A stretch of 64,000 bases of DNA, taken from Chloracidobacterium validum (lineage in GTDB: Bacteria; Acidobacteriota; Blastocatellia; Chloracidobacteriales; Chloracidobacteriaceae). The position numbers and the translations under genes are program-made. Every line of letters starts with the position of its first letter. Position 1 is the stretch's first letter. Where the stretch lies: NCBI RefSeq assembly GCF_018304825.1, contig NZ_CP072648.1, positions 293,501 to 357,500 on the forward strand, given 5' to 3'. Below are positions 1 through 64,000 of this stretch, piece by piece. Under the pieces are notes generated by a model that was given only the letters and a program-made list of their open reading frames with translations, made no database searches and was not told where the DNA came from.

Positions 1-655
1 TTGCCGCCGGTTGCAGGCCGGTGATGACCGATGCAAGCTGTTCAGTTTCCTGGAGGTCGCGGACGACGACATACCGCCCACCCGGTATCGCCAGCACCTG
101 TGAGCGAGTCGCCGTAGTTTCTTCATGGTCGTGCTTGCCGTGGATGATGGTGGTGAAGCCATCGCGGGCATAGCGCTCGACCCGCTTCCAAACATGAACG
201 ACCGAGCCACAGGTCGTATCAACCAGTGTGCAGCCCACGTTGCGCAGTTGCTCCAGGTCGGAGGCCGGCAGCCCAAAGGCCGGAATGACAACGACATCCT
301 GCGGCGTCACGTCGGCGATGTTTTCGAGCTGGTGAATACCCAGCGCCGCAAGTCGGGCGTTGACCGTCGGATTATGAATGATTTCGCCGGTGAGATAGAT
401 CGTCCGCCCGGCGAACCGGCGGCGAGCTTCGTAGGCCAAGTCCAAGGCGTCATCCACGCCATAGCAAAAGCCAAACTCACGCGCCAAATGAAAGGTGAGT
501 CGCCCAACCCGCAGCACATAGCCTTGCTGCCGGATGGTTTCGATGACGGGACTGCCAAAGTCGCAGTCCACTGCGCGTCGCGTCGCGGCTTGGACAGGCA
601 GCCGTGCCCGAGACATGGCGACTTCTGATGACCTGACCGCAACCTGACTTACCAT
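1..655 (-). CDS. ispH: 4-hydroxy-3-methylbut-2-enyl diphosphate reductase (IspH/LytB), N-terminal part
   Basis: Last enzyme of the MEP isoprenoid pathway: an iron-sulfur enzyme that reduces HMBPP to IPP and DMAPP, the source of the isoprenoid tails of bacteriochlorophyll, carotenoids and quinones. Reading the minus strand gives the cluster-ligand context GFCYGVDDALDL, then GEIIHNP (substrate histidine), VIPAFG, VDTTCGSVVHVWKRVE (second cysteine) and IHGKHDHEET (second histidine), all characteristic of IspH. The frame is open to the window edge, so the third cysteine and the C-terminus lie outside. I chose the ATG at 655 because AAGGA sits 9 bases before it; an in-frame ATG at 616 is the alternative, with a weaker ribosome site. 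It is the last gene of a minus-strand run with bchG and the CsmA-like gene, which fits shared pigment supply, although co-transcription is not shown. Confidence 0.88.
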   Translation of the reverse strand, partial: MVSQVAVRSSEVAMSRARLPVQAATRRAVDCDFGSPVIETIRQQGYVLRVGRLTFHLAREFGFCYGVDDALDLAYEARRRFAGRTIYLTGEIIHNPTVNARLAALGIHQLENIADVTPQDVVVIPAFGLPASDLEQLRNVGCTLVDTTCGSVVHVWKRVERYARDGFTTIIHGKHDHEETTATRSQVLAIPGGRYVVVRDLQETEQLASVITGLQPAA

Positions 656-861
656 GGCCGAACGTCCTTGTCTTGCAGGATGGCTTGGGGGCAAGACCGA
701 CGCGATCGCGCCTGGCGGTCACGACGTAACCAGAAATCTAACCGTCCACACCAGGCCCGCCAAGCCAAAAAGACGGAAGCCTTCCGTGGTGGCCGGCATT
801 GCCACCCAGGAGCTTTTTAGGATGCCAGACCCACCACTTGGTCTGAAGCCGGTGGTTCAAA

Positions 862-879
862 TGACTGTCTGAACAGTCA
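862..879. terminator. Short hairpin between ispH and the PH-like gene
   Basis: Perfect 7-bp inverted repeat TGACTGT / ACAGTCA with a CTGA loop, lying about 60 bases beyond the stop of the 416-aa gene in the 282-bp gap before ispH. There is no T-run, so it may be an attenuating hairpin, a protein-binding site or chance. Nothing else recognisable was seen in this gap. Confidence 0.25.
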
Positions 880-937
880 GGTTGGGCCAGTGGCGCAGAC
901 AGGAATGCCTATGCCAGGTTTCAAGCCTGCGCCAAGG

Positions 938-2188
938 CTATGGCGCGGCGCTTGACAATTCAGGTGTTTCCAGTTGGGAGGTGGACTGCTCCGTGACCTT
1001 CGGGCCGTAGGCAATGGCCAGAGGCGGACGCGGTGCGCCATCGTCCGTAACCGGTGGGCTGCTGTCTTTGGCAAAGCTGACCTTCACGGCCGTTCGGCGG
1101 GCCGCCGCCGCGCCCGCCATCTGTCCAGTGCCGTCCACCGTGGCTGGCTCGGTCGGTGGTGCTGGCGAAGGGGCTGGGGTGGCCGGAGTAGGAGCTGGTT
1201 TGCCGGCGTTTTGGATAAACGCCAGAAGTTGCTTGAATGGGCTGCCTTGTTCGACCATACGATCAATGGCCTGGAGGAGAAATGCTCTGGCGGCCGGGTT
1301 CTCGCTCACGGTGATGAGCAGCTTGTTGAGCGCCTCGATGAGCGCCGTAATTTGCCCGATGTCTTCGACTTTGGGGATCCGGTCCACCAGCTTTGAGAGT
1401 GTTTCATCAAGCCCAATGGACTTGCCTAGGTCGGTTGGAAACGTTCCGATGGCGTCTTTGGCCGCCTGCGCTACGCGATACACGGCATAGCTCGTGTTTG
1501 AAACAGGGCGTCCGGTGCCAAACGGCGAGTCAAGCGACGGTTCTTTGGTTGCCGCTTCCTGGGGTGGGACTGGGTGTGCCGTTGGCGCCGGGGTCGGCGC
1601 TTTGAATGGCGTGCCCCGCTTGGCGTGCGCCTCCTGGACGATGGCTCGGATGCGTTCAATGCGCGCGACGATTTCATCTGGCAAGGTGACTGGGCCGGCG
1701 GCCGTGGCGGAAGCCCCAAGCGGCTGGGCTGCCTTCGGCTTGTCAGACTGTCCGGCGTTCCAGGTGGCTAGGGCTTTCGTCAACTCAAACAGCTCCCCAA
1801 GGGCGGGGAGGTCCATGATCGGCAGCAAGTCAACCCGCGCCGTGAGTGCCTTGGGAACGGCCGGCGGCGTAAACTCCAGCGCCAACTCACCGTGCAGCGT
1901 ATCGGCTGCCTTGGCGCTCAGACGCACGCCGCGATAGTCCAGGCGGTCGAGAACATCCGACTGCAAGCCGCGCGCCCAAAGAATAAAGTGCTGGTCGGTC
2001 AGAATGACATAATCGTGCAGCGTCAACCCACCGACCCGCTTGCCGTCACCGTCAAAGACGATGCCATCGAAGAGCGCAATCACGACCTCATCTGGTTCAC
2101 GATGGTAGCGAAAAAACTCTTCGACATGTTTCCGTTCGACGTTTTTGCCGATATAAGGGACAGGCAACTCCAATGCGACGTTGGCCAT
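938..2188 (-). CDS. Uncharacterised protein with PH-like N-terminal domain, downstream of the CsmA-like gene
   Basis: 416 aa; not recognised as a named family. Residues about 1-105 look like a small beta-rich bacterial PH-like (YokE/bPH-type) domain, with the pattern DEVVIALFDG, a turn, then LHDYVILTDQHFILWARG. Residues about 110-200 and 225-330 are predicted helical (for example LPDEIVARIERIRAIVQEA and the stretch around KLVDRIPKVEDIGQITAL), separated by a Pro/Ala/Thr-rich linker; the tail from about 335 is Pro/Ala-rich and probably disordered. No signal peptide or membrane segment is visible. The start is supported by GAGGAG 8 bases before the ATG. It follows the CsmA-like gene by 129 bp on the same strand, so a chlorosome or membrane-interface role is a reasonable guess from position only. 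Confidence 0.7.
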   Translation of the reverse strand: MANVALELPVPYIGKNVERKHVEEFFRYHREPDEVVIALFDGIVFDGDGKRVGGLTLHDYVILTDQHFILWARGLQSDVLDRLDYRGVRLSAKAADTLHGELALEFTPPAVPKALTARVDLLPIMDLPALGELFELTKALATWNAGQSDKPKAAQPLGASATAAGPVTLPDEIVARIERIRAIVQEAHAKRGTPFKAPTPAPTAHPVPPQEAATKEPSLDSPFGTGRPVSNTSYAVYRVAQAAKDAIGTFPTDLGKSIGLDETLSKLVDRIPKVEDIGQITALIEALNKLLITVSENPAARAFLLQAIDRMVEQGSPFKQLLAFIQNAGKPAPTPATPAPSPAPPTEPATVDGTGQMAGAAAARRTAVKVSFAKDSSPPVTDDGAPRPPLAIAYGPKVTEQSTSQLETPELSSAAP

Positions 2189-2317
2189 CGTCGTTTCTCC
2201 TCAAACCGCTAGGTCGGGCCGCTGGGTCTGGATGAACGCGGCTCGTGAACGTGGTGGATGGGGGGAGTTTGACGGCGCTGCCAGCCAAGGCCGCGCGCCA
2301 AGCTCCCTTGCCCGCGG

Positions 2318-2545
2318 TTATCCTTCCGCCGTGAAGCGGGAGGCGGTGGTCTTGCTCGCTGCCGGAGCGCCTACGCTGCGCCGTGCGCCGCCGCCGTCAT
2401 AGAGGTTGTCAAACATGCGGCCCTGAATGCGGTCGAAGTTATAGGCAATGGCGCGGTAAATGTCGCCAACGAGGTTGATGTGACCCTCGAGGTTGATCTC
2501 GCCGATTTCGACGATGGAGTCCACGACTTTTTTGAACTGACCCAT
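2318..2545 (-). CDS. csmA: CsmA-like chlorosome baseplate protein
   Basis: 75-aa protein resembling CsmA, the amphipathic baseplate protein that binds bacteriochlorophyll a through a single histidine and joins the chlorosome to the reaction-centre side. Residues 13-40 run EIGEINLEGHINLVGDIY and on to an RI pair. Compared from memory with Chlorobium CsmA, this keeps the EGH...VG core, with His22 as the presumed pigment ligand, and then reaches a Gly-rich turn (GGGA, 51-54) followed by a tail of about 20 residues. In Chlorobium the C-terminal extension is removed after synthesis, so the tail here may be too. The Trp after His in green bacteria is Ile here. GGAGG lies 10 bases before the ATG. 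The neighbours bchG and the ArsA ATPase support the call. Identity rests on short motifs, so a CsmA paralogue remains possible. Confidence 0.75.
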   Translation of the reverse strand: MGQFKKVVDSIVEIGEINLEGHINLVGDIYRAIAYNFDRIQGRMFDNLYDGGGARRSVGAPAASKTTASRFTAEG

Positions 2546-2714
2546 AGCAACAAGTCCTCCGAAGTTCGGATGGAAAGGAAGTGAGCTGAACTTTGGGGAC
2601 GTAAAACCTGTGCGCCATCAACCGGCCGTGAGGCCCGTTCAGTCCTCGCCGCCAACCGAACTGGAAGGTGTCCGGTCGGTCAGCATCCCGGTATGACGAT
2701 TCCCAGGCCGTGCT

Positions 2715-3902
2715 TCAGCCAACACCGACCGGGGCTTCAAAACAAATACTTAGCCACTCGTTCTGATACTCGGCATGACTTGGCTCCAAGCCAATCATCG
2801 AGGTTGGCAAGCCGACCATGCGGCGCTGATTGCCAATCTGGATGACGAGTTCATCTCCAGCAATCCACGTTTCGAGCCGGTCTGGCTCCAGAAACGGCAG
2901 CCGGATGCGGATGCGGCAGTCATGCTCCGATTTACACATCTCAAAGGGACGCTCGCCGTAAAGCCGCGCGGCGGGGTCGGTGTCTCCAAACAAGTCTTGG
3001 GCGAGCACCCGCAGCCGATCCAGCCCGACGACTTCTGAACCGTACATCGGCGCCCGCAGAATTGGCAACGGCTGAAACGAGTCTTCAATCTCGGACAGAT
3101 ACCGCTGCTGCACCGCTTTCCACCCTTCCAAAAAGCCACTGTTTTCGTTCACGGGCAAGAGCCGGTTGACCACGATGCCGTCCGAAAGCAAGCCGTAGAG
3201 GTTCAGGTAGGTCAGCGCACGCTTGGACTCCTTGATGGCCATTTTCTCGGCATTCATCACGAGCCGCACCGTCGTGGTTGTGCCGTCGCACAGAATGTCG
3301 TGCATGGCTTCGAGGTTGCGAAACATGCGATCGACTTCTGAAAACACCTTTTCCGAAGCCATGTATTTGCGCAGCCCAGGCGTGGCGTTGGCCAGCGGAC
3401 GGACAATCGGGCGCACGATTGAAGATTCCAGCCCGCGGACAAGTCGGATGACCCAGCTCATCGTCTGCGGCATCGAGAGCAGACGCAAGGTCTCGCCGGT
3501 GGGCGCGGCGTCCACGATGAGCAGGTCATACTCGCCGCTTTCGCGGTATTTGCGGATGCGCGTCAGGCTAAATAGCTCCTCCATGCCGGGGAGAATGGCG
3601 GATTCATCTGCCAGGACGCCATCCACGCCTTGACCGGCCAGGATTTCGGCAAAGTGGGTACGGACGACGCCCCAGTTTTCTTCCAGGTCTTGATAGACAT
3701 TCGTTTCGAGCGCATCGAGTCGGTCCAGAATGCGGAGTGGTTCTGGTCCGAGTGGAATGTCAAGCGAATCCGAAAGGCTGTGGGCCGGGTCGGTACTCAT
3801 CACCAGCGTTCGCAGTCCGCGCTCGGCTGCCAAGAGCGCCGTCGCGGCGGCAACACTGGTTTTTCCAACTCCGCCCTTACCTGTGTAAATGATGATTCTC
3901 AT
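2715..3902 (-). CDS. ArsA/Get3-family ATPase next to chlorosome genes
   Basis: 395-aa soluble P-loop ATPase of the ArsA/Get3 (MinD-like SIMIBI) superfamily. It has the deviant Walker A GKGGVGKT at residues 8-15, the STDPAHSLSDS switch I segment at about 36-46, and VDAAPTGETLR as switch II/Walker B at about 130. A C-terminal beta-rich segment (about 305-390) fits the alpha-crystallin-like domain found on many photosynthetic-bacterial ArsA homologues. Such proteins target or insert tail-anchored or other membrane proteins, or energise oxyanion pumps; no ArsB or ArsR is nearby, so arsenic export is unlikely. ArsA-like ATPases are known in green sulfur bacteria. Position between bchG and the CsmA-like gene suggests a role in chlorosome protein delivery or assembly, which is inference. 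Confidence 0.85.
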   Translation of the reverse strand: MRIIIYTGKGGVGKTSVAAATALLAAERGLRTLVMSTDPAHSLSDSLDIPLGPEPLRILDRLDALETNVYQDLEENWGVVRTHFAEILAGQGVDGVLADESAILPGMEELFSLTRIRKYRESGEYDLLIVDAAPTGETLRLLSMPQTMSWVIRLVRGLESSIVRPIVRPLANATPGLRKYMASEKVFSEVDRMFRNLEAMHDILCDGTTTTVRLVMNAEKMAIKESKRALTYLNLYGLLSDGIVVNRLLPVNENSGFLEGWKAVQQRYLSEIEDSFQPLPILRAPMYGSEVVGLDRLRVLAQDLFGDTDPAARLYGERPFEMCKSEHDCRIRIRLPFLEPDRLETWIAGDELVIQIGNQRRMVGLPTSMIGLEPSHAEYQNEWLSICFEAPVGVG

Positions 3903-3988
3903 ACGTTCCGTGTTCTCATTGCGTGCAAATCGGCGCTCAAAAAGTTTGTGTCAAGCGCGCGTCAGGGGCGTCGTCTGCGCCAGGCAGT

Positions 3989-4927
3989 TCAGCGAATCGC
4001 AATCGCATAGGCCATCATGCCCAGCACGTAGAGGGTTGTTCCCGTTGCGTTGTACCATGGCGCGCGGGCTTCGGGGTCGCGGATGAGCTTGACCTGCAAC
4101 GGAAGCTGCGCCACCAGCAATCCCATCAGGACGGCGGCCCACAGCCAAGCCCCATACCACGCCAACAAGCCGACGCACAGCAGTTGCGGAATGTTCATCA
4201 CATAACACGCCACCCGCGCGGCGCGTGGAATGCCAAGCTGAACCGGTACTGAGCGAATGCCCAGCGCCGTATCACCAGGCACGCTCTTGAAGTCATTCAG
4301 GGTCATGATTCCGTGCGCCCCGATGCTGTAGAGCACCGCCCCGGCAATGCTGGCCGGAGGAAACGCGCCCGATACCGCAAGGCAGCCGGTTGCCCAGGCG
4401 ACGCCTTCATAGGCAAAGCTGACGAGTCCATTCCCGAACCAGCCGTTGCGCTTGCCGCGCACCGGCGGCGCGCTGTACAGCAGCGACATGACAAAGGCGG
4501 CGACCGTGATGAGCAGCACCGGCCACGCTCCAACCACCCACGCCATGGCAAACGAGGCCACCGTCAGCAATGCGCAGATCAGGATGCCCTGCGTCTCCGT
4601 GATGCGCCCCGAAGGAAAGGGACGCTGGGGTTCATTGAGGCGGTCCACCTCGCGGTCGCAGTAGTCGTTCATGACCTGCGACATCGAACACATCAGCGGC
4701 CCGGCCAGGATCGCGCCCAAGAAAAGTTGCCAGAGAAAGTCGCCAGTTGGGGCTGCCCCGCTACTGATCGCGCCGCAGAGAAACGCCCACATCGGAGCAA
4801 ACCACGTGAGCGGCTTCATGAGTTCCAGCACCGCCCGCCAGAAGTCAGCCCGCGAGTTTAGGAGTGGCACGGAATAGGCTTGTGGTGCGTATTGATTGTC
4901 CATTGGCGTCAGCAGCCGGTTCTTCAT
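3989..4927 (-). CDS. bchG: Bacteriochlorophyll a synthase (UbiA-family prenyltransferase)
   Basis: Integral membrane prenyltransferase that esterifies bacteriochlorophyllide a with geranylgeranyl or phytyl diphosphate, the last step of BChl a synthesis. The 312-aa protein carries LKPLTWFAPMWAFLCG-like residues at about 36-52, the polyprenyl-diphosphate-binding NDYCDREVDRLNEP motif followed by RPFPSGRI, and the second segment YSAPPVRGKRNGWFGN with FAYEG after it, all diagnostic of the BchG/ChlG group and closer to BchG than to the BChl c synthase BchK as I recall them. About eight hydrophobic helices are visible. The start at 4927 has no strong ribosome site; a second in-frame ATG follows 8 codons later. 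It is the first gene of the minus-strand pigment run and is divergent from dacB across a 205-bp gap that should hold both promoters. Confidence 0.9.
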   Translation of the reverse strand: MKNRLLTPMDNQYAPQAYSVPLLNSRADFWRAVLELMKPLTWFAPMWAFLCGAISSGAAPTGDFLWQLFLGAILAGPLMCSMSQVMNDYCDREVDRLNEPQRPFPSGRITETQGILICALLTVASFAMAWVVGAWPVLLITVAAFVMSLLYSAPPVRGKRNGWFGNGLVSFAYEGVAWATGCLAVSGAFPPASIAGAVLYSIGAHGIMTLNDFKSVPGDTALGIRSVPVQLGIPRAARVACYVMNIPQLLCVGLLAWYGAWLWAAVLMGLLVAQLPLQVKLIRDPEARAPWYNATGTTLYVLGMMAYAIAIR

Positions 4928-5132
4928 AGGCTGACCGGGAGCGGTGAAGGGTTGAGGTGAGCAGCGTGGTGGGACGTTTCCCTTCCAACTTCGCTCATGG
5001 TCGGGCTGACCGCAACGGAAACTTTGCCGGTCGAAAGGTTTTCGCCCGACATGCTAACGTTATTCGTCCGGCGGGCCCGGACCGCGCCTGGGCTAGCCGG
5101 GCGTAATCTTGAAATCATTGTGAAGACTTGAG

Positions 5133-6761
5133 ATGCCTAACCAAGCACCGTGGCTGAGGATTGTGGTGGGATTGGCGCTGGCCGTCGGGAGCGGGCTGGC
5201 GGCAGGGTTTCCGGCCGAGGCTCAGCGGTCGGGACGCGCGCCGGCGCGTCCGGCGCCGCAACGCGCGGCCCAACCCAAGCCGCCGCCGATTCCGGTGGTG
5301 GGTGCTTCCTCGCTTCAGGCGGTGGTCGAGCGCCTGTCGGCCCGTCCGGCTCTCCAGGGCGCGCGGCTCGGCGTACGGATTGAAGACGCGGAAACCGGAG
5401 AAGTGCTGGCGGATGTGGCCGGTGAAAAACGGTTCCTTCCGGCCTCCAATATGAAGCTCCTGACGACGGCGGCGGCGCTCGACGTGCTCGGGCCGGACTT
5501 TCGGGTGCGGACTTCGGTTTACGTCCCGGCGCTGGACGGCAACGGCACGGTTCCCGGCGACCTCATCCTGGTTGGACGCGGCGACCCAACGCTTTCCGAC
5601 CGCTACAACAGCGACAAGAAAGACACCCGTTTGACGCCGCTCGAAACCTTGGCCGACCAGGTTGTGGCGGCAGGCGTCAAGGACATCACCGGCGATATTG
5701 TCGGGGATGAAAGCTATTTCCGCGCCGCGCCGTTGGGCGATGGTTGGGGATGGGATGACTTGCAGTGGTACTACGGCGCGGAGGTCAGCGCCCTGTCCGC
5801 AGCAGATAACCATGTGACCCTGACGGTCGCTCCGACGCGGCCCGGTGAAAAGGTGGCCGTGACGTTCACACCGGCCACGAACTACGTCACCATTCGCAAT
5901 GAAGCCGTCACCTCGGCCGGCAAGGAAACCGATACCTTTGGCATTCACCGCGGCTTGGCGGACAATGTCATCGAGCTGTATGGGGCGCTGCCGCCGAACG
6001 GCGGACGCGAGCTGGGCGTGGCGATTCACGATCCGGCCCGCTTCACAGCCCACCTCTTTCGGGAGATGCTGACCCGCCGGGGCGTGGTCGTGCGGGGTGG
6101 TGTCCGGCGCGCCGATGCCAACTTCCGGCAGCGACAGCCACTTGCCACCGAAACCCTCAAAGAAATTGCTTCCATCGAGTCGCCACCCTTGGCGGCCTGG
6201 GTGCGGACGACGAACAAAATCAGTTCCAACCTGTTTGCCGAAATGCTGCTGCGGCATCTGGGCAAGGCACGCGGCGCGAGCGACAAAGATACGGATGCTG
6301 CCGGCTGTGAGGTCGTGGCCGAGTTTCTGTCCCGTGCCGGAGCGCCGGTCGCCGAGCTGAAGGTTCGGGATGGTTCGGGGCTATCACGCCTCGACAATGT
6401 CACCCCGGCGGCGCTGACGGCGCTGCTGCGTTACATGCGAAAGCATCCGGCGTGGGAAGTGTTTTACGATTCGCTCCCGATTGCCGGGCAGGACGGCACG
6501 CTCCGCCACCGGATGAAGGGAACGCGCGCGGCGGAAAATCTCCGGGCAAAGACTGGGACGCTGGACGATGTCAGCGCCCTGGCCGGTTATGTCACGGCCG
6601 CCAATGGGCGGGTTTTGGTCTTTAGTTTTGTGGCCAATTACCTCAACACCGCCCGGACGGCCGGCGTCACTGCCGGGGATGATTTAGGTCAGGCCATGGC
6701 CGAATATACCGGCGCGGCGGCGCCCAAGCCCGCGGCCGAGACCCCTACGGAGCAACCATGA
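5133..6761 (+). CDS. dacB: D-alanyl-D-alanine carboxypeptidase/endopeptidase (PBP4 class C, DacB)
   Basis: Periplasmic low-molecular-weight penicillin-binding protein that trims peptidoglycan stem peptides and cross-links. 542 aa with a signal peptide (hydrophobic 9-26, cleavage plausible after AEA at 28-30) and a Pro/Arg/Ala-rich linker to about 55. The three active-site motifs of the S13 family are present: SNMK at 105-108, SSN at 364-366 and KTG at 473-475. The long spacing between motifs 1 and 2 matches the extra domains of class C PBPs. It overlaps the next gene by four bases (ATGA) and is followed by mpl, a muropeptide-recycling ligase, which makes a coherent wall-turnover operon. Confidence 0.93.
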   Translation: MPNQAPWLRIVVGLALAVGSGLAAGFPAEAQRSGRAPARPAPQRAAQPKPPPIPVVGASSLQAVVERLSARPALQGARLGVRIEDAETGEVLADVAGEKRFLPASNMKLLTTAAALDVLGPDFRVRTSVYVPALDGNGTVPGDLILVGRGDPTLSDRYNSDKKDTRLTPLETLADQVVAAGVKDITGDIVGDESYFRAAPLGDGWGWDDLQWYYGAEVSALSAADNHVTLTVAPTRPGEKVAVTFTPATNYVTIRNEAVTSAGKETDTFGIHRGLADNVIELYGALPPNGGRELGVAIHDPARFTAHLFREMLTRRGVVVRGGVRRADANFRQRQPLATETLKEIASIESPPLAAWVRTTNKISSNLFAEMLLRHLGKARGASDKDTDAAGCEVVAEFLSRAGAPVAELKVRDGSGLSRLDNVTPAALTALLRYMRKHPAWEVFYDSLPIAGQDGTLRHRMKGTRAAENLRAKTGTLDDVSALAGYVTAANGRVLVFSFVANYLNTARTAGVTAGDDLGQAMAEYTGAAAPKPAAETPTEQP

Positions 6762-7114
6762 GCAAGCGCTACACTATCGTCCTGCTGGCCGGGTTGGCCT
6801 TGCTAGGGATCGGCGGCGGGGCTTTTGCGGCGGGCGTGCTGGCCGGTCGGGAACTTTCGGCCCGCGAGGCCCAACGCGGCATCCAGCAGGCGCTGGGCGG
6901 CCGCTATGCCCGGAACAGCATTCATATCCGGCGCGTCTTGCCCGGCTTCTCTTCCAGCGATGCCATTGTCGAGGCCCAGGTCGAGGCGACATTCAAGTTT
7001 ACCCGGACGGCGCAGGGCTGGCAGGCGACGGAAGTTCGGCTCGCCGACCGTGACTGGCGGAAGTTGGATGTGCTGACCCGTACCTTGGTCGAAAACCAGC
7101 CCGGAGAACCCTGA
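6758..7114 (+). CDS. Small membrane-anchored or secreted protein of unknown function
   Basis: 118 aa, not recognised. Residues 6-29 are strongly hydrophobic (signal anchor or signal peptide, ending AAGVLAG), followed by a mixed alpha/beta domain of about 85 residues containing VEAQVEATFKFTRTAQGW, which reads as two beta strands. It overlaps dacB by ATGA and precedes mpl by two bases, so it is almost certainly co-translated with these wall-recycling genes and is probably periplasmic. No catalytic motif or cysteine pair is visible. Confidence 0.75.
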   Translation: MSKRYTIVLLAGLALLGIGGGAFAAGVLAGRELSAREAQRGIQQALGGRYARNSIHIRRVLPGFSSSDAIVEAQVEATFKFTRTAQGWQATEVRLADRDWRKLDVLTRTLVENQPGEP

Positions 7115-7116
7115 GC

Positions 7117-8532
7117 ATGGCGCACTATCACCTGATTGGGATTTGTGGGACGGCAATGGCCTCGCTGGCTGGGATGCTCCGGGCGCGTGGTCACGACGTC
7201 ACCGGCTCGGATGCCAACGTGTATCCGCCGATGTCGGACGTGCTGGCTGGGCTGGGGATTCCGGTCTGTCTGGGCTATGCCCCCTCCAACTTCACCCGTC
7301 GCCCAGATGTGGTCGTGATTGGCAATGCCATCGCCCGTGGCAACCCGGAAGTCGAACATGTTTTGGAACACCGCTGGCGCTATGCGTCGTTGCCGGAAGT
7401 CCTTCGGCAGGAGTTTCTATGGGGTAAGCGCGTCCTGGTTGTGACCGGGACGCATGGCAAAACCACGACCACGGCTTTGGCGGCACACGTGCTGACCGTT
7501 GGTGGTCTCGAACCGACATTTCTGATCGGCGGCGTGGCCGAAAACTTCGGCGTGAGTTTCCGGGTGACAGACAGCGACTTCGTGGTTCTGGAAGGGGATG
7601 AGTATGACACGGCCTACTTCGACAAAGGGCCGAAGTTCATGCATTACCTGCCGGAAATCGGCGTTGTGAATAACGTTGAATTCGACCACGCCGACATCTA
7701 CCCAAACCTTGATGCGGTCAAGCTGGCCTTTCGGCGTTTCGTCAATCTCATTCCGCGGACCGGCGTGTGTATCGTGGGCTTCGATTCACCTCATGCCCGT
7801 GAGGTTGTGACGCGCTCACCGGCCCCGGTAGAGGGATTTGCACTTGACACCCCTGATGCCCACTGGCGCGCCGCTGACATCGCCTATACCGAGACCGGGA
7901 TGCGCTTTACCGTTCGGCGCGGTGAGGTTGAGCTTGGGACGTTTACGTTGCCGACGTTTGGCGACTTCAACGTGCGCAATGCGTTGGCGGTGATGGCCGC
8001 CGCGACCTTCTGGGGACTGACCCCGGAGCGCATCGCCACCGGGCTGTCCACGTTTCAAGCCGTCAAGCGCCGCATGGAGGTGCGCGGTGAGGTTGGCGGC
8101 GTGACGGTGATTGATGATTTCGCCCATCATCCCACGGCGGTGAAAGCGACGCTGGCGGCACTGGCACATCGCTTTCCGGGTCGCCCGTTGACGGCCGTCT
8201 TTGAGCCGCGTTCCTGGTCTTCCCGCAAGCGGGTTTTTCAAATCGCTTATGCCGAGGCCTTCGACGCCGCTCGGCAAGTTGTCATTGCGCCGGTATTTGA
8301 GCGTGAAAAGGTCGCCGATGACGACTGTTTTTCACCGGAACAGCTTGCCGCCGACCTGATGGCGCGTGGCAAGTCGGCGGCAGTCGTCAGCGGAGCCGCA
8401 GCCATTGTGGATTACTTGCTGCCGCGGCTTGGCCCTGGCGAGGTCGTCGCAGTGCTGTCCAATGGCGGTTTTGGAGGCTTGCACGACAAGCTCCTGGCGG
8501 GGCTGCGCGCTGTGACCGGCACGCCGGCCTGA
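7117..8532 (+). CDS. mpl: UDP-N-acetylmuramate:L-alanyl-gamma-D-glutamyl-meso-diaminopimelate ligase (Mpl)
   Basis: Cytoplasmic ATP-dependent Mur ligase that re-attaches the recycled tripeptide to UDP-MurNAc. 471 aa with the Mur N-terminal Rossmann domain (HLIGICGTAMASLAGML, GSDANVYPPMS), ATP loop GTHGKT at 111-116, the central domain motif EGDEYDTAYFDKGPKF and FDHADIYPN, and the C-terminal domain with DDFAHHPTAV and EPRSWSSRK. GTAMASLAG and DEYDTAYFDKGPKF distinguish Mpl from MurC. GGAG lies upstream of the ATG. With dacB and the small protein it forms a three-gene operon for peptidoglycan turnover. Confidence 0.94.
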   Translation: MAHYHLIGICGTAMASLAGMLRARGHDVTGSDANVYPPMSDVLAGLGIPVCLGYAPSNFTRRPDVVVIGNAIARGNPEVEHVLEHRWRYASLPEVLRQEFLWGKRVLVVTGTHGKTTTTALAAHVLTVGGLEPTFLIGGVAENFGVSFRVTDSDFVVLEGDEYDTAYFDKGPKFMHYLPEIGVVNNVEFDHADIYPNLDAVKLAFRRFVNLIPRTGVCIVGFDSPHAREVVTRSPAPVEGFALDTPDAHWRAADIAYTETGMRFTVRRGEVELGTFTLPTFGDFNVRNALAVMAAATFWGLTPERIATGLSTFQAVKRRMEVRGEVGGVTVIDDFAHHPTAVKATLAALAHRFPGRPLTAVFEPRSWSSRKRVFQIAYAEAFDAARQVVIAPVFEREKVADDDCFSPEQLAADLMARGKSAAVVSGAAAIVDYLLPRLGPGEVVAVLSNGGFGGLHDKLLAGLRAVTGTPA

Positions 8533-8710
8533 TGCACGCCAGCTCGATTGTCACGCTGGCCCAATTGCCGTGACGCTGGCCGAGGGTCAGTTCAGTCTGA
8601 CCAGCCCTGTCCGGTGCCCGCGGTATCGCGCTGGAGCAGGGATTGCGGTATCGTCAGGCATCCGGTGAAATGCTTCCGGGAACGTGAGACGCTTCCGGGA
8701 AAGGATGCGG

Positions 8711-9430
8711 ATGGAACGCTTGGCTCAAACTGAACCTCGACCGCGCCGCCACCCAGCCAGTCGCCACTGGCGACGGTGGCTTTTGGGGGGCGCGGTGCTA
8801 GTCGGCGTTGGGAGTAGCCTGTGGTTTTGGAGCCGCGCCCCAGTGGAAAACCACGCCGAAGCCACGCTGCGGCAGATTGCCACGACAACCGGTTTGGTGC
8901 TCAACGGACGCCTTGCCAACCTGCCATCATCCAAAATGGCGCCGATCCACCGGGGCGACGATCAGGACAACCAGGCGCAGCTTCAGCTCAAGGCAACGCG
9001 CCAAGACTTGGAGCAGCGCCTCATCCGTACCCCAACCCCGGCCGGCCACCGTGCGCTGGGGCGGTTCTACCTGGCCGAAGGCAAGCCACTGGCCGCGTTT
9101 GCCCACCTCCAACTGGCGGTTCAGGCGTTTCCCTGGGATGCCGGGTTGCAAAGCGATTTTGGGCTGGCCCTGCTTGAAGCCGCGCGAACCTCGCCCGAAG
9201 CCGCCACGGAAGCACTGGAAGCCTTTGATGAAGCGTTGCGGCTCCAACCGGATTTGCTAGAAGCTCACTACAATCGGGCCCGCGCGCTCGAAATCCTCGG
9301 CCGTCCAACTGAGGCGCTTGCCGCTTGGCGGGCCTATGCCGCGCGCGATGCTCAGTCGGCCTGGGGTGCGGCGGCGCGTGACCGGGCGGCCTTTCTTGAG
9401 CGTTATGGCAATGCTCCGGCTCACCCTTGA
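8711..9430 (+). CDS. Membrane-anchored TPR protein
   Basis: 239 aa from this start. A basic N-terminus (RPRRHPASRHWRR) is followed by one hydrophobic segment (WLLGGAVLVGVGSSLWFW), so it is a single-pass protein with the rest on the outside. The C-terminal two thirds are helical and Ala/Leu-rich with tetratricopeptide spacing, for example HRALGRFYLAEGKPLAAFAH, LEAFDEALRLQPDLLEAHYN and RALEILGRPTEALAAW: at least three TPR units. TPR proteins act as protein-binding scaffolds; the partner is not evident. I chose ATG 8711 because AAAGG precedes it by 6 bases; in-frame GTG 8684 and ATG 8705 are alternatives. Confidence 0.8.
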   Translation: MERLAQTEPRPRRHPASRHWRRWLLGGAVLVGVGSSLWFWSRAPVENHAEATLRQIATTTGLVLNGRLANLPSSKMAPIHRGDDQDNQAQLQLKATRQDLEQRLIRTPTPAGHRALGRFYLAEGKPLAAFAHLQLAVQAFPWDAGLQSDFGLALLEAARTSPEAATEALEAFDEALRLQPDLLEAHYNRARALEILGRPTEALAAWRAYAARDAQSAWGAAARDRAAFLERYGNAPAHP

Positions 9431-9458
9431 CAGCGCCTGGCGCTTTCCGCGCAAAAGC

Positions 9459-9893
9459 ATGAAGACACTCATTTCACTTGGTTGGTTTGACCGTCTGGCC
9501 GGCGCCGGGCCGTTTCTCATTCGGTTGGCCGTTGGCGGCGCGATGGTCATTCACGGTTCGCAGAAGCTTTTTGGCGATCCGGGACGCTTTATCGGCTTCG
9601 TCGAAAAACTCGGCTTTCCACTGCCGACCATCTTTGGTTGGGCGGCGATCTTGGCTGAGTTTTTGGGTGGCATCGCCCTGTTGCTCGGCCTCGTCACCCG
9701 GTGGTCGGCTATCTTCGTAGCCTTTACCATGGGCGTCGCCGCTTTCGTTGCCCACGCCAACGATGGCTTCAACAAGCAGGAGTACCCGCTCGTGCTAATG
9801 CTGGGGGCCTTGTCGTTGTTGGCGTCGGGCGGCGGCCGGTTGTCACTCGATGCCTGGCTCTTTTCCAAGTCCGCCGGCGATGAACGGCTTTGA
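9459..9893 (+). CDS. DoxX-family integral membrane protein
   Basis: 144 aa with four hydrophobic helices and the DoxX signature: RLAVGGAMVIHGSQKLFGDP, FGWAAILAEFLGGIALLLGL and HANDGFNKQEYPLVL. DoxX-like proteins are small quinone-linked or redox-associated membrane proteins, often of unknown substrate. The frame is open upstream to 9318, but the family begins close to FDRLAGAGPFLIR, so I chose ATG 9459; the ribosome site is weak and ATG 9405 or 9411 is possible. It follows the TPR gene by 28 bases and converges on ftsI. Confidence 0.85.
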   Translation: MKTLISLGWFDRLAGAGPFLIRLAVGGAMVIHGSQKLFGDPGRFIGFVEKLGFPLPTIFGWAAILAEFLGGIALLLGLVTRWSAIFVAFTMGVAAFVAHANDGFNKQEYPLVLMLGALSLLASGGGRLSLDAWLFSKSAGDERL

Positions 9894-9896
9894 CGG

Positions 9897-9913
9897 ACCG
9901 GCGCAGAGCCGGT
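9897..9913. terminator. Hairpin between convergent doxX and ftsI
   Basis: Perfect 6-bp stem ACCGGC / GCCGGT with a GCAGA loop, in the 64-bp gap between two genes that end toward each other. Position suggests a shared terminator, but there is no T-run on either side. Confidence 0.35.
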
Positions 9914-9957
9914 GGTCTCAAGCTCACCTACTTCACGACTACTTCGCCGTGCTTTGC

Positions 9958-12078
9958 TCAGTTGAGCGTCGCCTTGCAGGTCATGCCTTCGGTCACCGGC
10001 GTTCCCGGCGGAATGGATTGCGTCCGCACTGTGCCAAATCCACTGGCATCCAGGCGAATGCCAACCTTGGCGCACGCCATCAGCGCGGAGCGAACCCCCA
10101 GCCCACGCAAGTCTGGCATCCGAAGGCTGTTGTTGATGGTAACGACCGTGGTTGGTTCCGAGCTACGCGGTTGGGCAAGAACGATGTCCGCCGTGCGGGA
10201 CGCCGCCGGACGGAATGCGCCCCCAGCGTCGCCCCCATCTGGTGTGGCTTCCCGTGGGATGGGCGTGCCGGTGGCCCAGGCGGGGTCTATGTCGGGCGAG
10301 ATGTCCGGTGGAATTTGGAGCAGGGGAAGCAAGGTTTCGACCACGCGCGCAAAGACTGGCGCGGCAGCATCTCCGCCATGATGGCGGCCGTAAGGCGGTT
10401 CATCGAGCATGACGGCAATGGCCAGGGCTGGGCGAGTGGCCGGCGCAAAGCCGACAAAGGAAGCCACATAACGGGTTTCTGAGTATCGCCCACGCTCGAC
10501 TTTCTTGGCTGTCCCGGTCTTGCCGGCCGTGCTGTAGCCCCGCACGGAAGCGCGTTTGCCGGTGCCTTTTTCGACCACCGCCCGCATCAGTTCGGTCAGG
10601 TCGCGGGCCGTCTCCTGGCTGACCACCCGGCGCGTCTTCGGCTTGATGTCGAGCAGCGTGTCACCGGTGGTGGAAACAATGCGTCGGGCAGCGTGTGGCT
10701 GCACCCAAACCCCACCGTTGGCAATTGTTGCCGCTGCGGCACACAACTGGAGTGGGGTCACGTTGACGCTGTAGCCCATCGGGACAGCGCCAAGGAGGGC
10801 ATCACTCAAGTGGCCGACGCCACCGGCTGTTTCACCGGCCAGGCCGACTTCGGTGAGTTGCCCAAAGCCAAAACGTTCGACGTAGCGCAGTAGCCGGTCG
10901 CGGCCGAGCCGGATTCCGGTTTTGATGGCAGCCACATTGGACGACTTGGCAAAGGCCTCTTCGGCGGTGAGTGCACCATAGCGTCCGCCGTCGAGAATAG
11001 TATGCCCATTCATCTGAATCGAGCCGCCCTGGCAATCAATCCTCTGCTGGCGGGTCAGAAGCTTTTCCTCAAATGCGCCGGCGTAGGTGATGATCTTGAA
11101 CACCGAACCCGGTTCGTAGTGGTCCATCACAGCTCGGTTGCGGTAACGACGCAGGAGGGATTCGGCGTCCTTGGGTGGGTCATGGATTGGTTCGCCAAAG
11201 GAGGAAGCCAGCGCCAGGACGTCGCCGGTGGACGGTTCCAGCACGGCAATGGCGCCGCCTTTGCAACCTTGTTCGCGGATGGCTTCGCTCAAAATCCGCT
11301 CGACTTGGAGCTGAATCTGTATGTCAAGCGTGAGCACGAGGCTCTGCCCGACCTCCGGCGATTCTTCAAGGACGTTGAACACCTTGCGGCGCGCATCCTG
11401 TTCCACGATAACCCGCCCTGGCTTACCGATGAGATGCTTTTCAAACGCGCGCTCGACGCCGGCCTTGCCGCGCTCTTCGGTGTCATCTTCGCTCAGTCCG
11501 ACAAACCCGACGACCGATGCGCCCACCAATCCCTGGGGATAATGGCGCTGCATTTCAGTCACCAACTCCACGCCCCGCATCTCAAGCTGTTGGACCGCCT
11601 TTTCTTCTTCTGGTGAAACTTTGCGCTTGAGCGCGACAAAGGCACTTGAACTCCTGAGTTTCCGCCAGACGGTCTCACGGTCGAGTCCGAGGATGGCTGC
11701 CAACTGGTCTGCCTTTTGGAGGTCTTCACCCGTGAGGTTTTTGGGTGCGACGTAAACCGAAGCCGCTTTGAGGCTGGTCGCCAGCTCACGCCCCTGGCGG
11801 TCGAGAATTTTTCCGCGGCAGGGTGGCGTTTGGAAGGTCTTTTGCTGTTGCTGTTCGGCTTTTTCGCGCAGGGCGTCCGCCTGATAGACCTGGAGCTGAA
11901 CCAGCCGTCCCACGACGATGAGGAGCCATAACCCAAGCAGTCCGCCAATCGAGAAGAGCCGCCACACTGACACCTGGGCCGTGGCGGCCGGCGCGACGGC
12001 ACGGCGGCGCGTCACCGGCGGCACGACATTGCGCACCGGGGTAGCGATTCGTGTGGTCATGGTTCGGCTCAGGGGCAT
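9958..12078 (-). CDS. ftsI: Septal peptidoglycan transpeptidase FtsI (PBP3) with PASTA domain
   Basis: Class B penicillin-binding protein that cross-links septal peptidoglycan with FtsW. 706 aa: cytoplasmic N-terminus, one membrane helix at about 38-63 (VWRLFSIGGLLGLWLLIVVG), dimerisation domain with PPCRGKILDRQGRELA, then the transpeptidase domain with SVFK in the PGSVFK motif, SSN in AKSSNVAAIK, and KTGTAKK. After the catalytic domain a Pro-rich linker leads to a single C-terminal PASTA repeat (about 640-706, MPDLRGLGVRSALMAC). Its start overlaps the ftsL stop (TGATG), the usual division-operon arrangement. No ftsW, murE or murF follows; a convergent doxX does. Confidence 0.95.
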   Translation of the reverse strand: MPLSRTMTTRIATPVRNVVPPVTRRRAVAPAATAQVSVWRLFSIGGLLGLWLLIVVGRLVQLQVYQADALREKAEQQQQKTFQTPPCRGKILDRQGRELATSLKAASVYVAPKNLTGEDLQKADQLAAILGLDRETVWRKLRSSSAFVALKRKVSPEEEKAVQQLEMRGVELVTEMQRHYPQGLVGASVVGFVGLSEDDTEERGKAGVERAFEKHLIGKPGRVIVEQDARRKVFNVLEESPEVGQSLVLTLDIQIQLQVERILSEAIREQGCKGGAIAVLEPSTGDVLALASSFGEPIHDPPKDAESLLRRYRNRAVMDHYEPGSVFKIITYAGAFEEKLLTRQQRIDCQGGSIQMNGHTILDGGRYGALTAEEAFAKSSNVAAIKTGIRLGRDRLLRYVERFGFGQLTEVGLAGETAGGVGHLSDALLGAVPMGYSVNVTPLQLCAAAATIANGGVWVQPHAARRIVSTTGDTLLDIKPKTRRVVSQETARDLTELMRAVVEKGTGKRASVRGYSTAGKTGTAKKVERGRYSETRYVASFVGFAPATRPALAIAVMLDEPPYGRHHGGDAAAPVFARVVETLLPLLQIPPDISPDIDPAWATGTPIPREATPDGGDAGGAFRPAASRTADIVLAQPRSSEPTTVVTINNSLRMPDLRGLGVRSALMACAKVGIRLDASGFGTVRTQSIPPGTPVTEGMTCKATLN

Positions 12079-12416
12079 CAGCGGCGAACCTCCGCGCGTA
12101 TGATCTGATTCGACCTCGGCAGTGAAAGGTCACGTGGTCGCGCCAGTTCACCCAGGTACATCGGCGAAAGTTTCTGTTGCCGCTCGTTTTCAAGCCGCTC
12201 GCGCTCACGGTTCAGCTCACTGAGCTGTTTGCGGAGCAGATTGGTTTCGTAGTTGAGCCGGAGGGCTTCCAGTTGTTGCCAGGCGGCAACACTGAACCCA
12301 AGGGCGAGCGCCAGACCAATGAGGCCAGCCAGCGACCACCGGCACAGGGCGCGCCGGTCGAGGGGGCGGCGAACCCGCCGGTTCATCACCGGAGAGACAT
12401 AGCGGTAGCGGGACAT
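12078..12416 (-). CDS. ftsL: Cell division protein FtsL-like
   Basis: 112-aa bitopic protein: basic cytoplasmic N-terminus (MSRYRYVSPVMNRRVRRPLD), one membrane helix at about 29-48 (WSLAGLIGLALALGFSVAAW), then a leucine-zipper-like coiled coil (LEALRLNYETNLLRKQLSEL) of FtsL/DivIC type. Sequence conservation of FtsL is low, so the call rests on size, topology and its fixed place between rsmH and ftsI. ATG 12416 is preceded by GGGGAGG at 4 bases, which decides it over an upstream in-frame start. It forms the FtsQLB-type divisome scaffold that activates FtsWI. Confidence 0.85.
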   Translation of the reverse strand: MSRYRYVSPVMNRRVRRPLDRRALCRWSLAGLIGLALALGFSVAAWQQLEALRLNYETNLLRKQLSELNRERERLENERQQKLSPMYLGELARPRDLSLPRSNQIIRAEVRR

Positions 12417-12488
12417 AAAACCTCCCCACTTGCAACTTGAGACTCCCCCCCGGTTCGATGGTTGATTCACCGACTTGCGCGTGTGTGG

Positions 12489-13457
12489 CTAAAGTCGTTC
12501 GGCGCTGCGGAGCTTGGCGCTGCGCGCGCGTGGATTGGATGCCGCTTCAGCCTCGGTCGGGACGATCGGCCGGCGATGCAGCAGCCGTAACCGCGGCGTC
12601 GGTGTCAGGCGGCGGCCCCAGAAATCCACCGGAGCGTCTTCGTCCGGCAGTCCGGCTTCCCGCCGCAGCGCATGCTTGATCGGACGATCCTCAAGCGAGT
12701 GAAACGTGATCACTGCCAATCGTCCGCCCGGCGCAAGGACGTCAACCGCATCCGATACAAACGCTTCCAGTCCGTCCAGCTCTCGATTGACGGCAATCCG
12801 CAGCGCCTGGAAGGTACGGGTTGCCGGGTCAATGCGTTGCGGCCCACGGGTTGGAATCGCTTGCCGCACCAGTGCCGCCAAGTGGTGGGTCGTCGTAATC
12901 GGCGCTGTCCGGCGGGTGTTGACAATCGAGCGCGCCACGCGGCGGGCGTAACGTTCTTCACCCCACTGCTGGATGGCTTCGGCTAGTTCGGCTTCGGTCC
13001 AGGTGTTCACGATGTCGGCCGCCGTCAGCGATGCGGTGGCATCCATGCGCATGTCGAGCGGGCCATCGTGGCGAAAACTGAAGCCGCGCGTCGGGTCGTC
13101 GAGCTGCCAGGATGAAATGCCCAAATCCACCAGCACGCCGTTGACCTGCGACCATCCCATCTCCATCAGCATCCTTTTCAAGGAACGAAAGTCACCGTGC
13201 ACGAACCGCACCCGGTCGCCGTAACCAGCCAATCGCTCGGCCGCAGAACGGAGCGCGCCGGGGTCACGGTCAATCGCAATCACCCCCCTGGCCCCAGCCC
13301 TGAGGATGGCCGCGGTGTGTCCGCCAAGCCCAATGGTGCCGTCCACAAACCACCCCCCGCGTGCCGGTTCGAGGGCGGCTAACGTCTCGGCCAGCAAGAC
13401 CGGTGTGTGTTGTGGCTCCACGTCGCGCATACCAAGAGCTTCACGCCGTTGCGCCAT
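12489..13457 (-). CDS. rsmH: 16S rRNA (cytosine(1402)-N4)-methyltransferase RsmH (MraW)
   Basis: SAM-dependent methyltransferase that modifies C1402 in the ribosomal P site. 322 aa with the family N-terminal motif HTPVLLAETLAAL, SAM loop DGTIGLGGHTAAIL, DRDPGAL, the LVDLGISSWQLDDPTRGFSF block, DMRMD, and the C-terminal motifs FHSLEDRPIKHAL and NPRARSAKLR. All are canonical. It heads the rsmH-ftsL-ftsI unit, but mraZ, normally directly upstream, is absent; an RNA methyltransferase of another family sits there instead. An in-frame ATG at 13430 is an alternative start. Confidence 0.96.
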   Translation of the reverse strand: MAQRREALGMRDVEPQHTPVLLAETLAALEPARGGWFVDGTIGLGGHTAAILRAGARGVIAIDRDPGALRSAAERLAGYGDRVRFVHGDFRSLKRMLMEMGWSQVNGVLVDLGISSWQLDDPTRGFSFRHDGPLDMRMDATASLTAADIVNTWTEAELAEAIQQWGEERYARRVARSIVNTRRTAPITTTHHLAALVRQAIPTRGPQRIDPATRTFQALRIAVNRELDGLEAFVSDAVDVLAPGGRLAVITFHSLEDRPIKHALRREAGLPDEDAPVDFWGRRLTPTPRLRLLHRRPIVPTEAEAASNPRARSAKLRSAERL

Positions 13458-13533
13458 AGTAGGCAGCCCCAGGGCTTGGCGTCAAGCTGGAGATGAGTTT
13501 TTTGCTTGGAATAACTATTCTTTATAGAAAGGT

Positions 13534-14778
13534 TTAGTCGCTTGAAAGAAGATTTCGGTTGATAGTTTGCCGTGACCCACCCGAAGGTTGCTCAGGACTG
13601 CCCCAAGCCAGTTGGACCACGACTTCGACGTGCGCCGTCTGTGGGAATAAATCCAACCCGACCAACTTGGTGAGTTGATAGCCATGCGCCAGTAAAAACT
13701 TGAGGTCACGGGCCAGCGTCGCCGGATGGCACGAGACGTAGGTCATTCGGCGTGGGCGAATGGTGACAATCCCTTTCCGGACAGTATTATCCAGCCCGGC
13801 GCGGGGTGGGTCCACAACCAGCCAGTCCACGCGCCCGGTAAAGGCCGCTGCCCGCCTCTGAAGCCACCGCCCGCAGTCGTCAGTCATCACCTGGACATTG
13901 GTGATGTTGTTGCGTGTGAGGTTCTCGCGCGCGAAGGCTGCCGCATTGGGCGAAGCTTCGATGGCCAAAACTTGTGCGAACCAGCGGGAAAGCGGCAGTG
14001 TAAATAATCCAACCCCGGCATAGAGGTCGAGCGCCAGGCCGCCAGGCAGTGGTCCGGTTGGCACGACCTCACGCACAAGCGCGGCTACGAGGTTCGAGTT
14101 GACTTGAAAGAAGCAGCGCGCATCGTAGGCATAGACGAAATCACCGATCCGTTGCGTGATCGGAGAGGTTGGGAGTGCGGCGACCGGGGCGGAGGCAGAA
14201 AGGGCGTTATCCTCGCCAAGCGCAATGTCGAGCGTTTTGCTGGGGAACGGTGGTGTGGCGCGTTGGCGCAGGATACCGGGAAGTGCGGCTAGCGGTGGCG
14301 CCAGGAGCAGGCACGTCTCGATGTCGCAGAGATCATTGGTTCCGCCGGCATAGAAACCTACCCGTATGCGCTCCCCAGTGGGCAGTAGCTTGAACTGTAC
14401 CCGGCCGCGGTAGGCCCACTCATCGCCAGTAATGATGGGGATGGCTTCGCGCCAGTTGATATGTCCGAGCCGGAGCAGGGCTTCACGGATAACGTCTTGT
14501 TTAGCCTCGACTTGCGCTGCATAGTGGAGATGTTGCAACTGGCAGCCGCCGCAATCACCATAGTGTGGACAGGGCGCGCTCCGGCGCGCGGTTGAGGCTT
14601 CGATCACCTCAATCAACTGACCCCGGGCAAAGGTTGGTTTTTCCTCAACGATGCGCACGCGCACCAGTTCGCCCGGCGCGACCTGGGGGACGAAAACGGC
14701 TCGCCCATCTGGGAGATGGGCGAGGCCTTCGCCCCCAGCGACGAGACGTTCAATCCGAAGTTCAAGGGATTCGACCAT
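13534..14778 (-). CDS. rlmD: 23S rRNA (uracil-5-)-methyltransferase, RlmD/RumA type
   Basis: Class I SAM-dependent RNA m5U methyltransferase with an iron-sulfur cluster. 414 aa: TRAM domain at about 1-60 (LRIERLVAGGEGLAHLPDGR), cluster cysteines in CPHYGDCGGCQLQH and a later CDIETC, SAM-binding LDLYAGVGLFTLPL, DPPRAGL, and the catalytic cysteine in YVSCHPATLARDL. These define the RumA/RlmCD/TrmA superfamily; I cannot separate RlmD from RlmC-like specificity by eye. ATG 14778 is preferred because the TRAM domain starts there; an in-frame GTG lies at 14820, 5 bases past the aminopeptidase stop. Likely co-transcribed with that gene and perhaps with rsmH. Confidence 0.9.
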   Translation of the reverse strand: MVESLELRIERLVAGGEGLAHLPDGRAVFVPQVAPGELVRVRIVEEKPTFARGQLIEVIEASTARRSAPCPHYGDCGGCQLQHLHYAAQVEAKQDVIREALLRLGHINWREAIPIITGDEWAYRGRVQFKLLPTGERIRVGFYAGGTNDLCDIETCLLLAPPLAALPGILRQRATPPFPSKTLDIALGEDNALSASAPVAALPTSPITQRIGDFVYAYDARCFFQVNSNLVAALVREVVPTGPLPGGLALDLYAGVGLFTLPLSRWFAQVLAIEASPNAAAFARENLTRNNITNVQVMTDDCGRWLQRRAAAFTGRVDWLVVDPPRAGLDNTVRKGIVTIRPRRMTYVSCHPATLARDLKFLLAHGYQLTKLVGLDLFPQTAHVEVVVQLAWGSPEQPSGGSRQTINRNLLSSD

Positions 14779-14825
14779 GGCGCACACCCCAGGCAAGGTC
14801 TGGCTTGAGGTTTTGCGCACCGATT

Positions 14826-16331
14826 TTAGTCTGATTTGCCGACCGCCATCTGTTCGGCAAGTTGCACAATCGTCCGCACCCCAAACCCAGTTGGGCCTTT
14901 TGCTAGGTCGGCTTTGTCGCCGTCCAGCCAGGCGACTCCGGCAATATCTAGGTGCACCCAGGGCGTATCCTCGACGAATTCACGCAGAAACCAGGCAGCC
15001 GTGATGGAGCCGGCATAGCGATTGCCCAGATTTTTGATGTCGGCAATATCGCTCTTCATCAGTTCGCCATACTCTTCATCCAGTGGCAACTGCCAAACTT
15101 TCTCGCCGGCAGCGCTGGCGGCTTGCGCAACGCTTTCAATAAAGGCTGGCTCGGTGCCCATCAGTCCGGCCCGTTCCTGACCGAGCGCCACCATGACCGC
15201 GCCGGTGAGCGTGGCCAAGTCAACGATATGCGTTGCACCCCCATCCTTGCGCGCGTAAGCCAGGGCATCGCACAACACGAGGCGGCCTTCGGCGTCGGTG
15301 TCAATGACTTCAATGGTTTTGCCGCTGTAGGCATGGAGCACGTCGCCTGGTTTGTACGATGTGGCCGATGGCATGTTTTCAGCCGCCGCGACGTAGCCAT
15401 CCACAGCAATCGGCGGCTTGAGTCGGGCAATGGCCTGCATGGCACCGATTACCGCCGCGCCGCCGGACATGTCGTATTTCATTTCCCACATCGCATCGCG
15501 TGGCTTGATGCAAATGCCACCGGTGTCAAAGGTAATGCCCTTGCCGACCAAGGCAAGCCGGATGTCACCCGGCGCGGCTTCCGCGGCCGGACGGTAGCTG
15601 AGTCGAATGAGCTGAGGTTCTTGGGCGCTGCCCTGTCCGACTGCCAAGAGTGCGCCCATGCCAAGCTCCGTCAGTTGGTCGCGTCCGAAGACGCTGCACG
15701 TCAGACCTTCGCGCTCGGCCATGGCTTGCGCGCGGCGCGCCATTTCGAGTGGCGTGAGCTTGTTACTTGGTTCTTGGGCGAGGGTGCGGGCGAAATTGAC
15801 CGCTTCACCCAGGATCACGCCCCGGTCAATGCCCGGCCGAACCGCCGCTTCATCGGACGGAGCAATGCACAAGGTAACGGTTTCGATGGTTTTCACGTCA
15901 TCTTTTGGCTTGCGATAAAGCGCCGGGTCGTACAGTCCGGTCAAGATGCCATCCGCCGCCGCCGCCGCGGCCACCGCTGGTTCAAGCTCACCACGAAGCG
16001 CAATGGCCAACGTCGTCAACCCTTTCTTGACGGTGACCCGTGCCGCCTGGGCACTGCGCTGGCGCAGGGCGCGCGCATTGAACTGGGCGGATGGCCCAGC
16101 CCCGATCAGGATGAGGCGTTTCGCTGAAAGTCCGTTCGGGGTATGGATGACCGCGACTTCACCCACTTTGCCACGTATTTCCGTGCCAAATACGCTGGAT
16201 AGCAAGTCCGGGAGCGCCTCGTCAAACGGTGATAGGGCTGGGCTGGTAAGGGAATCCTCTTCAAAAACGAATACAGCCAATGCATCGGCGGACACTGTGC
16301 GCGGATCGCGCGTCCAAGTTTCAAAGTTCAT
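14826..16331 (-). CDS. pepA: M17 leucyl aminopeptidase (PepA), copy 1
   Basis: Cytoplasmic dinuclear-zinc aminopeptidase of 501 aa. The catalytic C-terminal domain has GKGITFDTGGICIKP (metal and active-site lysine and aspartate), MKYDMSGGAAVIG, AAENMPSATSYKPGDV and the signature NTDAEGRL-type block (here DTDAEGRLVLCDAL). The variable N-terminal macro-like domain covers about 1-160. The ATG at 16331 is 13 bases from AAGGAG; a TTG three codons earlier has closer spacing and could be used. The window contains a second M17 gene at 45.6 kb, so the genome keeps at least two divergent copies. Confidence 0.94.
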   Translation of the reverse strand: MNFETWTRDPRTVSADALAVFVFEEDSLTSPALSPFDEALPDLLSSVFGTEIRGKVGEVAVIHTPNGLSAKRLILIGAGPSAQFNARALRQRSAQAARVTVKKGLTTLAIALRGELEPAVAAAAAADGILTGLYDPALYRKPKDDVKTIETVTLCIAPSDEAAVRPGIDRGVILGEAVNFARTLAQEPSNKLTPLEMARRAQAMAEREGLTCSVFGRDQLTELGMGALLAVGQGSAQEPQLIRLSYRPAAEAAPGDIRLALVGKGITFDTGGICIKPRDAMWEMKYDMSGGAAVIGAMQAIARLKPPIAVDGYVAAAENMPSATSYKPGDVLHAYSGKTIEVIDTDAEGRLVLCDALAYARKDGGATHIVDLATLTGAVMVALGQERAGLMGTEPAFIESVAQAASAAGEKVWQLPLDEEYGELMKSDIADIKNLGNRYAGSITAAWFLREFVEDTPWVHLDIAGVAWLDGDKADLAKGPTGFGVRTIVQLAEQMAVGKSD

Positions 16332-16447
16332 GCCGTACAAGAGACTCCTTGGCGTGTGGAATGCCTGAAGCTGACCACAGGATGAGTTCGTTATAGTACT
16401 TGGCAACGTCTGAGAAAAAAACCATGTTCTGTGAGGATTGCCTTCTA

Positions 16448-16473
16448 CAAACACTTGCGCCAAACACTTGCGC
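16448..16473. repeat. Two-copy 13-bp direct repeat
   Basis: CAAACACTTGCGC occurs twice back to back (period 13) in the gap between pepA and the small secreted-protein gene. Too short to classify; no function seen. Confidence 0.5.
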
Positions 16474-16495
16474 CGCAATCGTGGCGCAAAAACAA

Positions 16496-16519
16496 ATATG
16501 GGAGCCGAAGCTCCCATAT
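16496..16519 (-). terminator. Rho-independent terminator of the small secreted-protein gene
   Basis: Perfect 10-bp stem ATATGGGAGC / GCTCCCATAT. Read on the minus strand the loop is TTCG closed by GGAGC/GCTCC, an extra-stable tetraloop, and the stem is followed by TTGTTTTTGC. It lies 31 bases after the stop of the minus-strand 66-aa gene. On the plus strand a T-run also follows, but no plus-strand gene enters from upstream. Confidence 0.85.
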
Positions 16520-16549
16520 CATTTTTCTCTGCGTAGGATACGCCGTTGA

Positions 16550-16750
16550 TTAGAACTGGCTGGTCATCACCGCGCCGCTTGGAGGAGTCTCAGCTTTCTT
16601 TTTGCGACGACGACGTTTCTTCTTCATAGTCTTCGTGCCAGTCCCACTGTTGGCGGCTGGTTGCTCCTGAGCATAAGCCGTCTCGATGACGCCAAAGGTG
16701 GTTACGCCCATGACGAGCGCAACGAACAGCGAAAGTGCAACTTTCTTCAT
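16550..16750 (-). CDS. Small secreted polybasic protein
   Basis: 66 aa, not recognised. A clear signal peptide (MKKVALSLFVALVMGVTTFG) ends at AYA-Q, about residue 27. The mature part is roughly 39 residues with a Ser/Gly/Thr linker and then a run of about 11 Lys/Arg residues (KKKRRRRKKK at about 44-53), ending in a short neutral tail. No cysteines. It could be a cell-surface or nucleic-acid-binding peptide, a polyanion-binding envelope factor, or a small stress protein. It is flanked by a strong terminator and, upstream, by two inverted repeats, which together with high charge bias argue for a real, well-regulated gene. Confidence 0.72.
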   Translation of the reverse strand: MKKVALSLFVALVMGVTTFGVIETAYAQEQPAANSGTGTKTMKKKRRRRKKKAETPPSGAVMTSQF

Positions 16751-16780
16751 CGTCCTAGAGTCCTTCGTCTGGAATGGGGT

Positions 16781-16833
16781 TCAGGTAAAAGCGTTCATTG
16801 GTGATGAACACTTACCTGAGCACCTATGGGTGC
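16781..16833. promoter_or_regulatory. Nested inverted repeats in the gap between the small secreted-protein gene and the ECF sigma gene
   Basis: The 338-bp gap 16751-17088 contains no convincing gene. It holds TCAGGTAA (16781-16788) pairing with TTACCTGA (16812-16819), enclosing GTTCAT (16793-16798) and ATGAAC (16804-16809) around a TGGTG loop; directly after it GCACC (16820-16824) pairs with GGTGC (16829-16833). It starts 31 bases upstream of the small gene's ATG, so it could be its 5' leader structure or an operator acting on both divergent genes. The rest of the gap shows an A-rich stretch near 16885 only. Confidence 0.5.
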
Positions 16834-17088
16834 AACCTGCGTGCCAGGGCTTTCGAGATCGTTAGTCAGTCTCCTAAATTCTTGAAAAAAAGCTAGTTGC
16901 TCTCCATGAGCGGGAGCTTTGCAACTTTTGACCAAAACTGGATGGGGCAAGCTGGTGAGGCGCTTTGGTCCGAAATGACCAAATTGCCCCAGCGATACCG
17001 TGACATCGCCACCGTTAGGTTTGAAAAAACCGACTTTTTGGCCGGTGCCGGCGTCCTATGCCGTGCGTTAGAGACTGACGCGCACGCG

Positions 17089-17703
17089 ATGACTGACCAA
17101 CGTAGCTGGCCGGGAGAAGACCAACCTGTGGTGGAAGCCTCTGACCTAGAATTGGTTGAACGGACACTAGGCGGTGAAAACCATGCCTTTGAGATGCTGG
17201 TTCGGCGCTGGGAGCGTCCGATTTTTAGCCTGGCGTATCGCCTAGTCGGCTCAGACGAAGACGCGCGTGATGTGTGCCAGGAGACGTTTCTGGCAGCCTT
17301 TCGTCACCTGAAATCATTTCGCGGCGAGGCTAAGTTTTCATCCTGGCTCTACCGGATTGCGCTCAATGCTTGTCATTCCCGGCAGCGCCGGCAGCCGGCC
17401 GAACAACTTTCTTTGGAAGAGCAGGCTGAGGCGCGCGGCTTTGACCCACTTGATGCGTCCGCGTCCGTGGATGAGCGACTCCTGCATGACGAGCGGGCAC
17501 AACTGGTTCGGCGGGCGCTGGCTGCGCTTCCGCCGGAGATGCGACAGGTCATCGTCATGAAGGAATACGAGGGGCTGAAGTTTCATGAAATTGCCGACGT
17601 GTTGGGCCTTCCGGTCAGCACGGTCAAGACGCGGCTTTACACCGGACTCAATATCTTACGGCGGCGTTTGGAAGGGCTTGGCTTGGCGCGTCCGTCTCGG
17701 TAA
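17089..17703 (+). CDS. ECF (sigma-70 family group 4) RNA polymerase sigma factor
   Basis: 204 aa from this start. Region sigma2 spans about 33-100 ([20 protein letters not shown], then [14 protein letters not shown] and [14 protein letters not shown]); region sigma4 spans about 141-195 ([20 protein letters not shown], then [17 protein letters not shown] as the helix-turn-helix for the -35 box). There is no sigma1.1 or sigma3. The frame is open 64 codons further upstream, but that stretch is not sigma-like, so I placed the start at ATG 17089 without a strong ribosome site; ATG 16906 or 16975 is possible. It is followed by its anti-sigma gene after 10 bases, so it is probably held inactive until a cell-envelope signal. 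Confidence 0.9.
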
Positions 17704-17713
17704 GGAGGAAGTT

Positions 17714-18466
17714 ATGCCGACGAACCATTCGTCATCGGCCGCTTGCGACCGCGGCCCGGACTTAATGGCGTATCTCTATGGCGAGGCGTCACCGGCTGAG
17801 CGTGCTGACATCGAGCGCCACCTCCAGACCTGCGCGACGTGTCGCGCTGAACTGGAAGGTTTTCAAGCCGTGCGGACAGCGCTCCAGAGCTGGGAAATGG
17901 ATGCTATTGCCCCACGGCTTCAACTGACGCTTGCGCCATCGCCGTGGCAGGCCTGGCGCGAGTTTTGGGCAACGCTCCCGCGCTGGAGCCGGCTGGCGGC
18001 TGGCGCAGCGGCGATGCTCGTCGTGTGTTCGCTGGTCAACGTACGGGTGACCATTGGCGCACAGGGGGTTACCGTGGCGACCGGTTGGTTTGGCAGGTCT
18101 GAGGTGTTGCCGACCGGAGCTGCGGACGTGGCGATACCTACCGTTGAGGCACAACGGACGGCTGCTGCCCCACCATCCAGCCTGGACGAAGCCGCGTTCC
18201 GGCGCATTGCCGCGCAAGTGGTTGCGGAGTCAGTCGCCGAGCAGTCCTCCCGGCGAGATGCTGAAGTGGACGCCCGGCTGAAAACCGTACTGGATGCACG
18301 CCTCAAGCAGCAACGCGCTGAACTGTTGCGCCTCATTGGTCAGCTCAACCGTGAGCAGCGATTGCAAGTCGCGGCCTGGATACAGGAGAGCGAGCGGCGG
18401 ACAAGTCCTGACCTGCTCGACTTGGTGAGTACGTTTCCGAGCGCCGAGGCCGAGGGTGACGAATAA
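17714..18466 (+). CDS. Zinc-binding anti-sigma factor (ZAS type)
   Basis: 250 aa; start set by GGAGG 5 bases before the ATG, directly after the sigma stop. The N-terminus has the ZAS motif H36-xxx-C40-xx-C43 (HLQTCATC), the cytoplasmic sigma-binding domain. One membrane helix lies at about 88-108 (LAAGAAAMLVVCSLVNV). The external part (about 110-250) has an Ala/Pro linker and a long charged helix (RRDAEVDARLKTVLDARLKQ), a probable coiled coil that may sense or bind an envelope partner. Partner of the ECF sigma factor immediately upstream. Confidence 0.88.
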   Translation: MPTNHSSSAACDRGPDLMAYLYGEASPAERADIERHLQTCATCRAELEGFQAVRTALQSWEMDAIAPRLQLTLAPSPWQAWREFWATLPRWSRLAAGAAAMLVVCSLVNVRVTIGAQGVTVATGWFGRSEVLPTGAADVAIPTVEAQRTAAAPPSSLDEAAFRRIAAQVVAESVAEQSSRRDAEVDARLKTVLDARLKQQRAELLRLIGQLNREQRLQVAAWIQESERRTSPDLLDLVSTFPSAEAEGDE

Positions 18467-18496
18467 CGATGCCGGGCGCTGCCAGCGAATGCGGCG

Positions 18497-20584
18497 TCAG
18501 AGCGAATGGCCGGTGACGCGCACGCGCCGGTGTCGTTCGGACTGGGCGGCGGTTGACCAGCCCGAAACGCGACTGTAGCGATTGGTCAGCATCGCCAGGG
18601 TCTCGACTTGCGGAGCGCCGCAGGCCGCGCACGCCCGCGCACTGCCCACGGCGACGTGACCGCAGACGCTACAGGCCGTGAATTCTGGCGATGCCATCAG
18701 CCCGGTGGTCAGGCCGTTGAACCGGACCTTGTCCACCAATGTGGCAAGTTGTTCCGGCGTCGGCAGTGCGTCGCCCAACCAGACATCCGTGGTGGCGTTG
18801 AGCAAACTGCCCTGCTGCACTTCACCTTCCCACTGGGCGCGCTGCCATGGACTGAGATCGGCCGCCGGCGAGAGTTTGGCCCCGTTGACGTAGTTTTCAA
18901 CGGGATATGCATCATCGAGCGGATAACCATCGGCAGCAGTTCGGGGAAAAAAACGGGCGTCCATGTGGGCAAAGCGTTCCGTCATGCCTTCGGCATGGGA
19001 TTCAGCCAGAACGAAATGCGTTTTGTGGCGCGACGACAGGCGCGTGGCCTCGGCGGCGAGGTGTGCAATCACCCGCGCTCCAAAGTCACGGGCAACCGAC
19101 GATTCATGAAGTTGGTGTCCGGTGACGGCTTGCGTCAGGTCATTGAGTCCCACCGGGCACACGCGGTGCGTTGTCCGGCTCAGTTTCAAAAAAGGGCGTC
19201 CGCCGCGCCGTGCTGCCAGCAGTGCCAGCGGGCCATCTTCGCCGCGCGCCAGTAACTTTTCCAGAAACACCCGTTTTTCGAGGTGTGACTGTGCGGCAAT
19301 GTCCATCAGCCGCGTCAGTTCTTCAAACACTTCGACTACCTTCCCTGGAGCTGCACGGTGGGCGGCGCGTGGAAGGTTGATGGCGACGGCCTGGAACGCC
19401 GCCGCGCACCATTCATCGGTTGCTGCCTCGGCAAAGCTGGCCGCGTAAGGCAACCCAAACCGACTGAGAAACGCCCGGTCTGGCGTGTGGTCGAAGGCAA
19501 ACCAAACATTGCCCCGTTCAAGCGATGCCCGACAGGCCTTGACGACCAGCGTCTGCCATTCGGGGTCGGCGTCTTGGGGCGTTGCGTGGAGCACCAGGCG
19601 AATGCCAGAAAACGGTAGCTTTTGTCCATCCCCGTCGCGGTAGGCGGCAAACAGCGCCCAGAGAAAGCGCCGGGCAACCGACCGATAGTCTTGGTAGGTC
19701 CGCCCAGTGAAGTTACCACCGGGCCCAATGGCCGGGCGCTCGGCAAGGTACGGCGGCACTTGCCAGTCGAGGTGAATGACGCAGGTCGGCAAGTTGCCAC
19801 CACGCCCAACCGCCGTGGCCGACAACTCGAACATCAATGCCTCAGCAACTTGCAGGAGTTCGCGCTCCCCAAGTCCGTCCAGATAAGGCGCAAGGCTGAA
19901 GTTGACGGCGTCCCACTCGACCGCACCGTTGACATAACCCTGGAGCGCGGCCGAGGACTTGACCAAGTGGGCAACGAGGACTTCGGGATGCCGTGCCGGA
20001 CGCGACGCGGCGAACCGATTCGGCAGGGTGAAGCCGTGACGCTTGACGACATCCGGCGACTGGACGATTGCGTATGGACGGTCAATCGCGCCCAGGTCTT
20101 GAATAAAAATGTCACCAACGAGGTGGGCCTCGGCGACCGGCGCCGAAAAGACCGCCAAGAGAGCGTATTCGCGCTTGATAGCTGCCGCAATTTCGAGTCC
20201 GGTGCCCTCTGGTGTCAGTGGCAACGGTGTCGTCCGCTGATTGGCTTGTTTGATGATCCGGTCAATGTCGGTAATCGGCAGCCCAAGGCGGGAATGGGCG
20301 CGATACTCGGCGTCAAGACCGTACTCGATGAGCTTGGCGTCAATGAGTGTCCGCAGCAGCGACGATGTCACGCGGCGCAGTGCCGATTGCCGGACAATGG
20401 CTTCAATGTCTTGCGCAATGCGCTGGGCAAGTTCGGGTCGTAGCCCGGTCTCCAGGCGCAGTGACTCCACAATGCGCCGCGCGTCAAACCCAACGATACT
20501 GTCGTCCGAGCGCCGAACAACAATCTCTGTGTCTGTTGCCGGAAGCGGTTCAGTAAGTGGTCCAATGGGCGACGTTTCATTCAT
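18497..20584 (-). CDS. nrdD: Anaerobic (class III) ribonucleoside-triphosphate reductase, NrdD-like
   Basis: 695 aa. An N-terminal ATP-cone (about 22-105, VRRSDDSIVGFDARRIVESL) is followed by an NrdD-type barrel with PVGLNDLTQAVTGHQLHES. The C-terminus has a zinc site (CSVCG ... CAACG) and then SRVSGW, aligning with the glycyl-radical RVxGY segment of archaeal/Thermotoga-type NrdD. The enzyme would make dNTPs without oxygen after radical installation by NrdG, which is not in the window. Catalytic cysteine candidates include the one in NLPTCVIHLDW; I could not assign them firmly. Start at ATG 20584, preceded by GAGAGGGG. The ORF can be extended 28 codons upstream, but that has no family similarity. 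Confidence 0.8.
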   Translation of the reverse strand: MNETSPIGPLTEPLPATDTEIVVRRSDDSIVGFDARRIVESLRLETGLRPELAQRIAQDIEAIVRQSALRRVTSSLLRTLIDAKLIEYGLDAEYRAHSRLGLPITDIDRIIKQANQRTTPLPLTPEGTGLEIAAAIKREYALLAVFSAPVAEAHLVGDIFIQDLGAIDRPYAIVQSPDVVKRHGFTLPNRFAASRPARHPEVLVAHLVKSSAALQGYVNGAVEWDAVNFSLAPYLDGLGERELLQVAEALMFELSATAVGRGGNLPTCVIHLDWQVPPYLAERPAIGPGGNFTGRTYQDYRSVARRFLWALFAAYRDGDGQKLPFSGIRLVLHATPQDADPEWQTLVVKACRASLERGNVWFAFDHTPDRAFLSRFGLPYAASFAEAATDEWCAAAFQAVAINLPRAAHRAAPGKVVEVFEELTRLMDIAAQSHLEKRVFLEKLLARGEDGPLALLAARRGGRPFLKLSRTTHRVCPVGLNDLTQAVTGHQLHESSVARDFGARVIAHLAAEATRLSSRHKTHFVLAESHAEGMTERFAHMDARFFPRTAADGYPLDDAYPVENYVNGAKLSPAADLSPWQRAQWEGEVQQGSLLNATTDVWLGDALPTPEQLATLVDKVRFNGLTTGLMASPEFTACSVCGHVAVGSARACAACGAPQVETLAMLTNRYSRVSGWSTAAQSERHRRVRVTGHSL

Positions 20585-20865
20585 GCGCCCCTCTCTAGCC
20601 TGGCAGATAACATGCTGCTGGGAAAGACTGCGACATCCTGAAACCTTGCCAAATGGTGATGGGAGCAAAGCCTGTGGCCGGCTCGCCGACAGCTAGGCTA
20701 AAACTTTGATAATCCTAGCACATTAGACCACTTGTCTCAAAAAACTGAAGCCTGTGAGCTGGTTCTGAACCGGGCCTGGGTAGCGGCTGGTTGTTCTACC
20801 CGCAGACTAGTAAGATTGTGCCAGCCAAACTTCATGATGCCTTTGGTTTATCCGGTGACACAATT

Positions 20866-22362
20866 GTGGCCTACGATCCGCATCGCCACCATCGCCGTTC
20901 TATTCGTCTGAAGGGGTACGATTACACCCGGCCTGGGCTGTATTTCGTCACGCTGTGCACGTTGGACCGGGCGTGTCTTTTTGGCGAGGTGGTGAATGGG
21001 GCCATGCGGTTGAACGCCTTTGGCGAAGTTGTGCGTGATGAGTGGTTCAAAACCGCCGAAGTGCGCGGGTACGTGCGATTGGACGAAAGGGAATTCGTGG
21101 TCATGCCCAATCACATACACGGGGTGATCGAGATCGTGGGTGGTCGTGGCAACGGTGGTGATGATGGCGTCGGGTCGTCGGTAGGGTCGTCGGCGGGGTC
21201 GCCGGTGGGGTCGTCGGTGGGGTCGTCGGCGGGGTCGTCGGTAGGGTTGTCGGTGGGGTCGTCGGCGGGGTCTTCGGCGGGGTCGTCGGTGGGGTCGTCG
21301 GCGGGGTCGTCGGCGGGGTCGTCGGCGGGGTCGTCGGCGGGGTCGCCGGTGGGGTCGTCGGTGGGGTCGTCGGTGGGGTCGTCGGTGGGGTCGTCGGCGG
21401 GGTCGTCGGTGGGGTCGTCGGCGGGGTCGTCGGCGGGGTCGTCGGTAGGGTTGTCGGTGGGGTCGTCGGTGGGGTCGTCGGTAGGGTCGTCGGCGGGGTC
21501 GCCGGTGGGGTCGTCGGCGGGGTCGTCGGTGGGGTCGTCGGCGGGGTCGTCGGCGGGGTCGTCGGTGGGGTCGTCGGTGGGGTCGTCGGTGGGGTCGTCG
21601 GCGGGGTCGTCGGTGGGGTCGTCGGTAGGGGCGCAGCGGCGCTGCGCCCCTACAAATACCGTGGATACCGTGGATACCGCGGGTGTCACGAATACCGCGG
21701 GTGCCGTGGATGGCACGAATACCGTGGATACCGCGGGTGTCACGAATACCGCGGGTGCCGTGGATGGCACGAATACCGCGGATACCGTGGACGCCACGAA
21801 TACCGCGGGTGCCGTGGATGGCACGAATACCGTGGATACCGCGGGTGTCACGAATACCGCGGATACCGTGGACGCCACGAATACCGCGGGTGCCGTGGAT
21901 GGCACGAATACCGTGGATACCGCGGGTGTCACGAATACCGCGGATACCGTGGACGCCACGAATACCGCGGGTGCCGTGGATGGCACAAATACCGCGGATA
22001 CCGTGGACGCCACAAATACCGCGGGTGCCATGGATGGCACGAATACCGCGGATGCCGTGGATGGCACGAATACCGCGGATACCGTGGACACCACGAATAC
22101 CGCGGATGCCGCGCGTCCACGGGTCAATCCTGGTTCGATTGGTGCCATCGTCCGCGCATTCAAATCGGCCACAACCAAACGCATCAATGCTTTGCGTGGA
22201 ATGCCCGGCGCGCCGGTCTGGCAACGCAACTACTACGAACGTATCATCCGCACCGCTAACGCGCGGCACCACATCCGTCAATACATCGTGACGAACCCCG
22301 CGCGCTGGCTCCACGACCGCGATAACCCACTTGTGACCCTGTCTGACTTGCAGGACACTTGA
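20866..22362 (+). CDS. REP-associated tyrosine transposase (RAYT, Y1/HUH type) expanded by tandem repeats
   Basis: 498 aa from GTG 20866 (no in-frame ATG nearby; the frame is open back to a TTG at 20791). The N-terminal part is a typical Y1 HUH domain: YDPHRHHRRSIRLKGYDYT, then GLYFVTLCT and the metal-binding VMPNHIHGVIEI. The C-terminal part resumes with GSIGAIVRAFKSATTKRINA and PVWQRNYYERIIR, where the tyrosine is the nucleophile, then IRQYIVTNPARW. Between them, where relatives usually have a short loop, lie about 310 residues of repeats: 38 tetrapeptides of GSSV/GSSA type, a junction GAQRRCAPT encoded by a REP-like palindrome, and about 150 residues of Asn/Thr/Val/Asp/Ala/Gly triplet repeats. 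All units are multiples of 3 bp, so the frame survives. Whether the protein is active is unknown. Confidence 0.85.
   Translation: MAYDPHRHHRRSIRLKGYDYTRPGLYFVTLCTLDRACLFGEVVNGAMRLNAFGEVVRDEWFKTAEVRGYVRLDEREFVVMPNHIHGVIEIVGGRGNGGDDGVGSSVGSSAGSPVGSSVGSSAGSSVGLSVGSSAGSSAGSSVGSSAGSSAGSSAGSSAGSPVGSSVGSSVGSSVGSSAGSSVGSSAGSSAGSSVGLSVGSSVGSSVGSSAGSPVGSSAGSSVGSSAGSSAGSSVGSSVGSSVGSSAGSSVGSSVGAQRRCAPTNTVDTVDTAGVTNTAGAVDGTNTVDTAGVTNTAGAVDGTNTADTVDATNTAGAVDGTNTVDTAGVTNTADTVDATNTAGAVDGTNTVDTAGVTNTADTVDATNTAGAVDGTNTADTVDATNTAGAMDGTNTADAVDGTNTADTVDTTNTADAARPRVNPGSIGAIVRAFKSATTKRINALRGMPGAPVWQRNYYERIIRTANARHHIRQYIVTNPARWLHDRDNPLVTLSDLQDT
21172..21627 (+). repeat. 12-bp tandem array, 38 units
   Basis: 38 consecutive units of GGGTCGTCGGYG with few variants (TTG for TCG, CCG for TCG, GTA for GTG). 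It encodes (Gly-Ser-Ser-Val/Ala)n in the transposase frame. The array begins directly after the HUH motif region and ends at the palindrome. Period and copy number were counted from the translated units. Confidence 0.95.
21625..21653. repeat. REP-like palindrome inside the transposase gene
   Basis: Perfect 13-bp inverted repeat GTAGGGGCGCAGC / GCTGCGCCCCTAC around a GGC loop. It sits at the boundary of the two tandem arrays and encodes GAQRRCAPT. Palindromes of this shape are the usual substrates of RAYT transposases, but here it is inside the enzyme's own reading frame. Confidence 0.85.
21654..22110 (+). repeat. 9-bp modular tandem array (second array in the transposase gene)
   Basis: Degenerate 9-bp modules such as GTGGATACC, GCGGGTGTC, ACGAATACC, GCGGGTGCC and GTGGATGGC arranged in longer recurring blocks of 27 bp and more. 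It is translated as repeated NT-VDT-AGV-TNT-AGA-VDG tripeptides. Sequence and period differ from the 12-bp array, so the two arrays arose separately. Confidence 0.9.
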
Positions 22363-22448
22363 CGCTGCATTTGATTATCGGCACTTGGCCGACGATACAA
22401 GTCACCAGGCGGTTGATGGGATAAGCGGGCGCAATTGGCGCTGTGAAT

Positions 22449-23780
22449 CTAACGGGGGGTTGAACCCCCGTTGGTCGTCAAGCGGTTGATAATGGCTTGA
22501 CCGTCAGCCGTCGGCGGCAATCCTTCTAGAATCAACACATCCACGCCGCGTCGTTCAATCCGCACGCCGTCGCCAACCATGATCCCGGGTTCCGGCTGCG
22601 CAAGGGCGTGGCTTGGGAAACGGCGCATGGTTCGTGCCACGTACGCATCGAAAAACGCCTGGCTGTAGGCTGGCGCATCCCAGCGGGTCACTTGGATCAG
22701 GCATAAGTCACCCGTTTTGCGGTGCTCATAAAGCGCCGAGCGGTCGCCACCCCACCCCTGCGCGGCGCGTTTCGCCTGCTTTTCGTCAAGGAATTCACCC
22801 AGGATCAACCGATAGCCAAACTCTCCTTGGACGTCGTCCGTCACAAAACGCCAGTCTGCGCCAAGTTCGGCGCCCAAATCCGGTATCGTCACAGGTAGGG
22901 GATGTTCCTGAGCAAAATACTTTTCGGGATGCAGCACTTGCTCGGTGCTTTCTGGCAGGTCGGTAAACGTCTGTGAAACGCGCAGCCAGCCGCCCCGGCG
23001 TAGCACGGCTTGAACGAAGTCCGCTCCGCCAGCATAGGGAAAGAGCAGCGACTGCTTGAGTGCCTTGGGCGCGGCCGCCAGCGCCGGTGATTGTTTAGGG
23101 TCGTCGCTCATAGCACCGAAATTTTCAAGCAGCGTGCCAATGGAGATGGGCAGTTTGCGGATGTCCATACGACCGTCGAAGGCGTAAGCCAACATCGCCA
23201 CCGTCGCATCCCCTTCAATCAGCGCCCGAATCGCCAGGTCACGGTCGCTGTTGCCCTTGGTTGGTTTCTCGAAGCGGCGCAGATCAAAGTGCTGGTCCTG
23301 CAGCGCATGGGTTAGTTCGTGCGCAATAGCGATGCGCTGGTTATCGGGGTCATCGCTCACAAGACTTTCAGTCAAAACAAATTCACCCGTCTTAGGCTGG
23401 TAAAAACCGGCGATTTGTTCGGTCAACAGGCGAATCATTTCCTCGCGAAGCTTGTAGTCGCGCGGAATCAGCCCCAAGGCGACGAGCATTTTGTTTTGCG
23501 CAGCAAATTCTTCAGGGGTTTGCGACGACTCGAAATCCTGGATGACGACCTTTTCAACTTCCTTGCGCGAGCGATAGCCCGATTTGACCGGGCGCTTGAT
23601 GGGCAACTCCCGCAAGCGCGAAACATCGCGCAGGATCGTGTTCGTTTCGGCCAGGGCCGCGGCCACCTTGGGGGGCAAGGAGCGGCGCTGGGCAGGTGTC
23701 ATCCCGACCGGCGTCAAGAGCAGGCAAACGACCAAAGACCACCGAAACCACTGGAGCGCAAACCCCGACGACTTGACCAT
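22449..23780 (-). CDS. Secreted zinc metallopeptidase-like protein (gluzincin fold)
   Basis: 443 aa with a signal peptide (WFRWSLVVCLLLTPVGMTPA, about 11-30). The zinc site is H154-E155-L-T-H158 in IAHELTHALQDQHFD with a third ligand candidate E189 in ALIEGDATVAML, the arrangement of gluzincin peptidases. A proline/charged pro-region (about 30-120) precedes it, and a C-terminal region of about 200 aa has no recognised motif. No named family recalled; probable periplasmic or secreted peptidase or a peptidase-fold protein. A 22-bp inverted repeat (AACGGGGG / CCCCCGTT) overlaps its last codons. It is divergent from the EF-G gene. Confidence 0.75.
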   Translation of the reverse strand: MVKSSGFALQWFRWSLVVCLLLTPVGMTPAQRRSLPPKVAAALAETNTILRDVSRLRELPIKRPVKSGYRSRKEVEKVVIQDFESSQTPEEFAAQNKMLVALGLIPRDYKLREEMIRLLTEQIAGFYQPKTGEFVLTESLVSDDPDNQRIAIAHELTHALQDQHFDLRRFEKPTKGNSDRDLAIRALIEGDATVAMLAYAFDGRMDIRKLPISIGTLLENFGAMSDDPKQSPALAAAPKALKQSLLFPYAGGADFVQAVLRRGGWLRVSQTFTDLPESTEQVLHPEKYFAQEHPLPVTIPDLGAELGADWRFVTDDVQGEFGYRLILGEFLDEKQAKRAAQGWGGDRSALYEHRKTGDLCLIQVTRWDAPAYSQAFFDAYVARTMRRFPSHALAQPEPGIMVGDGVRIERRGVDVLILEGLPPTADGQAIINRLTTNGGSTPR

Positions 23781-24064
23781 GACGCAACAGCCCCCTGAAA
23801 AAACTCGCCAGACGATAATCGCACCTGCGTGAAAACGCCATGCAAACATTGCGGGAAGCTCGCAGGGTGGCCGGAAAAAGTTTTTTTGCGCAGGTTGGCC
23901 GTACAAAGTACGTTTTAATACCTACGCTTTTCACCGCCCAGCCCAATCGGGCGGTATGCCGTGGCCATCGCTCGATTCCAGTAGTGCGTCATGTCCGCCC
24001 TGACGCGCGGATGATTGGCGCACTCCACTTCCAACCGCTTCAGACTGGAAAGGAGTTTTGCGGC

Positions 24065-26167
24065 ATGAACGTTTTCGCCACACCTCACCTACGCAACGTC
24101 GCGCTTGTCGGCCATGGACACGCCGGCAAGACCTCACTGGTGGCCGCCTTGCTCTACACCACGGGCGCGACGCCTCGACTTGGCAAAGTCGCCGATGGCA
24201 CAACCATAACGGATTTTGACGAAGTGGCGATTGCCCACCAACTTTCAACGCATAGCAGCGTCGCCCACGGGGTCTGGCGCAACCATAAGCTCAACTTGCT
24301 TGATACGCCTGGAGCAACGGCTTTCCTCCCAGATAGTCGTCTTGCGCTGCGCGCTGCCGAGACGGCACTGATCGTCCTAGATGCCCACAACGGCGTTGAG
24401 ATCGGCACAGAGACGGTTTGCCAGTACGCTGCCGAGTTCAACCTGCCGTGCTTTGTTTTCATCAACAAGCTCGATAAAGAACAAACCGATATTGACACCA
24501 GCTTGCAGGCACTGGCCGAGCAATGTGACCTGCGCCCAACCCTGTTCCAGCTTCCAATCGGAACCGAGAAGCAGTTTCGCGGGGTTGTGGATGTCGTGCA
24601 TCAGCGCGCATTTCTTTACCAAACGGATGGCAGTGGCGCCTTTGTCGAGGCGGATGTCCCAGCCACCCTGCGGGATGCCGTCGCCAAAGCGCGGGAAGTG
24701 CTCATCGAACGGGTCGCCGAAACGAATGACCAGTTGCTCGAAGCCTTCTTTGAGCAAGGCACGCTGACCGACGAGCAGTTGTTGGCGGCGCTGCCGGCCG
24801 CTATTCAGGCGCAAGCGCTGACACCGGTTTTCCTTGGCTCGGCGACGCTCAACATCGGGGTTGCCCAGTTGCTGGATGCGCTCGTGGACCTTGCCCCAGA
24901 CCCGGCGCATGTCGGCGGTTGGCTGGGAACGTCGCCACTGGATGCCGACCTAGTATCTCCGCGTCATGTCACGGATGATGAACCGTTCGCCGGTTATGTC
25001 TTCAAGACGCTGGACGAGCAGTTCAACCGCATCTCGCTGTGCAAGGTCGTTTCGGGCGTGGTGCGCCCGGACACGCTCGTGGCCAATGGTGGACGCGGCA
25101 CATTGGAAAAACTGGCCGCGCTCCATGCGCCACAGGGCCGCCAACTCGATAAAATTGCCGAAGCCCATGCCGGCGACATCATTGCGTTGACCAAGCTCAA
25201 GGATACGCACACCGGCGACACGCTGTGTGACAAAACCGCGCCGGTTCGTTTCGCGCCGGTGAGTCTTCCCGAACCGGCTATTGCCTTTGCCATCGAGCCG
25301 AAGTCACGCGCTGACGAAGACCGACTTTCTGGGGCAATCCTTCGACTCATTGAACAAGATGGGACACTGCGCTACGCGCGCGACCACCAGACCAAGGAAT
25401 TCATCCTTTCCGGCGTCAACCAGCAGCACATTGAACTGACCGTCGAGCGGCTCAAGGTGCGTTATGGCGTGGAAGTCGCCTTGCATGCTCCGAAAGTGCC
25501 TTATCTGGAAACCTTCAAGGGACGGGCGGAAGTCCACGCGCGTCACAAGAAACAGACGGGCGGACGCGGTCAATTCGGTGACTGCAAGTGTGTGTTCGAG
25601 GCGCTACCACATGGCGCTGGATTCAAGTTCGTGGACAAGATCGTTGGGGGCGTCATTCCGCAGCAGTTTCGTCCGGCCGTCGAAAAGGGAATCGTGGAAG
25701 CGGCCGAACACGGCGCACTGGCCGGCTACCCGGTCGTGGATTTTCAGGTTGAGCTGGTGGATGGTTCCTACCATACCGTTGACTCGGATGAGCTTTCGTT
25801 CAAGCTGGCCGGTCGCAAGGCCTTTCGGGCAGCCATGGAAAAAGTCAAACTGGTGTTGCTCGAGCCGATCATGCACGCCGTCGTCAGCGTCCCAAACGAG
25901 ATGGCCGGCGATGCCATGAGCGACCTTTCAACCCGGCGCGGCCGGATTCTGGGCATCACGGCCAAGGGAAACAAGCAGGTCATCGAGGCGCACGTCCCGC
26001 TTGGCGAAATGCTGAGTTACGCCACGGCGCTCAACTCACTGACGAGTGGACGCGGGAGCTACACCATGCGTTTTGCCCATTACGACGAAGCGCCATCCCA
26101 GGTCGTGCAGCGGGTCGTTGCCGAAGCGCAGGCTTCTGGGCGCGTGAAGGCCCTGGAAGAAGTTTGA
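24065..26167 (+). CDS. Elongation factor G paralogue (EF-G2-like GTPase)
   Basis: 700-aa translational GTPase of EF-G type: P-loop GHGHAGKT at 16-23, DTPG in LLDTPGATAF (G3), NKLD in FINKLDKEQ (G4), then domains II-V with HARHKKQTGGRGQFGD in domain IV and the C-terminal RGRILGI segment. The P-loop differs from canonical fusA (AHIDAGKT), the domain IV loop is of the FusA2 kind, and there are no rpsL, rpsG or tuf neighbours, so this is a secondary EF-G of unknown specific role rather than the main translocase. GGAAAGGAG precedes ATG 24065. A strong terminator follows the stop. Confidence 0.9.
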   Translation: MNVFATPHLRNVALVGHGHAGKTSLVAALLYTTGATPRLGKVADGTTITDFDEVAIAHQLSTHSSVAHGVWRNHKLNLLDTPGATAFLPDSRLALRAAETALIVLDAHNGVEIGTETVCQYAAEFNLPCFVFINKLDKEQTDIDTSLQALAEQCDLRPTLFQLPIGTEKQFRGVVDVVHQRAFLYQTDGSGAFVEADVPATLRDAVAKAREVLIERVAETNDQLLEAFFEQGTLTDEQLLAALPAAIQAQALTPVFLGSATLNIGVAQLLDALVDLAPDPAHVGGWLGTSPLDADLVSPRHVTDDEPFAGYVFKTLDEQFNRISLCKVVSGVVRPDTLVANGGRGTLEKLAALHAPQGRQLDKIAEAHAGDIIALTKLKDTHTGDTLCDKTAPVRFAPVSLPEPAIAFAIEPKSRADEDRLSGAILRLIEQDGTLRYARDHQTKEFILSGVNQQHIELTVERLKVRYGVEVALHAPKVPYLETFKGRAEVHARHKKQTGGRGQFGDCKCVFEALPHGAGFKFVDKIVGGVIPQQFRPAVEKGIVEAAEHGALAGYPVVDFQVELVDGSYHTVDSDELSFKLAGRKAFRAAMEKVKLVLLEPIMHAVVSVPNEMAGDAMSDLSTRRGRILGITAKGNKQVIEAHVPLGEMLSYATALNSLTSGRGSYTMRFAHYDEAPSQVVQRVVAEAQASGRVKALEEV

Positions 26168-26190
26168 CCGACCGGCTTTACTAGCGGGTG

Positions 26191-26222
26191 ATTGGACGGC
26201 GCCATGCGCCGTCCAATTTTTT
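26191..26222 (+). terminator. Rho-independent terminator after the EF-G gene
   Basis: 12-bp stem (ATTGGACGGCGC, loop CAT, complement) followed by a run of six T, 24 bases after the EF-G stop. The adjoining gene on the minus strand ends at 26252, so it may serve both. Confidence 0.95.
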
Positions 26223-26251
26223 GCCGACACGGCCGAGATGCGCCGGTCGCC

Positions 26252-26920
26252 CTATGGGCGGGGCGGTTTTGTTGCGTGGAGCGGGGCTTCGGTCGGGTTT
26301 GGCGTCAGGGCAGGGAGTCCGAGCTTGTTGCGAATGAAGGCTTCAGCTTCGGCTTCAATCAGTTCGCCATTGGCAACCGTGACCCGTTCGGCCAGCACAT
26401 CCCCGCTGGCCGTCAGGCCAGATGGCTCAAGAAAAACGTTGTAGGGTGAGCCATACGTCCGAAAGTCGCCGGTCATCCGGCGATACAGCGCATGGGGTGT
26501 GTCGCCAACCTTGCTGCGGTCTTCGGATTCGATCACCACCGGATAGGGCGGGCCGGCTTCGCCAAAGAAGGCTTTGGTTTCGGCCGTAGAGCCATATTCA
26601 TTGACCGCGATAATGCCCAGCCCATGGTGATGATACTTGGCGTGCAAGCGCGTCAGTACCTCGGATTCGTAGCGCCAATTGCCGCACCACGGCGCAAAAT
26701 ACACAACCAAAACAAGCTTTTTATCCCTGGCCCATGTTCGCAAGTTGATCGGTTCGCCGTCGAGCGCCGGGTAGGTCCAGTCTTTGTAGTTGAGCTTGAC
26801 GGATTGGAGCGGTGCATATTCATGACCGTCTGAAACCGCAGAGCGATGCCCGGCAAGGACGTTCGTCCAGCCCAGCGTGATGAGCCAGACGAGGATGACC
26901 ACGTAAAGTCGGCTGCGCAT
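26252..26920 (-). CDS. Secreted thioredoxin-fold protein with a single active-site cysteine
   Basis: 222 aa with an N-terminal signal/anchor (RLYVVILVWLITLGWTNVLA) and a TlpA/AhpC-like thioredoxin fold: DGEPINLRTWARDKKLVLVV, then FAPWCGNWRYESEVL, and a cis-Pro-type GSPYNVFLEPSG region. The usual CxxC is CGNW here: the resolving cysteine is replaced by Trp. So it may be a peroxidase-like, isomerase-like or non-redox protein rather than a disulfide reductase. Monocistronic between the EF-G and lon genes. Confidence 0.82.
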   Translation of the reverse strand: MRSRLYVVILVWLITLGWTNVLAGHRSAVSDGHEYAPLQSVKLNYKDWTYPALDGEPINLRTWARDKKLVLVVYFAPWCGNWRYESEVLTRLHAKYHHHGLGIIAVNEYGSTAETKAFFGEAGPPYPVVIESEDRSKVGDTPHALYRRMTGDFRTYGSPYNVFLEPSGLTASGDVLAERVTVANGELIEAEAEAFIRNKLGLPALTPNPTEAPLHATKPPRP

Positions 26921-27103
26921 AGTGAAACCTCTGTCAGCAAGTAGCTATTGTGGGTTGCCGAAGCGAAAACATCGGGCGCGCACCATAGCAGATGGGGTTG
27001 CGCGGTTGAAGTTAGAGCTGGCAGCCGGCGCTCTTCGAGCCTAAGCCACGGGCGTACTGGTCTCGCCCGTAAGCTTGCAAGTGAAATGGGTCATTTCGAG
27101 TCC

Positions 27104-29539
27104 CTACGATTTGCCGTTTTTGGCAGGTGCATGCTTTGCTGGTTTGCCGAGCGCCGTAGCCAGGACTTCACTCACCTCGCGGACGTACACAAACTTCAAG
27201 CCTTTGATCAGGTCGGCCGCAATGTCTTCGACATCCGGCCGGTTCTTGACCGGAAGGATGATGACCTTGATCCCGGCACGGCGCGCGGCAAGGACTTTTT
27301 CACGAATGCCGCCGACCGGCAGCACATCGCCGCGTAAGGTAATTTCACCGGTCATGGCCACCGCGCGCTTGACTGGACGGCGGGCCAGCGCCGAGACCAT
27401 GGCCGTTGCGAGCGTGATTCCGGCGGATGGTCCATCCTTGGGAATCGCGCCTTCGGGAATGTGAATGTGCAGGTCGTGCTGGGAGAAGACATCGGGTTCG
27501 ATGCCCAGCTCGCGGGCGCGCGACTTGGCATACGATAGCGCCGCGTGGGCGGACTCCTTCATCACGTCTCCAAGCTTGCCGGTGAGGAGCAGGCTGCCTT
27601 TTCCGCGCAGCAGCAGCGATTCAACGTGCATAACGTCACCGCCCACGCTGGTCCAGGCGAGGCCGGCCGCAACGCCAATTCGATCCTGGTCCAAAATGGC
27701 ATCCATCGTGAACTTGGGAATACCCAGGTAATCGGGCAATGTCGTCGCCGTAATGACCATCTTTTGGGTTTCTCCCTCGGCGACGCGCCGGGCGACTTTG
27801 CGGCAGACTTTGCCAATCTCGCGCTCGAGTTGGCGGACGCCTGCCTCGCGGGTGTACTGGGCGATGAGCCGGCGCAGGGCGCTGTTGGTCAGATTGATGT
27901 GCTGGCTGGTAAGCCCAGTTTCGGCCATTTGCTTTTTGACCAGATGGCGACGGGCAATGGCGAGCTTTTCTTCCTGGGTGTAGCCCGGCAGTCGAACGAT
28001 TTCGAGCCGGTCGCGGAGCGCCGGTTGAATGGTGTCCGTGACATTGGCCGTCAGCATGAACATCACTTTTGACAAGTCGAACGGCACGCCAAGGTAGTTG
28101 TCCCGAAAGGCGTGGTTTTGTTCGGGGTCAAGCACCTCCAGCAAGGCTGACGCGGGATCGCCGCGAAAATCGTGACCGAGCTTGTCCACCTCATCGAGCA
28201 GCATCAGCGGGTTGTTGGCCCCGGCCTGTTGCAGCCCCATGATGATGCGGCCCGGCATCGCGCCCACGTAGGTTCGGCGATGCCCGCGAATTTCAGCTTC
28301 ATCATGGACGCCGCCAAGCGAAATATGGACGAATTTCCGTCCAATCGCTCTGGCGACCGAGCGCCCGAGCGAGGTCTTGCCGACGCCCGGTGGTCCAACT
28401 AAACAAAGCAGAAGCCCCTTGGCATCCGGCTTGAGGCGACGCACGGCCAAGGCTTCGAGAATACGCTCCTTGACGGTTTCAAGGCCGTGGTGGTCGGCAT
28501 CGAGGACTGCTTTGACTTGTGACAGGTCAATGTGGTCTTCCGAGCTGATACCCCACGGAAGCGCCAGTAGCGTATCGAGGTAGGTACGCAATAGCCCGGC
28601 CTCGGCCGCGTCTGGGTGGAGACGTTCAAGCCGCTTGAGCTGCCGTACGGCTTCTTCGCGGGCGCGGGCCGGGAGCTGACCTTCCGCAATTTTTTCCTGA
28701 TAGCTGGCAACTTCGTCGCCCAGATCGGAAATTTCCCCCAGCTCTTGCTGGATGGCCTTGAGCTGCTGCCGCAGGTAAAACTCCCGCTGGGAGCGGTCCA
28801 TCTCGCCCTTGGCCTGGCTACTGATTTCCTGCTGAACCGTCAGGACCCCAACTTCCCGCGCCATGAGGTCATGAACACGTCGCAAACGCGCAACCGGATC
28901 GGTTTCTTCGAGAATGGCTTGGGCGTCGTCAATTTTGGCTTCGAGGTTGGACGCACACAAGTCAGCCAAGCGCCCTGGGTCGTCGAGCGAGGCCGCAATG
29001 GCGAGGACCTCCGCCGAGATTTGCTTGCCGAGCGTGACGATGCGCTCAAGCAGTCCTTTGACCGCGCGGATGAGCGCCTCGACTTCAAGGCTCATCTCGA
29101 CGGGTGTTTCCACAATCGGGTGGACTTCCGCCTGCAAGTAGCCCGCCTCGTCGGTCACGTTCACAAGGGCGGCGCGAGCTAATCCCTGAACCAGGACACG
29201 CACCCGCCCATCGCCCATCTTGAGCAACCGCATAACGGCCGCAATCGTGCCAACCCGATGTAAATCGGCGTCCGTCGGGTCTTCATGATTTGGGTCACGC
29301 TGGGTGGCGAGCACGATCAGCCTTTGGTTTGGCAACACGCTTTCGACGGCCCGTTGTGACTTCTCGCGCTGCACGAAAAGCGGCACGATGATGAACGGAA
29401 AAATGACAATGTCGCGCAGTGGGAGAAGTGGCAGCTTATCGGGAATTTCTAGTGTCCCCTCGCCGGTTAGCGGGAGATCGCTGGATAGCTCCTGTGTGAT
29501 TGGTGTTGCCAAATTGGCGCCTAGAATTTTTGATACCAT
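27104..29539 (-). CDS. lon: ATP-dependent Lon protease
   Basis: 811-aa cytoplasmic AAA+ serine protease (LonA) that degrades misfolded and regulatory proteins. N-terminal LAN domain begins [23 protein letters not shown]+ module has [31 protein letters not shown] and LLDEVDKLG; the C-terminal protease domain has the catalytic serine in PKDGPSAGI and lysine in [14 protein letters not shown]. Length matches the family. GGAGC lies 7 bases before the start. Divergent from the MNIO operon across 301 bp. Confidence 0.97.
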
Positions 29540-29840
29540 AGTCGTTGCTCCTGCACCGGCCAGAGCAAGTAAAAGTATCGTGTTTTACCCAGGATGTGAA
29601 AGTGTATCACCTGGTTTTCCGGCTAGGGTTTTCGCTCTAAGCGCCCTCCAGTCGGAGACGCGAAGCTTGGTGTGGACACATTCAGTCATTAAACAATGAT
29701 GTCACATCGGCTGCGTACTTCGGTTGTAAGATGAGAAACAACCGAGTTGCCGTTCCTCTATCTGTGACTACGCTGCCCCGGCGTCCCCATCCTTCCACGC
29801 CACTAGGCTTCGCGCCTGGAGACACACGGGAGATACACCT
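29540..29840. promoter_or_regulatory. Divergent intergenic region between lon and the MNIO operon
   Basis: 301 bp without a gene; must contain both promoters. Visible inverted repeats: GTAAAA (29569-29574) / TTTTAC (29583-29588) about 30 bases upstream of the lon start, and TCATT (29686-29690) / AATGA (29695-29699). No CIRCE element or clear sigma-32 box was seen. Either repeat could be an operator. Confidence 0.35.
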
Positions 29841-30875
29841 ATGAGTACTTACTTAGTGAACCCATCAAAAGCCTATCCATCTCAGCCTGCAAACCAACCT
29901 TCCGCACAGCAGCCCAACCAGTGGGTAGCGTGGCTCCTCGGCACGGCGTGGCTGGTGCTACTGGGGTGCTTCACCTACGTCATCATCAAGTTGCCCAAGA
30001 CGGACTTTCTCTGGGGCTACTTGCTATCCTGTCTCGGCGTGATTGGAACACTGTACTTCTTGCGGTACGTGTCAGAACCGGTCGAGGACCTGCCAAAGCT
30101 TGATACATCCGACCCATACCGTCTGGCCTATCTGCGCGGGCGGGCGAATGAAGCCTTACGGGTGGCGGCGGCCCTGCTGATCGAGCGCCAGGCGCTGGTG
30201 GTTATCCGTGACCAGAATGGCAGCGTGACCGAACTTGTCAAGGCACCTGACTGTGACCCGAAGCAGTTCGAGTTCCCTATTGAGCGCGCCGTGTTGGACT
30301 TTTTCACCGTACCACGTCCCTCAGAAGAGATGTTTCAAAAGGACGGACTCAAAGCGCGGGTGGATGATCTCTACAAGGAAGACCTCGTCAACAGAGGCTT
30401 CCTCCCGACTGAAGCGCAGGAAACGCGCCGCACGTGGCGTGTGTGCTTTGCGTGGTGTTTCATCGCCGTGGTTGGGCTGACCAAGATTGTGGTCGCGCTG
30501 CTTGCCGGGCGTTACACTATCGGCTTCACGATAGTCATTTTCCTGGCGGCTTTCTTCTGGGCGGCTGCGTTTATCGGCGACTATCGGACGCGCCTTGGCG
30601 ACTACGTTCTGGAGTCGTTGGCTTCGCTCTATGAAGGCTTGCGGCAACAGTCCACGGCGCTCAAAACCCGCGGCGCGGCGGCGCAGCTTGCGTTGGTGGC
30701 CGGCGTCTATGGCTTGAGCGCCATGCCGGCCGAGGCATTTCCCGACGTGAGAGAAACCTTCCGGCAGGCATCCTCTGGCTCTTCCTGCGGTAGCTCCTGC
30801 GGTAGTAGCTGCGGTGGTGACGGTGGCGGCGGCGATGGCGGTGGTTGCGGAGGGGGCTGTGGTGGGTGCAGCTAA
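29841..30875 (+). CDS. Membrane protein with Cys/Gly-rich C-terminal tail (TIGR04222-like), candidate MNIO substrate
   Basis: 344 aa. Two membrane helices at about 29-50 and 56-75, a soluble domain of about 120 residues (PYRLAYLRGRANEALRVAAA, a winged-helix-like segment including RQALVVI), two more helices at about 202-245, then a tail. The last 34 residues (311-344) are almost only Ser, Gly, Asp and six Cys, in SSCGSSCGSSCGG and GGGCGGGCGGCS blocks. As I recall, this layout matches the TIGR04222 membrane-protein family. GGGAG precedes the ATG. The next gene is a DUF692/MNIO oxidase, a family that modifies cysteines in ribosomal peptides, so the tail is the natural substrate candidate. The function of the membrane part is unknown. 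Confidence 0.85.
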   Translation: MSTYLVNPSKAYPSQPANQPSAQQPNQWVAWLLGTAWLVLLGCFTYVIIKLPKTDFLWGYLLSCLGVIGTLYFLRYVSEPVEDLPKLDTSDPYRLAYLRGRANEALRVAAALLIERQALVVIRDQNGSVTELVKAPDCDPKQFEFPIERAVLDFFTVPRPSEEMFQKDGLKARVDDLYKEDLVNRGFLPTEAQETRRTWRVCFAWCFIAVVGLTKIVVALLAGRYTIGFTIVIFLAAFFWAAAFIGDYRTRLGDYVLESLASLYEGLRQQSTALKTRGAAAQLALVAGVYGLSAMPAEAFPDVRETFRQASSGSSCGSSCGSSCGGDGGGGDGGGCGGGCGGCS

Positions 30876-30915
30876 CCTCAGCCAACCGACGCCTAGCCGT
30901 GATGGGAGATAGTTC

Positions 30916-31803
30916 ATGCGACCGATGGCGCCTGTAACCGACCGGGTTGGTCTTGGATGGCGCGCGCTGCTCGCGGCCGACATCCTGGCCAACCTCGACC
31001 GCATAGACGTTGTGGAAGTCATCGCCGACGACTACTTCGATGCGCCTCAGCGCGACCGCCAGGCCCTGCGTCTGCTTGGGCGACAAGTGCCGCTGGTACT
31101 GCACGGCGTGTCATTGGGTTTGGCTTCAACCGTTCCGGTGGATGTGGTTCGACTCGATCACATGGCGCGGCTCATCGAGGATGTCGAACCGTGGTTTTGG
31201 TCGGAACACTTGGCCTTTGTCCGTGGCGGTGGCGTCGAAATCGGTCATCTGGCCGCTCCGCCACGGACGGCGGCGACCATCGAAGGAACAGCCCGCAATC
31301 TGGCAACGACGCGAACCATTGTAGGTAGTGCGCCACTAGTCGAGAACGTATCCACCCTGTTTGAGCCGCCCGGCAGTACGCTGGATGAAGCCACATGGTT
31401 GCGCGGTGTCTTGGCCGCAACCGAAAACGATCTCCTGCTGGATTTGCACAACCTCTACACCAATGGGTGTAACTGTGACTTTGACCCGTATGACGTCATT
31501 GCCAACCTGCCGCTTGAGCGGGTGGGGTGCATACACATTGCCGGCGGCAAGTGGGTTCAGGCCACGCGCTTTCCAGGACGGCGGCGGCTGGACGATCATC
31601 GGCATGCCACACCGCCGCCTGTGTTTGATTTGCTGACCGAAGTTGCGCGTCGCGCCCGGCAACCGCTGGTCGTGATTCTGGAGCGGGACGGCGACTACCC
31701 AGCGTTTGACGAACTCCTTGCCGAACTGGATGCCGCCCGCGCTGCCCTGGCTCACGGACGCGCGGCACAATTGGCTAAACCCGATGTCGTCGCCACAATT
31801 TGA
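30916..31803 (+). CDS. Multinuclear non-heme iron-dependent oxidase (MNIO, DUF692)
   Basis: 295-aa TIM-barrel enzyme of the DUF692/MbnB family. Conserved metal-ligand positions are visible: H63 (LHGVSLGL), E97-H98 (WSEHLAF), E143-N144 (VENVST), D176/H178/N179 (LDLHNLYTN), H207 (IHIAGG), D227/H228/H230 (LDDHRH) and E256 (LERDGD). Known members use two or three irons and O2 to remodel cysteine residues of precursor peptides (MbnB, TglH, ChrH). It lies 40 bases after the Cys-rich-tail gene, with GGGAG before the ATG, and overlaps the next gene by 20 bases. Modification of the neighbouring tail is inferred. The enzyme itself has cysteines at 185, 187 and 205. Confidence 0.92.
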   Translation: MRPMAPVTDRVGLGWRALLAADILANLDRIDVVEVIADDYFDAPQRDRQALRLLGRQVPLVLHGVSLGLASTVPVDVVRLDHMARLIEDVEPWFWSEHLAFVRGGGVEIGHLAAPPRTAATIEGTARNLATTRTIVGSAPLVENVSTLFEPPGSTLDEATWLRGVLAATENDLLLDLHNLYTNGCNCDFDPYDVIANLPLERVGCIHIAGGKWVQATRFPGRRRLDDHRHATPPPVFDLLTEVARRARQPLVVILERDGDYPAFDELLAELDAARAALAHGRAAQLAKPDVVATI

Positions 31804-32077
31804 AGCTTTCTTAGCCCGCCTGTATGCCGATGCTTCCTTCCGTGAGGAGTTCCTGGCGGCGCCTGAAACGGTAGCCAAGGCCTTTGGTCTCTCGGCGCAG
31901 GAGTGCGCGGCGGTGGCCACCATTGACTTGACCGGCCTCGAACTTGCCGCGCGCGTCTTCGCCAAAAAATTGGATTACAAGGCAGAGCACCAGCGCCAGC
32001 AGGGTTGGCGGACGCGGCTGCGGCGCTGGTGGCGCGACCGGTGGGCAGCCGCGCGGCACTACAAAGGTCGCGCTTGA
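31784..32077 (+). CDS. Small partner protein of the MNIO operon
   Basis: 97 aa, overlapping the end of the oxidase gene by 20 bases, so translation is likely coupled. Residues about 4-50 form a short helical module (FEAFLARLYADASFREEFLA, then AKAFGLSAQECAAV), reminiscent of Nif11-type leader or LigA-like helices; the C-terminal half is strongly basic (RTRLRRWWRDRW). Partner proteins that deliver the substrate to the oxidase are usual in MNIO systems (MbnC, TglI). This protein could fill that role, but it lacks obvious similarity to them. Only one cysteine (C41), so it is a poor substrate itself. Confidence 0.8.
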   Translation: MSSPQFEAFLARLYADASFREEFLAAPETVAKAFGLSAQECAAVATIDLTGLELAARVFAKKLDYKAEHQRQQGWRTRLRRWWRDRWAAARHYKGRA

Positions 32078-32118
32078 CCACCGGAAGCCACAGCTTGACG
32101 CGCTCCACTCAGAAAGGC

Positions 32119-33456
32119 TTACTCCACAAGGATGGCTTCAGGGCTGAACGCCGCTGCCGGGTCTGTGGGCACATCCGCGAAGAAGTCGGTCAAACGCTGA
32201 TAGGCCGACCGGCGCCCAATCGCCTGATTGACCAATTCCGTGATCGTTTGTGCACCCTGTGACAAAAACAGCGGCCGCGAAGCAAAAATGTTGGTGAAGT
32301 ACATGCTTGGGATACCGCGCTCCTTGGCATGGGCGGCCAGCGCCGTGGTGCCCAGCACCAGGTCAGGCTTGAGTTCATCCACGGCAATCACGTCTTGATC
32401 GAACGTTTTGCGAAAGACAATGGTCGTCCCCCGCGCTTCCAGCCAGGCTTCATCTTCCTTCGTGAAGGGCGTTTGCCCGATGTTGGTCGAGACATAGGGG
32501 ACTTCGGCACCGGCTTCAATGAGCAAGCGCGCGACCATGAGTTCGCTCCCTTCATAACCGGCGACAATGATCCGTCCCCGGACCGGCGTTCGGGCAAAGA
32601 CCTCTGCCACGGCCTGGGATTCGCGTTCGGCGAGTTCTTCGATCAGACTCGGCCGGATGTTAAACGCCTTGCCAATGCGTTCAATCCAAGTGCGCGTGCC
32701 TTCTACACCGACCGGTGTGCAACCCATGGAGGGAATCTTATATTTTGCCAACAGCGCACAAGTTTTGGTGTAAAACGGATGGAGCGTCACGTTGACGCCG
32801 ACACTGAGCACCTTGCGAAAATCACCAATCGTGCGCGCCGGAATATGGGCCACCAGCCGAACCCCAAGCTTGGCCAGCAGTTGCTCCAGATAAAGCGGAT
32901 CCGCCGGAAACACTTCTCCAATGGTCGAAGCTGTGTCGGTTTGCCGCGGCGGCAGCCCATCCCGTTCCACCAAGCACTTCAAAAGCTGCGAGGTTGCAAT
33001 GTCCTTGGCTTCGGCATGCGATTTGACGCCATAACCGGGGACATGCATGGGCACCACCAACGGAAACGTCGGGTCATCCTTGGCGCGCGCGGCATAGTCC
33101 TTGGCAATGGCATCAATGGCCAACCCGACGGTTTCTTCATTGCACAGGGTGATGAGCGCGATGATCCGGGGGTTGAATTGGGCAATGGTTTCGGCAACGG
33201 CAGCGCGCGTCCGATCTTCAATTCGGCCGTTGGTGAGATCGGCGGCAGTGTAAACCGGCGTGAGCACTGACTTTCGCGCCGCATAAAAGTGTGACACGAA
33301 GTCGAGTCCATAGACGCAGCCGGCGTTGCCGACCAAAATGGGAACAATCCCCTCGACGCGCATCATGACACGCAGGCTACCAAAAGCCTGACACATCGAA
33401 AGTGGGGCGTGCTTGGAGCTACAGGCGTTGATACGCTGAAGAACGTTGAGTTGCAT
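32119..33456 (-). CDS. bchY: Chlorophyllide a reductase subunit BchY
   Basis: 445 aa. Subunit of the nitrogenase-like chlorophyllide oxidoreductase BchXYZ, which reduces ring B on the way to bacteriochlorophyll a. Motifs matching BchY as recalled: SMCQAFGSLRVMMRVEG, GNAGCVYGLDFVSHFYAARK, VPGYGVKSHAEAKDI, GEVFPADPLYLEQLL and LHPFYTKT. Cys residues in the first two motifs are candidate iron-sulfur ligands. I placed the start at ATG 33456, as the upstream 42 codons look like read-through. BchX and BchZ are not in the window, so the genes are split in this genome, or located beyond it. The DHS-like gene is upstream on the same strand. Confidence 0.88.
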   Translation of the reverse strand: MQLNVLQRINACSSKHAPLSMCQAFGSLRVMMRVEGIVPILVGNAGCVYGLDFVSHFYAARKSVLTPVYTAADLTNGRIEDRTRAAVAETIAQFNPRIIALITLCNEETVGLAIDAIAKDYAARAKDDPTFPLVVPMHVPGYGVKSHAEAKDIATSQLLKCLVERDGLPPRQTDTASTIGEVFPADPLYLEQLLAKLGVRLVAHIPARTIGDFRKVLSVGVNVTLHPFYTKTCALLAKYKIPSMGCTPVGVEGTRTWIERIGKAFNIRPSLIEELAERESQAVAEVFARTPVRGRIIVAGYEGSELMVARLLIEAGAEVPYVSTNIGQTPFTKEDEAWLEARGTTIVFRKTFDQDVIAVDELKPDLVLGTTALAAHAKERGIPSMYFTNIFASRPLFLSQGAQTITELVNQAIGRRSAYQRLTDFFADVPTDPAAAFSPEAILVE

Positions 33457-33597
33457 CCGCTTCACATGGCGGGGACGGTGAGCAAGTCTGTGGGGCGCCA
33501 CCGGCGACCTCTCTTCCAACCTACAGCGCCATCCACGCCAAGCGAAGGGTGACTTTTGGCGTTTTGCCGAAGCTCGCGCCAAGGGCTGTCCACCGGC

Positions 33598-34578
33598 TTA
33601 CCAGCCCAGGATGTAGGCAAACATCAATGGCGCGACAATCGAAGCGTCCGACTCAACGATAAACTTCGGTGTTTCAACCCCCAGCTTACCCCAGGTGATT
33701 TTCTCGTTGGGAACCGCCCCGGAGTAGGAGCCATACGAAGTCGTTGAGTCGCTGATCTGGCAGAAATAGCCCCAGACCGGCACATTTTCGCGGCGTAGGT
33801 CCTGGTGCAACATCGGAACGACGCAAATAGGAAAGTCACCGGCGATGCCGCCGCCAATCTGGAAGAAGCCGATTGAAGCCGCCGCGCTGGTTTCGGTGTA
33901 CCAGTTGGCGAGTTCAATCATGTACTCAATGCCCGTCCGGACTGTATGGACGTGCTTGACATCGCCGCTGATGCAGTGTCCGGCGTACATATTGCCCAGG
34001 GTCGAGTCTTCCCAGCCCGGCACGAACATCGGTAGCTTCTTGGCCTTGGCCGCCAGCAGCCAACTGTGCTTGGGGTCAATCTGATAGTTGGCTTGCAGTC
34101 TGGGGTTGTCGAGAATGCGCCAGAAAAACTCATGCGGAAACAGGCGTTCGCCGCGCGCGTCGCAGGCCATCCACTCTTCAAGTATGAATGACTCGATTCG
34201 CCGCATGGCTTCGCCTTCGGGAATACAGGTGTCGGTCACGCGATTGAGGTGCCGCTCCAGCAGCGCTTGTTCGTCCTGTGGCGTCAGATCGCGGTAGTGC
34301 GGGATGCGTTCGTAGAAGTTGTGCGCGACGAGATTGAAGACATCTTCCTCCAGGTTGGCGCCGGTGCACGAAATGGCGTGAACCTTGTCCTGCCGAATCA
34401 TTTCAGCCAACGACAATCCCAGTTCCGCCGTGCTCATCGCCCCCGCCAGCGTCACCAGCATTTTCCCGCCAGCCTCGAGGTGACGGCAGTAGGCCTCGGC
34501 CGCCTCGACCAGTGCCGCGGCGTTGAAGTGCCGAAAATGATGTTTGATGAACGTCGTGATTGGTTGCTGTGTCTGCAT
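33598..34578 (-). CDS. Deoxyhypusine synthase-like protein
   Basis: 326 aa of the deoxyhypusine/homospermidine synthase family (NAD- and spermidine-dependent fold). Recognisable segments: LAGAMSTAELGLSLAEMIRQ, ISCTGANLEEDVFN, HEFFWRIL, and the C-terminal SYGSYSGAVPNEKITWGKL. Bacteria have no eIF5A, so such proteins are usually thought to make homospermidine or another polyamine product. Compared with human DHS from memory, the catalytic Lys329 position in the C-terminal DAS segment is Ile here. No strong clue from the neighbours: RNase E/G upstream and bchY downstream. Confidence 0.88.
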   Translation of the reverse strand: MQTQQPITTFIKHHFRHFNAAALVEAAEAYCRHLEAGGKMLVTLAGAMSTAELGLSLAEMIRQDKVHAISCTGANLEEDVFNLVAHNFYERIPHYRDLTPQDEQALLERHLNRVTDTCIPEGEAMRRIESFILEEWMACDARGERLFPHEFFWRILDNPRLQANYQIDPKHSWLLAAKAKKLPMFVPGWEDSTLGNMYAGHCISGDVKHVHTVRTGIEYMIELANWYTETSAAASIGFFQIGGGIAGDFPICVVPMLHQDLRRENVPVWGYFCQISDSTTSYGSYSGAVPNEKITWGKLGVETPKFIVESDASIVAPLMFAYILGW

Positions 34579-34681
34579 GTAGAACCCTCCCCTGCCATCG
34601 CCACGCCCACCGCGGGACTGGCTGCGGTGGGCGGCGTGGTTGCCCGCCGTGACGGGGGCAATGACTCACTACGCGCGAAAT

Positions 34682-37600
34682 CTAGATAAACGCGAAATCA
34701 AAACGCTCCTGGTGAATGTTGGGATCGCTATGCAGGGTGACGGGAGTTCCGAAATTCATCTCGATTTCCCGTAACACGCGCTGCTCCGTCCCACGTAGGG
34801 CTTCCGCCACCTGTGGGCTTACCCGCAATGTCACCTCGCTGACCACTTGCCCGGATGCCGCTTTCTCTTTGGCCAGGTGCTTGGCATCCGACAGAATTTC
34901 ATAGCACATGGTTTGCGTGGACTTGATCATACCGCTGCCGCCACAGTAGTGGCAGGGTTCACTGAGAATGCGTTCGAGGCTCTGGCGAACCCGTTTGCGC
35001 GTGATGGCCACCAGTCCAAAGTCATTGAAGGCCGTAATCTTCGAGGGCGACCGGTCAGATTTCATGGCTTGTTCGAGAACCTGCATCACCTTTTGGCGAT
35101 TGCGGCGGTCTTCCATGTCAATGAAGTCCAGGACGATGATGCCGCCCAGGTCCCGTAACCGGATTTGCCGGACAATCTCCGCCGCGGCTTCGAGGTTGGT
35201 GCGGGTGATCGTGTCTTCCAACCGGTTGGATTTGCCGACAAACTTGCCCGTGTTGACATCAATTGCCACCAGCGCTTCCGTCTGGTTGATCACGATAAAG
35301 CCGCCTGACCGCAGCCAGACCCGTGGCTTGAGTGCCGCCTCGATTTCAGGCTGGATGTTGTATTCCTCGAAAATCGGACGACTCCGTGTGTAGAGCCGAA
35401 CCCGATCAACGAGCTTGGGCTGGAAGCGGTTGATAAACTCCACGATGTTGGCGTATTCGGCTGCATCGTCCACGCGAATGACTGAAAAGTCACTCGACAT
35501 GTGGTCGCGCAGCAGGCGCTGCACCAAGTCAAGCTCACGACAAAGAACCGTTCCCGAACGAGCCTGATCGGCGCGACGGCGGATGTCACGCCAGGTTCGC
35601 GCCAGATAGAGCATGTCGTCGCACAGGTCTTGCTCCGAACGTCCTTCGCAAGCAGTGCGGACGATGAACCCGCCCGTAATCCCTTCGCGCTCCCGGAGCA
35701 TGGTGAGTGTCCGCTTGAGCCGCAACCGTTCCTGTTCGGTTGAAATCTTGCGCGATACGCCAATGTGACTGATGGTCGGAAGATAGACGAGGTATCGCCC
35801 TGGTAGTGACACATACGAAGTGATGCGCGCGCCCTTGAGTCCGATGGGTTCTTTGGCAATCTGGACGATGATTTCTTGTCCCTCGCGGAGCAACTCGGTA
35901 ATGACCGGCTGCCGACGGGGTACGTCGAGATCACGGCGTTCCTCCTTGCGTGGTTCATCGCGGCGTGGTTCATCGCGGCGCTCTTCCCGCCCGTGCCGTG
36001 CGGCCGGGCGTCCGTCCCGCGGCGCTGGCGTTCGGGATTCAGGGCGTGGGTCTGGCGTCGTTGGGGTCTCGATGAGCGCGAGTGACTCTGGATTGACCGA
36101 AATCTCACGCACGACTATCGCCGGCTCCTCGCTGGCGACCACGTCACGGACGTTCTCGACCGCGCCGCCCGTGTCGGCTTCCGTCGCTACATCCGACTCC
36201 AGAGCCACCCTTTCCGGTGTCTCATCGTCGGGGCTGTCACTGCGGTCATCTGTGTCGGAAGCTTCATCACCAGATGCGTTGGCGTTGCGTCCACCCCGGC
36301 GGCGACTGCGACGACCACGTCGCGGAGGAAACTCGGCCTGCGGTGGACGAACCTGAAGTTGCGCGGTATCGGGGAGTGGGTCGTCGTCCGTGGATGCTGC
36401 CACGACTTCATCGGCGCTTTCAGGTTCTGACCTCTGGTTGGCGTTTTCTTCGTGTTCAGGTTCTTTGTGTTCAGGCTTGGGCGTTGCACTGCTTTCAGTC
36501 TCGACCGGCTCGGCGTCGCTGGTTTCCGTCAACCCATCCACATCTTCGACGGGCGTGCCCACGGCTGCCTCCGCCGGAGGATGGGGCACGGCTTCAACCA
36601 CCTCATCAGAGGCCAGGTCGTCCGGTTGGTCATCCGCAATCCGCTCATAGCCAAGCGTCAGGGGTTCAACCGCTGGGGTGTCATCCACGTCGGTGACAGG
36701 CGGAATGGGCGCTGGCGCCTCTGGTTTCGTGGCAATTTCGTCAATGCGAGTCTGGGCGATGATTTTTTGCTGGATGAGGGCATCCTTGAGAAAGTCACCC
36801 GCTTCTTCGCCATAATCTTCATCGAGCACCCGCTCGAAGTGGGCGTCGGCCGCTGACGGAGACGCCGATGGCTCATCTGTGGCGGACAACAAAGCAACGT
36901 CTTCGTCCGTTTTCTTGCCACGGCGGCGCGAAGGTTTTTTCTTTTCCTCACCGATGACTTCTTTCCGTCGTCCGCGGCGCCGGTCGCGCGCCGGTGCTGG
37001 TTCGGACTCTTCACCTAACGCATCGCGCTCGATTTCGAGACTATCGTCGGTTGCGGACGTATGGCTATCCGCCGGGGTTTCTCGCTGATGTTCAGGAAGG
37101 CGCTGATGTTCAGGAACGCGCGGCGCGTCTTGACTGGCCGGGGCGTCTTCCCAGTCATCGCTAACTCGCTCAAACTTAGATTCCCCACCCTGTTCCAAGA
37201 GGGACATCAGCAGCGGTGTTGCTATCGCCGATTCTGTCACAGGTTCTGCGCGCTCTTCGCCGACTGATTCAATGTCGCTTTCAACGTCGCTGGCAGTGTA
37301 TGGCGTGGGCAGTGCGGTCGTTACCGTGTCAGATTCCCGCTCCGCGTCAGCCGTTACCGTATCGGTGGGGTCGAGCGCAACCGGACGCTCGACGACGGAT
37401 GGCTCAGGGCGGCGTTCCCGTCCAGTACGTTTTCCATCCGGCTCGCGCCCTGATTCGCGTCGCGGCGGTTCAATCGGTCGCTCGGCGCGCTCACTTCGTT
37501 CAGGTCGCGGCCGCGCCACGCTTTCGGCCGTATCCAGGTCTTCCTCGGTTTCCTCGAAGAAGTCGCCAACGTAGAGAAAAGCGTCTCGCTCCAGGCCAAT

Positions 37601-37780
37601 ATCCACAAAAGCCGACTGCATGCCCGGCAGAACCTTGCGAACTTTTCCCTTATAGATATTGCCAACGACGGCTTTTGATTCATCGGCGCGCTCGACGTAA
37701 AACTCGACAACGACGCCGTCTTCCAGGATCGCAACGCGCTTTTCATAGGCGTTGACGCTAATGATCATTTCTTTGTTCAT
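34682..37780 (-). CDS. rne: Ribonuclease E/G with a very large insertion in the S1 domain
   Basis: 1032 aa. Residues 1-75 are the start of the RNase E/G S1 domain (GNIYKGKVRKVLPGMQSAFV, then DAFLYVGDF). Residues about 77-625 are an acidic, Pro/Glu/Asp/Arg-rich, probably disordered insertion. The S1 domain resumes at 626 (VITELLREGQEIIVQIAKEP). The catalytic part follows with AIDVNTGKF, IIVLDFIDMED and the zinc-link CHYCGGSG. Without the insertion the length is about 480, that of RNase G. The enzyme processes rRNA and degrades mRNA, with the zinc-link joining subunits. In proteobacterial RNase E the disordered scaffold is C-terminal; here the equivalent material is inside S1. GTTCATG start; upstream leader of 382 bp without a gene. 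Confidence 0.93.
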   Translation of the reverse strand: MNKEMIISVNAYEKRVAILEDGVVVEFYVERADESKAVVGNIYKGKVRKVLPGMQSAFVDIGLERDAFLYVGDFFEETEEDLDTAESVARPRPERSERAERPIEPPRRESGREPDGKRTGRERRPEPSVVERPVALDPTDTVTADAERESDTVTTALPTPYTASDVESDIESVGEERAEPVTESAIATPLLMSLLEQGGESKFERVSDDWEDAPASQDAPRVPEHQRLPEHQRETPADSHTSATDDSLEIERDALGEESEPAPARDRRRGRRKEVIGEEKKKPSRRRGKKTDEDVALLSATDEPSASPSAADAHFERVLDEDYGEEAGDFLKDALIQQKIIAQTRIDEIATKPEAPAPIPPVTDVDDTPAVEPLTLGYERIADDQPDDLASDEVVEAVPHPPAEAAVGTPVEDVDGLTETSDAEPVETESSATPKPEHKEPEHEENANQRSEPESADEVVAASTDDDPLPDTAQLQVRPPQAEFPPRRGRRSRRRGGRNANASGDEASDTDDRSDSPDDETPERVALESDVATEADTGGAVENVRDVVASEEPAIVVREISVNPESLALIETPTTPDPRPESRTPAPRDGRPAARHGREERRDEPRRDEPRKEERRDLDVPRRQPVITELLREGQEIIVQIAKEPIGLKGARITSYVSLPGRYLVYLPTISHIGVSRKISTEQERLRLKRTLTMLREREGITGGFIVRTACEGRSEQDLCDDMLYLARTWRDIRRRADQARSGTVLCRELDLVQRLLRDHMSSDFSVIRVDDAAEYANIVEFINRFQPKLVDRVRLYTRSRPIFEEYNIQPEIEAALKPRVWLRSGGFIVINQTEALVAIDVNTGKFVGKSNRLEDTITRTNLEAAAEIVRQIRLRDLGGIIVLDFIDMEDRRNRQKVMQVLEQAMKSDRSPSKITAFNDFGLVAITRKRVRQSLERILSEPCHYCGGSGMIKSTQTMCYEILSDAKHLAKEKAASGQVVSEVTLRVSPQVAEALRGTEQRVLREIEMNFGTPVTLHSDPNIHQERFDFAFI

Positions 37781-38162
37781 GTTCGGAGCTATTCCTCAAG
37801 TTTTTCCGATACGACCGGTGGATGACCCGGCGCAAAGCTGACGGGTAGGGCAATCGCCCTGCAGGCCGGATCGCTTACGGCTGACGCCGGCAACCAGCCC
37901 CTTGTCAAGCCTGGGACAGTCCATACCGAGCGGCTGCGGATATGTATTGCGGATAGCAACGAGAACCGATCAACCCATGTGACAAGCGCCAGAACGCAAC
38001 CAGAAGCGCCAAAAACCAAGTCGGTCATTATCGTTGGGAGCGCCGACAAGGCAACCGGGGTAGCCCAGTTCACCGCGCGCCATATCCTTGGCGTCTGCAA
38101 GATGGTTGGAGGCTAGAGCCAACCCTGGTGTGTCCAGTTATCCAGTCTGGGGGTATCGCGTT
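37781..38162. other. 382-bp gene-free region upstream of RNase E/G
   Basis: No convincing gene: a 103-codon minus-strand frame lacks any family-like composition. It should contain the promoter and 5' leader of the RNase gene and the end of the rodA transcript. One inverted repeat GGTTGG (38104-38109) / CCAACC (38119-38124) with a 9-base loop lies 39 bases after the rodA stop and has no T-run. A long leader would allow autoregulation as in E. coli rne, but no specific element was recognised. Confidence 0.4.
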
Positions 38163-39308
38163 TCAATTTGAGAAGCGCCTTCCGTGCACGTTTGCAACTA
38201 GGCCCAAGCTTACGAACGTCATCAGCAGCGATGAACCACCGGCGCTCAACAGCGGCAACGGAATACCCATAATCGGGACAAGCCCAACCACCATGCCAAA
38301 GTTGATGATGACGTGAAATGCCAGGAGAGCCATATAGCCGGCTAGAACAAGCATTGAAAACCGTTCTCGTGAACGTCCCGCAACGTTTGCAGAGTGTAAT
38401 ATGATGAAAAGAAGCAACGCAAGGACGCTCAGAGAACCCACCAGTCCAAACTCTTCGGCGATGACCGAAGCGATGAAGTCCGAGTGGTGTTCCGGTACAA
38501 ATCCGCCTTGACTCTGCGTTCCTCCCCGAAATCCCTTCCCCAAGATGCCGCCTGATCCGACGGCAATCATGGACTGTAATGTTTGATAGCCAAAGCCTTC
38601 ACGTGTTTGACGATCCTGTAATCGCTCTGGATAAAAAATCGCGTTCCAGGTGACGTTGATGCGATCCCGCTGGTACTGCTTCAGGCGCGGCTCGATCACG
38701 AACACAAACAGGAGTGGCCCGAGCACGAGGCCGACGATGGCGGAAGCCGTTACCCACCGCCAGGAAAGTCCGCTCAGAAAGATCAGCACGGCGATGGGTG
38801 GAAAGAAAGTCAGCGCGGTTCCGGCGTCTGGTTGCCGGAGGATCAGCCCAACTGGCAACAGGACGACCGCGGCCAGCAGCGCAAGTTGCCGCCAAGTCAG
38901 GCCATCGGCGCCAATCGGCCGCAATATCCGTGCCGCCAGCAAGATGGTGGCCAGCTTGGCAAACTCGGATGGCTGAAGCGTGCCGAGCGGACCGAGGCGA
39001 ATCCAGCACCGCTGGCCATTGATCTTGACGCCAACGATCAAGACCGCAATGAGCAGAAGAATCGTCACGCCATACACATAGGGCGCCGCATCGAAAACGC
39101 GCTGGAAGTTCAGGCGCGCCACCCAAAAGAAAGCCACGTAACCAATGCCACACCAGGCTAGTTGCTTGACCCAAAACTTCTGATGCCATTCCGTGGCGCC
39201 CCCCGGCGCGGCATTGGTGCTGTAAAGCGCCACGATGCTCGCCACGCACAAGAGCGTCAGAGCCGCCAGAAGGGGCCAGTCAAAGTCACGCCACGGACGC
39301 TCCTGCAT
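38163..39308 (-). CDS. rodA: Rod-shape SEDS peptidoglycan polymerase RodA
   Basis: 381-aa SEDS glycosyltransferase with about ten membrane helices, polymerising lipid II in the elongasome with PBP2. Family motifs: KINGQRCWIRLGPLGTLQPS (start of the large loop), QPDAGTAL, QSMIAVGSGGILGKGF, PEHHSDFIASVIAEEFGLVG, and PIMGIPLPLLSAGGSSLL at the C-terminus. Order mreB-mreC-mreD-mrdA-rodA on the minus strand is the classical shape operon. Start at 39308, 47 bases after the mrdA stop. Confidence 0.96.
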   Translation of the reverse strand: MQERPWRDFDWPLLAALTLLCVASIVALYSTNAAPGGATEWHQKFWVKQLAWCGIGYVAFFWVARLNFQRVFDAAPYVYGVTILLLIAVLIVGVKINGQRCWIRLGPLGTLQPSEFAKLATILLAARILRPIGADGLTWRQLALLAAVVLLPVGLILRQPDAGTALTFFPPIAVLIFLSGLSWRWVTASAIVGLVLGPLLFVFVIEPRLKQYQRDRINVTWNAIFYPERLQDRQTREGFGYQTLQSMIAVGSGGILGKGFRGGTQSQGGFVPEHHSDFIASVIAEEFGLVGSLSVLALLLFIILHSANVAGRSRERFSMLVLAGYMALLAFHVIINFGMVVGLVPIMGIPLPLLSAGGSSLLMTFVSLGLVANVHGRRFSN

Positions 39309-39355
39309 ATTGTCTCCTTACGTGCCTGTCTCGACCAAGTCTGCTACGTTCCAAA

Positions 39356-41278
39356 CTAGTCACCGGTTGTTGGTCGCCGCGCCGGATGGGAAGGCTTTGG
39401 CGCTTCCGCCCCTGGCGACTCAACTGTCACCGGCAGCCCTTTTTTCTTTCTGAGCCAGGCTTCAAAGACGGCGCGCACATTCGGCGCCGACGCTTTGGCT
39501 CCGAAACCGCCATGTTCCACCAGCGAGATGGCGGCGATTTCAGGGTGCTGGCGCGGGCCAAATCCGACAAACCACGAGTGGTCACGCTCTTCGAGCTTCG
39601 AGGCCTTGAGCTTGCTCACGACTTGCGCCGTGCCGGTTTTTCCGCACATCTCAAAGCCGGTCTCCGGGTCGCGGATGGCTGAACTGGCTGCCGTCCCCCC
39701 GGCATTGACCGCGCCCCACATGCCTTCGATAACGGCATCCCAATACTCGTCCGGCAGCTCGATACGCTTGACCCGCCGTTCAAATGTGACGCGCGGAAGG
39801 TCATGCGTTGGGCGTGCTTCACGTAAAAAATGTGGGGTTTGAAACTCCCCCCGCATGGCGATGCCAGCTACCGACCGGAGCATCTGCAAGGGGGTCGGCC
39901 GCACCATGGCCTGCCCGATGGAAGCATAAACCGAATCAGCGTCAGTCCACCGATACTGAGCCGGTGTGGCATTGGGCATGGTTCGCCGTACGGTTGCGGC
40001 TTTGAGTTCGAGGCTGGGAATATAACCCTTGAACTCATTCGGAAGGTCAATCCCGGTGTACTCGCCCGCGCCTAGCTCCGATGCGTAGGTGCGGAGGTTG
40101 TCTAGACCAAGTTTGATACCAAGCCGGTAAAACCACCCATCACAGGACTTGGTGATGGCATAGGAGAGCGGGGGCGATCCGTGGCTACCCATGCAGCGGA
40201 CATGCCGGCCGCCAACATTGATGCCTCCACCACAGAGGAAGCGGTCCGTCGGTTTGAGAACGCCGGCCCGCATGGCGGCTACCGACATAATGATTTTCCA
40301 GGTGGAGCCAGGCGGGTAAATGTCCTGAATCGCGCGATTACGCAGTGGTTTGTGCTTGTCGTTGGCGTAACGCGCATAATCAGACCGGGAAATGCCGGCC
40401 GCAAAGAGATTGGGATCGTAACCAGGCATCGAAGCCAGCGCCAGCATTTCGCCGTTGCGTGGGTCCATAACGGCAATCGTCCCATCCAACTTCAATGCCT
40501 TGAGCCGGGCTTCGGCAACCCGCTGCAAGTCCAGGTCGAGGGTGGTGACAATGTCCTGTCCTGGCACCGGCGGCACGGTTTCAATTTCGCGGACGAACCG
40601 CCCGCGGCTATCCACGATGATCCGGCGGTAGCCGTCCCGCCCCATCAAAATACGGTTATAGGTTCGCTCCAGACCAGCTTGCCCAACTTTGTCGCCAGGG
40701 CGGCAGTATTCAAACTCGGGCCGTTTGAGCTGCGACTCGCTGACTTCAGTAACGTAACCCAAGATGTGACAGGCCAATTCGCCATGCGGATACTTGCGCT
40801 GCGGGCGTAGCTCAACAAGCAGTTCTGGGTGCTCGTAGTCCAGCACGGCAACTTTGGCGCGGTCCGCGTCGCTGATATTGGACTTGACTTCAACCGGGCG
40901 AGTCCTGGCAGCCGGTGACCGCAGTTGCTGGCGGGCATAGTCTGGCGCGACGCCAAACTCTTCAGTCAAGATGCGCAGCGTTTCGGCTTCATCCTGAATA
41001 TCTTCGCGGTTCACCATAAGGCTGAACGTGGGGCGACTATCCACCAGCACGTTCCCGTCGCGATCGAGGATGTTACCGCGTGGCGCAACGATGGGAATTT
41101 TGCGCTCGCGGTTGTTTTCGGCTTGCTTGACATAACTTTCGTGATGGACAACCTGCATGCTCCACAGGCGCAGGGCTAACACCGCAAAAGCCAGGGCCAC
41201 GCCGGCCTGTAGTGCCAGCAACCGGAGCCGCGGATTGAAGGATGACGGTGGACCAGGAGCGGGAAAGCGTGGCGTCAT
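39356..41278 (-). CDS. mrdA: Elongasome transpeptidase PBP2 (MrdA)
   Basis: 640-aa class B penicillin-binding protein for side-wall synthesis. N-terminal membrane helix at about 20-40 (LLALQAGVALAFAVLALRLW), dimerisation domain with APRGNILDRDGNVLVDSRP, and transpeptidase domain with STWK in PPGSTWKIIMS, SCD in TKSCDGWFY (a variant of the SxN motif common in PBP2) and KTGTAQ. C-terminal Pro-rich tail. Immediately upstream is mreD, downstream rodA; its partner polymerase is RodA. Confidence 0.96.
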   Translation of the reverse strand: MTPRFPAPGPPSSFNPRLRLLALQAGVALAFAVLALRLWSMQVVHHESYVKQAENNRERKIPIVAPRGNILDRDGNVLVDSRPTFSLMVNREDIQDEAETLRILTEEFGVAPDYARQQLRSPAARTRPVEVKSNISDADRAKVAVLDYEHPELLVELRPQRKYPHGELACHILGYVTEVSESQLKRPEFEYCRPGDKVGQAGLERTYNRILMGRDGYRRIIVDSRGRFVREIETVPPVPGQDIVTTLDLDLQRVAEARLKALKLDGTIAVMDPRNGEMLALASMPGYDPNLFAAGISRSDYARYANDKHKPLRNRAIQDIYPPGSTWKIIMSVAAMRAGVLKPTDRFLCGGGINVGGRHVRCMGSHGSPPLSYAITKSCDGWFYRLGIKLGLDNLRTYASELGAGEYTGIDLPNEFKGYIPSLELKAATVRRTMPNATPAQYRWTDADSVYASIGQAMVRPTPLQMLRSVAGIAMRGEFQTPHFLREARPTHDLPRVTFERRVKRIELPDEYWDAVIEGMWGAVNAGGTAASSAIRDPETGFEMCGKTGTAQVVSKLKASKLEERDHSWFVGFGPRQHPEIAAISLVEHGGFGAKASAPNVRAVFEAWLRKKKGLPVTVESPGAEAPKPSHPARRPTTGD

Positions 41279-41305
41279 CGTGAGGCCTACGGTTATGGGT
41301 ATTCC

Positions 41306-41917
41306 CTAAAAGGCGCGGGGCGCGATTGGCGCGTCGGTACTGCGGACGGTAATCCACTTGCCTAACCAGCGGTCGGCTAAGGGAAACAACACCAGCCCGG
41401 CGAGACTGTTTCCAAGCAGGGACAGCATCCCAACCCGGACGACATCACGAAAGGTAGCGCCCGGCGGCAGTAGGGAAAAGAAATACAAAAAGAACGTAAA
41501 CACGCCGGTGTTGGTAACGGAAGCGAGCGGCAGGACCAGGAGGCGCGTAGCTTTGCTGTCGAGTGAGAACTTGACGCTGGTGACGGCCAGCGTGTAGCCA
41601 ATCAGCATCTTCGTGAATCCACTCGCGCCATACAGCACTCCGAGTATCAGGTCTTGCAACAGTCCGCCGGCCATGCCAACCATTGCCGCGCGCAGCGCTC
41701 GGGGCTGAACGCCGACGAAGACGGTCAATATCAAGATAAAATCAACGTACTCAAACAGAAAGCCAACCCGTGGCAGACGAACCAGAATGGTTTGCAACGC
41801 CGCCATGAGAAAGACCGCAATGGTCACGCGCGCCGTCGGTCCGAGATCAAGCGAGATGAGCTTGGCGCTTAGGCGGCGCTGGGGAAGTGACTGACGCATG
41901 GCGTATGGCGAGAGCAT
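41306..41917 (-). CDS. mreD: Rod-shape-determining protein MreD
   Basis: 203-aa integral membrane protein with about five helices and the family segments FLFEYVDFILILTVFVG and GGLLQDLILGVLYGASGFTK. Part of the MreBCD complex that positions elongasome enzymes. Start at ATG 41917 (41899 also in frame), with no clear ribosome site at either; 38 bases after mreC. Confidence 0.92.
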   Translation of the reverse strand: MLSPYAMRQSLPQRRLSAKLISLDLGPTARVTIAVFLMAALQTILVRLPRVGFLFEYVDFILILTVFVGVQPRALRAAMVGMAGGLLQDLILGVLYGASGFTKMLIGYTLAVTSVKFSLDSKATRLLVLPLASVTNTGVFTFFLYFFSLLPPGATFRDVVRVGMLSLLGNSLAGLVLFPLADRWLGKWITVRSTDAPIAPRAF

Positions 41918-41955
41918 GGCGTTTGAATCGTTCTACTCCGTTGCTTGTTTCGCAT

Positions 41956-42855
41956 CTATTTCGCGGGCGATTTCGTCGGGGGCGTTGGCCGCGGCACGTC
42001 AGACACCATCATCCGAACGGTTGGGGGAAGCACCGCCACTTCTTCCAGTCGCTCCAATGGCGCGGCTGGACGCACCAAGATGCGGTGCAGTCCGGCCCCG
42101 GAACCGCGCTCAACCGACTCGACCGTGCCGACAATCAACCCCTTGGGATAAACGCCGTCGAGTCCGCTGGTCAACACCATTTCACCTTCATTGACTTCCG
42201 TGAGTCCTGAGATGTTATCCAGCCGACACAGCCGCGCGTTTTGACCACGCAGCTCGCCGTTGACCCGTGACCCCGCCAGGGTGACACCCATCCCGGCTTG
42301 CCCATCGGCAATGGTTTGGACGATGGCCGCGGTCGGCCCAACGGCGATGACTCGTCCGACGATGCCCTGTGGCGTCATGACCGGCGCGTTGATGAGCACG
42401 CCGTCCACGGAACCCTTATCTAAGGTGACTTGCCGAAACCAGGGGGTTCCGTCTCCGCCAATCACATTCGCTACGACCGTTGGTGCCGGCGAGGCTTGCT
42501 TGAGCGCCAGCAGCTCGCGCAGCCGTTGACCATCCAGCGCTTCGCGCTCCCGTTCGACCAACGCCAGGCGCAGTCGGTCGTTTTCGGCCTGGAGGCGCTG
42601 ATTGGCGACATACACACCACGCAAGTCAATGTAGCCAGACCAAATGGCGACGACGGTGGTCACCACCGCATCGGCTGCTTTTTGCAGGGGTTGGAGCAGG
42701 GTGATGACCGCCGTCCGGGGCAGGCTCTGCCCCAGCGCGCGGGCGCGGGCGTGAAGTGACATCAGCAGAAACTGCGCCAGCAGTAGCCCCCCAACCAGTA
42801 GGGCAACGCGGCGCGCCGGCTCAAGCTTTTGGAGGGGCGAAGGCAAGGTCAGCAT
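41956..42855 (-). CDS. mreC: Rod-shape-determining protein MreC
   Basis: 299 aa: short cytoplasmic N-terminus, a membrane helix at about 17-35 (ALLVGGLLLAQFLLMSLHA), a coiled coil at about 75-110 (NQRLQAENDRLRLALVERER), then the periplasmic double beta-barrel domain (VIGGDGTPWFRQVTLDKGSV, MTPQGIVGRVI, DGVYPKGLIVGTVE). Links the MreB filament to periplasmic PBP2. Pro-rich tail. Confidence 0.95.
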   Translation of the reverse strand: MLTLPSPLQKLEPARRVALLVGGLLLAQFLLMSLHARARALGQSLPRTAVITLLQPLQKAADAVVTTVVAIWSGYIDLRGVYVANQRLQAENDRLRLALVEREREALDGQRLRELLALKQASPAPTVVANVIGGDGTPWFRQVTLDKGSVDGVLINAPVMTPQGIVGRVIAVGPTAAIVQTIADGQAGMGVTLAGSRVNGELRGQNARLCRLDNISGLTEVNEGEMVLTSGLDGVYPKGLIVGTVESVERGSGAGLHRILVRPAAPLERLEEVAVLPPTVRMMVSDVPRPTPPTKSPAK

Positions 42856-42868
42856 CCTTCCCTCCGTT

Positions 42869-43924
42869 TCAGTTGGCGATGATGTGCTTAGCGTATGCGC
42901 CGCCCAGGCTCACGCGCTTGAGAAGCTCAAAGTCACCCAGCATCTTGCCCGTGCCAAGCACGACCGATGACAACGGGTTTTCCGCCAGCGTCACCGGCAC
43001 GCGCGTTTCTTTCATCAAGAGCTTATCCAGCCCCTTGAGCAGCGCGCCGCCACCGGTAAGGACGATGCCACGGTCGGCAATGTCGGCGGATAGTTCTGGT
43101 GGCGTTCGTTCAAGCGCAACCCGGACCGCATTGACAATCGTGGCGATCGGCTCGGCCATGGCTTCACGAACTTCCTCGTCCGATATGGTGATCGTCTTTG
43201 GAATGCCTTCAATGAGGTCGCGCCCACGAATTTCCATGGTGAGCCGTTCTTCCAGCCGATGTGCCGAACCAAGCTCAATTTTGACCTGCTCGGCCGTCCG
43301 CTCGCCGATGAGCAGGTTGTACTTGCGCTTGATGAACTGTGAGATGGACTCGTCCAACTCGTTGCCGGCCACCCGAACCGCGCGGGAATAGACGATGCCC
43401 GAAAGGGAAATAACCGCAATGTCGGTCGTGCCGCCGCCAATGTCCACAATCATGTTGCCGTACGGCTCGGTAATGGGGAGTCCTGCGCCAATGGCGGCCG
43501 CCATGGCTTCTTCGACCAAGTAAACTTCAGCCGCGCGTGCGCGATAGGCAGCGTCCTCGACGGCGCGCAACTCAACCTGCGTGATTTCACCCGGGACGCC
43601 AATGACGACGCGCGGTGACACCCAGGACTTACCATTGTGGGCGCGCCGGATGAAGTGCTGGAGCATTTTCTCCGTCACCTCAAAGTCGGCAATGACGCCA
43701 TCCTTCATCGGGCGAATGGCCACGATGTTGCCCGGTGTCCGCCCGATCATTTCCTTGGCTTCCTTGCCGACGGCTTCGACTTGGTGCGTAATTTTGTTGA
43801 TAGCGACAATGGATGGCTCACTGACCACGACGCCACGTCCCTTGGCATACACCAGGGTGTTGGCCGTCCCAAGGTCAATGGCCAAATCATTGGAGAAATA
43901 GTTGAAGATAGAACGCAGTTTCAT
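42869..43924 (-). CDS. mreB: Actin-like cytoskeletal protein MreB
   Basis: 351 aa. Phosphate-1 motif DLGTANTLVYAKG, VISEPS-type VVSEPSIVAI, GGGTTDIAVISLSG (phosphate 2) and the adenosine motif TGGGALLKGLDKL. Forms filaments that guide side-wall synthesis. The frame is open upstream, but MreB starts at MKLRSIFNYFSNDLAID, so ATG 43924. First gene of the shape operon; the 271-bp gap upstream should contain the operon promoter, with nothing distinctive seen in it. Confidence 0.97.
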   Translation of the reverse strand: MKLRSIFNYFSNDLAIDLGTANTLVYAKGRGVVVSEPSIVAINKITHQVEAVGKEAKEMIGRTPGNIVAIRPMKDGVIADFEVTEKMLQHFIRRAHNGKSWVSPRVVIGVPGEITQVELRAVEDAAYRARAAEVYLVEEAMAAAIGAGLPITEPYGNMIVDIGGGTTDIAVISLSGIVYSRAVRVAGNELDESISQFIKRKYNLLIGERTAEQVKIELGSAHRLEERLTMEIRGRDLIEGIPKTITISDEEVREAMAEPIATIVNAVRVALERTPPELSADIADRGIVLTGGGALLKGLDKLLMKETRVPVTLAENPLSSVVLGTGKMLGDFELLKRVSLGGAYAKHIIAN

Positions 43925-44195
43925 TGACAAAAGAAAGTATAAGTCCCAACAGGCTAGTTCACAGGCAGACGACACGGCTGCCCAATGGCAGTTATCGGCA
44001 TGTGTTAGAGGCTCAACCCTGACCGAAAAAACTGCTGGTGAAACGTTGTTCACTTTTTACGTGTTGTCAAGAAATGCCGTATCAAGCCACGGAATTTTTC
44101 CGATCCGCCGCGGGTAACCCGCCCATTGGGCTGGACTAAACTCGCGAAGCGCCCCATTCGCCGCCCAAAGGCATCGGCGCGTGTGAGGCTATGGT

Positions 44196-45482
44196 TCAAT
44201 TCGTGACGATTTTTTCACCGTGCCGTCCGCGGGCGTCCGAGGCTGCGATCCGGAAGGTTTGCCCCGGAAGGACGAGCGAAAATCGCCCGTCGCTATCCAC
44301 CGGAACCGCACGTCCGTTGATTCGGATTTCCGCGCCTGGCTCGGTTTCCCCGGAAACATTGTGGATGCCAGCCGCCACCCGCGAAACCCGTACATTGCCG
44401 ATGTAGATGGGGGTATCCGTCAGCCCTGGTTGGCGGGGAACGAAGGTCAACCGAAATTCCTCGCTCCAGACGCCTGGCCGTCCGTCGCGGGCCACAGCGC
44501 GCACGCGCCACCAATACGTCCCGCTCTGCGAGTTGACCTGCCAAGCAAATTCGGAGCTATCCGTATCCTTCTCAAAAATCAACGCCCGGTCGAGAAAGTA
44601 TTGTGAGTCAGCCACTTGTAATTGATACCGCGCGGCTTCCGACACCGTTCCCCAGGAAAACATAACCGGCAGGGGCTTGCCATACTCTAGCGGGAAGACG
44701 CGGGCATTGGTGGGGGACGATAAGCGCGGTGGGGCCAGCAGGGTGTACTGCGCAGTTTTTTGATCCCGCTCGTACTCGACGCTCGTGTTGGTGCGAATAC
44801 TTTCCGTAACGCCCCGGTCAGTCGTGCTGCGGATTTCCCCGCGCTCAACATTGACGCGCACCCGCTCGCCGGCCACGTTGACTTCGGCGCTGGTGTTTTG
44901 CGTCACATTGAACTTGATGTTTTTCGAGGCCAGTTCGTTGACATCGTCAGAAGTCCGAATGACGCCCGTGCTGATGTTGACCGTCCCCCCCTCGACACGG
45001 TTGCGCACGACTTGTTGGTCAGTTTTTGTGTTTTTGGCGTTTTCCTGAATGAGCACGCTTGAATCGGGTTTCAGTTTGAGAACGCTGCGGTCAACGTACT
45101 GAATGACTGCCGAGCCGTCTGAGGCAGTAATGATGATGTCGCCCGGTTCGAGAAGGGCGTTCGGTGTAGCCTGCTCCAGTTGGTTGGTGCGCGCGCGCTT
45201 GATCGAGACACTGCCAAGCACTTGCACCAGCCGCGCTGATTGGGCTTCAAACTGTCCGGCCAGGGCGTCTTGGTGGCGTTTCCAGAGGTATAACCCGACA
45301 ATTGCGGCAACGAGCAGTAAAAACCCAGCTATCACTTGATAGAACGTCCGTCGGGAAATGAGGTACCAATCCAGAAGCGGACGCTTGAATTTGGTTGACG
45401 CAGCGTTTTTATTGCCCGGTTGGACGTACATTGAGCATTGTTGCTTGGTTGAACGAATCCTGACAGTTCTGAGACCGTACAT
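44196..45482 (-). CDS. Membrane-anchored FecR-domain protein
   Basis: 428 aa. One membrane helix at about 46-66 (FYQVIAGFLLLVAAIVGLYL), then a FecR-like beta domain at about 85-260 (LVQVLGSVSIKRA, LEPGDIIITASDGSAVIQYV, GGTVNISTG), then Fn3/Ig-like segments (YQLQVADSQYFLD, SGTYWWRVRAV) and a C-terminal GETEPGAEIRINGRAVPV repeat-like strand region. No FecI/FecA partners are adjacent, so this is the stand-alone acidobacterial/deltaproteobacterial type with an envelope or signalling function. GGAGAGG precedes the ATG. Divergent from the second pepA. Confidence 0.82.
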   Translation of the reverse strand: MYGLRTVRIRSTKQQCSMYVQPGNKNAASTKFKRPLLDWYLISRRTFYQVIAGFLLLVAAIVGLYLWKRHQDALAGQFEAQSARLVQVLGSVSIKRARTNQLEQATPNALLEPGDIIITASDGSAVIQYVDRSVLKLKPDSSVLIQENAKNTKTDQQVVRNRVEGGTVNISTGVIRTSDDVNELASKNIKFNVTQNTSAEVNVAGERVRVNVERGEIRSTTDRGVTESIRTNTSVEYERDQKTAQYTLLAPPRLSSPTNARVFPLEYGKPLPVMFSWGTVSEAARYQLQVADSQYFLDRALIFEKDTDSSEFAWQVNSQSGTYWWRVRAVARDGRPGVWSEEFRLTFVPRQPGLTDTPIYIGNVRVSRVAAGIHNVSGETEPGAEIRINGRAVPVDSDGRFSLVLPGQTFRIAASDARGRHGEKIVTN

Positions 45483-45585
45483 GGCGGCCTCTCCACCTGC
45501 TATCGCTATAGCACACCCGACTGTGCAAAATCAAAAATCGCTTACCATATTTTGCCTATTCACTCACCTGGAGCCACGCAGTGCC

Positions 45586-47109
45586 ATGACCTTTCGCAAC
45601 CGTTGTCAGCCTTTTGCTCAGGACACGCTAGACGCGCTCATCATGCCAGTTTTTACCGAGGATGTTACCAACCCCGGTGCGCTGGTTGACTTGCTCCCCA
45701 TTGCCCGCGAGTGGATGCCTGCCGTGTTGGGAACGGCTGAAATGCGCGGTAATCCGGGGCAACTCCTCACCCTGCACGCTTCGGCCGGGTCCGTTGCCCG
45801 TAAGGTGGTGCTCGTGGGGCTTGGGTCGGCCGGAAAGCTCACGACGCAAGCCATCCGCGAGAGTGTCGCCGCCGCCGTTCGGAGCGCCGGGACACAAGGG
45901 GCGCGGCACTTTGGGATTGCACCGCGTACTGGTGCGCTGAGTGCGCAGGCCTTTGCTCAAGCGGCAACCCTTGGCGCGCATCTGGCGACCCTTGCGGTGG
46001 ATAGCTACCGCACCGAGGACACGAAACTGGTTCAGATTGAAACCTTGACATTTCTGGCCACGAATGACGACACCGAGGATTACAACCTGGGGATTCAGCG
46101 CGGAACGATTCTCGGAGAGGCGGTCAACTTCGCGCGATTTCTCGTCAACGAGCCGGGCAATCGGATGACCCCCACGACCCTGGCCCATCATGCCCAAGAA
46201 ATGGCGAATGAAGTCGGTCTGCGAACCGAGATTCTCAACGAAGACAAAATGCGCGACCTAGGGATGGAAGCCCTGCTCGCCGTCGCCCGTGGTTCGGTCG
46301 AGGAACCACGTTTGATTACCGTCCACTACAAGCCACGCAACGGAACGAACCAGGAAACGATTGCGCTGATTGGCAAAGGCATCACCTTTGACACCGGCGG
46401 TATTTCGCTCAAGCCGGCCGAAAACATGGAAAAAATGAAGTACGACATGGCTGGCGGCGCGGCGGTTCTGGGCGCGATGCGCGCAATCGGCCAACTGCGG
46501 CCAAACATCAATGTCATCGGCATCATTCCCAGTTGTGAAAACATGCCCTCCGGCAAGGCGACCCGCCCCGGTGATGTCGTTCGCACCATGCTCGGCAAAA
46601 CGGTCGAAATCATCAATACCGATGCCGAAGGGCGGCTGATTCTCTGTGATGCCATGGCCTATGCCCGCCAGTTGGGGGCCACCTGTCTGGTTGACCTCGC
46701 CACGCTCACCGGCGCGATCGCAGTTGCCCTTGGCCTGCGCTATGCCGGACTCTTCAGCCACCATCCCAAGCTCGCATCAGACCTCCGGGCTGCGGCTCAG
46801 GCGGCTGACGAGCGCATCTGGCCGCTGCCGCTCGATGAGGAGTACCGCGAGCTGATCAAGAGTGACATTGCCGACCTCAAGAACGTCGGCGGCAAGTACG
46901 CCGGCAGCATCACGGCGGCGTGGTTCCTGCGTGAGTTTGCCGGGGATACGCCCTGGGCCCACCTGGACATTGCCAACGTTGCCTGGAACACCGAAAACAA
47001 GCCCCACCTGCCAAAAGGTCCGACCGGCTTTGGTGTCGGCACGCTGGTGGAATTCGTCCTGGCACGCGCCACGGCCCAAGGCGCGGAAGCGTCACCGGCG
47101 GGAAACTGA
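45586..47109 (+). CDS. pepA: M17 leucyl aminopeptidase (PepA), copy 2
   Basis: 507 aa. Catalytic domain with GKGITFDTGGISLKP, MKYDMAGGAAVLG, CENMPSGKATRPGDVV and NTDAEGRLILCDAM; N-terminal domain about 1-170. The frame is open to 45358, but that overlaps the divergent FecR gene and has no similarity, so ATG 45586 is used. It is a divergent paralogue of the gene at 14826-16331; the last 120 residues of the two are the most alike (DEEYxELxKSDIAD, AGSITAAWFLREF, AKGPTGFG-type). Confidence 0.93.
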   Translation: MTFRNRCQPFAQDTLDALIMPVFTEDVTNPGALVDLLPIAREWMPAVLGTAEMRGNPGQLLTLHASAGSVARKVVLVGLGSAGKLTTQAIRESVAAAVRSAGTQGARHFGIAPRTGALSAQAFAQAATLGAHLATLAVDSYRTEDTKLVQIETLTFLATNDDTEDYNLGIQRGTILGEAVNFARFLVNEPGNRMTPTTLAHHAQEMANEVGLRTEILNEDKMRDLGMEALLAVARGSVEEPRLITVHYKPRNGTNQETIALIGKGITFDTGGISLKPAENMEKMKYDMAGGAAVLGAMRAIGQLRPNINVIGIIPSCENMPSGKATRPGDVVRTMLGKTVEIINTDAEGRLILCDAMAYARQLGATCLVDLATLTGAIAVALGLRYAGLFSHHPKLASDLRAAAQAADERIWPLPLDEEYRELIKSDIADLKNVGGKYAGSITAAWFLREFAGDTPWAHLDIANVAWNTENKPHLPKGPTGFGVGTLVEFVLARATAQGAEASPAGN

Positions 47110-47116
47110 CGGTGAC

Positions 47117-48148
47117 CTACAGTCCGAAGTATTTCGCGTAGAACGCCCGCGCTTGGTCAGGGCTGGACGTGCCTTTGATGATTGCCCGTCCGTCCCGGAA
47201 CAGGGTCGCGTCCAGTCCGTCGGCGGCAAAGCGCAGCACATCGGCGTTATGGCGCGCATCTCCAATGGCAACCAGCCGGGCGGCCAGCGCCACGAAATCC
47301 GGCGCGGCCGACCTATCCCGGCCGGGGCTGACCTGGACGGCTTGGCGTCCACATAAAACGGCCGTGAAGGACGCGCGTTCGGCCGTCAGGAACGCGAAGC
47401 GTCGCTGCCCACAGCACGGACAATCCGCGCGCCGGCGTTCGGCGGGGAGGGGCAGCCGGGCCTGCCGGTTGGTCCAGACATCCACTTGCCAGAAATCGCG
47501 GCGGCAAAGGGCGGCCTGTCCGGTCAGGAGTTTGAGGGCTTCGACGATTTGGGCGGCTGCGATGGTTTGGATGACCGGCAGAATGATCCCGGCCGTTTCG
47601 CAGGTCGGCGTGGTTGCGGCATCCGGTGGCTCGTCAAACACGCAGCGCAGGCACGGTGTCTCGCCTGGCAGAATCGTCATCGTCGCGCCCTGGCTCCCGA
47701 CGGCAGCCCCATAAATCCAGGGTTTCCCATGCTTGACGCAGGCATCGTTGAGGAGGTAGCGGGTCTCGAAGTTGTCCGTGCCGTCGAGCACGACATCGGC
47801 CGTGACGACCAGCGACTCGACCGTATCCGGCGTGACATCGGCAATGATGCCTTCCACCGTGATGGCGCTGTTGATGGCCCGCAGCCGTGCCTCGGCGGCG
47901 CGCGCCTTGGGGCGGCGCTCGCGGGCGTCAGTTTCATCAAACAGGACTTGCCGATTGAGGTTAGACCATTCGACGAAATCCCGATCCACGAGGCGCACCT
48001 GCCCGACGCCCGCCCGGACGAGCATTTCCGCCAACGTACAGCCCAGCGCCCCACACCCGACAACGAGCGCACTTTTGCCTGCCAACCGCGCTTGCCCATC
48101 CGCGCCGATGCCGGCAAATAGCCTCTGGCGCGAATAACGTTCGGTCAT
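47117..48148 (-). CDS. ThiF/MoeB/HesA-family E1-like adenylyltransferase
   Basis: 343 aa. ATP-dependent activation of a ubiquitin-like sulfur carrier (MoaD- or ThiS-type). RYSRQRLFAGIGADGQ, GCGALGCTLAEMLVRAG (nucleotide loop), VDRDFVEWSNLNRQVLF, DGTDNFETRYLLND, PGETPCLRC, and PTCETAGI with the candidate catalytic Cys. Zinc cysteines CLRC and CPCC. A C-terminal extension of about 100 residues lacks a rhodanese motif. Start overlaps the enoyl-CoA hydratase gene by ATGA, so the two are co-translated. No sulfur-carrier gene is adjacent. Confidence 0.9.
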   Translation of the reverse strand: MTERYSRQRLFAGIGADGQARLAGKSALVVGCGALGCTLAEMLVRAGVGQVRLVDRDFVEWSNLNRQVLFDETDARERRPKARAAEARLRAINSAITVEGIIADVTPDTVESLVVTADVVLDGTDNFETRYLLNDACVKHGKPWIYGAAVGSQGATMTILPGETPCLRCVFDEPPDAATTPTCETAGIILPVIQTIAAAQIVEALKLLTGQAALCRRDFWQVDVWTNRQARLPLPAERRRADCPCCGQRRFAFLTAERASFTAVLCGRQAVQVSPGRDRSAAPDFVALAARLVAIGDARHNADVLRFAADGLDATLFRDGRAIIKGTSSPDQARAFYAKYFGL

Positions 48149-48915
48149 GCCTTGCTGAGAAACCTGGCAATCCCGGCGCGACAGTCGGCTGTGTGGCGCG
48201 CCAGCACGTTGATGTCCGCGCCGCTGCGCAGCGCCGCCTCGAAGCTCAGGCCGTCCATGTGGTAGAGCAAGCGCTTGGTCAAGTGCAGGGCCGAGCTGCT
48301 GCGCGCCGCGAGCTGGGCGACGTACGCCTGAAAGCGTTCGTCAAACGTGTCACTTGGCAGCACGCGATTCACCAGCCCCCAGTCCTGAGCGCGTTGGGCA
48401 GAAATGATTTCCCCCGTCAAGACCCATTCCAGCGCGCGTTTTTCTCCGAGGTTGCGCCGCAGAATGGCCATGACCATGGCCGGCACGAAACCAATGCCGA
48501 CTTCCGGGTACCCAAACTGGGCCTGTTCGTCGGCCACGATGAGGTCGCAGGCGGAAGCCAGCCCACAGCCGCCGGCCAGCGCGCGCCCACGCACCCGCGC
48601 CACGATTGGCTTGGGGCAGTCGCGCATGGCGGTAAACAGATGCACGAGCCTTTCGGCATCGCCCAAATGCGCCATGACATCCTGCGCGGCCATGGCTTCA
48701 AGGGCCGACAAGTCGGCTCCGGCGCAGAAGTCCTTGCCGGCTCCGGTCACGACCAGGACCCGCGCGGTGGCGTCCTGAGCAGCCGACTGGATGGCGGCCC
48801 GCAACCCGTCAAGCAAGGTGGCGTCCAGCGCGTTGCGCTTTTCCGGCCGATTGAGCGTCGCGGTGGCGATGCCCTCGGCAACTTCATAGAGAACGGCGTT
48901 AGGTAGTTCACTCAT
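48145..48915 (-). CDS. Enoyl-CoA hydratase/isomerase family protein
   Basis: 256-aa crotonase-fold enzyme: NRPEKRNALDATLLDGL, GAGKDFCAGADLSALE (oxyanion-hole segment), RGRALAGGCGLASACDLIVA and FGYPEVGIGFVPAM. Catalyses hydration or isomerisation of acyl-CoA; substrate unclear. ATG 48915 chosen over a longer upstream frame. Operon with the ThiF-like gene. Confidence 0.9.
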   Translation of the reverse strand: MSELPNAVLYEVAEGIATATLNRPEKRNALDATLLDGLRAAIQSAAQDATARVLVVTGAGKDFCAGADLSALEAMAAQDVMAHLGDAERLVHLFTAMRDCPKPIVARVRGRALAGGCGLASACDLIVADEQAQFGYPEVGIGFVPAMVMAILRRNLGEKRALEWVLTGEIISAQRAQDWGLVNRVLPSDTFDERFQAYVAQLAARSSSALHLTKRLLYHMDGLSFEAALRSGADINVLARHTADCRAGIARFLSKA

Positions 48916-49055
48916 GATGTACGGTTTCAAACCACGCCGACAGTCAAGGCCGTGGTCGCTCCTCTGGTTTGTTTCACTGTCCGCCAAATCGGACTTTAGC
49001 TAGAGTACTCATCGTGAGCGCATCCTTCCAATCCTCAAAAAGTGATTCCCATACG

Positions 49056-50900
49056 ATGTCAACTTGGTTATTTCTGCGCCGCGCCGGACGGCGCTCGGCA
49101 CACCTACTGCTTGGTTGTTGCTGGTTCGGCATCTTTGCCTTTTCGCTCGCCGCGCGCGCCCAAACCTCCAAACCGATGATTGAATACAATCTGACGCCGC
49201 AAGCGCCGAATTCGCATCTGATTACCGTCACCATCCGTTACAAGCCGATGGAGACGACCAAAGTGGTTGACTTTGCGTTGCCGGCCTGGCGCCCGGGACG
49301 GTATCAGATTCAAAACTACGCCCGAAACGTGCGCGACTTCACGGCTACCGACCAATCCGGGCGGACTCTGGCCTGGGAAAAGGTTGATAAATCCACATGG
49401 CGCGTGCCATGCGGCGGCGTCCGGGAGGTGCGGGTGGCCTATGCCTACTATGCCAATACCCTTGACGCCGGTTCGACGCTCTGGAACGACGAAGAACTGT
49501 ACTGGAACGGCACGAACCTGCTGATGTACGTCGTCGGGCAAAAGGACCGTCCGGCGCGGCTGTCGTTGACGATTCCCCAGAGCTGGCAGTGCGCGTATCC
49601 GCTCAAGAAGGTTGGTGAGCCGTTTGTCTATGAAGCCCCAGACTACGACACGCTGGCGGATGCGCCGGGGATAGCCAGTCCAACCCTCAACCTAGTCAGA
49701 TTTGACCACGCCGGCACGACCTATCACCTGGCGTTTCAGGGGCCGGTCAGCCTGCCGTTGAACGAACTGGCCGGGCAGGTCGAGCGGATCGTCGCGGCGA
49801 CCGTGGCCATGTTTGGGGGCAAGGCCCCGTTTGCCGATTACTGGTTTTTGTATCACTCGCTGCCGGGCGGGCGCTTTCACGGTGTCGAACACTTGAACTC
49901 CACCAGCATCACCTTTCCATCGAGCGTTTTCGATGAGCGCCCGCAGCGTTTTTATGCCATCACGGCCCATGAGTTTTTCCATGCGTGGAATGTCAAGCGG
50001 ATTCGCCCGCAGGGGCTCGGTCCGTTTGACTACAGCCGCGAAGTCCACACGCGCAATCTATGGGTGGCGGAAGGAGTCACGAGCTACTACGACGATCTGC
50101 TCTGCCGGCGGGCGGGGGTCATCTCGGTTGAGGATTACCTGCGCGCCGTGGCGACGACCATTGCCTCCCAACAGCGCACACCGGGGCGGTTGGTGACCCC
50201 GGTGACGGCCGCCAGCTTTGATGCGTGGTTGACCCCGGATGACAGCAACGTGCGGGTGGACTTTTACACGAAAGGCGCGCTGGTGGCGCTCCTGCTCGAC
50301 CTGGACATCCGCCGGCGAACAGGTGGGGCCAAATCCCTGGACGATGCCATGCGCTGGCTCTCCGCCACCTATGCCGAACGTGGCGTCGGCTACCCGGAAA
50401 ACGGCATGCAGCTAGCGGTCGAAGCCGTCACCGGCGCCAGTTATGCGGATTTCTTTGCGCGCTACGTGGACGGCACGGATGAGCTACCGTACGGTGACTA
50501 CCTGGAGGTTGTCGGCGTCGAGTTGATTGAGTCGCGCCCAGCCAAGCAGCCGAAGGTTTCACTGGGCATCGAGCTGGCCGGCGACGAAAGGCAAACCGTG
50601 ATTGCCAATGTGTTGCCAACCGAAGCCGGTTTTCAGGCTGGACTGGACCGTGGCGATATTCTGGTGGCGCTTGATGGCGAACAGGCTACGATGGCGACGC
50701 TTCCGGCGCTGTTGATGAAGCGGCAGCCGGGCGAGGTCGTCAAGGTGCTGGTGTTTCGGCGCGGCAAGCTCCGGGAATTTTCCGTCACGCTGCAACCAGA
50801 AACGCGAACCGATATCCAGTTGCGTCCAGTTGCCGCGCCCAGCCCGACGCAAGCCCGATTGTACCGGGAGTGGCTTGGCTTGATTCAGCCTGAGCCATGA
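49056..50900 (+). CDS. M61-family (glycyl) aminopeptidase with PDZ domain
   Basis: 614 aa with a signal peptide (LLLGCCWFGIFAFSLAARA). The N-terminal beta domain (about 40-200) is typical of M61; the zinc motif is HEFFHAWNVKRIRP with the downstream Glu in LWVAEGVTSYYDD. A C-terminal PDZ domain (about 490-590, with GFQAGLDRGDILVALDGEQA) follows. Periplasmic; cleaves N-terminal Gly/Ala from peptides in known relatives. The frame is open to 48969, but the signal peptide fixes the start at 49056. Confidence 0.92.
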   Translation: MSTWLFLRRAGRRSAHLLLGCCWFGIFAFSLAARAQTSKPMIEYNLTPQAPNSHLITVTIRYKPMETTKVVDFALPAWRPGRYQIQNYARNVRDFTATDQSGRTLAWEKVDKSTWRVPCGGVREVRVAYAYYANTLDAGSTLWNDEELYWNGTNLLMYVVGQKDRPARLSLTIPQSWQCAYPLKKVGEPFVYEAPDYDTLADAPGIASPTLNLVRFDHAGTTYHLAFQGPVSLPLNELAGQVERIVAATVAMFGGKAPFADYWFLYHSLPGGRFHGVEHLNSTSITFPSSVFDERPQRFYAITAHEFFHAWNVKRIRPQGLGPFDYSREVHTRNLWVAEGVTSYYDDLLCRRAGVISVEDYLRAVATTIASQQRTPGRLVTPVTAASFDAWLTPDDSNVRVDFYTKGALVALLLDLDIRRRTGGAKSLDDAMRWLSATYAERGVGYPENGMQLAVEAVTGASYADFFARYVDGTDELPYGDYLEVVGVELIESRPAKQPKVSLGIELAGDERQTVIANVLPTEAGFQAGLDRGDILVALDGEQATMATLPALLMKRQPGEVVKVLVFRRGKLREFSVTLQPETRTDIQLRPVAAPSPTQARLYREWLGLIQPEP

Positions 50901-50910
50901 GGTTGAAGAA

Positions 50911-50993
50911 GCGTTGCCACCCAAACCGGCAACGCCAAGTGACAAAAGTCACAAGGCCAGGTGACAAAAGTCACAAGCCGCTGCCGGGCGGCT
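50911..50993. repeat. Cluster of inverted and direct repeats between convergent genes
   Basis: In the 100-bp gap between the M61 and ubiB ends: hairpin GCGTTGCC / GGCAACGC (50911-50935), two tandem 22-bp copies of GCCARGTGACAAAAGTCACA plus AG (50934-50955 and 50956-50977), each containing GTGAC-AAAA-GTCAC, and hairpin AGCCGC / GCGGCT (50976-50993). Likely a transcription-stop region for both genes, though no T-runs are seen. Confidence 0.7.
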
Positions 50994-51000
50994 TCTGGCG

Positions 51001-52491
51001 CTAGGCAAAGTATAGCGCCAGGGCTGTGCGGGCGAGGTTCCAGACGCGCGTCCAGTTGAGCCGGCCATTGCGGGCATCGTGCAGACTGGCCCAGACTTTT
51101 TCGCGCAGTTGCGCGCTTTCCCGCCGGAACAGGAAATCACGGGCATAAGGCATGGCGACTTCAAGGAAGTTGAAGCGTGGATTCATCGTGATGCTGATGC
51201 CTTCCAGCGTCATCAGCGCACGAATGATGAACGTAAATGAGGCCGGCGTTGAAAACGGATAGCGGTAAATGATGTCGCCCAAATCGTAGGTCAGGTCTTT
51301 GAAGCGGACTTCGGAAAGGTTGACATCGAGCTTGCGCCGGAAGAGGTCTTCAACCACACGCGCGAAGTCCTCCATGTCGGCTTCGGGCGACAGAAAGCCG
51401 AGTCCGACCAAGTCCTGCACGATGCCCGGCGCGTCGCGGTCAATGAGGTGAAAAAAGGCGCTGACCATTTGGCTCTGGAGTTTGGGCGAAATGTGTCCCA
51501 CCATGCCAAAGTCGAAGAACGCCAGGCGTCCGTCGCGCAGGATGAGGATGTTGCCGGGATGTGGGTCGGCGTGAAAAAAACCGTCCTCAAGCAACTGCTT
51601 GAAATAGGTCCGGTACATCAGCTCATTGGCTTCCTTGGCGTCAATCCCGGCTGCCGCCAGCCCATCGAGGTCTGTGACGCAAATACCACGCAGAAACTCC
51701 ATCGTGATGACCCGCGAGGTCGTTTGCTCCCAGAAAATGGTTGGGACATGAACGCGCGGCCAGTCGGCGAAGTTCTGGCGGAACCGGTCAGCATTCCGCC
51801 CTTCGTTACGGTAATCGAGCTCGGCATAGACTGTCCGCTCGAACTCATCAATCATGCCCACCCAGTCGTTACCCTTGAAAAGACGTTGTGAGCGAGCCAT
51901 CCACCGGGCAATGCGGCGTAGAATGACGACGTCCTCGCTGATGCGCGCCGGGAGATTTGGCCGCTGAACCTTGATGGCAACTTCCTGACCGTCATGCCGG
52001 ACACCGCGATAGACCTGCCCTAGGCTGGCCGCGGCCACGGGCTGCGGGTCAATTGCGCGAAAGAGTTTCGTGACCGGTTGGCCTAACTCGCGCTCGATGA
52101 TGGCAAACGCCTCGGTGTTGGGGAACGGCGGAACGCGATTTTGAAGCTTGGCTAGTTCCTGAATGAAAGCTACGGGCAGTAAGTCAGCGCGCGTTGCCAA
52201 AGCTTGGCCAATCTTGATGAAGGTTGGTCCAAGCCGGATAAGTTGCTCACGGAGGCGGGATGCCTGCGCTTCAAGCTGCTTTTCGGGCAAGTCCGCCAAG
52301 TTGCCACCCGAATGGGTTCGCGCTCGGCGCAGATCGCGGTACAGCATCCAGGCAAAGCGACCGAGCACCCAGAGCACAAAGCAGGTGCGTTGCCAGTGGC
52401 GGACCCACGCCCATGCGCCCCGCTTTATGGGAACGACTGGTGGTTGAACAACAGGTGGAATGGAGAAGTCGGCTGGCAAGCTACGGTTCAT
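51001..52491 (-). CDS. ABC1/UbiB-family atypical kinase
   Basis: 496 aa. The family KxGQ motif lies in TFIKIGQALATRADLLP, the Ala-rich loop in VAAASLGQVYRGV, then VAIKVQRPNL and the metal-binding HADPHPGNILIL and FDFGMVG. C-terminal hydrophobic segment may anchor it to membrane. UbiB/ADCK proteins assist quinone synthesis or lipid homeostasis. This organism probably uses menaquinone, so the exact role is unknown. Confidence 0.93.
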   Translation of the reverse strand: MNRSLPADFSIPPVVQPPVVPIKRGAWAWVRHWQRTCFVLWVLGRFAWMLYRDLRRARTHSGGNLADLPEKQLEAQASRLREQLIRLGPTFIKIGQALATRADLLPVAFIQELAKLQNRVPPFPNTEAFAIIERELGQPVTKLFRAIDPQPVAAASLGQVYRGVRHDGQEVAIKVQRPNLPARISEDVVILRRIARWMARSQRLFKGNDWVGMIDEFERTVYAELDYRNEGRNADRFRQNFADWPRVHVPTIFWEQTTSRVITMEFLRGICVTDLDGLAAAGIDAKEANELMYRTYFKQLLEDGFFHADPHPGNILILRDGRLAFFDFGMVGHISPKLQSQMVSAFFHLIDRDAPGIVQDLVGLGFLSPEADMEDFARVVEDLFRRKLDVNLSEVRFKDLTYDLGDIIYRYPFSTPASFTFIIRALMTLEGISITMNPRFNFLEVAMPYARDFLFRRESAQLREKVWASLHDARNGRLNWTRVWNLARTALALYFA

Positions 52492-52627
52492 GGGCGTCTG
52501 GCGCTGCCGGCGCGGGGCAACGCCAGGTCAGCTAAGGCCTCAGCCGTTATAGCAAACCCAGGTCAACGGCAAAAGCGACAAAAACCGGTGTGTTCCGTCA
52601 CAGACAAGCCACTCCGCTTCACTGGAG

Positions 52628-53083
52628 TCAAGATGTGTGGTCATAGACGATACGCCAGCCGGCTGGAAACCGTCGCGCGAGCAGCGTAAACCGCCCGGCC
52701 ATAACCTGGTCGGGAAGCGTCACGCGCCAGGCGCCCCGAATGAGGGCCGCGCGCGGTCCGACCGGCTCGATAACCAAGTCGTCGAAGCGGAGTGTTCCCA
52801 TGGCGCGTCCTTCCGATTGGTAACGCTGGCGATAGCGGGTCAAGGTGGCTTCCCACCCCTTGGTCACCGTCGTGCCTGAAACGAAGGTGAGTTCGGGCGA
52901 GCGCCAATAGCCTTCCATGAAGCCTTCCAGGTCGCCGCGGTTCCAGGCGGTGACTTGCGCCTCGAGCAGCGCGCGCACGGCCACCACGGTCGGATGCGGT
53001 CGCTCCGAACCAAGACCGCCCCCGGCCAGCAACCAAAGTAAGCAGCCACTCCACAGCACATGCCGGAAAAGGATGGTTTTCAT
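52628..53083 (-). CDS. Secreted SnoaL/DUF4440-like (NTF2-fold) protein
   Basis: 151 aa with a signal peptide (VLWSGCLLWLLAGGGLG). The remainder is an NTF2-like domain: VRALLEAQVTAWNRGDLEGF, MEGYWRSPELTFVSG and GWEATLTRYRQRY, the pattern of DUF4440 proteins. Function unknown; no catalytic residues assigned. It overlaps the upstream secreted-protein gene by ATGA. Confidence 0.85.
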   Translation of the reverse strand: MKTILFRHVLWSGCLLWLLAGGGLGSERPHPTVVAVRALLEAQVTAWNRGDLEGFMEGYWRSPELTFVSGTTVTKGWEATLTRYRQRYQSEGRAMGTLRFDDLVIEPVGPRAALIRGAWRVTLPDQVMAGRFTLLARRFPAGWRIVYDHTS

Positions 53084-54258
53084 TCGATGATTTTGATGTC
53101 GCCTTCAAATTTTCGATAATTTCTGAACTCGCTGATGTTGCGAAATGCCTGACGGTAAGCATCGCTCACCTGGATCGTCTCGGCAGTAAGCGGCAGCCAA
53201 TAGCGCTGGCCGAGGATCGTCACCCAATCGTAGTCCACAGCCGATTCAACCTGTGACATGGGAAACCCCGGCGGAATGTCGGTGGCAACGTGCTCAATCC
53301 GAACGATGCGCTTGGTTTCTTCATCCACCCACATACTGCCCTGATAGCCAACTTGAATGCGTTGGGGGCGACCATCGGAAAGCTTGACGGTCAGGGTATA
53401 GCCAGAACTGGCCTGGGGAACCAGGAAGTCATAGACCCAGCAGTTGCGACCACGGTAACGCTCACGTTTGACTTCACTGAAGCGGGTGTTGGTGTTTGGG
53501 AGAAAGGGCGCCGAAAGCTGACCAGAAAAATCTCCGACGGACGTTGCTCCCCCAAGCTCTTCAAATCGCCGGTTGGTAGGGCGTCCGTTGATTTTGAGCA
53601 GTTCGACGCGCTCGCGGCCGCCTTCGACACGCACCTCCGTTTCGAGCAGGTCGCGCGTCTGCCAGCGACCGCTGTCATCACGGACCAGTCGCCGGATGGT
53701 TTGGGTGACGATAAAGTCAGGTAGGTCATCGGCGCTTTGCAGGGCGTAGAACCGGGCCTGCTCAATGAGCGGCATTTGTCTTAGGCGGGCCGGCTCATCC
53801 TCGGTTTCGTTTTCTTCTGGGCGGACGTTGGGTTCGACGGCGGACGGCCTGGGTCGGGGCGGGAACGGACCAGACGGCACCGTATCGGTTCGCCTCGGGC
53901 GCACGGTCGGGCGTGGTGTATCACGCTGCAAATCGAGTTCAATCAGCGCCGTGATAAAGGCGCTCGGCGCACCCAGTTGGCGCGTGCGCGCCAGGATTTC
54001 ATCCGTAACCTCAAAGGCGATGCCGCGTTGGCGCAGCTCACGAATGGCGGCTTCGGTAGTCATCTGTTGCTGGCGGAGACGCTGAACTAGGCGATACATC
54101 CCTACCTCTGACAAGGGCCCGGTTTGTTCCTCGGTCGTCGCTGGCGGCCGCGCCCGCTGAGGGCTTCCCCCAACCGCTACGCCACCCGGGCCGGAAACCA
54201 TCAGAAACAGGCTGAAAACGTTGAAAAATTGCTTGAGTAAGGGAGGACTGGCTGCCAT
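53080..54258 (-). CDS. Secreted protein with outer-membrane-lipoprotein-sorting-like C-terminus
   Basis: 392 aa. Hydrophobic N-terminus (FFNVFSLFLMVSGPGGVAVG). Residues about 45-110 are a helical region ending in LGAPSAFITALIELD; a Pro/Arg/Glu-rich linker runs to about 160. The C-terminal ~230 residues are beta-rich, with GSMWVDEETKRIVRIEHV resembling LolA-type or DUF-type envelope proteins common in Acidobacteriota. No catalytic motif. ATG 54258 preferred over a TTG 11 codons earlier. Co-translated with the NTF2-like gene. Confidence 0.7.
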   Translation of the reverse strand: MAASPPLLKQFFNVFSLFLMVSGPGGVAVGGSPQRARPPATTEEQTGPLSEVGMYRLVQRLRQQQMTTEAAIRELRQRGIAFEVTDEILARTRQLGAPSAFITALIELDLQRDTPRPTVRPRRTDTVPSGPFPPRPRPSAVEPNVRPEENETEDEPARLRQMPLIEQARFYALQSADDLPDFIVTQTIRRLVRDDSGRWQTRDLLETEVRVEGGRERVELLKINGRPTNRRFEELGGATSVGDFSGQLSAPFLPNTNTRFSEVKRERYRGRNCWVYDFLVPQASSGYTLTVKLSDGRPQRIQVGYQGSMWVDEETKRIVRIEHVATDIPPGFPMSQVESAVDYDWVTILGQRYWLPLTAETIQVSDAYRQAFRNISEFRNYRKFEGDIKIIE

Positions 54259-54318
54259 ATCATTGGGTTCCGGTGTAACGTAGTTGAGCAAAGTCTGGAT
54301 GCGTCGTGGAAACTACCT

Positions 54319-54906
54319 GTGATTAAGTCTGACAAATGGATCCTTCGCATGTGCGAAGAATATCATCTGATTTCTCCCTTCGAGCGGCAACTCATTCGCC
54401 AAGTCGAGGATCGCCGCATCATTAGTTGTGGGCTATCGAGCTATGGCTATGATTGTCGGTTGGCCAAGGATGAGTTCAAGGTCTTCTCGCCGATTCAGGG
54501 GACAGAAGTGGACCCAAAAAACTTCAACCCCAACAATTTGCTTGACATCCCGCTGCGCACGGCTGCTGATGGCAGCCAGTACTGGTTGTTGCCGCCGCAT
54601 TCTTACGCGCTGGGGGTGACGATTGAGCAGTTCCAGATGCCGCGCAACGTCACGGCGATTGCGCTTGGAAAAAGCACCTATGCCCGCTGCGGCCTCATTC
54701 AAAACACCACGCCACTCGAAGCCGACTGGAAGGGGCGGCTGGTCATTGAACTATACAATGCGGCGAACTTGCCCGTGCGGCTCTATGCGGAGGAGGGTTT
54801 CGTTCAGATCATTTTCTTTGAGTCGGACGAAGACTGCGCCGTGTCGTATCGTGACCGCGCCGGCAAGTACCAAGGTCAGTCGGGTTTGACGTTGGCAAAG
54901 GTCTAG
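54319..54906 (+). CDS. dcd: dCTP deaminase
   Basis: 195 aa trimeric enzyme converting dCTP to dUTP. Motifs: SSYGYDCRL, PPHSYALGVTIEQF, KSTYARCGL and TPLEADWKG with the catalytic Glu, GFVQIIFFES. The GTG at 54319 is taken as start, before a hydrophobic-free N-terminus (KSDKWILRM). Seven bases before pyrC, so likely a nucleotide operon. Confidence 0.95.
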   Translation: MIKSDKWILRMCEEYHLISPFERQLIRQVEDRRIISCGLSSYGYDCRLAKDEFKVFSPIQGTEVDPKNFNPNNLLDIPLRTAADGSQYWLLPPHSYALGVTIEQFQMPRNVTAIALGKSTYARCGLIQNTTPLEADWKGRLVIELYNAANLPVRLYAEEGFVQIIFFESDEDCAVSYRDRAGKYQGQSGLTLAKV

Positions 54907-54913
54907 TCGCGCC

Positions 54914-56245
54914 ATGTCGCTTCTCATTCGTAACGGCCGAGTCTGCGACCCTTCCCAGAACCTGGATGCCGCGCGGGATATTTTGGTGACGGACGGCTGC
55001 ATTGCCGCGATTGGCGATGGGCTAGAAGTACCACCCAATACCGACGTCCTGGACGCGGCGGGATTGGTCATCGCGCCGGGGTTCATTGACGTTCACGTTC
55101 ACCTGCGCGAACCCGGCTTCACGGCGAAAGAAACCATTGCCACCGGAACGCGGGCGGCCGCGGCCGGAGGCTTTACGGCGGTGTGCTGCATGGCAAATAC
55201 GTCGCCGGTCAACGACTCGCCGCTGGTCACGCGCTACATTTTAGACCGCGTCCGCGAGTCGGCCGCGTGCCGGGTGTATCCGGTCGGCGCTGTCACCAAG
55301 GGCTTGCAGGGCGAAGTGTTGTCCGACATCGGAGGCATGGCCGCCGCCGGAGTTGTAGCGTTGTCGGATGACGGCCACGGGATTGCCAATGCCAACCTCC
55401 TGCGCCGGGCGCTGGAGTATGCCAGCGATTTTGGGTTGCCGATCATTGACCACTGCGAAAATCGCGATCTGGCAGCCGGGGGCGTTGTCAATGAAGGGGC
55501 CGTCTCCACCCAGTTGGGGGTGCGCGGCATGACCCGCGCCGCCGAGGAAGTTGATGTTGCCCGCGATGTCGTGTTGGCAAGTCTGACTGGCGCGCACATT
55601 CACATTGCGCATTTGAGTACGTCCGGGTCGCTGGAAATCGTGCGGCGCGCCCAGTCTGAAGGCTTGCCGCTGACCTGTGAAGTCACGCCGCACCATCTCA
55701 CACTGGATGAATCCGCCCTGTTGACACTGGGCGCGGCGGCCAAGATGAATCCACCGCTGCGGGAGCCAGCGGATGTCGAGGCCCTGCTCGAAGGCGTCGC
55801 CGATGGTACGGTGACGTGCATTGCCACCGACCATGCTCCCCACACGGCGCTTGAAAAAGATCAAGTGCTCGCCCACGCGCCCTTTGGGGTCGTTGGCTTG
55901 GAGTGCGCTGTGAGCCTGATGCTCGACCAGCTTCACTGGCGGCATGGCCTGCCGCTGATGCGCATCATCGAGCTGTTTTCAACCGGTCCAGCACGCGCAT
56001 TCAAGTTGCCCGGCGGGACATTGCAAATTGGCCAGCCGGCGGATATGACACTGCTGGACATTCACGGCGAAGTGACCGTGGACGTGGGACGGTGGCAGTC
56101 GAAAGCACGGAACTGTCCCTTTGATGGCTGGCGACTCAGGGGGCGACCGGTCATGACGTTTATCGCCGGGAAACGCTTATGCACTGCCGCACCAGCCGTG
56201 GAACCACACACGGAAACGGTTGCGGTAGCGCACCGGACAAGTTAA
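54914..56245 (+). CDS. pyrC: Dihydroorotase (class I)
   Basis: 443-aa amidohydrolase for pyrimidine synthesis. [15 protein letters not shown] metal motif, [47 protein letters not shown], and [15 protein letters not shown] with the catalytic Asp. Metal ligands match class I. Follows dcd. Confidence 0.95.
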
Positions 56246-56328
56246 CGTGCGCCGATTTTTCTTGTAGTGGGGTATGTTTGACACATGCCCGTACTCGTCA
56301 AATACACAGAGAGAGGATCCATTCGCTC

Positions 56329-56571
56329 ATGGCAGAGCAATCAGTTGAAGAGAAAGTCAGAGCCATCATCGTCGAGGAACTTGGCGTGGATGAAAGCGAA
56401 GTGACGTTGGAAGCGAAGTTCATCGAAGACTTGGGCGCCGATTCACTTGATACGGTGGAACTCGTCATGCGCTTCGAGGAGGATTTCGGTCTCGAAATTC
56501 CAGACGAGGATGCCGAAAAAATCCTGAGCGTGAAAGATGCGGTTAGCTACATCCAAGCCAAGCTTGGCTAA
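56329..56571 (+). CDS. acpP: Acyl carrier protein
   Basis: 80 aa, acidic. The phosphopantetheine serine is in [13 protein letters not shown]. Carries fatty-acid intermediates. The upstream frame is open, but ATG 56329 after GAGAGGA starts the usual ACP. Directly before fabF, as in many bacteria. Confidence 0.97.
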
Positions 56572-56640
56572 TCAAGCCCTTGGTTTGTTGTATCTAGCAG
56601 TTGATTGTATCCAGTTGAACGATGATTGCGGAGGTTTCCC

Positions 56641-57882
56641 ATGATGAAACGTCGTGTCGTCGTCACCGGAGTTGGGATGGTTAGCCCGCTTGGGCTGGAT
56701 GTTCCCAAAAGCTGGGAGGCACTGCTGGGTGGGGTAAGCGGCATCGGCCCGATTACGCGCTTTGACGCCTCGGATTTTGCCGCCCGGATCGCCGGTGAAG
56801 TGAGGGGCTTCGATCCAGCGACATTCATTGAGAAAAAAGAAATCAAAAAGATGGACCCGTTTATCCACTACGCCATTGCGGCCGCCCAGGAAGCCGTGGA
56901 TGCCAGTGGATTGAGCATTCGGGATGACAACGCAACCCGCGTCGGGGTAAACATTGGGTCGGCATTAGGTGGGCTAACCATCATCGAGCGTGAGCACGCC
57001 AAGCTACACCGCGAGGGTCCGCATCGGGTCTCTCCGTTTTTCATTCCGTCGTCCATCATCAACCTGGCCAGTGGGCAAGTCTCGATTCGCTTTGGCGCGA
57101 AAGGTCCGAACTTAGCTCCGGCGACAGCCTGTGCTTCCGGGGCGCATGCCATTGGCGAGGCTTTCCGCTTGATTCAGACCGGTGGCGCTGACGCCATGCT
57201 GTGCGGAGGCGCGGAGGCGGCTGTAACTCCAACCGGGATTGGGGGCTTTGCTGCCATACGCGCCCTTTCGACGCGCAACGACGAACCAACGCGGGCCAGT
57301 CGCCCATTTGACAAGCAACGCGATGGTTTCGTCATGGGCGAGGGGGCGGCGATTCTCGTCCTTGAAGAGCGAGAACAGGCTTTGGCGCGAGGCTGTGTGC
57401 CGCTGGCGGAGATGGTCGGCTTTGGGCAGTCGGCGGATGCCTTCCATTTGACACACCCGCGCGACGTTGGCGACGGTGCGGCGCGGGCGATGCAGCAGGC
57501 GCTGGCGGATGCGGGCATTGCTCCGGCGGAAGTTGGCTACCTCAACGCCCATGCCACCAGCACTCCGGCCGGCGACGCGGCGGAAGCCAGAGCAATTCGG
57601 CAGGTGTTTGGCGACGCTGTATCGTCGTTGGCCGTGAGTTCGACAAAATCCATGACCGGTCATTTGTTGGGTGCGGCCGGGGCGCTCGAAGCCGCCATTA
57701 CCGTACTGGCGCTGCGGGACGGGCGAATTCCGCCCACCATCAACCTCGATGAGCCAGATGTTGACCTGGATTGCGTTCCGCAGATGGCCCGCGAACGTTC
57801 GCTCAACTATGCCATGAGCAATGCTTTTGGCTTTGGCGGCACGAATGTTTCACTGGTGTTCCGCCGGGTGGCGAACGGGTAG
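56641..57882 (+). CDS. fabF: Beta-ketoacyl-ACP synthase II
   Basis: 413 aa condensing enzyme of fatty-acid elongation. RRVVVTGVGMVSPLG, catalytic Cys in TACASGAHAIG, His in NAHATSTPAGD and in KSMTGHLLGAAGALE, and NAFGFGGTNVS. GGAGG lies 6 bases before ATG 56641. Confidence 0.97.
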   Translation: MMKRRVVVTGVGMVSPLGLDVPKSWEALLGGVSGIGPITRFDASDFAARIAGEVRGFDPATFIEKKEIKKMDPFIHYAIAAAQEAVDASGLSIRDDNATRVGVNIGSALGGLTIIEREHAKLHREGPHRVSPFFIPSSIINLASGQVSIRFGAKGPNLAPATACASGAHAIGEAFRLIQTGGADAMLCGGAEAAVTPTGIGGFAAIRALSTRNDEPTRASRPFDKQRDGFVMGEGAAILVLEEREQALARGCVPLAEMVGFGQSADAFHLTHPRDVGDGAARAMQQALADAGIAPAEVGYLNAHATSTPAGDAAEARAIRQVFGDAVSSLAVSSTKSMTGHLLGAAGALEAAITVLALRDGRIPPTINLDEPDVDLDCVPQMARERSLNYAMSNAFGFGGTNVSLVFRRVANG

Positions 57883-57906
57883 CTGCTCATAGGGGGATGA
57901 AAAAAG

Positions 57907-58923
57907 ATGAAATGTGTTGAGCTTGCCAATCAGTTTGGCATTGACCAGCTTACGCTGACCGAGCGCCCACACCCAGAGCTAGGGGCCGGCGAAGTCTTGG
58001 TGCGGGTACGGGCGACCTCACTCAACTTCCGTGACCTGATGACGGTGACGGGCGTCTACAATCCCAAGCAACCGTTGCCGCTCATTCCGCTTTCGGATGG
58101 CGTTGGAGAAGTCGTCGCCGTCGGGGAAGGTGTGACGCGGGTTGCCGTTGGCGACCGGGTGGCCGGAATCTTCGCACAGGGGTGGATCGCGGGTGAGCCT
58201 GCCGTTGAGAAGGTGCGAACCACGACCTTGGGTGGGCCGCTCGACGGCATGCTGACCGAATACCGCGCGTTGTCACAGGACGGAGTCATCAAAGTCCCGG
58301 CGTATCTCAATGATGAGGAAGCCGCGACCCTCCCCTGTGCGGCGCTGACGGCGTGGAGTGCGCTCATTGTCCATGGGCAACTCAAGCCGGGCGATACGGT
58401 GCTGGTGCAGGGCACCGGCGGCGTATCCATCTTCGCGCTCCAGTTTGCCAAAGCCGCCGGGGCGCGGGTCATCATTACGTCCGGCAGCGATGAGAAGCTC
58501 GAACGCGCCAAGGCCCTGGGTGCGGACGAAATCATCAACTACAAGCAAGCGCCCGATTGGGACAAAGCCGCGCGGGAAATGACCGGTGGGCGCGGCGTGG
58601 ATCACGTCGTCGAGGTCGGCGGCGCTGGAACCCTAACGAGGGCCATTCGTTCTGTGCGCTTTGGTGGCCACATCAGCCTGATCGGCGTTTTGTCTGGACG
58701 TACCGGAGAGGTGGATATCGCTCCGATTTTGATGCAAAACATCCGCGTTCAAGGGATTATCGTTGGTTCGCGGGAAATGTTTGAGGCGATGAATCGCGCA
58801 CTGGAGCACCACCAGATTCGCCCGGTGGTGGATAAAATCTTCACGCTCGATGAGACGCGGCAGGCGTTTCAGATGATGGCCCACGGTGGACACTTCGGCA
58901 AAATCTGCATCCGACTCGACTGA
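57907..58923 (+). CDS. Medium-chain NAD(P)-dependent dehydrogenase/reductase (quinone-oxidoreductase-like)
   Basis: 338 aa of the MDR superfamily. N-terminal GroES-like domain (GEVLVRVRATSLNFRDLM, LIPLSDGVGEVVAVGEGV) lacks the structural-zinc cysteine cluster. Rossmann domain with VLVQGTGGVSIFALQFAKAA. Reduces quinones, aldehydes or enoyl substrates; specificity unknown. 24 bases after fabF. Its 3' end is overlapped by the GT-C gene and a copy of that end recurs at 60785-60857. Confidence 0.9.
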   Translation: MKCVELANQFGIDQLTLTERPHPELGAGEVLVRVRATSLNFRDLMTVTGVYNPKQPLPLIPLSDGVGEVVAVGEGVTRVAVGDRVAGIFAQGWIAGEPAVEKVRTTTLGGPLDGMLTEYRALSQDGVIKVPAYLNDEEAATLPCAALTAWSALIVHGQLKPGDTVLVQGTGGVSIFALQFAKAAGARVIITSGSDEKLERAKALGADEIINYKQAPDWDKAAREMTGGRGVDHVVEVGGAGTLTRAIRSVRFGGHISLIGVLSGRTGEVDIAPILMQNIRVQGIIVGSREMFEAMNRALEHHQIRPVVDKIFTLDETRQAFQMMAHGGHFGKICIRLD

Positions 58924-60676
58924 GGCAACCCCATCGCAGTCTGCGGATATTGGCTGGCGGCAAGCTGCTCCGTGGCTTGCCGCTTGGCTTGTGGCCGGCG
59001 GGGCAGGGGTTGTACATCAGTGGCAAACGACGCGGATTGGCGCGCTGGGCGATTACGCCTACATCATGGACACGGCGTGGCGGATTGCGCAGGGCGAGGT
59101 GATGTACCGGGATTTCGTTCTGCCGCACTCGCCACTGACGTTTCACGTTCAGGCGACGCTGATCAAGCTCTTTGGTTTTAGCTACCAAGTGACGGCGTGG
59201 TACTGCACAGTAGTGAACGTGCTGTACGTGCTGCTGACCTACCGGCTGATACGGGTTTTGGTGTCGGCGTGGTTGGCGGTGGGATTGTGTTTGCCATTGG
59301 TGTGGCTGGCGCCGCATTCGATTTACCCACATCCGTTCTACGATCCGGATGCGGCTTTGCTCATTTTATTGAATCTGAACTTGCTTCATTGGGTGGTGAT
59401 GCGTCCGGTAAGCCCGGCAGTTGCCATGTTGTGTGGGGCGACAACTGTGCTCCCGGCGCTGGCCAAGCAAAATGTGGGATACCCATACTTGGGGCTTGTG
59501 CTGGTTGGGGTGGCATGGTGGGGGTGGTGGCAAAAACGCTGGAATGAAGCTGCCGGTGTTGAGCCTGTGGGGAATCCGGGTGGCGTGAGGTGGTTTGGCG
59601 TTGGAGTTGTCGGCGGGATTGTCGGGGCTGTGACTTGGCTTGGAATGACCTGTGGGCTGGAGAACTATTGGTTTTGGGTGTTTGTCTCGGCAAGTGGCCG
59701 GTTGAACCTTGTCACCATCCAGGAAACCTATGGGGATTGGTCGGTATGGAGCGTTGGAGCGGTTCTCATACTAGGCTGGTGGCTGTGGTTGCGCTATCAA
59801 AAGCGGACTGGTCCGTCCTGGGTGATGACAGTGAGCTGGGCATTGCTCCTTGGTCCCTTTGTCGTCGTGCTTGCCCTGTCGTTTCTTGTCGGCCATCTCT
59901 TTGTCTGGTTCGACTACCCGCTTTTGTCCTTGTGGGTGCCGGTGATGATGCTGACACTGGTTGCCGGACTATGGCAGTTGCCGTCTGTCGCCCGGCGCGC
60001 CACGTCTATGGTCGGTGAAAGCTTGCCCTGGATAGGCCTCACCGTGGTGTTCTTTTCATTTTTGTCACAAGGTCATGCTCGGTCATCCTATGGAATTTGG
60101 GCTTTTTTTGTCGTCATGGTGGCGTATGCCCTACGTCCATTGGTTGGCGAGCGGCGCCAGGCACTGGTGGGGTGGGGAATGGCAAGCCTGCTGATGCTGT
60201 CTGCCCTGCCGTACATCCAACGTAACGTGCGGATGCGTTACGTTGGGCTGGTCGAGGGGCCGCGACAAACGGTTTCTGTGGGTCCGCTTCGCGGGTTTAC
60301 GGCTTTTAGTCCTCAGCTCAGTAACTTCGGCGAGCTGCTTGGCTTTGTGGCTAATTACATTCCTGAAGATGAGCCAGTTGTGTGCGTTCCACACGAGGAT
60401 CCCTTCTATGTGGTAACCGGGCGGCGCGACCCGTTGCCAATCACCGTGTTTGATCGAACGGCCAGTCCATTCTCGCCAGAGGAGGTCCTAAAAGAAGTTG
60501 AACGGCGTCGGGTAACGTGGGTGATCGTCAAGAGAAGACTGCAAATGGACTGGATTCTGGCGCGTGAAATCAAAGGTCTGCGGGAACTCTTCATGGGTCG
60601 CTATCAGGTCGCCGCCCAGTTCGACGGTTATGTTGTTTTGCATCGGCCGGCACGAGAGGAAACCAGCGCACGTTGA
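58886..60676 (+). CDS. GT-C fold membrane glycosyltransferase-like protein, copy 1
   Basis: 596 aa; about ten to twelve membrane helices. The first periplasmic loop has GDYAYIMDTAWRIAQGEVMY and RDFVLPHSPLTFH, the pattern of GT39/ArnT-like polyprenyl-phosphate glycosyltransferases with Asp as catalytic candidate; a soluble domain of about 110 residues follows the last helix. Donor and acceptor are unknown; lipid, glycan or protein glycosylation is possible. The GTG at 58886 lies inside the dehydrogenase gene (38-bp overlap, other frame). It is 1.93 kb before its tandem copy. Confidence 0.85.
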   Translation: MDTSAKSASDSTEATPSQSADIGWRQAAPWLAAWLVAGGAGVVHQWQTTRIGALGDYAYIMDTAWRIAQGEVMYRDFVLPHSPLTFHVQATLIKLFGFSYQVTAWYCTVVNVLYVLLTYRLIRVLVSAWLAVGLCLPLVWLAPHSIYPHPFYDPDAALLILLNLNLLHWVVMRPVSPAVAMLCGATTVLPALAKQNVGYPYLGLVLVGVAWWGWWQKRWNEAAGVEPVGNPGGVRWFGVGVVGGIVGAVTWLGMTCGLENYWFWVFVSASGRLNLVTIQETYGDWSVWSVGAVLILGWWLWLRYQKRTGPSWVMTVSWALLLGPFVVVLALSFLVGHLFVWFDYPLLSLWVPVMMLTLVAGLWQLPSVARRATSMVGESLPWIGLTVVFFSFLSQGHARSSYGIWAFFVVMVAYALRPLVGERRQALVGWGMASLLMLSALPYIQRNVRMRYVGLVEGPRQTVSVGPLRGFTAFSPQLSNFGELLGFVANYIPEDEPVVCVPHEDPFYVVTGRRDPLPITVFDRTASPFSPEEVLKEVERRRVTWVIVKRRLQMDWILAREIKGLRELFMGRYQVAAQFDGYVVLHRPAREETSAR

Positions 60677-60784
60677 TGAAGCAAGGTCAGCGGTGGCGTG
60701 TCATCGTGCTAAGCAAGACGACAAGGGATAGGTTAGGGACGGCGCACGGATGGTTCGGCGGTAGACAATGCACTCTTCTTTAGC

Positions 60785-60857
60785 TGAGACGCGGCAGGCG
60801 TTTCAGGTGATGGCCCACGGTGGACACTTCGGCACAATCTGCATCCGACTCGACTCA
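60785..60857 (+). pseudogene. Duplicated 3' fragment of the dehydrogenase gene
   Basis: 73 bp that match 58851-58923 with only a few substitutions, starting TGAGACGCGGCAGGCGTTTC. The dehydrogenase TGA stop is TCA here. It is a relic of a tandem duplication whose left border lay inside the dehydrogenase gene. Its last 38 bases encode the N-terminus of copy 2 in another frame. Confidence 0.9.
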
Positions 60858-62607
60858 AGGAACGCCATCGCGGTCTGCGGGTAACCGCTGGCGGCAAGCT
60901 GCCCCGTGGGTGGCGGCTTGTCTGGTGGCCGCTGGGGCCGGGGTTGTCCACCAGTGGCAGACAACGCGCATCGGGGTGCTGGGCGATTACGCCTACATCA
61001 TGGACACGGCGTGGCGGATTGCGCAGGGCGAGGTGATGTACCGGGATTTCGTTCTGCCACACTCGCCGCTGACGTTTCACATCCAGGCGACGCTGATCAA
61101 GCTCTTTGGTTTTAGCTACCAGATGACGGCGTGGTACTGCACGGTCGTGAATGTGCTGTACGTACTGCTAACTTACCGCCTGATGCGGGTTTTGGTGTCG
61201 GCGTGGTCGGCAGTAGGGCTGTGTTTGCCATTGGCCTGGCTAGCGCCGCATTCGATTTACCCTCATCCGTTTTACGATCACGATGCGGCGTTACTGATCC
61301 TATTGAATCTGAACGTACTGCACTGGGTGATGACGACGCCGGTACGGCCGGTCGTGGTGTTTTCATGCGGCATGACGACAGTGTTGCCGGCGCTGGCCAA
61401 GCAGAACATGGGCTATCCGTATCTGGGCTTGATAACGCTTGCGATAGTGTGGATAGGCTTTTGGAGTGGGCGGAAGTCTGGTGGGCAAATGCCAGGGGAG
61501 GCAAGAAGTGAGCAAGCCATAAGGTGGTTCCTCTATGGCATCTTGGGTGGCGGCGCTGCGGCGCTGGGGTGGATCGCGGCGACTTGCGGTATCGAGAATT
61601 ACCTGTTTTGGGTGTTTGTGTCGGCCAGCCGGCGGCTGGCGCGGCCAACGCTAAGTCAAACCTATGGCACTTGGTCACGTTGGGTAAATGGCGTCGCGCT
61701 CGTTCTTGGGTGGTGGTTGTGGCAACAGGTCGCGGGTGAAAAAACGCCCGGTTGGAAGGCTTCAGCCGGCTTGGCGTCGTTGCTTGGACCGTTCATTGTC
61801 GTGATTGGCATGACCCTGCTCGCCGGCCACGTTTTTGTTGATTTCAACTACCCACTGCTGTCGCTTTGGGTGCCGGTCATGTTGCTGGCCTTAGTAACCG
61901 GAACCTGGTCGCTTCGATTGTTGACATGCGCCGAAGGTCTCGTGCCGGCGCTTCTGCCTTGGTTGTGCCCGATGGTGGCGTTTTTCTCGTTTCTGTCACA
62001 GGGTCACGTCCGCTCCTCATACGGCATATGGGCTTTATTTTTCTTGATGCTGGGCAGTGCGCTCAACGTCTTTCCAAGCGGCCGGGGCCGACTGGGCATC
62101 AGTTGGGCGCTTGGCCTCATGATGACGGTGGCGGCTGTTCCCTATATTCAGAAGAATGTCCGTTTGCGTTATGTTGATCAGAGTGGTGACAGGACTCAGA
62201 CGGCAACCAGTGGTCCCTTGCGCGGGCTAACGACACATGCCCCGTATTTGAGCGACTTTAGTGAATTGCTTGGATTTGTGGAGGCAACCATCCCGCCTGA
62301 TGCATCCATCATCTGTCTTCCGCAAGAGGAACCGTTTTATGTCACGACCGGGCGATACAACCCACTACCGGTTGTCATTTTCGACCGAACGGCCAATCCG
62401 TTGTCTCCAGGTGATTTGTTTGCGGAGGCGCAACGTCGGCAGGTGACTTGGGTCATTCTCAAAAAACGTCCTCAAATGAAAGAAGTCATTCTCAGTGAGA
62501 TTGAGGGTGTGCCAGCGTTATTTTTGTCTAAGTATAAAGTCTTTGCCGAGCTTGATGGCTATCTCATTCTGCACCGTCCATCGTCCGTGACATCGAATTC
62601 CCCGTAA
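60820..62607 (+). CDS. GT-C fold membrane glycosyltransferase-like protein, copy 2
   Basis: 595 aa, paralogue of copy 1 with the same helices and the same loops (GDYAYIMDTAWRIAQGEVMY, RDFVLPHSPLTFH, WLAPHSIYPHPFYD). The first about 130 residues are almost identical; the middle (about 200-300) has diverged strongly. Start GTG 60820 is at the position equivalent to 58886. Substrate specificity may have changed. ybaB follows after 77 bases. Confidence 0.85.
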   Translation: MDTSAQSASDSTQGTPSRSAGNRWRQAAPWVAACLVAAGAGVVHQWQTTRIGVLGDYAYIMDTAWRIAQGEVMYRDFVLPHSPLTFHIQATLIKLFGFSYQMTAWYCTVVNVLYVLLTYRLMRVLVSAWSAVGLCLPLAWLAPHSIYPHPFYDHDAALLILLNLNVLHWVMTTPVRPVVVFSCGMTTVLPALAKQNMGYPYLGLITLAIVWIGFWSGRKSGGQMPGEARSEQAIRWFLYGILGGGAAALGWIAATCGIENYLFWVFVSASRRLARPTLSQTYGTWSRWVNGVALVLGWWLWQQVAGEKTPGWKASAGLASLLGPFIVVIGMTLLAGHVFVDFNYPLLSLWVPVMLLALVTGTWSLRLLTCAEGLVPALLPWLCPMVAFFSFLSQGHVRSSYGIWALFFLMLGSALNVFPSGRGRLGISWALGLMMTVAAVPYIQKNVRLRYVDQSGDRTQTATSGPLRGLTTHAPYLSDFSELLGFVEATIPPDASIICLPQEEPFYVTTGRYNPLPVVIFDRTANPLSPGDLFAEAQRRQVTWVILKKRPQMKEVILSEIEGVPALFLSKYKVFAELDGYLILHRPSSVTSNSP

Positions 62608-62684
62608 GCCAGCAAACGGCTATGCTGTCGCCTCAGTCGGCGTTGCAGCTTGGCCGGACTTTTCTTTTGTGCGAGGAAACAACC

Positions 62685-63017
62685 ATGAAGTTACCCGGTT
62701 TGGATCGTTTGCCTGGCTTCGAACGTGCCATGGAGCAGATGCAGCAGAAACAAGAAGAAATCAAGCGCGCCCTGGAAAGTGCACGCTGCGAAGGCACTTC
62801 CGGGGGCGGAATGGTGCGCGTCACGGTCAACGGACTCAAGCAAGTTATGTCAGTCAAGATTGACCCTGAAGTCCTCACTGATAAGGAAATGCTTGAGGCG
62901 CTGATCGTATCCGCCGTCAACGAAGCCGGTCGCCGGGCCGATGAAGTAACCCAACAGCAGATGCAGCAACAGATGTCGGGACTCCTGGGCAACCTGAAAA
63001 TTCCCGGCATGTCCTGA
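62685..63017 (+). CDS. ybaB: Nucleoid-associated protein YbaB/EbfC
   Basis: 110 aa. LPGFERAMEQMQQKQEEIKR coiled coil, GGGMVRVTVNGLKQVMSVKI and AVNEAGRRADEVTQQQMQQQ. DNA-binding dimer; pairs with recR as in many bacteria. GAGG before the ATG. Confidence 0.95.
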   Translation: MKLPGLDRLPGFERAMEQMQQKQEEIKRALESARCEGTSGGGMVRVTVNGLKQVMSVKIDPEVLTDKEMLEALIVSAVNEAGRRADEVTQQQMQQQMSGLLGNLKIPGMS

Positions 63018-63039
63018 TGCGTCCTGACAGTGGCATAGC

Positions 63040-63645
63040 ATGCCGGAGTTTGCCGAACCGATTGCCCGTCTGATTGACGAATTGAGGCGGTTGCCGGGTA
63101 TTGGCCATAAATCAGCCCAGCGGCTGGCTTTTCACATCCTGCGGAGCACGCCGGAAGATGTTGACCGCTTGGCGCAAGCCATTGCCGAGATCAAGTTACG
63201 GGTGACGTTCTGTTCAGTGTGTCACAACTTGACGGATCTGGCGCGCGACCCCTGCGAATACTGTACGGATCCAGGGCGTGACCGGCGCGTACTGTGTGTT
63301 GTCGAAGAACCCCACAACGTGTTCGCCATCGAGCGGACCGGTGAATTCAAAGGTCTCTACCATGTCCTCCACGGGGTCTTGTCCCCGCTGCGCGGGATTG
63401 GCCCAGATGACATTCGCATTCGCTCACTCCTTGAACGTCTCCGCGCCCTAGACATCACCGAAGTCATTTTAGCCACCAACCCGACGACCGAAGGCGAGGC
63501 CACGGCCAACTACATCGGGCGGTTGCTCAAACCCATTGGCGTCCGCACGACGCGCTTGGCGATGGGGTTGCCGGTGGGCGGCGACCTGGAATACGCCGAT
63601 GAGGTCACGCTGCACAAGGCACTCACTTATCGGCGCGAGCTGTGA
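63040..63645 (+). CDS. recR: Recombination protein RecR
   Basis: 201 aa. Helix-hairpin-helix at about 10-35 ([20 protein letters not shown]), zinc finger C58-xx-C61 and C72-xx-C75, Toprim domain with [15 protein letters not shown] and [17 protein letters not shown]. Acts with RecFO to load RecA at gaps. Confidence 0.97.
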
Positions 63646-63650
63646 ACGTA

Positions 63651-64000
63651 TCAGGGAACTTGTCGCGGAATGGGAAGTGCCTGTCCGCGCTTCCGCGCCC
63701 GCGCTTCACCGCGCCGCCGCTCCTTGTCCAGATCGGCCAGGTAGTCGTCGAAATCCACCTGCATGGTGTGCCGCTTTGACTTGACGTAGCGCGCGAACAT
63801 CCGCGCCCGTTCGCGTTCCATGTCAGCTTCCATGTCGGCACGGGATGGTAAGGCGTATTCACCCTTCAAATAACTTGCCACCCACTGTCCCTGGGCCTCT
63901 GCCAGCGGCATGATCGCACCCAGCGGTTGGAGCAAGCCAATGAAGAAAACATTTGGAATGTCCGGTTTGAACACCCGGCGGAACAACGGCAGGTCGTTGT
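63651..64000 (-). CDS. Flavin-containing monooxygenase, C-terminal part
   Basis: Open to the window edge; the last 116 codons are visible. NDLPLFRRVFKPDIPNVFFI and GLLQPLGAIMPLAEAQGQWV are typical of the C-terminal half of flavin-containing (Baeyer-Villiger-like) monooxygenases. The FAD and NADPH motifs would lie upstream, outside. A charged C-terminal tail (KERRRGEARARKRG) is unusual. It converges on recR. Confidence 0.8.
   Translation of the reverse strand, partial: NDLPLFRRVFKPDIPNVFFIGLLQPLGAIMPLAEAQGQWVASYLKGEYALPSRADMEADMERERARMFARYVKSKRHTMQVDFDDYLADLDKERRRGEARARKRGQALPIPRQVP

Follow-up and report, generated by a model that had tools for sequence, protein, structure and literature searches.

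Three linked genes in the 64,000-nucleotide stretch of DNA analyzed here (the window), which comes from a photosynthetic acidobacterium of the genus Chloracidobacterium, probably form a protein-modifying MNIO operon in which the C-terminal tail of a TIGR04222 membrane protein is oxidized and serves as a metal-binding group. The genes encode the membrane protein P1 (344 aa, positions 29841..30875), an MNIO (DUF692) oxidase (295 aa, 30916..31803) and P3, a 97-aa helical protein with a predicted LigA/NHLP-leader fold (31784..32077), all on the plus strand. The three linked ORFs proposed from the DNA letters alone were thus all found, as was the overlap between the last two: the P3 ORF begins with the ATG at 31784 and shares 20 bases with the end of the oxidase gene. 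Because lon lies divergently upstream and a bchY-like gene convergently downstream, P1, the oxidase and P3 look like a unit of three genes. Profile searches of the genome, which is 3.66 Mb in two contigs, gave one TIGR04222 match, one MNIO match and no DUF2063 match.

The assignment of the second gene to the DUF692/MNIO family holds by both profile and motif. The protein scores 222.6 bits against PF05114 (cut-off 25), and in profile alignments to the solved structures 3bww, 8hci and 7dz9 the motifs H, H, E-N, D, H, D-x-H/DDH and E, which we take to be the metal ligands, are kept in register. No named MNIO equivalog was matched above its cut-off; the BufB model NF050167 gave 181 against a cut-off of 310, and the HvfB model NF003818 gave 143.4 against 360.

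Relatives of the operon were sought with an alignment of acidobacterial oxidases, as an alignment of 14 P1 proteins held no stretch that was conserved enough. The search found 76 oxidase loci, many of them from MAGs, with record titles that name Acidobacteria, Chloroflexi, Myxococcales, Alpha-, Beta-, Gamma- and Deltaproteobacteria, Verrucomicrobia, Planctomycetes, Armatimonadetes, Bdellovibrionales, Leptospirales and FCPU426. A phylum search centred on L087, whose record title names Acidimicrobiia, yielded genomes that the acidobacterial search had already covered. One locus, L031 (genome G396), belongs to the same genus as the window's genome; the co-occurrence of TIGR04222-like proteins with DUF692 clearly reaches well beyond that genus. 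A Cys-tailed TIGR04222 gene was located upstream of the oxidase, normally overlapping it or a few bases apart, in 74 of 74 assessable loci, a figure that expresses constancy within one clade and not a rate for all MNIOs, since the scan patterns derive from TIGR04222-linked oxidases and favour that clade. L074 and L112, where the sequence starts at or within the oxidase, were left out of this count. The pairing, present in all 74 relatives, is more than chance.

It is also clear that the Cys residues of the tail are kept wherever they could be assessed, with 2 to 8 in the last 60 residues at all 74 loci. Loss of the Cys tail from a homologue that keeps the oxidase, which was absent from these 74 relatives, was seen in one Streptomyces locus. 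At that locus, L140 from Streptomyces sp. BHT-5-2, the MNIO is followed by a long partner and then by a TIGR04222-like protein that matches the family weakly and lacks the Cys tail. Conversely, Cys-tailed TIGR04222 proteins occur in two acidobacterial genomes rated 99% complete, G062 (L005 / L205) and G059 (L014 / L206), in which no MNIO match was found, so the tail can be retained where the oxidase is missing.

P1 belongs to the TIGR04222 family with 81.9 bits (cut-off 43) and carries in addition a low-complexity C terminus of Gly, Ser and Cys. The AlphaFold model of P1 (mean pLDDT 85.5) contains long membrane helices at residues 27-50, 53-78, 191-222 and 227-245, which agrees with the four-helix membrane protein described in the sequence-only reading, and in addition a short hydrophobic helix of 11 residues (280-290) that this reading had missed, followed by a disordered tail (313-344). 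The first two helices (29919..30074, plus strand, from the secondary structure of the model) form an N-terminal pair, of which only the second is present in most P1 homologues. Two homologues, L010 and L016, have an added CxxC/zinc-ribbon-like N-terminal segment before an extra membrane helix, and such N termini fit an inside location for the N terminus of the two-helix form. Residues 92-184 (30114..30392, plus strand) form a soluble domain that may be winged-helix-like, judged by the order of its modelled elements only; a structure search with P1 returned no similar fold. The third and fourth helices make up a membrane hairpin (30411..30575, plus strand, from the model and the charge pattern).

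Within the P1 family, Lys and Arg cluster on the C-terminal side of helices 2 and 4 and on the N-terminal side of helix 3, and are sparse ahead of helix 2 and in the stretch that joins helices 3 and 4. From this distribution, including the Lys- and Arg-rich flanks of the soluble domain, the domain is predicted to lie in the cytoplasm, whereas Antoine et al. (PMC12452194) speak of “large periplasmic domains” for TIGR04222 proteins. Ahead of the tail lies a conserved short hydrophobic segment (residues 280-297; 30678..30731, plus strand, identified by hydropathy), which is borderline hydrophobic with a 19-residue hydropathy mean of 1.64 and a Lys plus Arg fraction of 0.05 over 59 homologues. The side of the membrane on which the tail resides depends on this segment, which could be either membrane-spanning or re-entrant.

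The tail itself comprises residues 311-344 of P1 (30771..30872, plus strand), is composed of Gly, Ser, Asp and Cys, and ends in CGGGCGGCS; its length of 34 residues and its six Cys residues are as first described. The last motif, GGGC-GGC, is invariant in 14 acidobacterial homologues. Across the tails of the 74 loci, Gly comes directly after Cys in 346 of 381 cases (91%), compared with 43% (SD 2%) and a maximum of 51% in 2,000 trials with shuffled tails. This Cys-Gly context is like that of the captophorins, where the Cys residues in EGKCG repeats are converted to copper-binding 5-thiooxazoles (PMC13097082), and because the context is shared we take 5-thiooxazole chemistry on the P1 tail, by analogy, as a first guess.

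The third gene had been left unexplained, and its product is most likely the partner protein of the oxidase. A P3 homologue is found 3' of the oxidase in 73 of the 74 assessable loci, as a separate gene in 65 and fused to the C terminus of the oxidase in eight (L041, L073, L077, L088, L089, L098, L100 and L107), the latter from Acidobacteria, Myxococcota, Planctomycetes and Betaproteobacteria MAGs. It is missing in L105, and L063 stops at a contig edge. The commonest junction between the oxidase and P3 genes is a 4-base (-4) ATGA overlap. The model of P3 is helical (pLDDT 85.8) and comes closest in fold to Os1348 and SonA, though at modest E-values. At the profile level P3 matches nitrile hydratase alpha chains as well as SonA, the RiPP precursor of a split borosin (E 7.6e-6). 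The Os1348 NHLP model is matched by 45 of 52 members of the P3 family; scores against RiPP leader families stayed below threshold.

Longer forms of P3 are present in other acidobacteria, Nonomuraea and Streptomyces, and they connect P3 to known MNIO partners. In hhalign comparisons the short P3 matched the long forms with a probability of 98.5 (E 2.5e-15), and the long forms matched DUF2063 proteins with a probability of 94.3 (E 1e-7, 131 columns); the short P3 alone gave no significant match to DUF2063, so the link is significant only via the long forms. No DUF2063 structure was among the best 50 fold matches of the P3 model. Antoine et al. name two kinds of MNIO partner, PME-type 1 (DUF2063) and PME-type 2 (PMC12452194). 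Since P3 combines a leader-like fold and the lack of a core with long forms linked to DUF2063 partners, follows the MNIO directly in 73 of 74 loci and, in the window, gave no DUF2063 hit, it is best interpreted as a short partner of PME-type 2 that acts in trans and is occasionally fused.

The conserved operon makes the Cys/Gly tail the likeliest MNIO substrate, as the sequence-only reading had suggested. The gene order, the P3 family with its fusions, the conserved Cys and Cys-Gly context of the tail and the family and motifs of the oxidase are direct observations; that the tail is the substrate, by what chemistry it is modified, which metal it binds and on which membrane side it lies are inferences. 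The oxidase and P3 would oxidize Cys residues of the Cys-Gly tail, most likely to groups of the 5-thiooxazole type that could bind copper or another soft metal, and P1 would thereby carry a fixed metal-binding tail. P3 may dock on the oxidase or complete it in trans, as the fused homologues would do in cis. This biochemical reading of the operon is plausible, and it is better supported through the evidence on the partner.

Three other explanations have to be weighed against it. The Cys tail could work unmodified, in thiol-based metal binding or redox reactions, with the oxidase and P3 acting on another residue or protein. Such a role would account for the Cys tails that persist in genomes without an MNIO gene and for the family-wide looseness of the TIGR04222-MNIO association reported by Antoine et al. 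(PMC12452194). We nevertheless regard it as unlikely, as the pairing is complete within the oxidase clade, the Cys-Gly context fits MNIO substrates, and no other small Cys-rich ORF recurs beside the operon when flanking ORFs of at least 100 aa are clustered. Another option is that signal peptidase cuts after the hydrophobic segment and sets the modified tail free as a peptide like the bufferins, and an A-x-A-like site is indeed present after the segment in P1 of the window (AMPAEA-F) and in some homologues. This site is not general, being missing at that position in for example L040 and L098, and the weak hydrophobicity of the segment means that translocation is not assured. We consider release of the tail improbable and have set it aside because the cleavage site is not shared by all homologues.

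The third explanation turns the roles around, with P3 as the true substrate in the form of a leader-like RiPP precursor, and with P1 as its transporter or as a partner of the immunity-like kind. What points in this direction is the leader-type fold (NHLP/LigA) of P3, together with its sub-threshold RiPP leader matches. Against it, nothing beyond residue 62 is conserved in the P3 family that could be a core peptide, many homologues end there, Cys is absent in 43 of 65 homologues, the scores against NHLP/Nif11 RiPP precursors are under the cut-off, P3 is fused to the oxidase C terminus at eight loci, and its longer forms resemble DUF2063 partners. P3 was rejected as a Cys-modified precursor on the lack of a core, the homologues that stop after the conserved helix and the many that are free of Cys, and we find it very improbable as the substrate.

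If the tail of P1 is modified, the MNIO would act on a full membrane protein, giving a metal-binding surface that is fixed at the membrane and not a released peptide; the literature searched gave no example of an MNIO that works on an intact membrane protein. The complete gene set is present in cultured Janthinobacterium strains, and the question is therefore open to direct testing.

Most relatives carry a fourth gene. Of the 68 loci whose sequence extends 700 bases or more upstream of P1, 61 have directly 5' of it a gene for a protein of about 245 aa with a nucleotidyltransferase match that is confined to the GS...SDxN region, and this gene mostly overlaps the P1 gene by 4 bases. Examples directly upstream of TIGR04222 among L037-L112 are L044:2341-3072, L047:2336-3061 and L098:2350-3111. 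The second acidic residue is replaced by Asn in 22 of 22 aligned members (motif GSAAEGRLRATSDVN), and by this substitution the protein is probably a pseudoenzyme or an altered enzyme. A search of 392 acidobacterial genomes gave five top matches, at 158 bits and above, all of which adjoin TIGR04222, and the other matches, at 131 bits or less, represent a more distant family. No full-length match was found in the window's genome or its genus. G062 keeps the nucleotidyltransferase-like gene together with the Cys-tailed TIGR04222 gene in a genome without MNIO. A link between MNIOs and nucleotidyltransferases was not found in the literature searched, and the main text of Antoine et al. is silent on it (PMC12452194). 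Tentatively, the relatives may have a four-gene pathway for membrane-protein maturation, consisting of the degenerate nucleotidyltransferase-like protein, TIGR04222, MNIO and the trans partner, where the cytoplasmic winged-helix-like domain of P1 would provide the recognition for which bufferin partners use their RRE domain, and of which Chloracidobacterium would have a minimal form of three genes.

A gene resembling TrkA/RCK-type potassium channels adjoins the operon in six loci (L005:1-1655 (L205:4008-6083), L039:491-2236, L009:3313-3690, L042:815-1651, L043:1385-2191 and L074:824-2308), and in an MNIO-less genome it lies directly 3' of the Cys-tailed TIGR04222 gene.

As for known systems, the P1 arrangement resembles the captophorins and bufferins (DUF2282, EGKCG) in that an MNIO and a partner would act on a Cys-rich substrate (PMC13097082). 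These systems differ in having peptide substrates with a Sec signal peptide and a PME-type 1 partner made up of DUF2063 plus an RRE (PMC13097082), whereas P1 has no match to the DUF2282, 6/12-Cys or EGKCG families and begins with a pair of membrane helices. A LigA/NHLP-like helical recognition domain appears common to P3, the SonA/SonM split borosin and the Os1348 NHLP clan, but the partner in SonA/SonM is a methyltransferase while P3 partners an MNIO and has no core peptide. The closest precedent is the work of Antoine et al. 2025, who collected more than 3,500 TIGR04222 proteins and found them often, though not always, linked to MNIO genes, which are absent from a third of TIGR04222 genomes (PMC12452194). 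Their Cys-bearing C-terminal region is thought to be periplasmic, and a subset of the proteins is proposed as MNIO substrates (PMC12452194). The pairing is thus already known, contrary to the sequence-only reading, which took the arrangement to be undescribed, and modification of the tail is still a proposal. The operon resembles the clusters of that report, with a TIGR04222 gene adjoining an MNIO gene, a C-proximal Cys/Ser/Gly tail and, as in part of those clusters, a PME-type 2 partner. The same paper puts PME-type 2 at 10% or more of the TIGR04222 clusters and describes many clusters as apparently partnerless (PMC12452194), unlike the present clade, where the short partner is near-universal and sometimes fused. 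The near-universal partner bears on a question raised there, namely how a TIGR04222 protein comes to be modified where a partner gene seems to be lacking. Added here to that precedent are the near-universal partner, its fusions to the oxidase, the Cys-Gly rule and the fourth gene in most relatives.
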